This document shows, piece after piece, positions 1 through 44,264 of a stretch of 44,264 bases of DNA; within the stretch, counting starts at the first letter, position 1, and each line of letters begins with the position of its first letter. The notes beneath the pieces were generated by a model. The model was not told where the DNA came from, searched no databases, and saw nothing but the letters and a program-made list of their open reading frames with translations. This DNA comes from Candidatus Methylomirabilota bacterium (GTDB lineage Bacteria > Methylomirabilota > Methylomirabilia > Methylomirabilales > Methylomirabilaceae), in assembly GCA_016207095.1 (NCBI GenBank), contig JACQQF010000060.1, forward strand, positions 1-44,264, given 5' to 3'. The translations under genes and the position numbers were made by a program.

Positions 1-159
1 AGGCCAAATAGTTGGAACGGCACCAGGGAAAGCGATAGTTCTTAGCACGACACCTGTCGACAGTTAGTGCCGTTCCAACCGTTTGGGCAAAAGAATATTT
101 GTTGGCGATTAGGCGAGAAGAGTTGGAACGGCATTAGCCGCGACAAGTTGGAACGGCAC
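1..159. repeat. Composite element with four GTTGGAACGGCAY units (copy 1)
   Basis: The 13-mer GTTGGAACGGCAC or its complement occurs at 11-23, 67-79, 122-134 (last base T) and 147-159. The whole block aligns without gaps to 36763-36921 at about 90% identity (about 14 differences by eye). The inner part, with AGCGATRGTTCTTAGCACG and the palindrome CTGTCGACAG, is shared with the elements at 9459 and 12605. It is probably a non-autonomous transposable or palindromic element, or a nested pair. No transposase is visible. Confidence 0.85.
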
Positions 160-263
160 TCGGCGAGGTCGATTTCTGCGAGGAGAGAGTTCGTGATGGT
201 CCGACTCATGAAACAGACGGTTTTCAACATCGTGATGGTTGGATCGTACCACTGAGGGAAGGT
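160..263. other. Leader region of the subtilase gene
   Basis: About 100 bases between the repeat and the protease start. I see no convincing promoter hexamers. A purine-rich ribosome-binding stretch (GAGGGAAGG) lies just before the ATG at 264. Confidence 0.4.
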
Positions 264-2744
264 ATGAGACTCCTCGTGAAGATCCTCGTTCTCGTGGCGT
301 CGGCTGTGTTGGCCACCTCGGGCGTGGCCCGGGCGGCACTGTCGGTGACGGCCTCGGCGACGTCTGTCGTGGTCGGGCAGCCGGTCTCCGTAACGGTCAG
401 CTCCTCCGGCTGTAATATCGGTGCCGTCCTCGGGGTCAACTTCGGGGACAGCCAATCCACAACGGTTCCTGCGAACACCACGACCACCGTCATGCATGCA
501 TACTCCGCCCTCGGGAGCTTCACCATTGGCGCAGGTGGCGTCAACTCGGGCTGCACGCCGGCGGTTGTCACAGGCCCCACCATCACCGTTGTCCCGTTGT
601 CGGTGACTGTGAGTGTGACTACCAGCCCCTCGCCGGCCCAGGTGAGCCAGATCCAGTCTGTCCCTGTGCTCATCACCTACGTCTTCACCACGAAGCTTCC
701 CGCCACTCTCACGATGACCTCCTCGAGCGGGAGCTTCATCTCCTCTGGCGGCGATACTCTGGGGACGGGTGGCGGCGGGCTGAGTGTGAACATCGTGGCT
801 GGACGCGGGGTGGTGACCGAGACCCTTGCCGTCCCAGAGGTGGTCGCGGAGCGATCGTTGCGGGGTGGCTCGGCGCTCTTTGATTTTCGGCGCGATTTCT
901 CGGGAAGCGGCACTTCCGTGACGGCGACGGTCCCGATGCGCGTTGTCTCCTCGGCCGTGGGGCCCTTCTCACTCCGACGAGTTGAGCTGCGGTTCGAAAA
1001 TGGTCGCGGCGAGATCACGATCCCGAAGAATTTCGAGAAGCTCAAGGCGATTGCGATCGTCGAGTTCAACGGGTCGGGCCTGTTAGAAGCGGCCTGGGAG
1101 GTCGATGGCCGGACCTTGGCGATCATCCGAGAATTTCTGACCTTTGGCTCGTTGGTGACCATCACGACGCCGGCGATCCCGCCGCTCCCGAGCTTCGAGC
1201 CGGGCCTTCACCGAGTTGCCTTCAGGATCACCAGCCCGCCTGCGACCTTCGAGATCCCGACGATCACCTACTTCGTCACCGCGGCCACTGCCCCCAGCGA
1301 GACGATCGAGCTGATCGCGCCGGCAGACCGCGCCCGCTTGCCCCAGTCGCCCGTGACCTTTGAATGGAAGGGCGTGAGCGGCGTGGTGCAGTACCAGATT
1401 GAGATCACAGAGGACGAAGGGGCCGCTCCTGTATTCTCTGCCCTTGCTACCGCCAGCCCCTATCGCATGCCAGCCGTCTACGAGCGGAACTTCGTGACCG
1501 GCAAGCGTTACAGGTGGCAGGTCAGGGGACTCGACGTTGCAGGCAACGTGGTGGCCTTCAGCAAAAGCCGGACCTTCACCTGGGCGCCAGAGCCGGCCGC
1601 TGGCACCTTTGTGCCGCGCCAGGTTCTGGCCGCTCTGAAGGCTGGACCTGCCGGTGTTGTGGCCAAGGTCGTGAGCGACTTGGAGCGGCGCTTCACGCTC
1701 CGTTCGCTTCGCACGTTCGACCTTAAGACCATCGACATCACAGTCGCCGTGTTCGAGATTTCCGACGCCGGCACCGTGGGCAGCGCGATCTTCGCGCTCC
1801 AAGCGGATCGGCGGGTCGTGTTTGCTCAGCCAAACTATCTGAGTCAGACGGCGGCCGTCCATACCGACTCGCTCGCCTCGCTCCAGTACGGCCCGCGGGC
1901 CATTCGCGCGGATCAAGCTCATGATCGGACTACGGGTCGCGGCGTCCGCGTGGCTATCGTGGACACGGGGATCGACACCAGACAGCCCGACCTGCGAGGA
2001 CGGGTGACGGAGCGAGTGAACTTCGCGGAAGGGGAGGGGGCCTTCGAGGAGGAGGTTCACGGGACGGTGGTCGCCGGCGTGATCGCGGCCACGGCTGACA
2101 ATGGGGTGGGGATCTACGGTGTCGCGCCGGAGGCGGAGCTGCTGGCGATTCGGGCCTGCCGAGCTGTCGGCCAGGGACGGGCGGAAGGGCTCTGCACGTC
2201 CGAATCGCTCGCTCGCGGGATCGACTATGCGCTGCTGAACGGAGCCAAGGTCATCAACCTGAGCCTGGGGGGCCCGGCTGATCTCCTGCTGCCCCGCCTG
2301 GTGGATCGCGCCGTAGAGTTGGGGATCGTTGTCGTGGCAGCGGCAGGCAACGCCGGCCCGCAGGCGCCCGCTCCGTTCCCGGCTGCCTTTCCCAAGGTGA
2401 TCGCCGTGACCGCCGTCGATGCCAAGAACGGCCTCTACGCGCAGGCGACCAGGGGCGAGTTCATCGACCTGGCGGCGCCCGGCGTGGAGATCATGACCAC
2501 GATGCCCGGCGAACGGTTCAACGTGTATTCGGGCACCTCGATGGCGGCAGCACATGTGAGCGGTATCGTGGCCCTCCTCTTTCAAGTCTCTCCACGCGCC
2601 TCTCCCGAGGAGATCCAGCGTATCTTGGAGGCGACGGCCGAGGACCTGGGAGTTCCCGGCAAGGATCGTCTCTACGGCAGCGGGCGCGTTGATGCCTGTC
2701 GAGCAGTCCAGCGCCTGCTCGGACCGAAGCTTACGTGTCGTTGA
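264..2744 (+). CDS. Secreted subtilisin-like S8 serine protease with N-terminal Ig-like domains
   Basis: 826 residues. Residues 1-25 form a Sec signal peptide (MRLLVKILVLVASAVLATS...). Residues about 25-115 look like a PKD/Ig-type beta domain, and about 350-440 resemble fibronectin type III (FEWKGVSGVVQYQIEI, then YRWQVRGLDVAGN). Residues about 445-535 read like a subtilase pro-domain, ending RRVVFAQPNY. The catalytic domain follows with Asp567 (VAIVDTGID), His599 (HGTVVAGVI), oxyanion Asn696 (AAAGNAG) and Ser759 (GTSMAAAHVSG), so it should be active. Known of the family: exported endopeptidase, matured by pro-domain removal. The ATG has a ribosome-binding stretch (GAGGGAAGG) just upstream. 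It lies downstream of a repeat element and upstream of other exported Ig-fold proteins. Substrate unknown. Confidence 0.93.
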   Translation: MRLLVKILVLVASAVLATSGVARAALSVTASATSVVVGQPVSVTVSSSGCNIGAVLGVNFGDSQSTTVPANTTTTVMHAYSALGSFTIGAGGVNSGCTPAVVTGPTITVVPLSVTVSVTTSPSPAQVSQIQSVPVLITYVFTTKLPATLTMTSSSGSFISSGGDTLGTGGGGLSVNIVAGRGVVTETLAVPEVVAERSLRGGSALFDFRRDFSGSGTSVTATVPMRVVSSAVGPFSLRRVELRFENGRGEITIPKNFEKLKAIAIVEFNGSGLLEAAWEVDGRTLAIIREFLTFGSLVTITTPAIPPLPSFEPGLHRVAFRITSPPATFEIPTITYFVTAATAPSETIELIAPADRARLPQSPVTFEWKGVSGVVQYQIEITEDEGAAPVFSALATASPYRMPAVYERNFVTGKRYRWQVRGLDVAGNVVAFSKSRTFTWAPEPAAGTFVPRQVLAALKAGPAGVVAKVVSDLERRFTLRSLRTFDLKTIDITVAVFEISDAGTVGSAIFALQADRRVVFAQPNYLSQTAAVHTDSLASLQYGPRAIRADQAHDRTTGRGVRVAIVDTGIDTRQPDLRGRVTERVNFAEGEGAFEEEVHGTVVAGVIAATADNGVGIYGVAPEAELLAIRACRAVGQGRAEGLCTSESLARGIDYALLNGAKVINLSLGGPADLLLPRLVDRAVELGIVVVAAAGNAGPQAPAPFPAAFPKVIAVTAVDAKNGLYAQATRGEFIDLAAPGVEIMTTMPGERFNVYSGTSMAAAHVSGIVALLFQVSPRASPEEIQRILEATAEDLGVPGKDRLYGSGRVDACRAVQRLLGPKLTCR

Positions 2745-2791
2745 GCCGAGAATGGTGCCGGTTCTCTGTGGCGGTCTGCGTCTTCAATGGA

Positions 2792-2818
2792 TGAACCTTT
2801 TCAAGTCGATCAGCGACA
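2792..2818 (+). promoter_or_regulatory. Putative ECF-sigma promoter
   Basis: TGAACC at 2792-2797 and CGACA at 2814-2818 are separated by 16 bases. The same arrangement recurs at 5801 and 7843, and with a 15-base spacer at 4319 before the sigma gene itself. ECF promoters often carry an AAC core at -35. It would serve the exported protein starting at 2901. Confidence 0.5.
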
Positions 2819-2900
2819 TAAGGGGTGACCAGGAATTCTGGACTGCCGATCGGTGGAGTAGCGCGACACAATGTTGAGCCGGAACGGGAGGAGAGGGGCG

Positions 2901-4103
2901 GTGAAGAAGCTTGTGTTCCTGACAATCAGCATTTCAATGGTGGTCATGGTCAGTGGCGTGGCTCTGGCTATCGATCCCACACCCATCAAGCCCACGCCCC
3001 TGACCCCTCCACCCACTATCCCGGTGCCTCTGAGGAAAACCCCACCGCCTTTGCTTGGACCCAAGCTGCCGCCGGGCGCCCTCGATCTGCCGGTCATCAA
3101 TGAGTTCAGGGCCGTGCCGGATTGTCAGCTGCCTGACTCGGCTCGGGGCATCCTTTCGTATCGGGTATCAGCCCCGCCAGGGGGATCGAATATCCAGCGC
3201 GTGAAGATCAATGCTCTTCACGGTGATCCAGAAAGAGGACCAATCAGGGTTATCTATGAGCAATCCGCATCTCCAGGGAAGCCGTGGCCTCAAGCGTCCG
3301 ATGTCGGAATCAGGGACCCGGCTCCCACAGCGGACACCGTTGCATATGTGCTCGTCGTCCATGGTTCCGATGGGCGCACCGTGAGCCGGCGTTTGGATTT
3401 CCGCTATCGCAGTGCCCCTCGTGTTGAGATTCTTGGACCATTAACTGGAACTCGCGTGTCACCGGGCTCCCCCTATAAGAGTTTTTCAGTCCAAGCTCGA
3501 CTTTCAGAGGTATCGTTGCAACGCGTTTCGGCTGATACCACACTCCGCGATGGCAGGGTCTACCGTAATAACATTTCGTTCCGGCGAACTGGCGATGTTG
3601 GGTGGGAATTGAAGTGGGGGGGAGATGAGAACATTTCCCTGAGTGAAATGCGAACCTGGCAGATACCCTTTCAGCCTATGCCCGCTCGCTGTGGGGAGCG
3701 GCCAGTTGCCGTAACGGTTGTCTATTATCCGAGACCTGAGAGCGGGGCTCCTCCGCCACCTCCGCCGCCCCCGTCTGGCCTCCCGGACTTGGTGCCGGTC
3801 ATTACGTTGATGGACGGCGTCCAACTGCAATTCCGCGTTGACAACCGAGGGAGCGCGCCCGTCACGACACCCTTCTTCGTCCATGTCACCGCGTTTCCCG
3901 GGGCCACGGATCGCACGATCGACGTGCGCGATCGGATTGACCCGGGCCGGAGTTGGGCCCCCGCTTCTCCGATCTCGGTCGGACAGAGTGGCGGTGCCGG
4001 GCAGCCATATATCCGCGCCACTTGTGCGACGGTCGATGTGGACACCCCCAGCCGAGTTCCGGAGTCAAATGAAGGGAACAACGGGACCCGGCAAGGTTGC
4101 TGA
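2901..4103 (+). CDS. Secreted proline-rich protein with C-terminal CARDB-like domain
   Basis: 400 residues from GTG at 2901, chosen because GGGAGGAG sits about 9 bases upstream and translation then begins with a clean signal peptide (MKKLVFLTISISMVVMVSG). An in-frame ATG at 2871 would add 10 charged residues. A Pro/Thr-rich stretch follows the signal (PTPIKPTPLTPPPTIP). The middle (about 60-280) is unrecognised beta-type sequence. A run of eight prolines leads to PDLVPV and a C-terminal CARDB-like Ig fold (FRVDNRGSAPVTTPFFVHV ... VPESNEGNN). CARDB domains are extracellular adhesion-type modules. The proline-rich start and CARDB-like end are shared in style with the 8037 gene. An ECF-type promoter motif precedes it. 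Function unknown. Confidence 0.75.
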   Translation: MKKLVFLTISISMVVMVSGVALAIDPTPIKPTPLTPPPTIPVPLRKTPPPLLGPKLPPGALDLPVINEFRAVPDCQLPDSARGILSYRVSAPPGGSNIQRVKINALHGDPERGPIRVIYEQSASPGKPWPQASDVGIRDPAPTADTVAYVLVVHGSDGRTVSRRLDFRYRSAPRVEILGPLTGTRVSPGSPYKSFSVQARLSEVSLQRVSADTTLRDGRVYRNNISFRRTGDVGWELKWGGDENISLSEMRTWQIPFQPMPARCGERPVAVTVVYYPRPESGAPPPPPPPPSGLPDLVPVITLMDGVQLQFRVDNRGSAPVTTPFFVHVTAFPGATDRTIDVRDRIDPGRSWAPASPISVGQSGGAGQPYIRATCATVDVDTPSRVPESNEGNNGTRQGC

Positions 4104-4318
4104 TGGGACGAGCGTAGTGATCCAACCTGAGTCGGCGGCTGTACTCCCTGCTGATCGGCACGAGCTGCTCCAGAGTTCGTGCGCGAAGGCGGTGCGCCCC
4201 CAGGAACAGGAACCGGCCGCCCAGCCAGGTGAATAAGCCCATATTGAGCGGTCAACCGGCTTATCGGCCGGACACTCTCTTGTCGGTAACCTTCTTGAGT
4301 GGGATTTCCCGCCCGCGG
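4104..4318. other. Intergenic region before the sigma operon
   Basis: About 215 bases with no plausible gene. A weak inverted repeat (CCGGCTTATCGGCCGG) occurs near 4256, with no T-run. Nothing else recognised. Confidence 0.4.
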
Positions 4319-4343
4319 TGAACCTTTTCGGGCCGTGAGCGAC
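4319..4343 (+). promoter_or_regulatory. Putative autoregulatory ECF promoter
   Basis: TGAACC at 4319-4324 and CGAC at 4340-4343 with a 15-base spacer, one shorter than the other three copies. TGAACCTTTTC is identical to the motif at 2792. It ends only about 15 bases before the sigma-factor ATG, implying a very short leader. The fit is weaker than for the other sites, but an ECF factor driving its own operon is the usual pattern. Confidence 0.4.
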
Positions 4344-4358
4344 TGACTGAGAGGGGCG

Positions 4359-4943
4359 ATGATGGGGGCCGTCCGTCCGTCGCTTGAGACATCTGAGGCC
4401 GATGAGGTCCTGCTTGCCCGCGTCGCGAGCGGCGACCAGGCTGCCTTCGAGAAGCTCTTCCTGAGCTACCAGAAACGCCTGTTCCGTTACCTTCTTGGGG
4501 CAGTCCGTTCAGAGGCGATTGCCGAGGAGTTGGTCTGCGAGACAATGACTGACGTCTGGCGCAACGCGCGAACCTTCCAAGGTCGCTCCCGGGTCTCCAC
4601 CTGGATCTTCGGGATCGCGTCGAATAAGGCAAAGACGGCGCTGCGCCGCCCGCAACACCAAGAAGCCGACCCGGAGCTTGTCCTGCGACTGGAGGATCCG
4701 AACCCGGGGCCTGCAGACGAGATCGCCCGCCAGGAGCTGGCCGGTCAGGTCAGAGCCGCCCTCGAGCATCTTACTCCCGAGCATCGCCAGGTCGTGGAGC
4801 TGACCTTCATGCACGGCTTTTCCTACCAGGAGATCGCGACAATCGCCGGCTGCCCGGTCAATACGGTGAAAACTCGCATGTTCCACGCAAAGCGACGCTT
4901 GCGCGAAGCGCTGGGGGGCATTTTCTCCGGGAGGGTGCCATGA
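4359..4943 (+). CDS. ECF-type RNA polymerase sigma factor
   Basis: 194 residues. Sigma region 2 spans about residues 18-95 (LLARVASGDQAAFEKLF, then RVSTWIFGIASNKA). Sigma region 4 spans about 132-185, with the helix-turn-helix FSYQEIATIAGCPVNTVKTR and a final KRRLREAL. There is no region 3, which defines group IV (ECF) factors. An ATG three bases downstream is an equally good start. The stop overlaps the next ATG by four bases (ATGA), so it is translationally coupled to the anti-sigma gene. By family precedent it directs transcription in response to an envelope signal. The shared motif upstream of neighbouring secreted-protein genes suggests they are its targets. Confidence 0.93.
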   Translation: MMGAVRPSLETSEADEVLLARVASGDQAAFEKLFLSYQKRLFRYLLGAVRSEAIAEELVCETMTDVWRNARTFQGRSRVSTWIFGIASNKAKTALRRPQHQEADPELVLRLEDPNPGPADEIARQELAGQVRAALEHLTPEHRQVVELTFMHGFSYQEIATIAGCPVNTVKTRMFHAKRRLREALGGIFSGRVP

Positions 4944-5653
4944 GGCACACCGAACAGGAGGAGACGTGCGCGCATGAGGCGATGGCGCTGCTCCCCTGGT
5001 ATGTCAACGGGACGCTAGGTTCTGACGAGCGGCGGGCCGTTGAGGACCACCTCGCTACCTGCGCCCTCTGTCCGGATGAGCTAGTGGCCCTGCTGAAGGT
5101 TCAGTCTGTCCTGCGTCGAGAGGGGGCCGAGGCGCCGGAGCCCTCGGCTGCCCTCTTGCAAAAGGTCAAGGGACGGATTGCCGAAGCCCCCGCAGTGACC
5201 GACCAATCGATGCCCGGTGCTCGCCACCAGCAGGATCGCTCGACATGGGCCTGGCTGGCTCACGTGGTCCATCCCGCCCTCCGCCCCGGATGGGCTCTCG
5301 CCGCCCTGGTCCTTCTTACTGTCCAAACCGCTGTTATCGTGGGCCTGGTGGCGAGGGGCCCGTCCGGGGGCATCCCCGAGTACCGTACACTGACTGGCCC
5401 CCCGATCTCCGGACAGCCCTCCGGTCCTCGAGTCCGCCTCCGCGTCGCATTTGTGGAGCAGGCCCCTGAACGGTCGATTCGGGCGGCCCTGGGCGAGCTT
5501 CATGCCACGATTGTGGACGGACCGTCCGCGGCTGGCTTTTACGTCATCGACGTCCCACTCGATGGCAGCGCCGTAAGGACGCCAGAGGAGGCCGTGCGGA
5601 CGCTCCGCGAGCGGCACGAAGTCATTCGCTTCGCGGAATCGGCCGTCCAGTAG
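4940..5653 (+). CDS. Membrane anti-sigma factor with zinc-finger (zf-HC2) domain
   Basis: 237 residues. The N-terminus carries the anti-sigma zinc motif His37-x3-Cys41-x2-Cys44 (DHLATCALC). One transmembrane helix lies at about residues 116-138 (WALAALVLLTVQTAVIVGL). The remaining 95 or so residues would be periplasmic (RVAFVEQAPERSIRAAL ... HATIVDGPSAAGFYVIDV) and resemble the small sensor-like tails seen on such proteins. Known role of the family: holds the cognate ECF factor inactive until an envelope signal releases it. It overlaps the sigma gene by four bases. The inducing signal is unknown. Confidence 0.88.
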   Translation: MRHTEQEETCAHEAMALLPWYVNGTLGSDERRAVEDHLATCALCPDELVALLKVQSVLRREGAEAPEPSAALLQKVKGRIAEAPAVTDQSMPGARHQQDRSTWAWLAHVVHPALRPGWALAALVLLTVQTAVIVGLVARGPSGGIPEYRTLTGPPISGQPSGPRVRLRVAFVEQAPERSIRAALGELHATIVDGPSAAGFYVIDVPLDGSAVRTPEEAVRTLRERHEVIRFAESAVQ

Positions 5654-5706
5654 GTGAAAGGGTTGAAGGAAGGTAAAGGTTTCTAAGACCCCCCCTTGCC
5701 ACTATT

Positions 5707-5728
5707 CCTCTCCCCGGCGTGGGAGAGG
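5707..5728. repeat. Small GC-rich palindrome
   Basis: CCTCTCCC (5707-5714), a six-base loop and GGGAGAGG (5721-5728) form an 8-bp perfect stem 54 bases after the anti-sigma stop. There is no T-run, so it is more likely a REP-like palindrome than an intrinsic terminator. A related C-rich/G-rich palindrome lies inside a coding sequence at 19676. Confidence 0.6.
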
Positions 5729-5800
5729 AAGAAGGTGAGGGGGAGAACGAATAATCTGGGCCCATCCGTCGTCAAATAAGGGGAGTCCTTCTCAGGTCGG

Positions 5801-5827
5801 TGAACCTTGACGGGGGTCCATGCGACA
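5801..5827 (+). promoter_or_regulatory. Putative ECF-sigma promoter
   Basis: TGAACC (5801-5806), 16 bases, CGACA (5823-5827). The downstream half extends to TGCGACAGACAGGGTGA, which is identical over 17 bases to 7863-7879 upstream of another secreted-protein gene. It lies about 110 bases before the ATG at 5938. The rest of 5654-5937 holds only the palindrome at 5707. Confidence 0.55.
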
Positions 5828-5937
5828 GACAGGGTGACTAGGCCGCCGACCGAGCGCAGATTGAGCAGTGGGCCGAAGAACTTCTCCGGCAACGCCAGCA
5901 GGTGAGGCGATGAGGGACTCGTGAGTGGAGGTTCCAG

Positions 5938-6654
5938 ATGAAGATCGCAATGGGCGTGCTATGGTGTCAGGCTGTGCTCGTGGCCCTGGGGGTGGCGATC
6001 GGCGTCACCGCAGCCTGGGCCGCTCCCGTCCTGTCGCGGGTTGAGCCGGACCGCGCATTGGCGCCGGCCCGGGGTCTGCTTGTGAAACTCCATGGGTCTG
6101 GATTCGAGTTGGGCGACCAGGTGGAGCTGATGCGGGCCGACGTCGCGGCACTGCGCGGTAGCACGGCGCGAATCCGCGGATCGATGATCGGCGACTACCG
6201 GTACGAGGTGGTGCTGCCTGACGAGTGGACGCGCGAACCGGGTGAGTTGCAGATGCGAATCGTTTCGTCGCGCCGGGAAGCCTCGGGTTGGGCAATCCTC
6301 AGGTTGACGGCGCTGATGCTCACGCCCGGTAGCCCGATCGGAGCGTTGCCCGCCCGCGTGGCGGCAACGCCAGACTCGGTCACTGTGCCGCGCGAGTCGT
6401 TGGGCCTTCCCGTCACAATTCGGGGCGGCCCCTTTGAGTCTGGCATGACCTATTCCGTCATGGTCAATCGGGTCGCTGGCGGCCATTCCTGCACAAAGTT
6501 GCTCCACCGTCCTCGCCTGGAAGTCATGGGTTCTACCACAGCCAGGATGACCGTCAGCATCTGTTGCCTGATTGAGGGCCAGACTGAATTCCGGCTGTTT
6601 AATACCAGCGACCGACCCGTGACCGAGTGGATTCCAATTCCAGGGGGCCGATGA
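5938..6654 (+). CDS. Exported hypothetical protein, IPT/TIG-like N-terminal fold
   Basis: 238 residues with an N-terminal signal peptide (MKIAMGVLWCQAVLVALGV ... AWAAP, cleavage near 29). The mature N-terminus (PVLSRVEPDRALAPARGLL, then LHGSGFELGDQVEL) has the pattern of an IPT/TIG Ig-like domain: Pro-x-(L/I)-x-x-(V/I)-x-P followed by V-x-(I/L)-x-G-x-(G/N)-F. The C-terminal half is unrecognised and contains Cys-Cys (SICCLIEGQTEF). TGGAGG precedes the ATG. It heads a run of exported proteins and has an ECF-type motif upstream. It resembles the 8817 gene product in layout. No enzymatic motif is seen. Confidence 0.7.
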   Translation: MKIAMGVLWCQAVLVALGVAIGVTAAWAAPVLSRVEPDRALAPARGLLVKLHGSGFELGDQVELMRADVAALRGSTARIRGSMIGDYRYEVVLPDEWTREPGELQMRIVSSRREASGWAILRLTALMLTPGSPIGALPARVAATPDSVTVPRESLGLPVTIRGGPFESGMTYSVMVNRVAGGHSCTKLLHRPRLEVMGSTTARMTVSICCLIEGQTEFRLFNTSDRPVTEWIPIPGGR

Positions 6655-6727
6655 CTCACGCCTAGACCTCGGATTGCTCAAAGAGTCTTATTGTGTTAGA
6701 GAAGGGTCAACGCAGGAGGGAGGATCG

Positions 6728-7834
6728 ATGAGGAACCTCAAGTGCCTCGCCATTACGGCGATTCTGGTGTCTATCGGTTTCGCGGCGGTTCTTCCGGCTG
6801 GGGCTGTTGATACTCTCTCCTTCAGTGTCCCTGGTGGCGTTTTCCCCACCGCGCATGAAACCTATGGAATCTTCTACAGGCCCAGCGATACGCTCAGGAT
6901 GACGGTGCGTGTCATGGGGTCCGACTACGAGCGCGTGGAGAGGGTCAGGGTACTGGCCGGGGCAACGGAGCTCGCGGCCGCCAGCAGTCGGACGGGGCTG
7001 AGTCATGACCGCGGTCTGTCCGCTCCCCCCACCGGGGCCTTCTATGAGCTGAATGTGCCGATAAGAGGCGCGTGTGGCACGACCGACATCGTCGCCGAAG
7101 CTGTGTATCGGGGTGGGAGGACGATTCGATCGCCAGCAAAGAGGGCAACGGTCGATTGCACTCCCCCGACGCTTCGCGTCGAATCTCCAACCAGCGGGCA
7201 GTGCGTGAAATTTGGGGACGGCTTCGCCCTGCGCATGACCGCTACCGACGATATCGGGATTGCCCAACTCACTGCCAACTTCGGGGTGTTAGGGCGTTAT
7301 GGCCCATCGGGACTTGACCGCTTCCCGCTCCGGCCAATGGTCACCTTCACCTACTCGATTCTGCCTCGTGAGACAGACGGCCACGGACCGGTCACGGTGC
7401 GAGTCGAGGCGTTCGATTGGGGCGGGGGAAGAGCGAGCACGGAATTCCCAATCGTTCTCGATGGAAACGTCCCCCCGACCATCGGCATGGGTCGCCCGAA
7501 TCATGGCCAGCGCTTCTCAACGCTGGAGCCGATTCTCGTTGAGGGGGCGGCCCGCGACCCCGGGTGCGGTCTGGACCGAGTGGAGATCGGGGCCAGGCCA
7601 GCGGGTAAACGGGAACCCTTCCGCGTCCTGATGACCGTGAGGACATTCTCCCCGGAGGGGTATCGCGTCACGCTTCCGCCGGAATCACTCGCTCCGGGGA
7701 AGTGGGATCTCAGGGCGAAGGCATTCGCCAAGACGGGCCGCGCCTTCGGCGATGTCTGGTTTGGGAGGGAGATCGAGGTCTTTCGTCCGATCGGGCTCCG
7801 GCCCCTCCCGCCGGCCCTACCTCGCAAGCCTTAG
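6728..7834 (+). CDS. Exported Ig-like protein, paralogue of the 9571 gene product
   Basis: 368 residues from ATG 6728, chosen for AGGAGGGAGGA just upstream and because it opens with a signal peptide (MRNLKCLAITAILVSIGF). It aligns with the 9571 product through several landmarks: (F/L)PGGxFPT near the mature N-terminus, ASDDIGI/ATDDIGI mid-protein, LDGNVPPTIGMGRPNHGQ, ARDPGCGLDRVEIGAR and APGKWDLRAKA. The DPGCGLDR and VPPTIGM segments sit in what look like two consecutive bacterial Ig-like domains. Four conserved cysteines may form disulphides outside the cytoplasm. It starts 73 bases after the previous gene and is probably co-transcribed. Function unknown. Confidence 0.72.
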   Translation: MRNLKCLAITAILVSIGFAAVLPAGAVDTLSFSVPGGVFPTAHETYGIFYRPSDTLRMTVRVMGSDYERVERVRVLAGATELAAASSRTGLSHDRGLSAPPTGAFYELNVPIRGACGTTDIVAEAVYRGGRTIRSPAKRATVDCTPPTLRVESPTSGQCVKFGDGFALRMTATDDIGIAQLTANFGVLGRYGPSGLDRFPLRPMVTFTYSILPRETDGHGPVTVRVEAFDWGGGRASTEFPIVLDGNVPPTIGMGRPNHGQRFSTLEPILVEGAARDPGCGLDRVEIGARPAGKREPFRVLMTVRTFSPEGYRVTLPPESLAPGKWDLRAKAFAKTGRAFGDVWFGREIEVFRPIGLRPLPPALPRKP

Positions 7835-7842
7835 GTCGAGCG

Positions 7843-7869
7843 TGGACCGTTTCGTCTCCCGGTGCGACA
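7843..7869 (+). promoter_or_regulatory. Putative ECF-sigma promoter
   Basis: TGGACC (7843-7848), 16 bases, CGACA (7865-7869). One base differs from TGAACC at -35. The 17-mer TGCGACAGACAGGGTGA at 7863-7879 is identical to 5821-5837. It lies about 170 bases before the ATG at 8037. Confidence 0.5.
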
Positions 7870-8036
7870 GACAGGGTGAACGTCATCTATGAGAAAAATG
7901 AACCAGATTCGAAAGGGGGGATGCCAGGCGCAAGATACCGCAAGAGGCCTGCTCGAAACCGCGGGGTCGCTCAACGCCCCGCTGATGTGAGACCGCTGTA
8001 CGAACCTTATGGAACCCGAAAGGGAGGAGGAAACCG

Positions 8037-8606
8037 ATGAAGAATAGATGGATTGCCGCCATAGGCATGGCTGTACTGACCGTGGGGGGCATGGCATGGG
8101 CAGGGGGGGCAGGAGGCCCGGGGCCGACGATTCCGAAACTAGGCCCAGCGCCGACGATTCCGGGAATACGCCCGACGATCCCGCTGCCGGAGTGCCGGGA
8201 CCCCAAGGCCATGGGGTTGAAGTTCGCGGTCATCTCGAAAGACCCAAAGTGGCCCGCGACGCAGGGGAAGATCCGGATCACCGGCGCGGTGAAGAACGTC
8301 GGGAACGCGGTGTTCGAGTCGGACCCAAGGCAAGCGAGCGCGCAACTGCTTGAGGAGCGGCCCGGGGCTCGCGCTGAGATGAAGGCCCAGCAGAATATCG
8401 CGCGTCTCAATCCCGGTCAGAGCATCAACCTGAATTACGAGCGGGCCTGGAACACGGCCACGGAGTTTCCGCCGAAGTACATCCTGATGATCGTCTATGA
8501 CCCCGATATCTACATCGATGCGAACAAGAAGAACGACGACTGCAACCGGAATAACAACCGGGCGGAGTTGACGGGCCAGACGATCAACAGCGCTTGGCCG
8601 AAGTAG
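8037..8606 (+). CDS. Small exported proline-rich protein with CARDB-like domain
   Basis: 189 residues with a strong ribosome-binding site (GGGAGGAGG, 8022-8030) before the ATG. A signal peptide (MKNRWIAAIGMAVLTVGGMAWA) is followed by a Gly/Pro-rich stretch (PTIPKLGPAP ... RPTIPLPEC). Residues about 60-185 look like a CARDB-type Ig domain: KIRITGAVKNVGNAVFES, then LNPGQSINLNYERAW, and a final DANKKNDDCNRNNN resembling the D-x(N)-D/N-x-N-N ending typical of CARDB. It has the same overall plan as the 2901 product. Two cysteines could form a disulphide. It carries an ECF-type motif upstream. Likely a surface or matrix component; role unknown. Confidence 0.7.
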   Translation: MKNRWIAAIGMAVLTVGGMAWAGGAGGPGPTIPKLGPAPTIPGIRPTIPLPECRDPKAMGLKFAVISKDPKWPATQGKIRITGAVKNVGNAVFESDPRQASAQLLEERPGARAEMKAQQNIARLNPGQSINLNYERAWNTATEFPPKYILMIVYDPDIYIDANKKNDDCNRNNNRAELTGQTINSAWPK

Positions 8607-8619
8607 GCAAGGGAACCAA

Positions 8620-8646
8620 GGGGGGGCGGCATGCCGTCGCCCCCCC
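8620..8646 (+). terminator. Candidate hairpin terminator after the CARDB-like gene
   Basis: An 11-bp stem (GGGGGGGCGGC with GTCGCCCCCCC, one G-T pair) and loop ATGCC begin 14 bases after the stop codon at 8606. The following sequence (GGTGGTTTAATT) is only weakly T-rich, so termination could be partial. Confidence 0.5.
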
Positions 8647-8816
8647 GGTGGTTTAATTCAGGGCTGCTACATATGGTGCACCGTGACGGTGGAAATCCGG
8701 AAGGGGGCCACGCTGCCGATTATTGCCGCCCGGAGTGTGAGGCCGTGATTATGACGGCTGGTCGGGGCAGCGGAAAGGGCATGGAAGAGGGAATGGTACA
8801 CGAGGGAGCAAGGACA

Positions 8817-9461
8817 ATGCGGAAGATGAGGCAAGCCCTGCTTGTTAGCATGATCATGCTTCTCAACCCGGCCAGCCCAGTGTGGGCAGCACCCCGGATT
8901 TCGAGTGTGTCGCCGACCTCGGGGCCGCCGGGGAGCTGTCTCGTGATCAACGGGAGCGAGTTCGGCGCCACCCAGGGGACGAAGACCGTCGCCATGGCTG
9001 GAATGGGAAGGTCGGTCGATTCTCTAAGGGTCCGGTCCTGGTCGGACACGAAGATCGAGGCCGAAATTCCCAGTAACATAGAGGCTGGCCGATACGAGCT
9101 GCTCCTCCTGGAGCACCGGCCCAGACGGACGTTCGCGAGTAACCTCGTTCCTCTCACGATCGTCATGCCCCGAATCACCGATATCAGCCCGGGTACCGCG
9201 GCGGAGGGGGACACGCTGTGGGTGAAGGGGGCGAATTTTGGAGACCGGCTCTGCAGCAAGACGCATGTGGCGATCGGCGGGCATGGCGCCCATGTGGATG
9301 CCACCCTGGTCTCCTGGTCCAACATCGGCATCACGGTGCGCATTCCGAAGAGCGACAAGTTAAAGCCGGGCAACAGGTACTACCTCGGGATCAGCGCCGA
9401 ACGCGACGCCAGGTGGCTCAGCAACATCGATCAGACCTTTCGGTTCCAGGAACGCCGCTAG
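8817..9461 (+). CDS. Exported protein with two tandem IPT/TIG domains
   Basis: 214 residues from ATG 8817, where a signal peptide begins (MRKMRQALLVSMIMLLNPAS ... VWAAP). The reading frame is open upstream to 8631, but that extension is polar and would bury the signal. Two IPT/TIG repeats are visible. The first starts PRISSVSPTSGPPGSCLVI with NGSEFGATQG; the second starts PRITDISPGTAAEGDTLWV with KGANFGD. These Ig folds occur in surface and carbohydrate-binding proteins. The stop codon TAG (9459-9461) is the first three bases of the inserted repeat at 9459, so the present C-terminus (QERR) may have been set by that insertion. Confidence 0.78.
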   Translation: MRKMRQALLVSMIMLLNPASPVWAAPRISSVSPTSGPPGSCLVINGSEFGATQGTKTVAMAGMGRSVDSLRVRSWSDTKIEAEIPSNIEAGRYELLLLEHRPRRTFASNLVPLTIVMPRITDISPGTAAEGDTLWVKGANFGDRLCSKTHVAIGGHGAHVDATLVSWSNIGITVRIPKSDKLKPGNRYYLGISAERDARWLSNIDQTFRFQERR

Positions 9462-9529
9462 TGCCGTTCCAACTATTTACACCTAAATGGTAAGGCCGGG
9501 GAAAGCGATGGTTCTTAGCACGACACCTG
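9459..9529 (+). repeat. TAGTGCCGTTCCAAC element, right end missing
   Basis: This 71-base stretch matches 12606-12676 with about two differences, starting with TAGTGCCGTTCCAAC and running through AAATGGTAAGGCCGGGGAA to GACACCTG. The right terminal inverted repeat present at 12697-12709 is absent here. It provides the stop codon of the preceding gene and lies 40 bases before the next ATG. Confidence 0.8.
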
Positions 9530-9570
9530 GTCACCGAGGCTGAGGATGGGGCCTCGACAGGAGGATTGCG

Positions 9571-10755
9571 ATGAACCCGTATAGGCTTCTGGGTTGCTTT
9601 GGTCTTGCGCTCATTCTGGTTGGCCAGGCATTTCCCGTTGAGGCCCAATCTCCGGTGTCCCTCCGCGTTCTTCTGCCTGGGGGTCCATTTCCAACAGTCG
9701 AGGGAGGGCCGACCCGTATCATGAAACAGGGCTCGACCGTCGAGGTGAGGATCAATGTCGATGGCTCAAATCCGCGCTTCCACCCGGATAATGTTGAAGC
9801 GGTCTGGGTGGGCGAACAGAGGATGCCCTCTGAATTCCCCTCTCGCATCGGTCCGCGCGTGTCAATCCCGCCCACGAGAGGCGACGTGCGCCGCACCGCG
9901 GTCAGCGAGCCAATCAGCCTTCCTGCGGAGCTGTTCTCATGTGGAAGGCATAACCTGCGCGCTGTGGCGGAATTTAGGGGTAGGCATGCAAACATTGCGT
10001 CTCCTGAGCCCGCAACGACGGTATTCCTTGACTGTGGTCCGCCCGGCCTCGAGATCCACGCCCCATCCGGGGGAGCCTGTATCAGGCCAGGAACGGGCAT
10101 TGATCTGCGACTGACGGCCTCCGATGACATCGGGATCAAGGGTCTCACCCGAGACCTCGGCCCTTTGGGGCGACAACACCGCGAACCCACCACCCTGGAG
10201 CGGACATTCGCCCTTAGTGAACGAGTTGCCGTGGGGGACCCACATCGAAACGGTGTGATAAGCGCAGGATTCGAGGCAGAGGATTGGGCAGGGAATAGAC
10301 TCGCCAAGGGCCTCACGTTCACCCTCGACGGGGACGTCCCCCCGACGATCGGGATGGAACGGCCGAGTGACGGACAGCAAGTCACCCAGGTAGATTCCAT
10401 CGCCGTCAGCGGCCAGGCGGCTGATCCCGGCTGCGGCCTCGATCGGATCGAGATTGGGGCGCGGAGACGCGGTACCTCCGACCCATATCGGATTGTAAAG
10501 GCGATTCGGGAATTTCCCCCGGCGCGCTCCGGCCTTCCGACCCCTCGGTTTACCTATCGTGCCGACTTGCCCCCAGGGACCCTGGCGCCGGGGCTATGGG
10601 ACCTTAGAGCAGAGGCCATTAGTCAGACTGGACGCAGGGCAGAGTCCGCGAGACACATCAGGGTCATCGGAGGCCCAACCCTGGCGCTCTCTGCACCCGG
10701 CGGCCGCGAATCGCTCCCGGGAGTTCCCCGACCTACGCTTCCGCCACCCCGATAG
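9571..10755 (+). CDS. Exported Ig-like protein, paralogue of the 6728 gene product
   Basis: 394 residues. AGGAGG precedes the ATG and a signal peptide follows (MNPYRLLGCFGLALILVGQ ... VEAQ). Shared landmarks with the 6728 product include LLPGGPFPT, ASDDIGIKGL, LDGDVPPTIGMERPSDGQ, AADPGCGLDRIEIGAR and APGLWDLRAEAISQTGRR, in the same order and spacing. The pair arose by duplication, with the IPT and CARDB genes now in between. The C-terminus here is longer and proline-rich (GVPRPTLPPPR). No catalytic motif is seen. An extracellular structural or binding role is inferred. Confidence 0.72.
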   Translation: MNPYRLLGCFGLALILVGQAFPVEAQSPVSLRVLLPGGPFPTVEGGPTRIMKQGSTVEVRINVDGSNPRFHPDNVEAVWVGEQRMPSEFPSRIGPRVSIPPTRGDVRRTAVSEPISLPAELFSCGRHNLRAVAEFRGRHANIASPEPATTVFLDCGPPGLEIHAPSGGACIRPGTGIDLRLTASDDIGIKGLTRDLGPLGRQHREPTTLERTFALSERVAVGDPHRNGVISAGFEAEDWAGNRLAKGLTFTLDGDVPPTIGMERPSDGQQVTQVDSIAVSGQAADPGCGLDRIEIGARRRGTSDPYRIVKAIREFPPARSGLPTPRFTYRADLPPGTLAPGLWDLRAEAISQTGRRAESARHIRVIGGPTLALSAPGGRESLPGVPRPTLPPPR

Positions 10756-10780
10756 TCGGGCCGCTGAGGTGGCTGCTTTT
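10743..10780 (+). terminator. Possible stem-loop near the end of the 9571 gene
   Basis: GCCACC (10743-10748) can pair with GGTGGC (10768-10773), enclosing a smaller CCCGA/TCGGG hairpin, followed by TGCTTTT. The left side overlaps the last codons of the gene. Weak candidate. Confidence 0.3.
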
Positions 10781-10857
10781 CGGCTCTGAGGAAGGAGGTG
10801 GTGTAGGTAAGGAGAGCGGCATTCCGTTTTGCGACAGTCATCAAAAGGAATCTGAAC

Positions 10858-11931
10858 ATGGCGATGGTAACGCACAATGATAGCAGTTCTGCTCCACGGT
10901 TCTGTCCGATGTACTGCATCGTTCCGCCGCACATGCTGAAGGAGATCGCCAGACGCGGGAGCGCCGGACAGCAGGCGTGGGCGTGGCAGACGCTCACCCT
11001 GTCCGAGCAGATGCGGGGTCAGCGCCTGGCGCTGTCTGTCATCGCGGCGATGGGAACAACCGCCACCGGCACCAAACGCCGGACGATCTATGATGCCGGG
11101 AACGGATCGCGCCTGCCGGGTCGGATGGTGCGTGGAGAGGGCGATCCGAGAAGCAAGGATCGGGCGGTGAATGAGGCATACGATGGCTCGGGGGCAACCT
11201 ATGATTTGTACTTCACGGTGTTCGGCCGCAACTCGATTGATGAACGGGGAATGCGATTGGACTCCACCGTCCACTATGGTCGCAAGTATGATAACGCCTT
11301 TTGGAATGGTCAGCAGATGGTCTATGGGGATGGCGATGGCGAGCTCTTCAATCGATTCACGATTGCGATCGATGTGATCGGGCATGAACTGACCCACGGC
11401 GTGACAGACTACGAAGCCGGTCTGGAGTATCAAGATCAGCCGGGCGCCCTCAACGAATCGTTTTCCGATGTCTTTGGGTCACTGGTCAAGCAATATAAAC
11501 GCCGGCAGACTGCGAAGGAGGCCGATTGGCTGATCGGCAAGGGACTGCTCGCCCGTGGGGTGAAAGGGAAAGCGCTCCGTTCGATGAAGGAACCCGGCAC
11601 CGCCTATGACGACGATATCCTCGGAAAAGATCCACAGCCGGGGCATATGAGAGACTATGTGAGGACGCGCGACGATAATGGCGGGGTCCACATCAATTCG
11701 GGCATCCCGAATCGTGCGTTTTGTGAGACTGCGATTGGACTGGGTGGGAACGCATGGGCGAAGGCCGGACAGATCTGGTATGTGACCTTGAGGGACAAGC
11801 TCCGGCCAAACTCCTCATTCAAAGATGCTGCTCGTTGGACAGTGGCGGTTGCGAGGGAGCTATATGGGGTAGGAAGCCTCGAGCAGAAGGCGGTTCGAGG
11901 GGGCTGGGTGGCGGTGGGTATTGGGGTCTAG
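10858..11931 (+). CDS. M4 (thermolysin family) metalloprotease, protealysin-like
   Basis: 357 residues without a signal peptide. The N-terminus has the short protealysin-type propeptide signature (APRFCPMYCIVPPHMLKEIA) rather than the long propeptide of secreted thermolysins. Zinc ligands are His176 and His180 in HELTH (catalytic Glu177) and Glu200 in ALNESFSD. The second catalytic histidine is His278 in GGVHINSGIPNRAF. All key residues are present. AAAGGA precedes the ATG. Protealysin-type enzymes are made as short-propeptide precursors and can act inside the cell or leave by non-classical routes. It is followed, after a heptamer array, by a gene for a small protein like the cognate inhibitor emfourin. 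The last codons and TAG stop lie inside that array. Confidence 0.93.
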   Translation: MAMVTHNDSSSAPRFCPMYCIVPPHMLKEIARRGSAGQQAWAWQTLTLSEQMRGQRLALSVIAAMGTTATGTKRRTIYDAGNGSRLPGRMVRGEGDPRSKDRAVNEAYDGSGATYDLYFTVFGRNSIDERGMRLDSTVHYGRKYDNAFWNGQQMVYGDGDGELFNRFTIAIDVIGHELTHGVTDYEAGLEYQDQPGALNESFSDVFGSLVKQYKRRQTAKEADWLIGKGLLARGVKGKALRSMKEPGTAYDDDILGKDPQPGHMRDYVRTRDDNGGVHINSGIPNRAFCETAIGLGGNAWAKAGQIWYVTLRDKLRPNSSFKDAARWTVAVARELYGVGSLEQKAVRGGWVAVGIGV

Positions 11932-12056
11932 GGTACAAGATAGAGGGGGTAGGGCATAGGGGATAGGGGATAGGGTAGAGCGTATCGGGTGTCGGGGTCG
12001 AGGGGTCAGCGGGCCTTTCTTGGTTTTTACCCTAAACCCTGAACCCCATACCCTGT
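11924..12056. repeat. Heptamer array 1 (GGGKATA type, two arms)
   Basis: Twelve consecutive 7-nt units in strict phase from 11924 to 12007, such as GGGTCTA, GGGCATA, GGGGATA twice and GGGTAGA. After a loop of about 20 bases come four complementary units at 12029-12056 (ACCCTAA, ACCCTGA, ACCCCAT, ACCCTGT). The protease stop codon (11929-11931) lies in the first units. Confidence 0.85.
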
Positions 12057-12072
12057 TCTTGTGAGGTGAAGC

Positions 12073-12390
12073 GTGAAGGTTGAGTTCTGTCGGACCGGAG
12101 GAGTTGCAGGGACACGGTTGACGGCGACGCTCGATACCGAGAGGCTTTCCCCCCAGGAGGCGGACCGTCTTAGGCGCCTGATATCCACCGCTTGCTTCTT
12201 CGATCAACCCACCTCGCTGAAATCTTCAACGTCAGGAGCCGATCGGTTTCAGTATCAGGTGACGGTTGAGGAGGGAGACCGGATAAAGAAGGTCGAAATC
12301 GATGAATCGTGTGTCCCGAGGACGTTCCAGCCACTCATCGATTATCTCCTCGATTCCTGCCGAGCCCGCCAGAAGATCAAGCGTTCATAG
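12073..12390 (+). CDS. Emfourin-like inhibitor of M4 proteases
   Basis: 105 residues from GTG 12073, with GAGGTGAA upstream. The sequence pattern FCRTGGVAGTRLTATL, then LSPQEADRLRRLI and ACFFDQP, fits the emfourin family: small cytoplasmic proteins that inhibit protealysin-like proteases and are encoded beside them. Here it follows the M4 protease gene by about 140 bases, which supports the call. Such a pair would let the cell hold an intracellular protease silent. The stop TAG (12388-12390) and the last two codons lie inside heptamer array 2. Confidence 0.8.
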   Translation: MKVEFCRTGGVAGTRLTATLDTERLSPQEADRLRRLISTACFFDQPTSLKSSTSGADRFQYQVTVEEGDRIKKVEIDESCVPRTFQPLIDYLLDSCRARQKIKRS

Positions 12391-12468
12391 TTCGTAGTTG
12401 ATGGTTCATAGGTTTCAATTCAGGGCCGGCACTTCTGGTCTATGAACTCTGAACTGTGAACGATGAAC
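12383..12468. repeat. Heptamer array 2 (GTTCATA type, two arms)
   Basis: Left arm 12383-12424: GTTCATA, GTTCGTA, GTTGATG, GTTCATA, GGTTTCA, ATTCAGG. Right arm 12441-12468: TATGAAC, TCTGAAC, TGTGAAC, GATGAAC. The arms are complementary unit by unit. The array begins in the last codons of the inhibitor gene. Confidence 0.85.
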
Positions 12469-12484
12469 GCCAGTGCTCTCCGAG

Positions 12485-12513
12485 TTGACTTTTCACGGAA
12501 AAGGCCGTATAAC
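12485..12513 (+). promoter_or_regulatory. Sigma-70-type promoter ahead of the gap operon
   Basis: TTGACT (12485-12490), exactly 17 bases, TATAAC (12508-12513). This is the best consensus promoter in the window. The expected start near 12520 lies just before a terminator-like hairpin, so it would give either a very short RNA or a leader for the gap operon with early termination. Confidence 0.65.
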
Positions 12514-12522
12514 GAGGCGAGG

Positions 12523-12556
12523 ATTCGCTCCGTCCTCGGGAGCGGATTTTTGTTTT
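12523..12556 (+). terminator. Intrinsic terminator-like hairpin right after a promoter
   Basis: ATTCGCTCC (12523-12531), loop GTCCTCG, GGAGCGGAT (12539-12547): a 9-bp stem with one G-T pair, followed by TTTTTGTTTT. It starts about 10 bases after the -10 box of the preceding promoter. Alternatively it ends a transcript from the emfourin gene upstream. Confidence 0.65.
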
Positions 12557-12604
12557 GGCCCCCGGTGAGGGTGTCCGCCCGCGGAGCGGTAATCGTTTGA
12601 TCAT

Positions 12605-12712
12605 CTAGTGCCGTTCCAACTATTTCCGCCTAAATGGTAAGGCCGGGGAAAGCGATGGTTCTTAGCACGACACCTGTCGACAGTTAGCCGCAACAAGTTG
12701 GAACGGCACTAG
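12605..12712. repeat. Complete TAGTGCCGTTCCAAC element (form B)
   Basis: This complete copy runs CTAGTGCCGTTCCAAC ... GTTGGAACGGCACTAG, about 106 bp between the flanking CTAGs. The 13-bp termini at 12608-12620 and 12697-12709 are perfect inverted repeats. The interior matches 9459-9529 and parts of 1-159. The right end lies four bases before the ribosome-binding site of gap. TA at each end would fit a TA target duplication, but that is inference. Confidence 0.85.
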
Positions 12713-13734
<1,022 letters not shown>

Positions 13735-13735
<1 letters not shown>

Positions 13736-13851
13736 ATTTGAGGTTTCGAGCTCCGGGTTCCGAGTTCCAGGTAGGGGCGACCCGCCGGGTCGCCCCTACA
13801 CCTGACACGCCACACCCGAAACTCGAAACCCTAAACCCGAAACACGAAACT
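13735..13851. repeat. Heptamer array 3 (GGTTCCG type) with nested palindrome
   Basis: Left arm 13735-13776: AATTTGA, GGTTTCG, AGCTCCG, GGTTCCG, AGTTCCA, GGTAGGG. Right arm 13803-13851 includes CGAAACT, CGAAACC, CTAAACC, CGAAACA, CGAAACT. A separate perfect palindrome occupies the loop (13771-13799). The array starts at the last base of the gap stop codon and ends five bases before the pgk ATG, leaving no clear ribosome-binding site. Confidence 0.85.
13771..13799. repeat. 29-bp perfect palindrome
   Basis: GTAGGGGCGACCCG, one central C, then the exact reverse complement (CGGGTCGCCCCTAC). From general knowledge, palindromes of this sequence type are dispersed in many bacterial genomes. Here it sits in the loop of heptamer array 3. 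Confidence 0.85.
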
Positions 13852-13856
13852 CAGGC

Positions 13857-15047
13857 ATGAAGCTCTGTATCGATGACCTCGACCTGAACGGGAAGCGGCT
13901 TCTGATCCGAGTTGATTTCAATGTCCCACTCGACGAGCATGGAAAGATCGCCGATGATACGCGCGTGCGCGCCGCTCTCCCCACGATCACCTACGCGGTT
14001 GGGCATGGCGCGAAGGTTATTCTGATCTCTCATCTGGGGCGGCCCAAGGGGGGTCCTTCTCCGAAACTCAGCCTCGCGCCGGTGGCTGCCAGGCTCTCAG
14101 CGTTGCTCGGACGTCCGGTGGAGATGGCCGACGACTGCGTGGGACCGGGCGTGAAAGCTCGGATCGACAGGATGGGCGCAGGGCAGGTTCTGATGCTGGA
14201 GAACTGCCGCTTTCATCCCGAAGAGGAGAGGAACGACGAAGGTTTCGCCCGGGCGTTGGCGGATCTTTGTGACCTGTACGTGAACGATGCGTTCGGCACT
14301 GCGCACCGGGCTCACGCGTCCACCGTGGGTGTGACGAGATTCGTCAAGGATGCGGCGTGCGGCTTTCTCATGCGCACGGAGCTCGAACATTTGGGCGCCG
14401 TGCTCGACTCGCCGAAGCGCCCCTTCGTCGCAATCCTCGGCGGAGCAAAGGTTTCGGACAAGATCGGGGTCCTGGCCAATCTGCTCTCGAAGGTGAATAG
14501 CGTTCTGATCGGCGGGGGAATGGCCTATACCTTCCTGAAGGCCCAGGGGCTGGAGGTGGGCAACTCCCTTGTGGAGGTTGACCGGCTGTCGGTGGCCAAG
14601 GAGACGATGGAGCAGGCCAGGCGCTTGAAGGTCGCCATCCATCTGCCCCGGGATCATGTGATTGCCGAGCGGGTTGACGCTGGAACGACCACTAGGCTGG
14701 TTGAGGGGGCCATCCCGGGCGGGTGGATGGGACTCGACATCGGCCCCGCGACGATGGGCCGATTTGTTGAGGAGATCGGACGAGCCAAGACGATCCTGTG
14801 GAACGGACCGATGGGGGTCTTCGAGCTTGCTCCCTTCCAAAAGGGAACGTTCGCCCTTGCTAGGGCGGTGGCAGCCTCCGGCGCCCATTCGGTCATTGGC
14901 GGCGGAGATACCGCAGCCGCAGTTGCTCAAGCCGGAGTTGCAGAGAAGATGACCCATATCTCGACGGGGGGTGGGGCATCCCTGGAGTTTCTAGAGGGGA
15001 AAGAGTTACCCGGCATCGCCGCGATCAGCGAAAAGGCTAGGGTGTAG
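13857..15047 (+). CDS. pgk: Phosphoglycerate kinase
   Basis: 396 residues. Substrate-site motif RVDFNVPLDE (residues 18-27, with Asp20 and Asn22), then SHLGRPKGG, then GGAKVSDKIGVL at the hinge side, and GGGDTAAAVAQAG near the C-terminus for nucleotide binding. It transfers phosphate from 1,3-bisphosphoglycerate to ADP. Normal length. The ATG follows heptamer array 3 with no recognisable ribosome-binding site. The final residues (ARV) and the TAG stop are read from heptamer array 4. Confidence 0.98.
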   Translation: MKLCIDDLDLNGKRLLIRVDFNVPLDEHGKIADDTRVRAALPTITYAVGHGAKVILISHLGRPKGGPSPKLSLAPVAARLSALLGRPVEMADDCVGPGVKARIDRMGAGQVLMLENCRFHPEEERNDEGFARALADLCDLYVNDAFGTAHRAHASTVGVTRFVKDAACGFLMRTELEHLGAVLDSPKRPFVAILGGAKVSDKIGVLANLLSKVNSVLIGGGMAYTFLKAQGLEVGNSLVEVDRLSVAKETMEQARRLKVAIHLPRDHVIAERVDAGTTTRLVEGAIPGGWMGLDIGPATMGRFVEEIGRAKTILWNGPMGVFELAPFQKGTFALARAVAASGAHSVIGGGDTAAAVAQAGVAEKMTHISTGGGASLEFLEGKELPGIAAISEKARV

Positions 15048-15141
15048 GGTCTAGGGAATAAGGTAGAGGATAGAGGGTGATCGTTGAATGAATCCATTCA
15101 GGGTTGGTACTAGACCCTAGACGCTAAACCCTATACCCTGT
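15037..15141. repeat. Heptamer array 4 (CTAGGGT type, two arms)
   Basis: Left arm 15037-15078: CTAGGGT, GTAGGGT, CTAGGGA, ATAAGGT, AGAGGAT, AGAGGGT. Right arm 15114-15141: ACCCTAG, ACGCTAA, ACCCTAT, ACCCTGT. It starts 8 bases before the pgk stop codon (15045-15047) and ends 9 bases before the tpiA ATG. Confidence 0.85.
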
Positions 15142-15150
15142 TTTCTCACG

Positions 15151-15915
15151 ATGCGGACACCACTTGTTGCAGGCAATTGGAAGATGTATAAGACACCGTC
15201 CGAGGCCATTGTGCTGGCGCAGGCGGTGGTCAGGAGACTGTCTGCACCTGATGGGGTCGAAGCGGTGGTCTGTCCTCCGTTCACCGCGCTTGAGGCTGTT
15301 GCGAAGGTGGTCGCGGGGTCGAGAGTGGGCCTGGGAGCGCAGGACGTCCATTGGGAGAAGGAAGGGGCTTACACCGGCGAGGTGTCCGCAGAGATGCTGC
15401 ATGATCTCGGGTGCCGTTACGTCATCGTCGGCCACTCCGAGCGGCGCCAGTACTTCGGTGAGACTGATGAGCGTGTGAACAAGAAGAGCTTGGCCGCGCT
15501 AGCCAGTGGGCTCATTCCAATTATCTGCGTCGGCGAGACCCTCTCCGAGCGAGAGGCGGGCCACGCCAAGGAGATTGTGGCGGCCCAGGTGAAGGGCGCC
15601 TTATCGGGATTGTCCCCCAAAGAGGCTCAGGCACTTGCTCTTGCCTATGAGCCGGTCTGGGCCATCGGGACGGGCAAAACGGCCACACCCTCCCAGGCCG
15701 AGGAGATGCACGCGCATATCCGGATGACTATCGCCGGGCTGTTCGGCGCCGATGTTGCGAAGGAGGTTCGCATCCTCTATGGGGGAAGCGTCAAGCCCGA
15801 GAACGCCCAAGAGTTGCTTCAACGATCGGATATTGACGGCGCCCTGGTTGGCGGTGCCAGCCTTCAGGCCGATTCCTTCGCTTCGATCGTGAAAGCCGCC
15901 AAAACTTCAGGGTAG
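15151..15915 (+). CDS. tpiA: Triosephosphate isomerase
   Basis: 254 residues. Lys11 (GNWKMYKT), His95 (VGHSERR) and Glu167 (AYEPVWAIGTG) are the catalytic residues, and YGGSVKPEN plus GALVGGASL give the phosphate-binding end of the barrel. It interconverts dihydroxyacetone phosphate and glyceraldehyde 3-phosphate. Normal length. No ribosome-binding site is visible before the ATG, which follows array 4. The stop TAG (15913-15915) lies inside array 5. Confidence 0.98.
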   Translation: MRTPLVAGNWKMYKTPSEAIVLAQAVVRRLSAPDGVEAVVCPPFTALEAVAKVVAGSRVGLGAQDVHWEKEGAYTGEVSAEMLHDLGCRYVIVGHSERRQYFGETDERVNKKSLAALASGLIPIICVGETLSEREAGHAKEIVAAQVKGALSGLSPKEAQALALAYEPVWAIGTGKTATPSQAEEMHAHIRMTIAGLFGADVAKEVRILYGGSVKPENAQELLQRSDIDGALVGGASLQADSFASIVKAAKTSG

Positions 15916-15983
15916 AGGGTTTAGGGTTCAGGGAATAGGGTTCACAGTAGCCCTTGACCCTAGATCCTATCCCCTAGACCCTG
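15908..15983. repeat. Heptamer array 5 (TAGGGTT type, two arms)
   Basis: Left arm 15908-15942: CAGGGTA, GAGGGTT, TAGGGTT, CAGGGAA, TAGGGTT. Right arm 15951-15983: CCCTTGA, CCCTAGA, TCCTATC, CCCTAGA, CCCTG. It starts 5 bases before the tpiA stop codon. The secG ribosome-binding site follows directly. Confidence 0.85.
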
Positions 15984-16001
15984 CCTCTCAAGGAGGTACG
16001 C

Positions 16002-16349
16002 ATGTTCATTACGCTTTCGGTTCTCCATCTGCTCATTGCGGTTGTCCTTGTCGTGGTTGTGCTCCTGCAGAGCGGCAAGGGCGCCGACATCGGCGCCACC
16101 TTTGGGGGCGGCTCGAGCCAGACCGTCTTCGGTGGCCGCGGTGCCGCCACCTTCTTGAGCAAGTTGACATCAGCGGTCGCCGTGCTCTTTATGATCTCGT
16201 CCCTCATGTTGGCCATCTATTCGGGGCGCAGGGGAAGTTCGTCGGTGATCACAGAGGAACGAGCCAAGCAGGCCGTCCCTAGCCCCTCGCCCCCACCCGG
16301 GCAAACGGCGCCTCCTGCCGGCCAGGCGCCGCCCCCCGCCACCAAATAG
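16002..16349 (+). CDS. secG: Protein-export membrane protein SecG
   Basis: 115 residues. Two transmembrane helices (about 3-22 and 52-72) flank the conserved cytoplasmic loop QSGKGADIGATFGGGSSQTV with FGGRGA. This is the SecYEG subunit that aids SecA-driven export. The C-terminal tail (PSPSPPPGQTAPPAGQAPP) is proline-rich. AAGGAGG lies about 8 bases before the ATG, the clearest ribosome-binding site among genes downstream of an array. tpiA-secG adjacency is common in bacteria. Confidence 0.95.
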   Translation: MFITLSVLHLLIAVVLVVVVLLQSGKGADIGATFGGGSSQTVFGGRGAATFLSKLTSAVAVLFMISSLMLAIYSGRRGSSSVITEERAKQAVPSPSPPPGQTAPPAGQAPPPATK

Positions 16350-16354
16350 CAAGC

Positions 16355-16456
16355 GTTCAGAGTTCATGGTTCAGAGTTTGTAGTGAAGGACTGTCCGGAC
16401 CGAAGTCAGCAACTTGCGAACTGCGAGCTGTTATCTATGAACTATCAACTATGAAT
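16355..16456. repeat. Heptamer array 6 (GTTCAGA type, two arms)
   Basis: Left arm 16355-16389: GTTCAGA, GTTCATG, GTTCAGA, GTTTGTA, GTGAAGG. Right arm 16415-16456: TGCGAAC, TGCGAGC, TGTTATC, TATGAAC, TATCAAC, TATGAAT. The last unit contains the ATG of the next gene. Confidence 0.85.
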
Positions 16457-16801
16457 GCCTTCGCCAGGCAGATGTGGAGCCGCACGCGGCAACGCCTCGG
16501 CCATGCATTTGCTCTCCAGGGAGAGATGGATGGGGCCAGGGCGGATGATCTCGCGCTCCTTGATCGCTTTGCCAGCCTGCTGGCGGATCGCGGGCTTGCC
16601 ACCCCGGCGATCTTTCTCGTGCAATCGCTTGCCCCCCTCGGTTTCCTCGGAAGTCAGCTCGTCCACGCCCTCTCACCGATCTTGGGAATGGTCGCCACGC
16701 CTGATGAGATCGAGCGGCTTGCCCGTCTGATGGAGGGCCGTGAGACCCCGGCACTCTTCACCGACCGCCTCATTCATGAGGAGGAGGCTCGCGGTCGATG
16801 A
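16451..16801 (+). CDS. Small hypothetical protein upstream of the GlmL-like gene
   Basis: 116 residues, mostly helical by composition, with a hydrophobic stretch around 53-80 (PAIFLVQSLAPLGFLGSQLV). I recognise no family. The ATG lies in the last unit of heptamer array 6 and has no ribosome-binding site. Its stop overlaps the next start by four bases (ATGA), so the two are probably translationally coupled and functionally linked. It belongs to the run of genes ending at 23734. Confidence 0.7.
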   Translation: MNAFARQMWSRTRQRLGHAFALQGEMDGARADDLALLDRFASLLADRGLATPAIFLVQSLAPLGFLGSQLVHALSPILGMVATPDEIERLARLMEGRETPALFTDRLIHEEEARGR

Positions 16802-18663
16802 CCGGTTCCACCAGGTCCTTCGGCTCCGCTCAGGACAAGCTCACCACAGGTGGTTCGACCGAGCTCACCAGAGCCGCTGAGATGGCGGCGATCCTGGCCA
16901 CCGACTGTGGCAGCACAACCACCAAGGCCATCCTGATCGAGAAGGTCGGCGGCGAGTACCGTCAGACCTTTCGCGGCGAGGCGCCGACCACCGTCGAGGC
17001 GCCTGTCGAGGATGTGACGCGTGGCGTCCTGAACGCCATCCAGGAGGTGGAGGAGCTGTCGGGCCGGAAAATCCTTGACGGGGAGAAGATCCTGACGCCG
17101 GCCGAAGGGAGGCACGGGGTCGATCTCTACGTCTCCACCAGCAGTGCCGGGGGCGGCCTCCAGATGATGGTGGCCGGGGTCGTGATGGCCATGACCGCCG
17201 AGAGCGCCCAGCGTTGCGCCCTTGGCGCCGGCGCCATCGTCATGGATGTTCTGGCCAGCAACGATGGGCGCGCTGCGCATGAGAAGATCGAGCGGATCCG
17301 GCATCTTCGTCCGGATATGATCCTGCTGTCGGGTGGGACCGACGGCGGAACCATCTCGCACGTGGTGGAGATGGCCGAGTATATTCGAGCAGCCGACCCA
17401 AAGCCCCGCCTCGGCGGGGGCTACATGCTGCCGATCATCTTCGCTGGCAACAAGGATGCGCGTGGCCAGATACAAGAGATCCTGGGTGATCGAACCGCCC
17501 TGGTCATCGCGGACAACATCCGTCCCGTCCTCGAGCGGGAGAACCTGTCGCCAGCCCGCCACATGATCCACGAGCTCTTTCTCGAGCATGTCATGGCCCA
17601 GGCGCCAGGGTACGGGACGCTGATCGGCTGGACCGGCGCGCCGATCATGCCGACGCCGGCCGCTGTCGGCCTCATCATGGAAAAGGCGGCGCGACAACAA
17701 GGGCTGAATCTCCTCGGCGTTGATATTGGTGGTGCCACGACCGACGTCTTCTCGGTGGTAGACGGGCAGTTTACCCGAACGGTCAGCGCCAATCTTGGGA
17801 TGAGCTACAGCGTCAGCAACGTCTTGGCCGAGGCCGGCCTCGAGCAGATTCAGCGATGGCTCCCGGTGTTACTGGACGAACAGGACGTGCGAAACCGGAT
17901 CAAGAACAAGATGATCCGCCCCACGACCATCCCGCAGACCCAGGAAGACCTAGCCCTGGAGCAGGCGGTGGCCCGGGAGGCGCTGCGCCTGGCCCTGGAT
18001 CAACACAAGATGCTGGCGGTCGGCCTGAAAGGTGTTCAGCAAGAACGGACCATTAGCGATGCCTTCGAACAGCACAAGGGTGGGAAGAGCCTGATCGATC
18101 TGTACCGGATCGATCTGATCATCGGCAGCGGCGGGATCCTCTCGCACGCGCCGCGCCGAGTCCAGGCGATGCTGATGCTGATCGACGCCTACCAGCCGCT
18201 GGGTCTGACGCGACTGGCCGTGGACAGCATCTTCATGATGCCGCATCTGGGTGTCCTGTCCCAGGTCAACGACCGGGCGGCGACCGAGGTCTTCCTGAAG
18301 GACTGCCTGATCCCGCTCGGAAGTTGCCTTGCTGCAGAGGGGACCGGAAAGCCGGGTGAGCCCTGTTTCGCCTACACGATACGGTTCGCTGATGGTCAGC
18401 ACGAGAAAGGCGCGCTCCGTTTCGGGGAACTCCGTCGTATCGAGTGGTCTCCTGAAGCTGAAGCCGAGCTGCACGCCGAGCCGTCGAGAGGCTTTAACCT
18501 CGGCGCCGGCGACGGGAGAGCGGTGACGGTCAAGGCGACCGGCGGCGCGGTTGGTCTGATCCTCGATGCCAGGGGCCGGCCGCTGAGGCTGCCCGATGAG
18601 CCGTCAGAACGGGCTGCGCAACTGCGCGCCTGGGCGAAGGCGGTCGACCTGTATCCCGAATAA
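16798..18663 (+). CDS. GlmL/MutL-family ASKHA ATPase, orphan
   Basis: 621 residues. Phosphate-1 motif ATDCGSTTTKAIL (Asp36), STSSAGGGLQMMVAG, phosphate-2 motif VDIGGATTDVFSV (Asp309) and SGGILSHAPR match the glutamate-mutase MutL/GlmL group of actin/hexokinase-fold ATPases. That family is usually an accessory beside B12-dependent glutamate mutase subunits; none is encoded here. AGGAGG about 9 bases before ATG 16798 and the ATGA overlap support this start, but residues 2-28 (STRSFGSAQDKL ...) are read from a dispersed repeat. The core begins at Met29 (16882), an alternative start. The cluster of membrane proteins downstream suggests a different role, perhaps energising an envelope complex (inference). 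Confidence 0.85.
   Translation: MTGSTRSFGSAQDKLTTGGSTELTRAAEMAAILATDCGSTTTKAILIEKVGGEYRQTFRGEAPTTVEAPVEDVTRGVLNAIQEVEELSGRKILDGEKILTPAEGRHGVDLYVSTSSAGGGLQMMVAGVVMAMTAESAQRCALGAGAIVMDVLASNDGRAAHEKIERIRHLRPDMILLSGGTDGGTISHVVEMAEYIRAADPKPRLGGGYMLPIIFAGNKDARGQIQEILGDRTALVIADNIRPVLERENLSPARHMIHELFLEHVMAQAPGYGTLIGWTGAPIMPTPAAVGLIMEKAARQQGLNLLGVDIGGATTDVFSVVDGQFTRTVSANLGMSYSVSNVLAEAGLEQIQRWLPVLLDEQDVRNRIKNKMIRPTTIPQTQEDLALEQAVAREALRLALDQHKMLAVGLKGVQQERTISDAFEQHKGGKSLIDLYRIDLIIGSGGILSHAPRRVQAMLMLIDAYQPLGLTRLAVDSIFMMPHLGVLSQVNDRAATEVFLKDCLIPLGSCLAAEGTGKPGEPCFAYTIRFADGQHEKGALRFGELRRIEWSPEAEAELHAEPSRGFNLGAGDGRAVTVKATGGAVGLILDARGRPLRLPDEPSERAAQLRAWAKAVDLYPE
16804..16870. repeat. GCTCAGGAC-type dispersed repeat, copy 1
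   Basis: Contains CCGCTCAGGACAAGCTCACC and ACAGGTGGTTCGAC. Related stretches occur at 22899, 23676, 32210 (other strand) and 36576 (other strand). Here it codes residues 3-25 of the GlmL-like protein in frame. Confidence 0.75.
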
Positions 18664-18666
18664 AAC

Positions 18667-18785
18667 GTGCGAAGTGCGAGGTACGAAGTGCGAAGTGCGA
18701 TGAAACGCGTGCGAGGTGCGAAGTGCGACGTGCGAAGTGCGAAAGGTTCAACCCCGCACCCCGCACCCCGCACCCCGCACACTTA
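18667..18785. repeat. Heptamer array 7 (GTGCGAA type, two arms)
   Basis: Eleven in-phase units from 18667 to 18743, nine of them GTGCGAN or GTACGAA. The right arm is four perfect ACCCCGC units plus ACACTTA (18751-18785). It starts 4 bases after the GlmL stop and ends 3 bases before the next ATG. This is the most regular array. Confidence 0.9.
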
Positions 18786-18788
18786 GCT

Positions 18789-19973
18789 ATGGCCCATTCA
18801 TATACGCCGGGCTTGCGTGTCACGCCGCGGACTGTAGTCCGCAAGAGGCGAATCCTGCCGATCCCTGGTCAGGTGCTCGTCAACGAGGGACAGGCCGTCA
18901 CGGCTGCTACCGTGATCGCGCAGGCCGATCTTCCAGGCAAGGTGCATACGGTCAACGTTGTCAACCTCCTGGGGATTGTGCCGGATGAGATCCGGCGCTA
19001 CATGTTAAAGCGTGAGGGCGATTCAGTCCGGGCGGGCGAGCCGCTTGCCGAGAACCGGCCATTCATCAAATGGCTCAAGACGCGAGTTCCTGCGCCCATC
19101 ACAGGAACGGTCGAGAGTGTCTCTGAGGTGACCGGCCAGGTCTTCTTGCGGGAGCCGGCCAAGCCTCTGGCCCTGTCGGCCTATCTGGACGGGCTCGTGG
19201 TCGAGACCTTCCCGGGACAGGGGGCATCGGTGGAGACGCCCTGCAGCCTGGTGCAGGGGATCTTCGGGATCGGCGGCGAAGCGGCCGGAACGATCGCGGT
19301 GGGCGTCGCTAACCCAGAGGAGGCCCTCGTTCCGGAGCGGATGACAGACGCGCATCGCCACACGATCCTCGTAGGCGGCTCGTTCATCGATCGGGAGGGA
19401 CTGGCCAGGGCACAGCAGGTCGGCGTCAGTGCCATTGTCGTCGGTGGAATACGCGACCTCGATCTGAAGGCCCTGATTGGACGTGATCTTGGTGTGGCGA
19501 TCACCGGGACGGAGCAGGTCGGCTTGACCCTGATCATCACCGAGGGCTTTGGCCGAATCACGATGGCCAGGCGGACCTTCGACCTCCTGACCTCCATGGT
19601 CGGCAAGCGCGCATCATGTTCAGGCGCGACGCAGATCCGGGCCGGCGTGATCCGGCCCGAAGTGATCATTCCGCTCACCCCCCCACCCTTCCCTCCCCCT
19701 CGGAGGGGGGAGGGCGAGGGAGGGGGTGCGGAGTCCGGGGTGCGAGGTGCGAAAGGAGTCGAGACGCAGGCACTCGGGGGTGGGCTGAAGGTGGGCGATC
19801 AGATTCGCATCATTCGAGAGCCCTACTTTGGGCGGATCTGCAGGGTGGCCGCTCTTCCCGCCGACCTCCAGGTCCTTCCCACAGAGAGTAAGGCTCGCGT
19901 CCTGGAGGCAGAGTTTGAGGATGGGCAGCGGGCCCTGGTCCCGCGGGCAAATGTCGAGCTCCTGGAGCTATGA
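18789..19973 (+). CDS. Hypothetical protein with barrel-sandwich-like N-terminus and C-terminal KOW-like segment
   Basis: 394 residues from ATG 18789. An open frame continues upstream but is made only of repeat-derived sequence. Residues about 20-130 have Gly/Pro-spaced beta pattern (GQVLVNEGQAVTAATVIAQA, then VPAPITGTVESVSEVTGQV), like barrel-sandwich or lipoyl-type folds. Residues about 190-290 resemble an alpha/beta domain (TILVGGSFIDREGLARAQQV, VSAIVVGGIRDLD). Residues about 330-394 look like a KOW segment (LKVGDQIRIIREPYFGRICR). Residues about 296-322 (PLTPPPFPPPRRGEG ...) are encoded by repeats inserted in frame. The gene has no ribosome-binding site. Function unknown; context ties it to the GlmL-like ATPase and the membrane proteins. 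Confidence 0.7.
   Translation: MAHSYTPGLRVTPRTVVRKRRILPIPGQVLVNEGQAVTAATVIAQADLPGKVHTVNVVNLLGIVPDEIRRYMLKREGDSVRAGEPLAENRPFIKWLKTRVPAPITGTVESVSEVTGQVFLREPAKPLALSAYLDGLVVETFPGQGASVETPCSLVQGIFGIGGEAAGTIAVGVANPEEALVPERMTDAHRHTILVGGSFIDREGLARAQQVGVSAIVVGGIRDLDLKALIGRDLGVAITGTEQVGLTLIITEGFGRITMARRTFDLLTSMVGKRASCSGATQIRAGVIRPEVIIPLTPPPFPPPRRGEGEGGGAESGVRGAKGVETQALGGGLKVGDQIRIIREPYFGRICRVAALPADLQVLPTESKARVLEAEFEDGQRALVPRANVELLEL
19676..19753. repeat. Palindrome plus four heptamers inside a coding sequence
   Basis: A C-rich/G-rich palindrome at 19676-19728 is followed by GTGCGGA, GTCCGGG, GTGCGAG, GTGCGAA in phase from 19726 to 19753. The block keeps the frame and adds a Pro/Arg/Gly-rich linker to the protein. 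Confidence 0.8.
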
Positions 19974-19978
19974 GCAAA

Positions 19979-20081
19979 GTGCGAGGTGCGAAGTGCGAGG
20001 TGCAATGAGAAGAGTGCGAGGTGCGGGGTGCGGGGTGCGGGGTGCCCACCGATCCCACGCCGCACCCCGCACCCTGCACTC
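19979..20081. repeat. Heptamer array 8 (GTGCGGG type, two arms)
   Basis: Ten units from 19979 to 20048, including GTGCGAG three times and GTGCGGG three times in a row. Right arm 20061-20081: CGCACCC, CGCACCC, TGCACTC. It starts 6 bases after the stop at 19973 and contains the only plausible start codon (20005) of the next gene. Confidence 0.85.
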
Positions 20082-21321
20082 TTTCTCGGGACGCGCTCTT
20101 GCCCCGGTCCTTGTTGTCCTCCTCTGTACCTTCTTTCCTCTACCCTCCACCCTAGCGGTCTCGCTCTCACCTCCTGAGCAGTTCGAGGCCTTCGACATGC
20201 CTGGCGATAGCGGCGGCAGCGTCGGGTTGTCGTGGCGAGCCGCTCCTTTCGATGGCCCCCCCCTTCGGTATCAGGTGTTCTTTGGCGAGCAGGAGCGCGG
20301 ACCTTACACACAGCTCGCCGAGTTCCCTGCCAATAGTCACTACAAGAGCGACGCCGATCGGCCATGGTGGAGCTGGGACCGGACAAAGAACGTCCACTTC
20401 TATCAGGTCAAGTCAACTCGAACGCTCAACCTCGTGAACGGGCGGCCGTACTTCTTCAAGGTGGCGCTGACTGACGGGACGCAGAGCCTGGAGGGACCGG
20501 GCCGCTCGGCGGTCCCTGAACCGAATCTGTTCAACTGGAACAAGGCGAACAACTTTCTCCTGATGATCGTCTTCTCGACCCTTGTCTTGATCTCGATATC
20601 GCAGGCAAAACGCCGCCCCAACATCTTCCTGCGCCGCATCCCTGGCCTCGACGCGGTGGAAGAGGCGATCGGTCGGGCAACGGAGATGGGGCGGCCGATC
20701 CTCTATCTGACCGGCTCGGATGATATGTCGAGTCTGTCTACGATCGCTGCCACGGTGATCCTGGGTCAAGTCGCCAAGCGGACCGCGGCCCTCGACACGC
20801 AACTGAAGGTGCCTCACCGCGACCCGATCGTCATGGCGGTCTGCCAGGAGATCGTCAAGGAGTCGTATCTTGAGGCGGGACGGCCCGATGCGTACCGGGA
20901 GGACTCGAACTTCTTCATCACCTCAGACCAGTTTAGCTACGCGGCCGCCGTCGATGGCATCATGCTCCGCGAGCGGCCCGCAGCCAATTTCTTCATGGGC
21001 TTCTACTATGCCGAGGCACTCCTCCTGACGGAGACCGGCGCCGGAACCGGGGCGATCCAGATCGCCGGGACCGATGCTGACCTGCAACTGCCCTTCTTCA
21101 TTACAACGTGCGACTATACCTTGATCGGCGAGGAGTTGTACGCTGCCAGTGCCTACCTCTCGCGGGAGCCGGTGCTGGTCGGGACCTTGAGAGGTCAAGA
21201 CCAGGGGAAGGCGTTTCTCCTGATCTCCATGGTGATCGGGACCATCTTGGCGACAATCGGCGCATTGACCGGGACCCAGACATTCGTACCAGTGCTCCAG
21301 CTTTTCCGCGACTTCAAGTGA
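20005..21321 (+). CDS. Membrane protein with fibronectin-III-like domain (DUF6754-like)
   Basis: 438 residues from ATG 20005. No other ATG, GTG or TTG lies between it and the hydrophobic signal segment (LAPVLVVLLCTFFPLPSTLA), so residues 2-30 or so (RRVRGAGCGVRGA ...) are translated heptamer repeat forming an arginine-rich n-region. A fibronectin-III-like domain follows (VGLSWRAAPFDGPPLRYQVF ... GRPYFFKVALTD). A transmembrane helix (NFLLMIVFSTLVLISIS) precedes a conserved domain with GRPILYLTGSDDMSS, FFITSDQFSYAAAVDG and AGTDADLQLPFF. A last helix lies near the C-terminus (LISMVIGTILATIGAL). The domain resembles what I recall as DUF6754; I am not certain of that name. Function unknown. Confidence 0.7.
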   Translation: MRRVRGAGCGVRGAHRSHAAPRTLHSFSGRALAPVLVVLLCTFFPLPSTLAVSLSPPEQFEAFDMPGDSGGSVGLSWRAAPFDGPPLRYQVFFGEQERGPYTQLAEFPANSHYKSDADRPWWSWDRTKNVHFYQVKSTRTLNLVNGRPYFFKVALTDGTQSLEGPGRSAVPEPNLFNWNKANNFLLMIVFSTLVLISISQAKRRPNIFLRRIPGLDAVEEAIGRATEMGRPILYLTGSDDMSSLSTIAATVILGQVAKRTAALDTQLKVPHRDPIVMAVCQEIVKESYLEAGRPDAYREDSNFFITSDQFSYAAAVDGIMLRERPAANFFMGFYYAEALLLTETGAGTGAIQIAGTDADLQLPFFITTCDYTLIGEELYAASAYLSREPVLVGTLRGQDQGKAFLLISMVIGTILATIGALTGTQTFVPVLQLFRDFK

Positions 21322-21322
21322 G

Positions 21323-21364
21323 GTGCGAGGTGCGAGGTGCGAAGTGCGGGGTCCGAGGTAGGGC
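21323..21364. repeat. Heptamer array 9 (GTGCGAG type, single arm)
   Basis: Six in-phase units: GTGCGAG, GTGCGAG, GTGCGAA, GTGCGGG, GTCCGAG, GTAGGGC. It starts one base after the stop at 21321 and ends 6 bases before the next ATG. No complementary right arm is present. Confidence 0.85.
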
Positions 21365-21370
21365 GGATAC

Positions 21371-22009
21371 ATGACATTGTTCCTGCGACGGACCCTTCCA
21401 CTGCTGCTGACCTTCCTGTTCGGCGTCGCGTTCGCCGTGCAGTACTACATTCCTCATCCGGTCTCCGAGGGGGCGCTCACCGAGATCTCGATCTGGCTCA
21501 GGATTATCCTTGGATTCGCCATGATCCTGGGGATCGCGAGCCTTTGCCAGGTTCACTATGCCAAGATCCGGACGAGGGTCGCCGGCTGGGGCTATAGCCT
21601 GGTGGTCTATTTCTCGATGCTGATCACAGTGGCAGTTGGCCTCTGGGCGCGCGGACAGGAGACGGGGACGGGGCTCGGCTGGATCTACACCTACACCCTG
21701 TTGGCCCTGCAAGGGACGATGTTCTCCATACTCGGCTTCTTCGTCGCGTCGGCCGCGTTCCGAGCCTTCCGGGCGAGAAGCAAGGAGGCGACAGTCCTGC
21801 TGGTGGCGGCCATCCTCATGATGTTCGGCCGGGTGCCGCTGGGCGAGTACCTGGTCCCGGCTGCGGGCCCGCTGGCCGGGTGGCTTCTGAATGTCCTGAA
21901 CCTCGCCGCCCGGAGAGGGATCATCATCGGGATCAGTCTTGGCGGGATCGCCACCTCGATCAAGATCATCTTCGGGATCGAGCGCTCGTACCTGGGGGGG
22001 CGCGAGTAA
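21371..22009 (+). CDS. Polytopic membrane protein of unknown function (cluster)
   Basis: 212 residues with about six transmembrane helices (for example LPLLLTFLFGVAFAVQYYI, IILGFAMILGIASL, LVVYFSMLITVAVGLW, LLALQGTMFSILGFFVASA, LLVAAILMMFGRV and GIIIGISLGGIATSI). I recognise no transporter signature. Its C-terminal sequence (FGIERSYLGGRE) is coded by a stretch duplicated about 73 bases downstream. It belongs to the GlmL-like cluster and probably forms a complex with the neighbouring membrane proteins (inference from conserved spacing only). Confidence 0.75.
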   Translation: MTLFLRRTLPLLLTFLFGVAFAVQYYIPHPVSEGALTEISIWLRIILGFAMILGIASLCQVHYAKIRTRVAGWGYSLVVYFSMLITVAVGLWARGQETGTGLGWIYTYTLLALQGTMFSILGFFVASAAFRAFRARSKEATVLLVAAILMMFGRVPLGEYLVPAAGPLAGWLLNVLNLAARRGIIIGISLGGIATSIKIIFGIERSYLGGRE

Positions 22010-22071
22010 TGGGCAACGTAGGGGCACTGCTTGCTGCGCCCTCTTTGGGGATCGAGCGCTCGTACCTGGGG
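21974..22071. repeat. Direct repeat flanking a small REP-like insertion
   Basis: GATCGAGCGCTCGTACCTGG occurs near 21976 and again near 22050. Between the copies lies a roughly 45-base stretch with an imperfect palindrome (GTAGGGGCACTGCTTGCTG, then CGCCC). This looks like an insertion that duplicated its target, or a slippage duplication. Confidence 0.6.
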
Positions 22072-22079
22072 AGTCGAGA

Positions 22080-22985
22080 ATGAGGGAGCTGGCCGGCAAG
22101 CTGCTGCGCCTGGACCGTCGCGCCATCTTCGTCCTGATCGCGCTCGCGACCCTGATCCCACTCCTGTACCCGGTCGGCCTGCCGATCCGGGTCTCACCAG
22201 AGGTGAGGCGGGTCTTCGACCACATCGAGTCGCTTCCGGCCGGATCGGTCTTTCTGCTCTCGCTTGACTTCGATCCTGCCTCGAAGCCGGAACTCTATCC
22301 GATGGCCGTCGCTTTGCTCAACCATGCCTTCAGACGGGACCTGCGGGTGGTGACCATGACCCTCTGGGTTTCAGGAACCGGGATGGCCGAAAAGGTGGTC
22401 AGTGGAGTGGCAAGTGAGTACGGAAAGCGACGAGGACTGGACTATGCCTTCCTGGGTTACTCGCCCGGCGGGGCAAACGTGATCATCAACATGGGCCAGG
22501 ACCTGAATGCCGCCTTCCCCGCTGACCACTATGGCGAGCGAACCGCTGACCTCCCGGTCCTTCGGGGGATCAGGTCGCTCAGGCAGGTGAACTATGTCGT
22601 GAGCTTGGCTGCCGGCACACCCGGCGTCGAAAGTTGGTACGTGTACGGGAAGGAAAAGTATGGCTTCGAACTGGGTGGCGGGGTGACGGCTGTGATCGCC
22701 CCCGGCCTCTACCCCTTCCTCGACACCGGACAGATCAACGGCCTGATCGGGGGGCTCCGCGGGGCTGCCGAATACGAGACCCTCATCGGGATGAAGGGGA
22801 AGGGGATGGCCGGCATGGATGCTCAGTCGGCCACTCATTTCATCATCATCGGCCTGATCTTGCTCTGCAATCTTTTCTACGTTGTGGCGCCGGGGACGGT
22901 GGTTCGATCCTTCGACGGCCCTCAGGACGGGCCCGGCCCTTCGACAGGGCTCAGGACAGGCTCACCGCAGGAGGGGCAACGCTGA
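22080..22985 (+). CDS. Membrane-anchored protein of unknown function (cluster)
   Basis: 301 residues from ATG 22080. The N-terminal helix (AIFVLIALATLIPLLYPVGL) and a C-terminal helix (FIIIGLILLCNLFYVV) bracket a large domain of about 220 residues with SVFLLSLDFDPASKPELYP, YSPGGANVIINMGQD and TAVIAPGLYPFLDTGQ. No family is recognised. The last 25 residues (SFDGPQDGPGPSTGLRTG ...) are read from the GCTCAGGAC-type repeat at 22899. It overlaps the next gene by one base (TGATG), a sign of coupled translation. Confidence 0.75.
   Translation: MRELAGKLLRLDRRAIFVLIALATLIPLLYPVGLPIRVSPEVRRVFDHIESLPAGSVFLLSLDFDPASKPELYPMAVALLNHAFRRDLRVVTMTLWVSGTGMAEKVVSGVASEYGKRRGLDYAFLGYSPGGANVIINMGQDLNAAFPADHYGERTADLPVLRGIRSLRQVNYVVSLAAGTPGVESWYVYGKEKYGFELGGGVTAVIAPGLYPFLDTGQINGLIGGLRGAAEYETLIGMKGKGMAGMDAQSATHFIIIGLILLCNLFYVVAPGTVVRSFDGPQDGPGPSTGLRTGSPQEGQR
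22899..22971. repeat. GCTCAGGAC-type dispersed repeat, copy 2 (doubled)
   Basis: Contains GGTTCGATCCTTCGACGG and CGACAGGGCTCAGGACAGG with CTCACCGCAGG. It codes the C-terminal tail of the 22080 product and supplies GGAGGGG before the next start. Confidence 0.75.
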
Positions 22986-23734
22986 TGGCGACCTCGGTCT
23001 TGATCGGGGCATGGGTTGCTGCCGGCCTCACGCTCTTTATGTTCAGCTTCCTGTACAAAGACAACCCCTTCTTCAGGTTTGGTGAACACCTGTATGTCGG
23101 GGTCTCGATGGGGTACACGATCGTCCGAATCCACTACGATGTGATGATGAAGAGCCTCTACGGTCCTGTCGCCCAAGAGGGCAAATGGTGGCTTCTGGTC
23201 CCGGCCCTTCTGGGCCTGCTGGTCCTCACGCGCTTCATCCCGAAGGTGAGCTGGCTGAGCCGCATCTCGTTTGCGGTGATCGTGGGCTTCGGTTCCGGCG
23301 TCGCCATCCCACGGATCATCTCCTCCAACATTCTCCAGCAGGTACAGGGAACGTTGAAACCGCTTCTGAACGCCGGCTCGTCCCGATTCGGCATGGCGGA
23401 ATTGAATGCCCTGTTGATCCTCACGGGTGTCCTCACTGTCCTGGTCTACTTCTTCTTCTCTATCGAGCACAAAGGAGCGATCAAGATCGCGGCCAGGATC
23501 GGCGTCTATTTCCTCATGGTCTACTTTGGCGCCGCCTTTGGCTACACCGTCATGGCCAGGATGTCGCTTGTGATTGGCCGGTTCGACGACCTGATCCTGT
23601 TTGCCTCCCGCGACTACGCCTATGCCTCAGTGGTTCTCTTGATTCTGGTAACCCTCGGTCTGCTCTTGTGGGAGCGTGGTTCGACAGGGCTCACCACAGG
23701 CGGTCAGCGCCGCACCCAGACCCCTCCCGCCTGA
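22985..23734 (+). CDS. Polytopic membrane protein of unknown function (cluster end)
   Basis: 249 residues with about six or seven transmembrane helices (for example LIGAWVAAGLTLFMFSFLY, LLVPALLGLLVLTRF, ALLILTGVLTVLVYFFF, IGVYFLMVYFGAAFGYTVMA and VVLLILVTLGLLLWE). The ATG shares its A with the upstream TGA stop. GGAGGGG lies about 12 bases before it. The final 20 residues (RGSTGLTTGGQRRTQTPPA) are read from a dispersed repeat. It is the last gene of the run starting at 16451. No function is recognised. Confidence 0.75.
   Translation: MATSVLIGAWVAAGLTLFMFSFLYKDNPFFRFGEHLYVGVSMGYTIVRIHYDVMMKSLYGPVAQEGKWWLLVPALLGLLVLTRFIPKVSWLSRISFAVIVGFGSGVAIPRIISSNILQQVQGTLKPLLNAGSSRFGMAELNALLILTGVLTVLVYFFFSIEHKGAIKIAARIGVYFLMVYFGAAFGYTVMARMSLVIGRFDDLILFASRDYAYASVVLLILVTLGLLLWERGSTGLTTGGQRRTQTPPA
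23676..23704. repeat. GCTCAGGAC-type dispersed repeat, copy 3 (short)
   Basis: GGTTCGACAGGGCTCACC with ACAGGCGGT, a shortened member of the same family, coding the C-terminal tail of the 22985 product. Confidence 0.6.
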
Positions 23735-23757
23735 GCCCTTCAGCCGTTCCTTTCTTC

Positions 23758-23785
23758 CCCTCTACCCTAACCCCTTGACCCTTTT
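23758..23785 (-). repeat. Heptamer array at the 3' end of the DMT gene (single arm)
   Basis: On the plus strand CCCTCTA, CCCTAAC, CCCTTGA, CCCTTTT. Read on the minus strand it is AAAAGGG, TCAAGGG, GTTAGGG, TAGAGGG and contains the transporter's TAG stop. It is a short counterpart of the arrays on the other strand. Confidence 0.6.
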
Positions 23786-24690
23786 CGTTTCGGTCGGTTC
23801 ACGATGAAGATTCCGACCGCCACCAGACCCAGACCCACTCCAAGGTAGCCAGTCAGCGGGTCTCGCAGGAGGAGGTGCCCGAGGAGGACGCCGAAGATCG
23901 GCGCGAGGAAGATGAAGGAGGAGAGGCGGCTGACCTGGTGGCGTTTGAGGAGGGCTGCGAAGGCGGCAAAGGTTAACCCGGCGGCGATAACCCCCTGATA
24001 GAAAAAAGCCAGCACGATCGCGCCGTCCAGCGCGATGATGAGCGCGGGTTCGAAGAGGATACTTAGGAGAAAGAAAAGGGGAGCGGCGATCATCATCTGG
24101 TAGAAGATCAGGGACGCGGGTTCGACAACGGCCAACAGGTCTTTCTGAAATATTGTCTGGATCGCCCAGCAGATGGCAGAAAGGAGGACCAGGCCGTCCC
24201 CGATCAGGACTCCGGGATCGTGGGCCTGAAGTCGCTCCGCAAAGGCGACGAGCAGTCCAATGAGCGACAGGCCGATCCCCAGCAGTGTGTTCCGGTCGAG
24301 ACGATCGTCTGCGATCAAGAAGTGAGCCAGGATGGCGACGAAGACAGGCTGGGTATACAGGAAGACCGAGGCGCGGCTGGCAGTAGTAAGGTTGATGCCG
24401 AGGTTGAAAAGGCCATGCTGCACCACCAGGAGGAGCCCGAGCAGCAGGACGGGCCGTCGGGAGCCATGACGGAGATAGAGAAGCTTTCCGCGAGCTGTTG
24501 CAATCAATAGAAGGGTCAGGCTTGCCAGGGCGAAACGGATGCCTGCGGCGGAAAACGGCGGCGCGCCTGAAAGGCCGACCTTGATTGCAACCATGGCACC
24601 GCCCCATACGAGGCAAAAAAAGGCGAGAAGGGCAACAGTCCGAAGATCGATGGTGGCAGGCGCAAAGGGAGCTTGAGGCCGCCCGATCAT
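23767..24690 (-). CDS. EamA/DMT-superfamily membrane transporter
   Basis: 307 residues with ten predicted transmembrane helices in two EamA repeats. The first runs about 18-145 (TVALLAFFCLVWGGAMVAIK to LGIGLSLIGLLVAF) and the second about 160-295 (LVLLSAICWAIQTIFQKDLL to LGVGLGLVAVGIFIV). Members export amino acids, nucleotides or other metabolites; the substrate cannot be read from sequence. It converges on the GlmL-like cluster. The C-terminal KGSRG and stop lie in a short heptamer array. Confidence 0.88.
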   Translation of the reverse strand: MIGRPQAPFAPATIDLRTVALLAFFCLVWGGAMVAIKVGLSGAPPFSAAGIRFALASLTLLLIATARGKLLYLRHGSRRPVLLLGLLLVVQHGLFNLGINLTTASRASVFLYTQPVFVAILAHFLIADDRLDRNTLLGIGLSLIGLLVAFAERLQAHDPGVLIGDGLVLLSAICWAIQTIFQKDLLAVVEPASLIFYQMMIAAPLFFLLSILFEPALIIALDGAIVLAFFYQGVIAAGLTFAAFAALLKRHQVSRLSSFIFLAPIFGVLLGHLLLRDPLTGYLGVGLGLVAVGIFIVNRPKRKGSRG

Positions 24691-24869
24691 CCGCTCAAAC
24701 GTTCTGAGGACACCGACGCGGTCGAGATCGAGACAAGTGAGCCATCAGAGGGAGTGGGGTTCTTGCCAAATTGCCGCAACCGACGGCCACCGTAACACGT
24801 GGCCGCTGGGGTGTCAAGGCGGGGTCAGAGAGAGGAGCAGAGACGGAGAGAAGGCACCTGGAAGCTCAG
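24691..24869. other. Intergenic region between transporter and tRNA
   Basis: No gene, terminator or repeat recognised in about 180 bases. Confidence 0.4.
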
Positions 24870-24956
<87 letters not shown>

Positions 24957-24964
24957 CAAGATGT

Positions 24965-24994
24965 ATGATGACAATTGACGCCCCGGCCTGTCAA
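24965..24994 (-). promoter_or_regulatory. Possible promoter for tRNA-Leu
   Basis: On the minus strand TTGACA (24994-24989), 18 bases, CATCAT (24970-24965; four of six match TATAAT). The predicted start falls within a few bases of the tRNA 5' end. Confidence 0.4.
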
Positions 24995-25059
24995 CGGAAA
25001 TCTGGCCATCTGCATACCGGTACTCTCTCCAGCCCGTATCGACGATCAGCCGTTTTGCC

Positions 25060-25088
25060 TTGAACCACCGGGCCGCATTGAGTATAGT
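25060..25088 (+). promoter_or_regulatory. Sigma-70-type promoter of the lipoprotein gene
   Basis: TTGAAC (25060-25065), 17 bases, TATAGT (25083-25088), 36 bases before the ATG at 25125. Good consensus match and position. Confidence 0.6.
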
Positions 25089-25124
25089 GATCGCTGGTTC
25101 GTCATCTTTTCAGAGGAGACTCCT

Positions 25125-25772
25125 ATGGGTCAAAGAATCAGGCGGCTCGGCCTGTTGCTTGTGGTGGTAACCCTCGCCGCGTGCGCAACGGTCCAGATTG
25201 CAGAGCATCGGGTCATCACCGGTCGAATCACCGATCAACAGGGCCGCCCCGTCCCGGGAACCCCTGTGCTTGTCGTGGGTCGGAGGCTTGATCTGGATTT
25301 GAACTTTGACTACAAGGAGCTGGACCGTCGGCAGCTCAGGGTCCTCACCGACCACGAAGGCCGGTACAGGGCCGAGCTCATCCCGAAGGAACTCGGGAAT
25401 AACTTCTACCTCTTCTTCTATGCCGAAGCGGGGTTCGACGGGGTCCGATTCCAGAAGCCGGAAGGCATCGACATTACCGGCCGGCTGAGGGAGGCGAAAG
25501 AGCTCAAGTTCGATCAGGCGCTCCTCGATCACCCGAAATGGAAAGAGGTGCAGCAAAAGATCACGCTGTACGGGGCCGACTCGATGCGGGGAAAGGTCCT
25601 GCGTGAATTGGGACTTCCGGAACGCATCGACCGCGGGGTTAGTGACCCACCGACAGAGACGTGGTGGTATTATGGCAAGGGGATCAGCTACCGTTTCGCC
25701 GGGCCCGCGATCGCGGGTTCGTACACATTCCAGCCGATCCGCGGCCTGCCGCCGCCTCCCGCCACGAAGTAA
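25125..25772 (+). CDS. Lipoprotein with carboxypeptidase-regulatory-like domain
   Basis: 215 residues from ATG 25125, chosen because a lipoprotein signal begins there ([20 protein letters not shown], lipobox LAAC with Cys20) and AGAGGAGA precedes it. The frame is open 50 codons upstream but without signal features. Residues about 30-100 ([20 protein letters not shown], then [14 protein letters not shown]) look like a CarboxypepD_reg-like beta sandwich. The C-terminal part includes [15 protein letters not shown], reminiscent of SmpA/OmlA-type folds. Likely outer-membrane or periplasmic. Monocistronic, with its own promoter. Role unknown. Confidence 0.75.
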
Positions 25773-25823
25773 CGCAGGCACCCCCTTCCGGCCCATTCCA
25801 CCCCTCGACTGGGGCTTCAATTT

Positions 25824-25983
25824 CCTCCCCTTTGTACAGGGAGGCGAGTAGAGAAATGATTCCTCCCCTTTGTACGGGGAGGGTAGGTGGGGTAGATCCT
25901 GGTGCCGAGAGCACAACGAGGTCATGCTGACCACCTGAATCTGAAACGCCAACTTTGTTGCCCCCCTCCTTACAAGGGAGGGG
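25824..25983. repeat. Three small CCTCCCCTTTGTACAGGG-type palindromes
   Basis: Palindromic units lie at 25824-25844 (CCTCCCCTTTGTACAGGGAGG split by a short loop), 25862-25882 (TTTGTACGGGG variant) and 25961-25983 (CCCCTCCTTACAAGGG variant). They fill the spacer between the lipoprotein gene and uvrA. From general knowledge such palindromes are common dispersed repeats. No gene is in this spacer. Confidence 0.65.
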
Positions 25984-26005
25984 ATGAAAGACGGGACGGT
26001 CATTC

Positions 26006-28627
26006 ATGTCGAGCGGAAAGATTCTCATCCGGGGGGCGCGCGAGCACAACCTGAAATCGATCGACCTCGAGATCCCCAGGGACAAGCTTATCGTCATCAC
26101 CGGGGTCTCCGGCTCCGGGAAATCGTCCCTGGCCTTCGACACGATCTACGCTGAGGGACAGCGCCGGTACGTCGAGTCGCTCTCGGCCTACGCCCGTCAG
26201 TTTCTGGAGCAGATGGATAAGCCGGATGTGGACCTGATCGAGGGGCTCTCACCGGCGATCTCCATCGAACAGAAGACCACCAGCAAGAACCCTCGCTCGA
26301 CCGTCGCGACGGTGACCGAGATCTACGATTACCTCCGCCTCCTCTTCGCCCGGGTCGGCAGGCCGCACTGTTACGCCTGCGGCAAGCCGATCGCGTCCCA
26401 GACGGTGCAACAGATCGTGGACCAGGTGATGGCCCTGCCGGCTGGAACCAAGTTCCAGGTCCTGGCCCCGGTCGTGCGTGGGCGCAAGGGAGAGTACCGT
26501 CAAATCTTCGCCGACATGCGCCAGCAGGGATTCGTCCGCGTGCGAGTGGACGGCAAACCGCGGGAGCTGGAGGAATCGATCGAGCTGGACAAGAACAAGA
26601 AGCACACCATCGAGGTGGTGGTGGACCGCCTCATCCTGAAGGACGATGTCCGGAAGCGGCTGGCCGACTCGCTCGAGACAGCCCTGAGACTCAGCGAAGG
26701 GATCGTGACGGTCAACCTCTTGGAGCCATCGAAGGACCTGACCTTCTCCGAACGTCTCGCCTGCATCGAATGTGGCGTCAGCTACCCGGAGATCAGCCCC
26801 CGCGTCTTCTCCTTCAATAATCCGCACGGTGCCTGTCCGACGTGCGATGGTCTGGGCACCAAGCTGGATGGCCGGATGGAGGATCTCCCGGGGATCCTCG
26901 AGCCGTGGCACAGCAGTCCCAGCGTGCACTATCTGGACCGGCGCTACAAGGAGACCTCTTCGTCCAGGGTGCGGGAGGAGATCGAGACCTACGTCGAGCA
27001 GTTGGCCAGCGTCCGCCCCTGCCCGGATTGTCAGGGGGCGCGCCTTCGAAAGGAGTCGCTCGCCATCAAGGTGGACGGCACATCAATTGCGGAAGTGACG
27101 CGCTACTCGGTGAAGGAGGCGCTCCGGTTCTTCCAAGACCTCTCGCTCAGCGAGAAGGAACGTGAGATCGCCCGCCGCATCCTGAAGGAGCTTCGCGAGC
27201 GTCTGACTTTTCTCGTCAACGTCGGCCTCGACTACCTGACCCTGGACCGGACCGCGGCAACCCTGGCAGGCGGGGAGGCGCAGCGGATCCGGCTGGCCAC
27301 TCAGATCGGCAGTTCGCTGGTCGGCGTCCTGTATATCCTAGATGAGCCCAGCATCGGCCTCCATCAGCGGGACAATGTCCGCCTCCTGAGCACCCTGAAG
27401 CGGCTTCGAGACCTGGGAAACACGGTGCTGGTCGTGGAGCACGACGAGGAAACGATCCGTTCCGCCGATTTCGTCATCGACTTGGGCCCCGGGGCAGGGA
27501 TCTCCGGCGGGCGAGTGGTGGCCTCCGGGCGCCCCGGCGACATTATCAAGCACAAGACATCGCTGACAGGGCAATATCTCTCCCGCCGCCTGAAAATCCC
27601 TGTCCCTCGCGTGCGTAGGCCCGGGAACGGGCTCACCGTCACCGTGGTGGGCGCCAGGGAGCATAACCTCAAGAACATCGAAGTGGAGATCCCCCTTGGT
27701 CTGTTTACCTGCGTGACCGGCGTCTCCGGCTCGGGAAAAAGCACCCTGGTGAACGAGATCCTGCGACGGGCGCTGGACCGGCGGCTCTACGGATCGCGGC
27801 AGCCGCCGGGAGAGCACGACAAGATTCTCGGTGCCGAACATATCGACAAGGTGATTGATATTGACCAATCCCCAATCGGCCGGACCCCACGCAGCAACCC
27901 CGCCACCTATACCGGTGTCTTCAGCTTCATCCGAGAACTCTATGCCCTTGTCCCGGAGGCGCGGGTTCGGGGCTACAAGCCTGGCCGCTTCAGCTTCAAT
28001 GTCAAGGGCGGCCGGTGCGAGGCCTGCCAGGGGGACGGACTGATCCAGATCGAGATGCACTTCCTGCCGGACGTTTACGTCACCTGCGAGGTCTGCAAGG
28101 GGGCGCGCTACAACCGGGAGACGCTCGAGATCGCTTACAAGGGCAAGAGTATCGCCGGGGTGCTGAACATGACCGTCGAGGAAGCGCTCGCCTTCTTCCA
28201 CCCCGTCCCGAGGATCAAGGAGAAGCTCCAGACCCTATTCGATGTTGGCCTGGGTTACATCAAACTCGGGCAGTCGGCCACGACACTGTCCGGCGGCGAG
28301 GCGCAGCGGGTGAAGCTCTCCCGGGAACTCAGCAAACGGGGCACCGGCCGGACCTTGTACATCCTGGACGAACCGACCACCGGCCTGCACTTCCACGACA
28401 TCCGCCAGCTCCTGGACGTCCTGCACCGCCTGACCGATGCCGGCAACACCGTGCTGGTGATCGAGCACAACCTGGAGGTCATCAAGACGGCTGATTGGAT
28501 TATCGATCTGGGCCCGGAGGGTGGGGATGAAGGGGGGAAGGTCGTCGTGGCGGGGCGGCCGGAAGAGGTGGCGGCCCATCCCAGCTCCTACACCGGCCAG
28601 TTCCTGAAGAAGGTTCTAGCGCGGTGA
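26006..28627 (+). CDS. uvrA: Excinuclease ABC subunit A, with an internal deletion of about 70 residues
   Basis: 873 residues; the family is usually about 940. Walker A GVSGSGKS (33-40) and a second GVSGSGKST near 572, signatures [12 protein letters not shown] and [12 protein letters not shown], Walker [11 protein letters not shown] and [10 protein letters not shown], and paired zinc cysteines (CIECG with CPTCDGLG at 277-280; CEACQGDG with CEVCKGAR) are all intact. UvrA binds damaged DNA with UvrB in nucleotide excision repair. Between CDGLG and RRYKET there are only about 27 residues, where E. coli UvrA has about 98. The reading frame is otherwise clean. It could be a lineage-specific shortening, a recent deletion or an assembly error. 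Confidence 0.95.
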
Positions 28628-28630
28628 GGA

Positions 28631-29776
28631 TTACCGAAGCCGCTTGTTTCCTCGGCGCTCGAGGATGGTCACGATCACGACGATGATGGCAGCCTGGAGG
28701 ATCAGGACGAGTGCATCGATCGCGTTGGCCCGGCGCAACGCGATGGCCGCCAGCCCCAGGCAGATGCTCAACAGGTAGATAAAGAGGACGCTCTGGCGCG
28801 TGCTCCCCAACAGCACGGCGATCCGATGGTGCAGGTGATCCTGCCCTACATACTCTAACCAACCCCGGAAGTCTTTCACCCTTCCCGACATGAGCCTGGC
28901 CACCGTCAGGTGGATCATGTCGAAGATCAGCACTCCAAAGATAAGGATCGGGGCGGCAATGTCGATGATCGAACTCTCCGCCCAGCTCCCTTTGACGGCG
29001 AGGCTGGCCAACGTGAACCCGAGGAAGGTGCTGCCAGCGTCCCCAAGGAAGATACTCGCAGGCGCCTTTGGGCGAAAGTTGTAGGGGAGAAAGCCAAGAC
29101 AGCTCCCGACCACCGCCGCGGACAACCACCCCATCAAGGGTTGGTTGGTCTGGAAGGCGACGAGCCCCATGAAGCCAGCGGTGATAACGCCGAGGCCGGC
29201 TGCCAACCCGTCCATACCGTCCATGAAGTTCAGCGCGTTGGTAATGCCCGTGATCCAGAAGATGGTTAGGAGGATGTTGCCAGTGCGGCCCCACCATACA
29301 GGTGGGAAAAGCGTCAATTCAACGCCAGCCAGGAGGACGAGCGCAGTCGCCAGGAGCTGAGCAAGGAGCTTGAGCCGTGCCGGCAGGGTAAAGGCATCGT
29401 CCAGCAGGCCGGTGAAGGTCAGCAGGGCGGCGCCGATCAGGATGGCCGCCATCTCTCGGTCCAGGATGGAATTGGCCAGGATCGAGCCGGTGAGAGCGAT
29501 GAAGATCGGGATACCGCCAAGGAGCGGTGTCGGATTTGTGTGGATCTTCCGGCCGGCCGGATGGTCGAGGATCCTCAATCGAAGGGCGAGTACCCTGGCG
29601 AACGGGAGCAGGAGGGAGCTGAGGCAGAAGGAGAACGAGAGAATGTAGAGCCAACGCCGTCCATACTGGCTGAACCAGGTATCCCGCACCGGCGGCAAGA
29701 GCAGAAGCAGGAAAAGCCCAACGGAGGCGTACCAGTGGAGGGTGAGCTCCACTTTCTGTGACGATGGCGTCGTCAT
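28631..29776 (-). CDS. WecA/TagO-like polyprenyl-phosphate sugar-phosphate transferase
   Basis: 381 residues, about ten or eleven transmembrane helices. Family motifs: GLLDDAF (Asp126, Asp127), NALNFMDGMDGLAAG (around 180-194), IFLGDAGSTFLGF, and HLHHR in a cytoplasmic loop. The family moves a sugar-1-phosphate from a UDP-sugar to undecaprenyl phosphate, the first step of O-antigen, exopolysaccharide or teichoic acid assembly. It is the last gene of the minus-strand polysaccharide run and converges with uvrA four bases away. Sugar specificity cannot be read, though UDP-GlcNAc is common. Confidence 0.9.
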   Translation of the reverse strand: MTTPSSQKVELTLHWYASVGLFLLLLLPPVRDTWFSQYGRRWLYILSFSFCLSSLLLPFARVLALRLRILDHPAGRKIHTNPTPLLGGIPIFIALTGSILANSILDREMAAILIGAALLTFTGLLDDAFTLPARLKLLAQLLATALVLLAGVELTLFPPVWWGRTGNILLTIFWITGITNALNFMDGMDGLAAGLGVITAGFMGLVAFQTNQPLMGWLSAAVVGSCLGFLPYNFRPKAPASIFLGDAGSTFLGFTLASLAVKGSWAESSIIDIAAPILIFGVLIFDMIHLTVARLMSGRVKDFRGWLEYVGQDHLHHRIAVLLGSTRQSVLFIYLLSICLGLAAIALRRANAIDALVLILQAAIIVVIVTILERRGNKRLR

Positions 29777-29777
29777 C

Positions 29778-30875
29778 TCAGCCCCTCGCCCTCACGATCT
29801 TCTTGTCCAGGCCGCCTGCCTGTCCCAAAAAGAGCCTACGGACTGCCCCGATGACTCGCTCAATGTCGCCCTTCAGGGTGGGGTAGATCGGCAGGGAGAG
29901 GGCGGTTCGCCAAGCCTCCTCCGTGCCGGGGAAGCCTGCCAACTTCAGATACCGGTGGAGCGGACGAAAGACGGGCCGTCGCGCGCTGACGCCCGCCCGC
30001 TCCAGTCGACTCAGCATCGGTACCAGCCCGCGCCCCACTCGCACCACATAGCGGTAAAAGATATGGTCCCGATCCGCTGGGACGAACGGACCGGCAAGGG
30101 GCAGTCCTCTAAGTTCCTGATTATACCGATCTGCGAGCGCTCGCCGCTTGGCCAGGAAGACGGGAAGCTGGCGAAGCTGGCTCAGGCCGAGGGCGGCTTG
30201 AAAATCGGTCATCTTGTAGTTGAAGCGAGTCCGAAATGTCCGCCGCTTATCGTACTCACGCAGATCCTGCGCGCGGCGAAGAAGGCGCACGTCGCGAGCG
30301 AGGAGCATCCCGCCCTCGCCGGTCGTGATGACCTTGGTGGCGTAGAAGGAGCAGATGGCCAGCTCTCCGAACCCTCCCACCGGCCTGTCCCGGTAGGTGG
30401 CGCCCAGGGCCTGGGCGCAGTCCTCGATGACCGGAACGCCGAGGCTCATGAGCTCGGAAAGGTCGGCCGGGAGGCCGAATAGGTGTGGGACGAGGAGGGC
30501 CTTGGTGTAGCGCGTCAGGCTTCGCTTCACATGGGAGGGGTCCAGATTATACGTTGTCGGATCGCAATCGACCAGACGGGGCGTGGCGCCGGCATGCTGG
30601 ATCGCATGCAGCGGCCCAGCGCACAGGTAGCTGGGCAGAATTACCTCGTCGCCTGGGCCGACGCCGAGAGCGACCAGGGCGAGGTGAAGCGCGGCGGTCC
30701 CGGAGCTGACCGCCACCCCGCCCGCGGTGCCTGTGAGCCTGGCCACGCGCGCCTCGAACGCTGTCACGCGGGGGCCTTGTGCCAGTTGGCCGGAGGCAAT
30801 GGCGGCCGAGATTGCCTGTCGGTCCGCCGTGCCCAGGGTCGGTCGAGAATGCGGAATGATGGACGTGCTCCTCAC
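29778..30875 (-). CDS. DegT/DnrJ/EryC1/StrS-family PLP aminotransferase
   Basis: 365 residues. PLP lysine Lys181 in SFYATKVITTGEGG; Asp152 in VIEDCAQALGA contacts the cofactor nitrogen; VSSGTAALHLAL binds phosphate. The family makes amino sugars from nucleotide-linked keto sugars, or acts as a dehydratase. It starts by a four-base overlap with the PIG-L gene and ends one base before the WecA-like gene, so the group is one operon. Exact product unknown. Confidence 0.9.
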   Translation of the reverse strand: MRSTSIIPHSRPTLGTADRQAISAAIASGQLAQGPRVTAFEARVARLTGTAGGVAVSSGTAALHLALVALGVGPGDEVILPSYLCAGPLHAIQHAGATPRLVDCDPTTYNLDPSHVKRSLTRYTKALLVPHLFGLPADLSELMSLGVPVIEDCAQALGATYRDRPVGGFGELAICSFYATKVITTGEGGMLLARDVRLLRRAQDLREYDKRRTFRTRFNYKMTDFQAALGLSQLRQLPVFLAKRRALADRYNQELRGLPLAGPFVPADRDHIFYRYVVRVGRGLVPMLSRLERAGVSARRPVFRPLHRYLKLAGFPGTEEAWRTALSLPIYPTLKGDIERVIGAVRRLFLGQAGGLDKKIVRARG

Positions 30876-31501
30876 AGGAGGTTCTCGGCCACGTTGATGA
30901 AAAGGCGGAGGGGGACAAACCCCTCGGCACTTTTCACCCTCCCCTGGATTCCACGAAAGTGGGCGGAGGACTTGGCGATCTCCAGTATGGACAGCCCTTC
31001 GATATTGGTTTTCATGACCTGGGAGGTGTGGGCCTTGAGGCTGGCGAGCTTTTTCTCGAGATGGTGATCGATGTCGATGAAGACAGATGGCGAAAAGTTT
31101 TGGGTGGTGGGCCCCTCGTAGAACAGGACGTTCCGGCTATAGCGGCTGGCGGAGATGGTGCAGCTCGAGACATGGCGGTGATCCTGATGGGTGTCGTCGT
31201 AGTAGTGGACGAACACAATATCGGAGCGCACCTTCTTCACCACCGCTTCAATCTGTCGGATTAGCTCCTGGTTCAGCGGGAGTTCCGTGTCTCGGAAAGC
31301 CCCCCAGAAGAGATCCTTGGCGTGGAGGAACTTGGCCGCCCGCTCCTGCTCCCGTCGTCGTGTGGCGGGACTGCCTCCGCCACTTCCGTCGGTCAGCACG
31401 AGCAGGTAAATGCTGTGCCCCGCCTTGGCATATTTAATCAGGCTACCCCCGCAACCGAACTCGATGTCGTCGGGATGGGCCCCGATCGCCAGAACGTTCA
31501 C
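30872..31501 (-). CDS. PIG-L/LmbE-family deacetylase
   Basis: 209 residues. Zinc-site motif AHPDD (residues 8-12) and a second motif DDTHQDHR (about 102-109). The family removes N-acetyl groups from GlcNAc-type sugars. With a WecA-like transferase and an aminotransferase it fits remodelling of an amino-sugar in the polysaccharide. It overlaps both neighbours by four bases. Confidence 0.92.
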   Translation of the reverse strand: MNVLAIGAHPDDIEFGCGGSLIKYAKAGHSIYLLVLTDGSGGGSPATRRREQERAAKFLHAKDLFWGAFRDTELPLNQELIRQIEAVVKKVRSDIVFVHYYDDTHQDHRHVSSCTISASRYSRNVLFYEGPTTQNFSPSVFIDIDHHLEKKLASLKAHTSQVMKTNIEGLSILEIAKSSAHFRGIQGRVKSAEGFVPLRLFINVAENLL

Positions 31502-32190
31502 GCCGCCTCCTTTCTGGTGCTCCGGATGACCTCCAGACTTCCCGGTCCGCAGTTGAACAGCAGGTCCACGATGGAGAGGTTCGGTTCAAATCGCCCGTAC
31601 CGCTGGGGATAGATCGGCGCCTCGAACTCCTGTCGGAGCACACGGATTCCCTCTTGCTGGAAGCGATCGAGCCGCATATAGTTGAACCCGCCCGCTCCTG
31701 CCAAATAGATATCCGCGCCGGCCCAGCGACAGATCTCGATAAGTCGCTCGGTCGGCTCGTCGTTGAACTGCGCTTCGGAGCTCCTCGCCACCTTCGCCCT
31801 GATGCCTATGGAGGCGGCGAGGTACTGGGTGAGGTAGAGGCTCAGCTCACAGAGCGACTCCCAGCGCCCGGTGTAGACCTCTTGCAAGAACGGCAGGTGG
31901 TCGGAGAAGTGGGGGGCCTTGCCATAGTGGACCGTCAGCGCCTGGAGGTGCTTCCTCGCCCAATCAGCGTGGTTATCGATCTGGACATCGAGAATCGACT
32001 GGGGAAATCGGTGCAACACCGGCACGGTCAGGTACTGCCAGCCGCCTGCTGTCTTGATGCGGTTCCGATTCTGCCACTCGTTCTTCTTAAACTGCACCGA
32101 GTCCAAGAACACGAAGAGGTCGCATCGGTCCATCTTATCGAAGTAGCCGAGCCAGGGCAGGTACTGCGGCTGGTGGACAGCGACGATCAT
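31498..32190 (-). CDS. WbqC-family protein
   Basis: 230 residues. The N-terminal VHQPQYLPWLGYFDKM and later FKKNEWQNRNRIK with YLTVPV are hallmarks of WbqC-like proteins, found in O-antigen and exopolysaccharide loci. Their reaction is not well established; acyl or aminoacyl transfer to sugars has been suggested. It is coupled to the neighbouring genes by four-base overlaps on both sides. Confidence 0.88.
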   Translation of the reverse strand: MIVAVHQPQYLPWLGYFDKMDRCDLFVFLDSVQFKKNEWQNRNRIKTAGGWQYLTVPVLHRFPQSILDVQIDNHADWARKHLQALTVHYGKAPHFSDHLPFLQEVYTGRWESLCELSLYLTQYLAASIGIRAKVARSSEAQFNDEPTERLIEICRWAGADIYLAGAGGFNYMRLDRFQQEGIRVLRQEFEAPIYPQRYGRFEPNLSIVDLLFNCGPGSLEVIRSTRKEAA

Positions 32191-33728
32191 CGTGTGCCCC
32201 CGACCTGCGATGAGCCTAGTCGAACCACCTGTGGTGAGCCTCGCCGAACCACGCGTTGCGCGAAGATCGGGTTGGAGGCCAGGAGGTGGGGCGACGTGAT
32301 CTTGAGCCGGTAGAAGATTTTTTCAGTCCCGGAGGGCGGCGCGTCCCGGTAGGTTGTCTGGAATGGTGTCTCTCCGTTGAAACGCTGGATCAGGGTGCCC
32401 GATCGGATCAGGTCGAGGTGCAGCGGGCGGCGAGAGCTGTCGCTGGTCTCGACCTTCAGGCGGACGAGGAGTGGATCGTGCCCCTCGATGCGCAGCTCGT
32501 CCCCGGAGATGGCAGAGTGGCTGGACTTACCCTGTGAAAGGGAGAAGTCGCGGAGCAGCAGGTTGTACTCAGGCGGGCGCTGAACGGCGAACATCCGACC
32601 GCGCCGGATCGCCTCCAGCACCCCCTGTCGGCTCCGCTCCCGGACCCACAGGAAGGTCTGCACATCGGTGAGTCGCTTGTCGGTTGTGTGATACCCCAAC
32701 TCGCCGATTCCCCAGACCGGGCGCTCCCGGCGTCCACCGGCAAACTCCAGAAGGAGTTGGTCCCATCCTCCCCCGGGATTGATGTAGGTGACATTCTGCT
32801 GATAGACCGCGCCGAATCCGGTGTAGCCTCTGGTCTTGGCGAGATCGCCTGTGTACGGGTCGGTCTTGATCGTCACGTTCCCTAACGCGCCAAAGCTGTG
32901 TTGAGAAAAGTCTCCTGCCTCGGGATACGACCAGAAGCACAATGCTCCCTTGAGAGCGGCATAATCGATCAGCTCCTGATGGGGGTGAATATCCGGGTTG
33001 TGGTACTGGTCGAACCGCGAGATGCGGAAGGGGAAGTTGTTCGCGAGGAGGACGAGCCCTAGGCCAATGAGGAGCAGGCTGGGTCCCCAGGCGGTTCGCC
33101 GCTCCGTCAGTGTCATCCCTCCGAATCGATGGCGGCGGACCGGCTTCCGCTTCAGGCGCCAGACGCCAAGCGCCACCAGGGCAACGGGGGAGAGTAGGAG
33201 CAGGCTCTCCCATCCGAACCGACTCGCGCCGCTGTTGCCGATGGCCGGTAGCCCCCTGTAGTCCTCTGGTCCCTCCAATCCCACGACCAGGAGGTTCTTC
33301 TGGCCGTTGTGCATTGTTAAGTCGCGGCTGAAAGGGGAGCCGGTCCAGTGGTAGTGAGGGACCACCTCAACTCCCGGTATCAGGATGACCTCTGGATGCC
33401 GCTGGCCCACCTCTTTCACCAGGTTCAGGTAGCGATCGATGTCGTAGGTCAGGACCGACGGATACTCCACCCGCTTTCGGATGAGCCCCCTCAATGGGAA
33501 GAGGCCGTAGTCGAAGCGCATCAGGAGATTCTCGGTCAACAGGATGGCGCCGATACCACGGCGCGCGGCCTCTTCTACCAACGCATCGAGCGAATTTTGA
33601 CCCGAGCTGACCGAGCTATGGACGTGAATAAGCGCGGGCAGGAGCTCAAGTGGCTCTTCAGCGTGCGCGGAGGCAAGCAGGCAGAGGTTGGCCGCTAACG
33701 ACAGCAGCATCCCCCCCGTTTTACGCAA
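32187..33728 (-). CDS. PHP-type phosphoesterase-like protein split by two transmembrane helices
   Basis: 513 residues with a signal peptide (MRKTGGMLLSLAANLCLLAS ... AHA). The PHP start ALIHVHSSVSSG (HVH at 35-37), AILLTENLL and GVEVVPHYHW (about 119-128) are followed, unusually, by two transmembrane helices at about 173-191 and 212-230. PHP-like sequence then resumes (HNPDIHPHQELIDYAALKG, CFWSYPEAGDF, WGIGELGYHTTD). A C-terminal beta domain follows. The metal-dependent site would therefore lie outside the cytoplasm, perhaps acting on lipid-linked or surface glycans (inference). The last 20 or so residues (RVVRRGSPQVVRLGSS ...) come from a dispersed repeat. Confidence 0.75.
   Translation of the reverse strand: MRKTGGMLLSLAANLCLLASAHAEEPLELLPALIHVHSSVSSGQNSLDALVEEAARRGIGAILLTENLLMRFDYGLFPLRGLIRKRVEYPSVLTYDIDRYLNLVKEVGQRHPEVILIPGVEVVPHYHWTGSPFSRDLTMHNGQKNLLVVGLEGPEDYRGLPAIGNSGASRFGWESLLLLSPVALVALGVWRLKRKPVRRHRFGGMTLTERRTAWGPSLLLIGLGLVLLANNFPFRISRFDQYHNPDIHPHQELIDYAALKGALCFWSYPEAGDFSQHSFGALGNVTIKTDPYTGDLAKTRGYTGFGAVYQQNVTYINPGGGWDQLLLEFAGGRRERPVWGIGELGYHTTDKRLTDVQTFLWVRERSRQGVLEAIRRGRMFAVQRPPEYNLLLRDFSLSQGKSSHSAISGDELRIEGHDPLLVRLKVETSDSSRRPLHLDLIRSGTLIQRFNGETPFQTTYRDAPPSGTEKIFYRLKITSPHLLASNPIFAQRVVRRGSPQVVRLGSSQVGGTR
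32210..32254. repeat. GCTCAGGAC-family repeat, copy 4 (reverse orientation)
   Basis: CTAGTCGAACCACCTGTGG and TGAGCCTCGCCGAACCACG are degenerate reverse copies of the GGTTCGAC...CTCACCACAGG repeat. It codes the C-terminal tail of the PHP-like protein. Confidence 0.6.
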
Positions 33729-34911
33729 TCGTTAACCCTTTCATTCGGAGCAGTATCTCATAGAGCGATTCGATTTCGGCGACCATCCTTTCCGCGCTGT
33801 AGGCAGGAGCCCTCCGCGTGCCCCCTTCGCCCAACTTCCTGGCCAACTCCCTGTCGGTCAAGAGCTGCTCAATCGCCTGCGAGAGCTGGACGGGATCGTC
33901 AGGTGGAACGAGCAGTCCCGCTTCGCCCTCTCCAAGCACCTCTGGGACGCCGCCCACCCGGGTGGCGACGATCGGTTTGCCCATAGCCATTGCCTGCACC
34001 AGGGCCCGGCCCATCCCCTCGTTGCGGGAAGGCAGGACAAAGAGGTCGAGCGCCGAGAGAATCTCTGGAATCTCCTGTCGCCAGCCAAGGAAAAAGACTC
34101 GATCTTCGACTCGCAACTCCTTGGCGAGACGTTTGAGGCGGGACTCCTCCTTGCCTTCTCCGGCGAGGAGGAACCGGACCTTCGGTTGGCGCGTTCGTAG
34201 GAGGGCAGCCGCCTCGAGGAGGGTGTCGTACCCTTTGACCGGCTCGAATCGTCCCACGCTGCCTACCACCGGCCAGTCGGGTGAGAGGCCGAGTTGCTTT
34301 CGCACCATGATAGGATCAGGGCGCGGTTCGGTGTATCGGGAGAGCTCCACTCCACTGTGAATGCTGGTGAATTTTTCGCGGGGCGCAATGCGTCTTTCTA
34401 CATGCTCTCGGATACCCTGCTCGGTCAGGGTGATGATCTTGTCGGTGATGCGAGCGGTCAGCCTCTCCAAGAGGATGTACAGGTCGCTCAGGGTTCGTCC
34501 ATAGTATCCATAGAACACATGCCCGTGAGGGGTATGGACGATAATTGGCACGCCCGCCAGCCAGGCTGCCCACCGCCCGAGGATTCCGGCTTTGGACGAG
34601 TGGGTGTGCACGATGGTGTAGCCCCCATGACGGATCTTATGGTAGATCTCGCCGAAGGCCAGAAGGTCGTTGAGAAAATGGATCTTGCGGCTCAGGTGCG
34701 GGATGAGGATAGCGGCCACGCCCTCGGCCGAGGGCCCGGTCATCAGAGAGGGTCGATAGCGCCTCCGGTCGAGTCCCGCTACCGTGATCAGGGTATTCTC
34801 TGACGAGCCGCCCGGATCAAGGCGCGTGATGATGTGAAGAACGTTGCGGGGTCGGCTCACCTTTGGCAACCCTTTCTCCGTACGGCGCAGACCTCCAGCG
34901 GCGGCTGCCAT
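33721..34911 (-). CDS. GT4-family glycosyltransferase
   Basis: 396 residues from ATG 34911. A GTG at 34860 (Val18) is a plausible alternative because AAAGGG precedes it and conserved sequence starts just after (RNVLHIITRLDPGGSSENT). GT-B fold: HTHSSKAGILGRWAA and TPHGHVFYGYYG in the N-domain; IHSGVELSRY, VGSVGRFEPVKGYDTLLEA and the NEGMGRALVQAMAMGKPIVA nucleotide-sugar motif in the C-domain. A retaining sugar transferase for polysaccharide assembly; donor and acceptor unknown. Its 3' end overlaps the PHP gene by eight bases. Confidence 0.9.
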   Translation of the reverse strand: MAAAAGGLRRTEKGLPKVSRPRNVLHIITRLDPGGSSENTLITVAGLDRRRYRPSLMTGPSAEGVAAILIPHLSRKIHFLNDLLAFGEIYHKIRHGGYTIVHTHSSKAGILGRWAAWLAGVPIIVHTPHGHVFYGYYGRTLSDLYILLERLTARITDKIITLTEQGIREHVERRIAPREKFTSIHSGVELSRYTEPRPDPIMVRKQLGLSPDWPVVGSVGRFEPVKGYDTLLEAAALLRTRQPKVRFLLAGEGKEESRLKRLAKELRVEDRVFFLGWRQEIPEILSALDLFVLPSRNEGMGRALVQAMAMGKPIVATRVGGVPEVLGEGEAGLLVPPDDPVQLSQAIEQLLTDRELARKLGEGGTRRAPAYSAERMVAEIESLYEILLRMKGLTIA

Positions 34912-35310
34912 AGCTATTGTCTGCAGGAGAGGGGGTATGGGGCTCCGGCACTGAGGGGGGGGAGATGCTGGCGACCTTTACCCGGGCCGCCTGGCGAGAG
35001 CCGCAAAGTCGAAAAGAGCATCCCTCAGCCCTCTGCCGCCCGTGATGCTGGAACATCAGTTGTGCCATGCGAGAAGATTGTCCGGCCAAGGAGATCTGAG
35101 GGGCCAGGCAGGTGCCTGTGGGCGGGGCACCCGGTCCCTCTGCCGCTGCCGGATCATCTGTCCGAGCTCCAAGACCCCCAGGCGATCAGGGAAGAGGTCC
35201 ACCAACGTGGTCAGGCGCGCATCTGCAACTGCTCTCCCTCTTACCGCGTAGTCCTAGCCTGCAGCCCGGACCATCACCTCGCGTGAAAACGACTCCGCAC
35301 CAAAACTCAC
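34912..35310. other. Gene-free region in the polysaccharide cluster
   Basis: About 400 bases. I see no gene with family resemblance, no clear promoter and no terminator. It ends at an inserted element at 35311. It may be degraded remnant DNA. Confidence 0.4.
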
Positions 35311-35416
35311 TAGTGCCGTTCCAACTATTTACGCCGAAACAGCGAGGATTCAATGAAAGAGACTTATGCGCTGCATACCTTTTTGCCATTAGCCACAATA
35401 CGTTGGAACGGCACTA
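35311..35416 (+). repeat. TAGTGCCGTTCCAAC element, form C, copy 1
   Basis: Termini GTGCCGTTCCAAC (35313-35325) and GTTGGAACGGCAC (35402-35414) are perfect inverted repeats bounded by TA. The interior (AGCGAGGATTCAATGAAAG ...) differs from form B but matches the reverse complement of 39492-39597. Confidence 0.85.
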
Positions 35417-35422
35417 GCCGGT

Positions 35423-36550
35423 TCAGGATGATCGCCCCCCATAGAATTCCTGGATGGCGTCCACCACATATTCCTGCATCGGCACAGTCAGTTCCGGATA
35501 GATCGGCAGGGCCAGCGCCTCCCTGGCAGCCTGTTCGGACGCCGCCAGATCGTTCTCCTTGTATCCAAGGTCCTTGAAGCACGCCTGAAGATGGAGTGGT
35601 AACGGATAGTAGATGTCGTGGCCGATCGTTCGGGATTTGAGGAACCGGCTCAGCTCATCTCGCCTTGAGGCTCTGACGACGTATTGATTGAAAACGTGCC
35701 GTTCATTCTTGGGAAGTTCCGGAAGTCGGAGCAGGTGTTCCAGCCCCCTTTCATGGAAGAGGGCATTGTATCGCTCCGCATTGTTGATCCGCTGCTGTGT
35801 CCATTGGTCGAGGGATTGTAGCTTTACAATGAGGAGGGCGGCCTGCAATTCATCAAGGCGGAAATTGCCGCCCATAAGGAAATGGCGGTATTTACTTGTC
35901 GATCCTTGGTTCCGAAGAGCGAGGAGTGTTGTGGCCAATGATGAGTCGCCGGTGACGATCATTCCGCCGTCACCGAATCCACCCAGATTTTTCGTGGGAT
36001 AAAACGAGAAGCACCCCAACACCCCCATGCTTCCGGCCCGTCTGCCATGCTCGTCCTCCGCGCCAAGAGCCTGGGCGGCGTCCTCTATCACAGCGATCTT
36101 GTGCTCTGCGGCCAGCTTCAGGATCGGCTCCATCTCGGCGCAACGGCCAAACAGGTGGACCGGGAGGATCGCGCGGGTCCGCTCCGTGATGCGGTCGGCA
36201 ATCAGTTTTGGGTCGATGGTGAAGCGGGCCGGATCGATGTCCACGAAAACCGGCCTTGCCCCCAACCTGGCGATGGAAGCTGCCGTTGCAATAAAGGTAT
36301 AGGGGGTCGTGACGACCTCGTCTCCCCGGCCGATGCCGAGGGCCATAAGGGCCAGCAGCAGGGCGTCGGTTCCGGAGGAAACACCCACCGCGTGGCGAAT
36401 GGTACAATACCGCGCGATCTCATCCTCCAGTCCACGAACCCTGGACCCGAGGATGAACTGCTGACTGTCACACACCTCGTCGATCGCGCGCCTGATCTCG
36501 TCTTTGATGGCGGCATACTGGACTTTAAGATCCAAAAATGGGACCTGCAT
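35423..36550 (-). CDS. DegT/DnrJ/EryC1/StrS-family sugar aminotransferase
   Basis: 375 residues. PLP Lys187 in FSFYPTKNLGGFGDGG, Asp157 in VIEDAAQALGA, and VSSGTDALLLAL. The start MQVPFLDLKVQY and the NLGGFGDGG loop are typical of sugar aminotransferases acting on dTDP- or UDP-linked keto sugars (FdtB/WlbC-like group). AGGAAAGG precedes the ATG. It is less than 30% similar by eye to the 29778 aminotransferase, so the cluster probably makes two amino sugars or acts at two positions. It lies between two inverted form C elements. Confidence 0.9.
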   Translation of the reverse strand: MQVPFLDLKVQYAAIKDEIRRAIDEVCDSQQFILGSRVRGLEDEIARYCTIRHAVGVSSGTDALLLALMALGIGRGDEVVTTPYTFIATAASIARLGARPVFVDIDPARFTIDPKLIADRITERTRAILPVHLFGRCAEMEPILKLAAEHKIAVIEDAAQALGAEDEHGRRAGSMGVLGCFSFYPTKNLGGFGDGGMIVTGDSSLATTLLALRNQGSTSKYRHFLMGGNFRLDELQAALLIVKLQSLDQWTQQRINNAERYNALFHERGLEHLLRLPELPKNERHVFNQYVVRASRRDELSRFLKSRTIGHDIYYPLPLHLQACFKDLGYKENDLAASEQAAREALALPIYPELTVPMQEYVVDAIQEFYGGRSS

Positions 36551-36575
36551 CTGATCGCGCCTTTCCTGAAGGACC

Positions 36576-36616
36576 CATGGTCGAAGGGCCTGCCCTGAGC
36601 CCGGTCGAAGGGTCGT
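36576..36616. repeat. GCTCAGGAC-family repeat, copy 5 (reverse orientation)
   Basis: ATGGTCGAAGGGCCTGCCC with TGAGCCCGGTCGAAGGGTCG is a degenerate reverse copy, upstream of the aminotransferase gene. Confidence 0.6.
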
Positions 36617-36644
36617 CAGTGAATAGTCGAACTCTGTACCTGAC

Positions 36645-36684
36645 TAGTGCCGTTCCAACTATTTACACCTAAATGGTAAGGCCA
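36645..36684 (+). repeat. TAGTGCCGTTCCAAC element, form B left end only
   Basis: TAGTGCCGTTCCAAC through AAATGGTAAGGCC matches 9459-9496, then breaks into another unit (GTGCCGTTCCAGC at 36685-36697). It is a truncated copy, probably hit by a second insertion or recombination. Confidence 0.75.
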
Positions 36685-36762
36685 GTGCCGTTCCAGCTCT
36701 TTCGGAGAGATACTGACGCTATGCAGAGGCCGATTAAGTTGCCCACACATCATGGTGTCGCG

Positions 36763-36921
36763 AGGCCAAATAGTTGGAACGGCACCAGGGACAGCGATGG
36801 TTCTTAGCACGACACCTGTCGACAGTTAGTGCCGTTCCAACTTTTTGGGCAACAGAACATCGCTTGGCGATTAGCCGAAACGAGTTGGAACGGCATTAGC
36901 CGCAGCAAGTTGGAACGGCAC
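36763..36921. repeat. Composite GTTGGAACGGCAY element (copy 2)
   Basis: Gap-free match to 1-159 at about 90% identity. The 13-mer units are at 36773-36785, 36829-36841 (reverse), 36884-36896 and 36909-36921. With the truncated copy just upstream this makes a nested cluster of six units in under 300 bases. Confidence 0.85.
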
Positions 36922-36925
36922 TAGC

Positions 36926-37217
36926 CCCTGTGGCCTGTGGAATTGTGTCAAGCATACAACTCATGCTGGCCGCCCGCCACGTGCTATTTCTCGAATTTTA
37001 CGCATGTTGGAGACCGAAGTCTACAGCTTTTTGGCGTCGTTACCGAGTTCGGCGAATCTTGGTCCGAGGGACTTAGCCAGACCAGCGGCCTAAGGGAAGT
37101 CAGGAGGCTGGCCCACGGCCGACAAAAGGCTGTGTTGGGAATTCGAATAAAGCCACCCCTGGATTAATACGGTTACTCTGTGAAATGCGAATTGGTATGA
37201 ACGGTATTGGGCTCGAT
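36926..37217. other. Gene-free region, comparatively AT-richer
   Basis: About 290 bases between the composite element and the 3' end of a glycosyltransferase gene. No ORF with family resemblance, terminator or promoter recognised. The base composition looks less GC-rich than the flanking genes, so it may be foreign or degraded DNA. Confidence 0.4.
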
Positions 37218-38378
37218 CTATCTGTCCGGGACTGCGCCGTGTGCTAGGGCGAGGAATCGCTCAGCCAGGCTATCCAAGTTCAGGGCCGTCGCGACCCACT
37301 CGCGGCCCGCCTTCCCGAGGCGCTGCGCCAGCAACGGATCCTGGATGAGAGTTCGGATAGCCCAGCCGATCGCCGCTGGGTCCTCCGGATTGACTAGGAT
37401 CCCTGTAACGCCGTCCACCACGGCGTCTTCCGATCCTCCACTGCGACCCCCAACGATCGGCTTGCCACATGCGCTGGCTTCTAGATAGGCGATGCCGAAC
37501 CCTTCCACGTAGTCAAGGCGGCCGCGTAGGACGCCTGATGGCATGACGAAGATGTCCGCCGCTCGGTACAGATCCGGGAGGTCCTCTTCGGGCACATTGC
37601 CAAGGAAGTCAACCTGCGGTTCCACGCCCAAGGATGACGCCAGGTTGCGAAGGGTCAATTCCTGAGGGCCGGAACCGGCGATGAGGTAGCGGATCCCCGG
37701 AATATCACTCAGGTCGGTTGCTAATGCCTGCAGCACCACGGCGTGTCCTTTGTGCGGATCCAACCGCGCGACGGTGAGGAGACAGTGATTGGCACCCTTT
37801 CGATAGCGAGACTTGGCGGTCGGCGACGGGGGCGATGGCGTGAAGCGATTCAGGTCGACCGCTGGTGCGACAACCTGGATGAGCCGCGGGGATACCCCCT
37901 GCTTCAAGACCAACGTTTTGGTGTATTGACTAACAGCGGCGATCGCAGCACTGTGCTCAAAGATCAACTTCTTTAATGGTCGTAGACCGGACTTCACAAC
38001 CCGTCGGGGTGTTCGCCAGTCATCGACAATCTCAGACCCGTGGGCCCAGACTAGGTAGGGTGTTTTGCGGCAAAGCCGCATAAAGTAGGCAACCAGGCCG
38101 GGGGGAAACCAGGAAGCACAAGCGATAACATCCAGACCTTCCATCCGATCCAGCCGGAATAGGTGGCTGATGAAAGCCGCCTCGCGGAATAGTGGCAGGC
38201 CAGGCACTCGGATAACACGATACGGTTGCTGGCCATCGAAGACCTGCGCGCCTTCGGTCCATGTGGCGAGTACGGTCACCTGGCACTTTTCGCTGCAAGC
38301 GCGGGCGAGATCCGAGATGAGCGTCGCTATTCCGCCCAATTGCGGACGGAAGTCGGTGGTGAGGATGGCAAGTTTCAT
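37218..38378 (-). CDS. GT4-family glycosyltransferase
   Basis: 386 residues from ATG 38378, which overlaps the upstream methyltransferase stop by four bases (ATGA) and begins the conserved MKLAILTTDFRPQLGGIATL. An upstream in-frame ATG at 38429 would add 17 polar residues. N-domain GG loop; WAHGSEIVDDW; C-domain LTVARLDPHKGHAVVLQAL, FLGNVPEEDLPDLY and the VEGFGIAYLEASACGKPIVG nucleotide-sugar motif. Retaining sugar transferase for the polysaccharide; specificity unknown. Confidence 0.9.
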   Translation of the reverse strand: MKLAILTTDFRPQLGGIATLISDLARACSEKCQVTVLATWTEGAQVFDGQQPYRVIRVPGLPLFREAAFISHLFRLDRMEGLDVIACASWFPPGLVAYFMRLCRKTPYLVWAHGSEIVDDWRTPRRVVKSGLRPLKKLIFEHSAAIAAVSQYTKTLVLKQGVSPRLIQVVAPAVDLNRFTPSPPSPTAKSRYRKGANHCLLTVARLDPHKGHAVVLQALATDLSDIPGIRYLIAGSGPQELTLRNLASSLGVEPQVDFLGNVPEEDLPDLYRAADIFVMPSGVLRGRLDYVEGFGIAYLEASACGKPIVGGRSGGSEDAVVDGVTGILVNPEDPAAIGWAIRTLIQDPLLAQRLGKAGREWVATALNLDSLAERFLALAHGAVPDR

Positions 38379-39469
38379 GTCATGCCAACTTCGTTTTCTG
38401 ATCTGTGGACTCTGGCGTAGCATTGCCACCAGGAATTATCGATGGGCGTCACGACCTGATCGCAAAGCTCCGGGAGGGCCAACAGGTTCTGTGCCTGACC
38501 CATGGTCATCGGTCGAGACACCGGTGCGGCAAGGCGGTCATACCAGTCGATCCGACTGACCCGAAAGCCGAGTTCAGCGTACTCCTGGATCCGCCGCGGG
38601 ATAAAGCCCCGCAGGATCGATCGCCCGCAAGCTCGGCACAGCGAGGCGTACGGGCCGATGAGAAGACCGTACTCCACGGCGGCGAGCAGCAAGCTGGCCG
38701 CGTCGATCCCCCTAGGGGGTACGCGCCGAAACAGGCGACGCAGAGGTTCGAGGATGACCTTCCGGGTCGTTCGCATGTAGACCCATGCCAGGAGGAAGCC
38801 TCCTGGGCGGATATGTTTTGCAATGCTCTCCACGCCGCGAGAGGGATCTGGGAGGTGATGAAGGACACCAAGGCTGTAGACGAAATCAAAAGCGGAGCCG
38901 CGAAAGGGAAGGCGGCAAAGATCTGCCTGGACGATGTGGACTCTCGGGTGGTTTCGCGCTCGCCAGGACGCGGTCTCCACCGCCCAGCTCAAATCGGCCC
39001 CCACGACTTCTATGCCGGCATCCGCCAGCGCCACCAGGTGACGCCCAGCCCCGCAGCCTGCATCCAGGGCAACCATTCCGTGCACGAGTTGCGACTGTAT
39101 CGGCTCGAGGAAGCGGGCAAAATTCTCAGCGTTGTAATCCGAATACTTCGTCCATTCGTATCCAAACCGCTCGATGGTCTTCAGCAGGATGGGGTGGTGC
39201 TCCGATCCTCGGCCGCTTTCTTCTGAGTGACGCCACAGTGAGGGATCGGTCCTGGCGAAGTAGTTCGGATATCGCCGTTCGAGCGCCGAGAAGAGCGGCC
39301 AGTTCAGGAAGCGCGGTATCCCTTGGATTACTGGGAACCGATGGTGGTTTGGGCACTCCAAGAGCCCGTCACTTTCCCAGCCGTGCTCGGGCGTTTCCCC
39401 GACAGGACGCCAGGTAAATTCTCCTCCGCAGTACGAACAGGCTAGCAGAGACAACAGATTAGCCTTCAT
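38375..39469 (-). CDS. Class I SAM methyltransferase with N-terminal zinc-ribbon-like segment
   Basis: 364 residues. Cys11-x2-Cys14 (ACSYCGGEF) and CPNHHRFPVIQGIPRF (Cys39) resemble a Trm112-type ribbon, often fused to or paired with methyltransferases. SAM motif I LDAGCGAGRHLV (135-146), acidic GADLSWAVE, and FDFVYSLGVLHHLPDP (motif IV region). The C-terminal third includes a hydrophobic stretch. Probably methylates a sugar or lipid intermediate. It is coupled to the downstream glycosyltransferase gene by ATGA. Confidence 0.88.
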   Translation of the reverse strand: MKANLLSLLACSYCGGEFTWRPVGETPEHGWESDGLLECPNHHRFPVIQGIPRFLNWPLFSALERRYPNYFARTDPSLWRHSEESGRGSEHHPILLKTIERFGYEWTKYSDYNAENFARFLEPIQSQLVHGMVALDAGCGAGRHLVALADAGIEVVGADLSWAVETASWRARNHPRVHIVQADLCRLPFRGSAFDFVYSLGVLHHLPDPSRGVESIAKHIRPGGFLLAWVYMRTTRKVILEPLRRLFRRVPPRGIDAASLLLAAVEYGLLIGPYASLCRACGRSILRGFIPRRIQEYAELGFRVSRIDWYDRLAAPVSRPMTMGQAQNLLALPELCDQVVTPIDNSWWQCYARVHRSENEVGMT

Positions 39470-39491
39470 GAATGCCTGTGTGTCAGCGCGC

Positions 39492-39597
39492 TAGTGCCGT
39501 TCCAACTTGTTGGGGCTGATGGCAGAGAGATATGCAGCACAGACGTCTCTTTCACCGAAGCCTCGCTGTCTCGGCGTAAGTAGTTGAAACGGCACAA
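39492..39597 (-). repeat. TAGTGCCGTTCCAAC element, form C, copy 2 (inverted)
   Basis: The reverse complement matches 35311-35416 across its interior (GAAACAGCGAGGATTCAATG versus GAGACAGCGAGGCTTCGGTG). Termini are GTGCCGTTCCAAC (39494-39506) and GTTGAAACGGCAC (39583-39595; one mismatch). With the 35311 copy it brackets the aminotransferase, GT4 and methyltransferase genes. Confidence 0.82.
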
Positions 39598-39619
39598 GCT
39601 GGCGACGGAATCTCAAGGG

Positions 39620-41545
39620 TCAGGATTGTGCCGAACTGCGTGACCCATCCAAATATTGCTGCAACCACATCTCCAGGATCATCAGCGTCCACAGACGATC
39701 ACTATGGCTGCGGATGTTCCTCAGATGCTCCTGCTTCAGGGCCTCCACCGCGGCGGGGACGAACAGGCCTCGGGTCCGGACCCGGTCCGCCGACAGGAGA
39801 TCTTCTAGAATGTCGCGCAGATCGGTGCGGAGCCAGCGGCCCAACGGGACCATGAAGCCCTGTTTCCGGTGCGACAGGACCTGGGGCGGCAGCACGTCAG
39901 CAAAGGCTGTCTTCAGGAGCGCTTTGAGCCGAAACCCTGGAAGCTTCATCGTTGGGGGAATGCGCAGGCTTTCCTCGATCAGGCGATGGTCGCAGAACGG
40001 GGCCCGGAGTTCCAGGGAGTGAGCCATGCTCATCCGGTCGGCCATCACCAGGAGGTCGTCAGGCAAATAGCTAGTGAGGTCGATGCGAAATGCCCCGTCC
40101 ATCGGGTCACCATGGCCGTGGGCAGCAAAAGCGGCCCGGTGGACCGCCTCCACGTCCGTCTCCCACTGTTCCCGGAGGGTAGGCGTCGCCAGGCGCGCCA
40201 AGTCCGTCTCACTGAAAAACCGCGTCCACGCGATATATCGCTCGTGAAGAGGCCGGTCCGCTCCGGTCATGAATCGCCGGATCCAGTCGCCCCAATTCGG
40301 ACTGGCCTCGGAGTCGCGGGCATAGCGGAGGAGGGCGGTGGGGAGGATTCTGAGCCAGCGGGGAAGCCGGCCATAAGGCGCCGATAAACGGATGCCCAGG
40401 TAGCGGGGATACCCTGCAAAGGTCTCGTCACCGCCAATCCCGGACAGCGCCACCTTCACATGGCGGGCTGTGGCCTGGGCCACGACGAAGGTGGGGATGG
40501 CCGAGGAGTCGGCAAATGGTTCGTCAAAGTGGTGAACGATGGTAGGCAACAGATCTGCCACCTTTGGCTCCAGGATCTCCTCGTGATGGTCCGTCTCAAA
40601 GCGCTGAGCGACCATGCGGGCGTAAGGCAGTTCGTCATAGGAGGGCACCGCCTGGCCAAACCCGACGGAGAAGGTGGCGATGCGCTGGCCTGTCACCTCT
40701 CGCATGCTTGCTACGACCGCGCTGGAATCGATGCCGCCGCTCAGGAAGACGCCCAGGGGAACATCGCTCTCCAGGCGCGCCCGAACGGCCTCGCGGAGCT
40801 CGTGACGCACAAGGGCTGCGGCATCGTGGACAGAGGTGTAGCGAGGAGAACAGAGGTTGCCGTGGGGGAGCGTCCAGTACCGCTGAAGGGTCAGGCCGCC
40901 GTTACGCAGGGTGGCGGTGTGGGCTGGGGGAAGCTTGGCGACCTCGGCGAAGATGGACCGGTCGCCAGGCGTGTATCCGAAGGCCATGTAGTGATGCAAA
41001 GCCTCCCAGTCCAGGCCCCGGGATACCGCGGGGTGGCACAGCAGGGCCTTGATCTCGGAGGCAAAGAGGAAGAGACCGTCCCGGTGCCAGTAGTAGAGCG
41101 GTTTCTTCCCCACCCGGTCCCGGGCCAGGAGGAGGCTGCGCCGACGAGAGTCCCAGATCGCGAAGGCGAACATCCCTCTGAGTGCGTGGACACACTCGTC
41201 GCTCATCTCCTCGTAGAGATGGACGATAACCTCGCTATCGGTCCTGCTCTTGAATCGGTGCCCCTTCGTCTCGAGATCAGCCCGTAACTCTCGGAAGTTA
41301 TAGATCTCGCCGTTAAACACAATCCACACTGTCCCGTCCTCGTTGCTCATCGGCTGGTGGCCGGCTGGCGTGAGGTCGATGATGCTCAGGCGGCGCATCC
41401 CGAGCCCGACCCGCGTGTGGCCATCGGTGGGGTTCCCTCCTAGGTAGAAGCCTGCATCGTCGGGGCCACGATGCCGGAGCGCATCGGCCATCCGCCTGAG
41501 GACCGGCTCGTCAACGATCCCTACGATCCCGCAAATCCCGCACAT
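39620..41545 (-). CDS. asnB: Glutamine-hydrolysing asparagine synthase-like amidotransferase
   Basis: 641 residues. Nucleophile Cys2 (MCGICGIVG) exposed after Met removal, class II glutaminase motifs RHRGPDDAGF and FNGEIYNF, then the synthetase PP-loop FLSGGIDSSAVVAS (about 267-280). Length fits the long AsnB types found in polysaccharide loci, which amidate a carboxyl group, perhaps a uronic acid or amino-acid substituent here rather than free aspartate (inference). It stands between the inverted form C element and the next GT4 gene. Confidence 0.92.
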   Translation of the reverse strand: MCGICGIVGIVDEPVLRRMADALRHRGPDDAGFYLGGNPTDGHTRVGLGMRRLSIIDLTPAGHQPMSNEDGTVWIVFNGEIYNFRELRADLETKGHRFKSRTDSEVIVHLYEEMSDECVHALRGMFAFAIWDSRRRSLLLARDRVGKKPLYYWHRDGLFLFASEIKALLCHPAVSRGLDWEALHHYMAFGYTPGDRSIFAEVAKLPPAHTATLRNGGLTLQRYWTLPHGNLCSPRYTSVHDAAALVRHELREAVRARLESDVPLGVFLSGGIDSSAVVASMREVTGQRIATFSVGFGQAVPSYDELPYARMVAQRFETDHHEEILEPKVADLLPTIVHHFDEPFADSSAIPTFVVAQATARHVKVALSGIGGDETFAGYPRYLGIRLSAPYGRLPRWLRILPTALLRYARDSEASPNWGDWIRRFMTGADRPLHERYIAWTRFFSETDLARLATPTLREQWETDVEAVHRAAFAAHGHGDPMDGAFRIDLTSYLPDDLLVMADRMSMAHSLELRAPFCDHRLIEESLRIPPTMKLPGFRLKALLKTAFADVLPPQVLSHRKQGFMVPLGRWLRTDLRDILEDLLSADRVRTRGLFVPAAVEALKQEHLRNIRSHSDRLWTLMILEMWLQQYLDGSRSSAQS

Positions 41546-41570
41546 CGCAGCTTGTCTCTCGCCCTGGATG

Positions 41571-42731
41571 TCATGCCTTTCGGCTCTCCTCGCGTGACCC
41601 CCCGTGTGCGAGCAGCTCCTCGTAGAGCGTCTCGACGTCTTGAATCATCCGGTCCAGGCCGAAGCATCGCTCCGCCTGTCGCCTGGCCGCCGCGCCAAGC
41701 ATACTGGCCAGTTTCCTGTTGAGGAGGAGCGTGATGATCGCCTGGGCCAACAGGTCTGGTGTCCGAGGGGGAACGAGGAATGCGGTGACCCCATCCTCGA
41801 CCACCTCGGAGACCCCGTTGACGCGGGTTGCGACAACCGGCTTGCCCATTGCCATCGCCTCCAGGAGAATGAAGGGGAGCCCCTCGGAGAGCGATGGGAG
41901 CGCCACGACGTCCAGCGCACCCATAATGGCCGGGATATCCTCCCGCATGCCTGTGAAGATACAGCAGTCATCGAGGCGATGTCCTCCTGCGTACTGGACC
42001 AGCTCATCTCGAAGGGGACCGTCTCCGACAATCATCACCCTGACGGTGGGAACGGACGCCTTGATCTGCACCAGGGCCGTCAGCAGATCGCGATGGCCCT
42101 TCTGTGGTGTCATTCGTCCTACAATCCCGATGAGAGGTGTGTCTTTCTCCAGACCGAACGCACGTCTAACCGTTGACCCGTCGACGGTCTTTGGATCAAA
42201 GGCTTCGAGATCAACGCCGTTGCGGATCACCTGGATCTTTGCTGGATCCCTGCTGGATCGCCTGATGAGATCTTGAGCCAATGCATCTGCGACACAGAGT
42301 ATCTGATCCGAGAGCGCAAAGGTCAATCGCTCGCCCAGGAGGTACAGCGATCGTCGAATCGAGGAGATCGGATAATCGTAAAGGGAGTTGTGGATGGTAG
42401 AGACGATTACCGGGACGCCTGCCCACCTTCCGGCCAGTGCCGCGTAAAAGTTCATTCTTGCCCCGTGGGACTGCATGATATCCGGTCGGAGTTTCCGGAG
42501 CAGACGGATCAATCTCAGCAGCGCGGCCGGGCTGAGCAATCGGGGGATCTCGAAGAGGACCACGTGGACCCCGATCTTCCGCAATCGCTCGGAGAGGAGC
42601 CCTTCCGAGGGGCAGAGGACGGAGAGGGCATAGCGATCGCGGGGCAGACGATCCGCCAACAGGAACAGGTAGGTCTCTCCTCCCCCCCGGTCCGCCGTGT
42701 CGGCAAGGTGCAGCAGTCTGGTCGGTCTCAT
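41571..42731 (-). CDS. GT4-family glycosyltransferase
   Basis: 386 residues from ATG 42731, which overlaps the upstream gene by four bases (ATGA). An upstream ATG at 42761 would add ten residues. Conserved RLLHLADTADRGGGETYLF, IMQSHGARMNFYAALAGR, VIRNGVDLEAFDP, GIVGRMTPQKGHRDLLTAL and SEGLPFILLEAMAMGKPVVA. Retaining sugar transferase; specificity unknown. Confidence 0.9.
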   Translation of the reverse strand: MRPTRLLHLADTADRGGGETYLFLLADRLPRDRYALSVLCPSEGLLSERLRKIGVHVVLFEIPRLLSPAALLRLIRLLRKLRPDIMQSHGARMNFYAALAGRWAGVPVIVSTIHNSLYDYPISSIRRSLYLLGERLTFALSDQILCVADALAQDLIRRSSRDPAKIQVIRNGVDLEAFDPKTVDGSTVRRAFGLEKDTPLIGIVGRMTPQKGHRDLLTALVQIKASVPTVRVMIVGDGPLRDELVQYAGGHRLDDCCIFTGMREDIPAIMGALDVVALPSLSEGLPFILLEAMAMGKPVVATRVNGVSEVVEDGVTAFLVPPRTPDLLAQAIITLLLNRKLASMLGAAARRQAERCFGLDRMIQDVETLYEELLAHGGSREESRKA

Positions 42732-43900
42732 CGACGACGCTCTTGAAGGACCTCCTCGCAAACTCGGAGTAGGCGCTTCGCGGCCGCCTGCCAGCTATGA
42801 GCTTCCAGCACCCATCGCCTGCCATTTTCCCCCAGGCGTCGGGCTGCCTCTTGGTCTTCCAGTAGACGGACGATCTCCTTTCCGAGCGCCTCGGGATCTT
42901 CGGGGGGAACCGGCGCGATCCCTTCGGCCCGGCTCAGGAGATCGCGGAGGGGGGGGATGGCGCTGGCCACCACTGGTCGCCCGCAGGCCAGGTAATCGAA
43001 AAGCTTGAGAGGCGATGCGTCGCCTCTGTCGGCCAGGAACGGCGCCACGCAGAGCTCCGTGGCCCCGATGTACAGCGGGACCCCCGGGTAGGGTACCTGT
43101 CCGGTGAAGAGGAATGAGGCCGACAGACCTCGCTTCGATATCCTTTCGGCCCATGTCCGTCGCATGACACCATCGCCCACCAACAAGAATCTGACATCTG
43201 GGAACCGACGGACGATGGCTGGAGCAGCATCGATCAGAACATCGATCCCCTGATGCCGGAAAAACGAGCCCACAAAGCCGACGTAGCGGCCGGCTGGGTC
43301 GAGGCCCAACCTCTGGCGGCATACAGCGCTGTCCATGGGGCGGAATAGCTCGGGGTCGGTGGCGCTCTCGATCAGGACGGTCTTCTCTGGTGGCACCAGG
43401 TAGCGCTGCCAGAGCATGTCCTGTAAACCCATCGAGATCGGGATGATCCTGTCGCAATACCTGAAGTTGGCCCAGTCGATCAGCTTGATCATGCCCAACC
43501 GGATGCCCGACGCCCGCTGGGCACGATAATAGGCGTAGGAATCGCCGTTCACCTCGATGACCAGGGGTGCCCGCATGACCTTGGCCAGGAGGATCGATAG
43601 CGGCGAGTGCATGGTCCGCATGTAGATGATATCGGGGCTCACCCTCACCGCTCGCAGCAGGGGGACCGCAAAGAGCAGGAGATAGATCAGGAGAGGCCGA
43701 ATAACTGGGAGATCGAGATATGGGATCTCAACCGCCTCAAGCGAGGGGAATTCCCGAAGCCGAGTCCCCGCGGGGACGAAGAGCACGACCCGGTGCCCCA
43801 GAGTTCGACACTGGGCAGCCAGCTCCCAGATCTTCCTGAAGCCGCCCATGCCGCTCTGCACCACGGGATCATGCTCATACGACAGGAAGAATATGGTCAC
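42728..43900 (-). CDS. GT4-family glycosyltransferase
   Basis: 390 residues. Starts MTIFFLSYEHDPVVQSGMGG; VIEVNGDSYAYYRAQRASG; ESATDPELFRP; VGFVGSFFRHQGIDVLIDAA; FLFTGQVPYPGVPLYIGATE; and DASPLKLFDYLACGRPVVAS at the nucleotide-sugar site, where the usual first glutamate of E-x7-E is replaced by aspartate-containing sequence, as in a subset of GT4 enzymes. First visible gene of the run read toward 41571. Confidence 0.88.
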   Translation of the reverse strand: MTIFFLSYEHDPVVQSGMGGFRKIWELAAQCRTLGHRVVLFVPAGTRLREFPSLEAVEIPYLDLPVIRPLLIYLLLFAVPLLRAVRVSPDIIYMRTMHSPLSILLAKVMRAPLVIEVNGDSYAYYRAQRASGIRLGMIKLIDWANFRYCDRIIPISMGLQDMLWQRYLVPPEKTVLIESATDPELFRPMDSAVCRQRLGLDPAGRYVGFVGSFFRHQGIDVLIDAAPAIVRRFPDVRFLLVGDGVMRRTWAERISKRGLSASFLFTGQVPYPGVPLYIGATELCVAPFLADRGDASPLKLFDYLACGRPVVASAIPPLRDLLSRAEGIAPVPPEDPEALGKEIVRLLEDQEAARRLGENGRRWVLEAHSWQAAAKRLLRVCEEVLQERRR

Positions 43901-43994
43901 GAATCCTCCCGCGTGATGTGCTCCGTCTATCGCTTCTCGCCAGTCGGCTTGGCCGACCCAGCAACCTAGGCAATTCTAAAAGAACATGCTTTCG

Positions 43995-44264
43995 TTAGAC
44001 CCCCTCCGGGGAAGGCTTGACGGCCGTGGCGATGAGAATGTCACTGAAGATGTTGGGCCAGCGAGAGACGAACCAGCGCAGGCGGAGCCCATGGCCGGTC
44101 ATCCGCACCGGACGGAGGCCGGCCCGTGACAGAGTCTCGGCGAAGAGGCGGGAGTCGAACTGGTGCAGGTGGCGTCGATCCATCGCGGGGGGCGGCACCC
44201 GTCCTCGTAGTAGCGCGAGGCGGAACCGCCAGTAGGCGAGATTCGGTACGGTGACAACAGCGTA
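43995..44264 (-). CDS. Class I SAM methyltransferase, C-terminal fragment (cut by window edge)
   Basis: At least 89 residues, reading from the window end (YAVVTVPNLAYWRFRLALLR) through HLHQFDSRLFAETLSRAGLR to KPSPEGV. The VPN-x5-R pattern followed by HL-x-x-F-x-x-x-x-F-x-x-x-L-x-x-AG is typical of the last strands of small Rossmann methyltransferases. The 5' end with the SAM motif is outside the window. It lies about 90 bases upstream of the glycosyltransferase gene. Confidence 0.7.
   Translation of the reverse strand, partial: YAVVTVPNLAYWRFRLALLRGRVPPPAMDRRHLHQFDSRLFAETLSRAGLRPVRMTGHGLRLRWFVSRWPNIFSDILIATAVKPSPEGV

What the first reader, a model, noticed from the sequence alone, without database searches (positions are those of the whole stretch)
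11924..21364. Spacers made almost entirely of phase-locked heptamer hairpin arrays
Nine spacers in this stretch are arrays of degenerate 7-nt units in strict phase. Most have a left arm, a loop and a complementary right arm. Each site has its own heptamer (GGGKATA, GTTCATA, GGTTCCG, CTAGGGT, TAGGGTT, GTTCAGA, GTGCGAA, GTGCGGG), yet the design is constant. They fill the whole gap from stop codon to next start. This differs from ordinary REP elements, where sequence is conserved. It is similar in kind to the heptameric STRR repeats of heterocystous cyanobacteria; I do not know of a description for this lineage. Shared architecture without shared sequence suggests a copying mechanism (slippage or templated extension) rather than transposition of one element.
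Basis: partly seen in the sequence, partly recalled or inferred. Interest (0 to 1): 0.9.

Follow-up and report, generated by a model that had tools for sequence, protein, structure and literature searches.

The report
Heptamer DNA arrays rewritten in place
In this group of bacteria many gaps between genes, and at least two spots inside genes, hold about four copies of a seven-letter DNA word; the spot and usually the length stay the same between species while the word itself changes, which points to an unknown process that keeps rewriting these repeats.

Summary
Period 7 stands far above neighbouring periods (120 arrays in 740,658 bp of this genome; 6 at period 6, 2 at period 8). Eight of the nine window sites are paired arms, the ninth is one arm. 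Units read as a 5-nt core plus 2 freer letters, runs are mostly 4 units, and the 64 scored pairs are all head to head. Arrays favour spacers between co-directional genes (69 of 327 against 5 of 70). 'No shared sequence' is wrong: words are reused over the genome, and vocabularies differ sharply between species (GTGCGNN: 350 hits here, 39 in the sister). Orthologous spacers stay occupied while the word class often changes (6 of 9 against the sister). Two slots lie inside genes, one in this window: units differ by 0.60 to 0.75 of 7 within a species and 2.9 to 3.6 between species. Heptamer arrays are known (Xanthomonas, Geobacter, Nostoc, Beggiatoaceae); word turnover at fixed slots was not seen in the papers listed by nine searches. 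Best reading: in-place concerted evolution with a genome-wide bias of unknown cause. The mechanism is inferred.

The parts
11924..12063 (.). Site 1: left arm AGGGGAT/AGGGTAT-type units, loop, right arm CCCTAAA-type; between an M4 peptidase and an emfourin gene
   Evidence: fold z only -0.8
12383..12468 (.). Site 2: GTTCATA GTTCGTA GTTGATG GTTCATA, 30-nt loop, inverted arm of 4 GTTCANN units; starts over the end of the emfourin gene
   Evidence: fold z -4.4
13740..13852 (.). Site 3 (gapA-pgk spacer): left arm GTTCCNN, right arm inverted GTTTCNN; loop holds a REP-like hairpin
15036..15145 (.). Site 4 (pgk-tpiA spacer): AGGGTNN arm, 31-nt loop, inverted AGGGTNN arm; the first unit overlaps the pgk stop codon TAG
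   Evidence: fold z -2.8
15910..15985 (.). Site 5 (tpiA-secG spacer): AGGGTNN left arm and inverted right arm
   Evidence: fold z -3.8
16352..16453 (.). Site 6 (secG-orfX spacer): GTTCANN left arm, inverted right arm more degenerate
   Evidence: fold z only -1.3
18666..18783 (.). Site 7 (spacer between the MutL-type gene and the next gene): two GTGCGAA-rich left runs, right arm GTGCGGG x4 (inverted)
   Evidence: in sister species G011 the same spacer holds GTTCATA arms
19975..20084 (.). Site 8: GTGCGAG/GTGCGGG runs and inverted right arm
   Evidence: fold z -6.0
21320..21362 (+). Site 9: single left arm GTGCGAG x5, no right arm
19723..19753 (+). In-gene array: GTGCGGA/GTGCGAG units in frame inside the gene 18789-19973
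   Evidence: ten relatives carry four 7-nt units of another word at this position
18789..19973 (+). Gene that holds the in-gene slot after the motif I[IV]P[LM]; only a sub-threshold RnfC_N likeness (19.7 bits, cut-off 25.6)

Best explanation
These are short arrays, usually four heptamers, under in-place concerted evolution. Shown: a preferred slot (spacers between co-directional genes, starting a median 4 nt after the stop; at least two slots inside genes), a usual run of four units, a grammar of five steady plus two freer letters, arms head to head in spacers where they are paired, replacement of the word at a slot between species, and, for the four patterns tested over the genus, vocabularies that differ strongly between species. 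Inferred: copying by strand slippage or template switching in 7-nt steps (+21 nt, three units, inside genes, where the frame allows no smaller step) builds a tetramer from one local unit; loss and regrowth spread a mutated unit over the whole array; and a trans-acting factor, or copying between arrays, with preference for a 5-nt core biases which unit wins, so that unlinked arrays of one genome drift to the same words. In spacers the paired arms are probably transcribed as an intercistronic stem-loop; whether that has a use is open.
For: Period 7 only. Among runs of at least 3 units the peak is at 4: 20 of 30 GTTCA, 14 of 23 AGGGT, 32 of 76 GTGCG runs, with 28 of 76 at 5. The two most variable phases are neighbours in 60 of 104 arrays without ties, one third expected. 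Head to head in 64 of 64 pairs. In G007 against G014 (nine aligned blocks, 99.0 to 99.9% identical) 4 indels in 1,940 array bp (7, 14, 22, 32 nt; three at one site) against 2 in 19,365 other intergenic bp and 2 in 112,677 coding bp. Slots: own against G011 both 9, own only 2, other only 0, neither 18, no shared class in 6 of 9; own against G014 14, 8, 8, 27, no shared class in 6 of 12 classified. In-gene slots: mean differences per 7 letters 0.75 and 0.60 between units of one species, 2.94 and 3.63 between species at the same unit; lengths at the RluA slot 60 nt in the four f3 relatives read, 66, 81 (= 60+21) and 87 (= 66+21) in the genus. Vocabularies: GTGCGNN 350 hits here, 39 in G011, 34 in G002, 13 or fewer in the other 12 of the genus; AGTGTNN 49 in G006 and 77 in G008, 5 or fewer in the other 13; GTTCAAN 194 in G013, 4 in its sister G008, 0 here.
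Against: Neighbouring units are hardly more alike in their two free letters than units shuffled within the array (GTTCA 28/84, AGGGT 2/73, GTGCG 92/272, GTTCC 8/30, GTTTC 5/15), so recent tandem copying is weak in spacers. The two in-gene slots of one species do not always share a word (G002, G005, G006 differ; G008 and G013 agree), and the in-gene GTTCAAA of G005 is rare elsewhere in that genome (3 hits). Array consensus words are only a little closer within a genome than between genomes: share within one change 0.137 within own, 0.173 within G014, but 0.089 within G011, against 0.098 own-G011 and 0.067 own-G014 (random 0.023); orthologous slots are closer (0.25), so part is plain descent. 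130 runs had no partner arm. Two of the four recent indels are not multiples of 7. The enzyme is not known; reverse transcriptase, Y1 transposase and Ku do not track the arrays.
Confidence: 0.5

Rival explanations
1. Selected binding or RNA-structure sites: the 5-nt cores, repeated every 7 nt, are recognised by a fast-changing protein, or the paired arms are kept as mRNA stem-loops between genes; slots persist because they work, and words follow the specificity of the partner.
For: Slot occupancy is conserved while the word changes; place between stop and start of co-directional genes; steady core and two freer letters; sense-strand asymmetry of the free letters in GTGCG (p = 5e-4) and GTTTC (p = 0.02) arrays, not in GTTCA, AGGGT or GTTCC; good folding in six of nine window sites.
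Against: In-gene arrays are single arms and change the protein loop between species; within a site the free letters of the two arms match less than across sites for GTGCG and AGGGT; the core is not clearly slower than other intergenic DNA in a close pair (4/800 against 69/19,365); several words coexist in one genome.
Confidence: 0.2
2. Purely local replication slippage at each site, with palindromes kept by chance or by template switching, as proposed for abundant bacterial heptamers (a 2007 study by Mrazek and others, known to me only as cited in PMC4692102 and PMC4679880).
For: Excess of indels in arrays, two of four being 7 and 14 nt; the G010 in-gene array looks like a +21 expansion of a seed of about one and a half units still seen in G001 and G003.
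Against: Does not by itself explain species-wide vocabularies, arms of one word around an unrelated loop in fixed orientation, or the usual four units.
Confidence: 0.15
3. A mobile element (REP, REPIN or MITE-like) inserts whole hairpins.
For: Dispersed families, high number of one word in one species; class replacement at slots.
Against: Loops unrelated between sites (20 own loops of at least 16 nt); no Y1 transposase found in G000, G001, G002, G008, G011 and no reverse transcriptase in G000, G001, G002, G003, G011, G012, G014, though several of these are incomplete; frame kept and length mostly kept at in-gene slots.
Confidence: 0.1

Closest known systems
Xanthomonas GGGNATC and Nostoc GGGGA(C/T)T heptameric repeats (Rehm 2015, PMC4692102; passages read)
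   Same: Intergenic heptamers, mostly four units, variable positions (GGGANTN), convergent pairs in Xanthomonas (70 and 75 cases), near stop codons, often between co-directional genes, most transcribed
   Different: One word per lineage, studied as G-quadruplex; 83% of Xcc repeats have a G-rich repeat at the same place in Xac; no word replacement at slots and no rewriting inside genes in the passages read
Geobacter metallireducens multicopy sequences (PMC2700814; passages read)
   Same: Four tandem heptanucleotides (GGACCGG) in 49 places, between and within genes; class 3 sites of five tandem heptanucleotides MTYCTGA, drawn as a strand-switching pair
   Different: Read there as regulator-binding sites or RNA elements; no comparison of slots between species in the passages read
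STRR heptamers of cyanobacteria (recalled; three heptanucleotides in Calothrix cited in PMC4692102) and TAACTGA repeats of Beggiatoaceae (PMC4679880; abstract and passages read)
   Same: Intergenic heptamer direct repeats, scattered over phyla
   Different: One inverted repeat among 170 sets for TAACTGA; single-base variants rarely repeated there
Repeat DNA in coding sequence: Rickettsia palindromic elements (recalled) and PMC2996958 (search listing and start of abstract only)
   Same: Repeat DNA tolerated inside coding sequence
   Different: As recalled, a conserved element sequence; here the word differs between species at the same codons

Membership tests
Heptameric tandem repeats of bacteria (the kind that includes STRR, GGGNATC, TAACTGA) | Tandem units of exactly 7 nt, mainly intergenic | tested here: met
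   87 of 120 arrays under 25% coding overlap by home-made gene calls, 10 between, 23 at 75% or more
Xanthomonas-type paired GGGNATC repeats | G-run of three or more in the unit, able to form G-quadruplex | tested here: not met
   Core has GGG only in AGGGTNN; GTTCA, GTGCG, GTTCC, GTTTC cores have none; quadruplex formation itself not tested
Xanthomonas-type paired GGGNATC repeats | Pairs in convergent orientation | tested here: met
   64 of 64 scored pairs head to head; tail-to-tail was scored only for runs without a head-to-head partner. By G/C balance 14 pairs are G then C, 1 is C then G, 11 undecided
REP / REPIN with RAYT (Y1) transposase | Y1 transposase in the genome | tested here: not met
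   0 matches to PF01797 in G000 (94.9% complete); 30 of 60 relatives have one, without visible relation to arrays
REP / REPIN | Conserved palindrome sequence | tested here: not met
   loops unrelated, several words per genome
MITE | Conserved internal body between terminal repeats | tested here: not met
   20 own loops, no similarity above shuffles apart from one pair whose loops contain array units
MITE | Target-site duplication | not tested
   no empty site was examined base by base
Known structured RNA family | Rfam match at gathering score | tested here: not met
   17 matches, all microRNA models far below their gathering scores, window 11800-21500

The most novel reading that the evidence does not exclude
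An unknown machinery with a changeable 5-nt specificity builds and rewrites arrays of about 28 nt (4 x 7) at many sites of a genome, without moving them and, inside genes, without breaking the reading frame; related species switch to new words genome-wide. The five steady letters would be what it recognises, 7 its step, the two free letters unread.
Probability: 0.3. Interest if true: 0.93.

Novelty: new variant of a known kind. Interest (0 to 1): 0.8.

Why it matters
Heptamers are reported as the most abundant long simple repeat in most bacterial genomes surveyed (as cited in PMC4679880), with only a suggested cause. Here the same codons of a gene carry a different word, about four times over, in one species after another, and unlinked sites of one genome share words that a sister species lacks. 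That makes the question of what copies heptamers, and why in sevens, testable by comparing strains and by asking what differs between sister species with different vocabularies.

Tried and rejected
Reverse transcriptase (PF00078), Y1 transposase (PF01797) and Ku (PF02735) as the responsible enzyme: presence does not follow the arrays. Rfam: nothing. Transposition of a whole hairpin: loops unrelated. Hairpin copying of one arm from the other: the free letters of the two arms match less, not more, within a site for GTGCG and AGGGT (GTTCA slightly more). The first lag test showed adjacent units more alike, but its detector selects for that; the test by core mostly removed it. G+C drift: modest differences. 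Loops do not fold by themselves (50 loops, mean z 0.15).

Weak points of method. The own-genome sample is 740,658 of 2,903,549 bases and partly chosen from contigs with hits. Gene calls are home-made. Searches use a slightly looser detector. In some searches the query called 'rnf' was translated one base out of frame (18790 instead of 18789); its identities there are void, the spacer limits hold to about a base, and searches use the right frame. The 64 pairs are not all independent (some share an arm, some come from near-identical relatives). Of the class changes against G014, one (secG-orfX, GTTCA called against GTCCA) is by eye the same array with decayed units, so 5 of 12 is the safer figure; classes are neighbours in sequence and calling them different is partly a matter of threshold. 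In one search the window-gene slot used 10 relatives (G007 and G014 nearly identical); G000 and G011 have a GTGCG array plus a longer different insert and did not match the motif, G009 has another insert, G012 is cut off. The RluA-slot mean used 10 genomes; 3 short forms (G001, G003, G004) were printed but left out of the mean. That phase against the flanks is kept at the in-gene slots was judged by eye and is not clear for G010. One search failed on BLAST settings and on a script error; both were rerun. One search is an earlier, smaller version. Papers were seen as search listings or found passages, none as a whole; PMC4060949 was searched for heptamer terms without a hit.
Full report
WHAT IS THERE. 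The window is a whole contig (C32) of a 2,903,549-bp, 103-contig assembly, G000. One relative of the same genus, G006, is a single contig of 2,752,854 bp, which I recall as the size of Candidatus Methylomirabilis oxyfera; the lineage name is recall, not a tool result. The stretch holds an M4 peptidase and an emfourin gene, then gapA, pgk, tpiA, secG, a small orf without Pfam match, a MutL-type gene (PF13941), a gene with only a sub-threshold RnfC_N likeness, and a DUF6754 gene. Nine spacer sites carry heptamer arrays; a tenth array lies inside the gene 18789-19973.

MORE THAN CHANCE. In 41 stretches of the genome (740,658 bp, partly picked from contigs with known arrays) period 7 gives 120 arrays; periods 4, 5, 6, 8, 10 and 11 give 0, 0, 6, 2, 2 and 2; periods 9, 12, 13 and 15 give 11, 8, 1 and 11; period 14, the double, 64. 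A stricter setting gives 65 at period 7 and 0 at 4, 5, 6, 8, 10 and 11, and nothing in one Markov resample. Of the arrays at periods 6, 9, 12 and 15, 0 of 6, 1 of 11, 1 of 8 and 1 of 11 are intergenic; of the period-7 arrays 87 of 120 have under 25% coding overlap and 23 have 75% or more.

ANATOMY. Found by core and not by self-similarity, units read GTTCA, AGGGT, GTGCG, GTTCC or GTTTC plus two freer letters (in GTTTC the sixth letter is also nearly fixed). Without choosing cores, the two most variable phases are neighbours in 60 of 104 arrays without ties, p = 3e-7 against one third. Runs of at least three units are mostly four. Paired runs of one core are head to head in 64 of 64 pairs within 150 bp, loops -3 to 91 nt; tail-to-tail was scored only where no head-to-head partner existed and gave 0; 130 runs had no partner (own sample plus 20 relatives' stretches, pairs not all independent). 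In a cruder count, neighbouring arrays within 160 bp are inverted in 26, same-strand in 4 and of other words in 5 cases. Loops of different sites are unrelated. Within a site the free letters of the two arms match less than across sites for GTGCG (0.395 against 0.541) and AGGGT (0.483 against 0.552) and slightly more for GTTCA (0.547 against 0.491). In GTGCG arrays the free letters depend on gene direction: A-rich in the 5' arm, G-rich on the core strand of the 3' arm (p = 5e-4; GTTTC p = 0.02; GTTCA 0.80, AGGGT 0.40, GTTCC 0.19). Arrays sit in 69 of 327 co-directional spacers of 40 to 600 bp and in 5 of 70 others; in those 69 they begin a median 4 nt after the stop and end a median 19 nt before the start.

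VOCABULARIES. GTTCATAGTTCATAG (2 mismatches) is found 55 times here, 157 in G011, once in G001, not in the four f4 genomes, and 0 to 3 times in each f5 and f7 genome. AGGGTNN x3 is in all 15 genus genomes (19 to 177 hits) and in none of f4. GTGCGNN x3: 350 here, 39 in G011 (80% complete), 34 in G002 (81%), 13 or fewer in the other 12 of the genus; the reversed control reaches 20 in the genus but is 1 here. AGTGTNN x3: 49 in G006, 77 in G008, 5 or fewer in the other 13; reversed control 9 or fewer. GTTCAAN x3: 194 in G013, 181 in G007, 164 in G014, 125 in G003, 75 in G009, 17 or fewer in the other ten, 0 here; reversed control 8 or fewer. These are hits, about three per five-unit array, not sites. 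G008 and G013 are sisters in the five-protein tree (support 0.86), yet have opposite counts for AGTGTNN and GTTCAAN.

SLOTS. By the classifier, the spacer after the MutL-type gene holds GTGCG arms here, GTTCA in the sister G011 and in G004, GTTTC in G002, G009 and G013, AGGGT in G007, G008, G012 and G014, TCAGC in G001, and no called class in G003, G005 and G006. Over the samples, 29 orthologous spacers to G011 give both 9, own only 2, other only 0, neither 18 (Fisher p = 5e-6), with no shared class in 6 of the 9; 57 to G014 give 14, 8, 8, 27 (p = 0.0045), with no shared class in 6 of 12 classified (one of them doubtful) and 2 unclassified. So being occupied is inherited more faithfully than the word. 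Word distances show both descent and genome habit: share within one change 0.25 for orthologous slots, 0.137 within own, 0.173 within G014, 0.089 within G011, 0.098 own-G011, 0.067 own-G014, 0.023 random.

INSIDE GENES. In an RluA-family pseudouridine synthase gene (TIGR00005 above cut-off; PF00849), between VYGG and ERxLLHA, own has GTGCGAG/GTGCGGG, G002 GTTTCGG, G010 GTCAGCG, G006 GTGTTGA, G009 GTGGAGA, G013 and G012 GTTCAAC, G005 GTTCAAA, G008 GCGGGAG, G014 GTTCACG, each about four times: nine words in ten genomes; G001, G003 and G004 are short (66 nt); eight relatives of other families show no clear array (by eye, 21 sequences). Of the 13 genus sequences 9 measure 81 nt, 1 measures 87, 3 measure 66. 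The gene in this window has a second such slot after I[IV]P[LM]: CGGTCAG in G002 and G004, CGTTCAA in G007, G013 and G014, CCTTCAG in G005, CGGGCAG in G001, CGGGAGG in G008 and partly G003, CAGTCAG in G006: six words in ten relatives. The measured stretch is 93 nt in 8 of those 10 and 90 in G008; G006 was cut short by my pattern. Units differ by 0.75 and 0.60 of 7 within a species, 2.94 and 3.63 between species at the same unit. Because the frame is kept, the array was rewritten without net change of length, or through steps of 21 nt (60 to 81, 66 to 87).

RECENT CHANGE. G007 and G014 share nine blocks (about 134 kb, 99.0 to 99.9% identical). Arrays: 13 substitutions and 4 indels in 1,940 bp; other intergenic 69 and 2 in 19,365; coding 285 and 2 in 112,677. 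Indels in arrays are 7, 14, 22 and 32 nt, three of them at one site. Free letters changed in 5 of 324 positions, core letters in 4 of 800, too few to be sure.

ELSEWHERE. Among 80 named loci of other phyla fetched by a pgk search (1.29 Mb; the 80 best of 590 or more), 9 period-7 arrays pass the strict filter, 15 a looser one, against 10, 3 and 6 at periods 6, 8 and 9 in the strict count. Six of the 15 have a facing arm that matches the word at 16 to 18 of 21 letters (no null was computed), for example in an acidobacterial MAG (L072) in the gap-pgk spacer, and in Clostridiales (L031) and Nostocales (L050). So the design is probably not confined to this lineage.

MECHANISM. Shown: slot, size and grammar; word turnover; species-specific word counts; indels concentrated in arrays. 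Inferred: slippage or template switching in 7-nt steps, spread of one unit through the array, and a genome-wide bias toward certain 5-nt cores by a factor or copying process not identified. No reverse transcriptase, Y1 transposase or Ku gene follows the arrays. A binding or RNA role in spacers remains possible.

LITERATURE. Over-representation of heptamers in bacteria, and a slippage idea tied to the length of DNA that the polymerase touches, are cited in PMC4692102 and PMC4679880 (passages). Paired four-unit arrays are described for Xanthomonas (PMC4692102) and tandem heptanucleotides for Geobacter metallireducens (PMC2700814). In the listings I saw no paper on heptamer arrays in this lineage, nor on word turnover at fixed slots or inside genes; that is limited to this open-licence library, to those terms and to the rows listed. 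Four papers hold both Methylomirabilis and tandem repeat; their titles concern other matters and they were not opened.

Noticed in passing
window 13771-13799: REP-like hairpin GTAGGGGCGACCCG...CGGGTCGCCCCTAC inside the loop of site 3; a similar GTACGGGCGGGT hairpin lies in the same spacer of G004 and G006, where no heptamer arms were called.
   Followed up: partly
window 12605-12713; also 108-167 and 36870-36926: About 109-bp element with terminal inverted repeats CTAGTGCCGTTCCAACT.../...AGTTGGAACGGCACTAG upstream of gapA; 25-bp tandem units containing AGTTGGAACGGC at two other places of the window.
   Followed up: no
window 19690-19725: G000 and G011 carry a C-run/G-run hairpin insert (TPPPFPPPRRGEGEGGG in the own protein) next to the in-gene array; G009 has a different proline-rich insert.
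   Followed up: partly
L129 13216 and relatives L209, L210: In G007 and G014 one right arm passes in phase from ACCCTAA/ACCCGAC units to ACCCCGC units, a hint that word classes grow out of one another.
   Followed up: no
L179 17041-17151: Site with a GTTCAC left arm and a GTGCGGG right arm: a mixed pair, possible intermediate of word change.
   Followed up: no
L072 9911-9942 and 12078-12115: Acidobacterial MAG with facing heptamer arms in spacers that look like the same gap-pgk and tpi-secG places (read by eye).
   Followed up: partly
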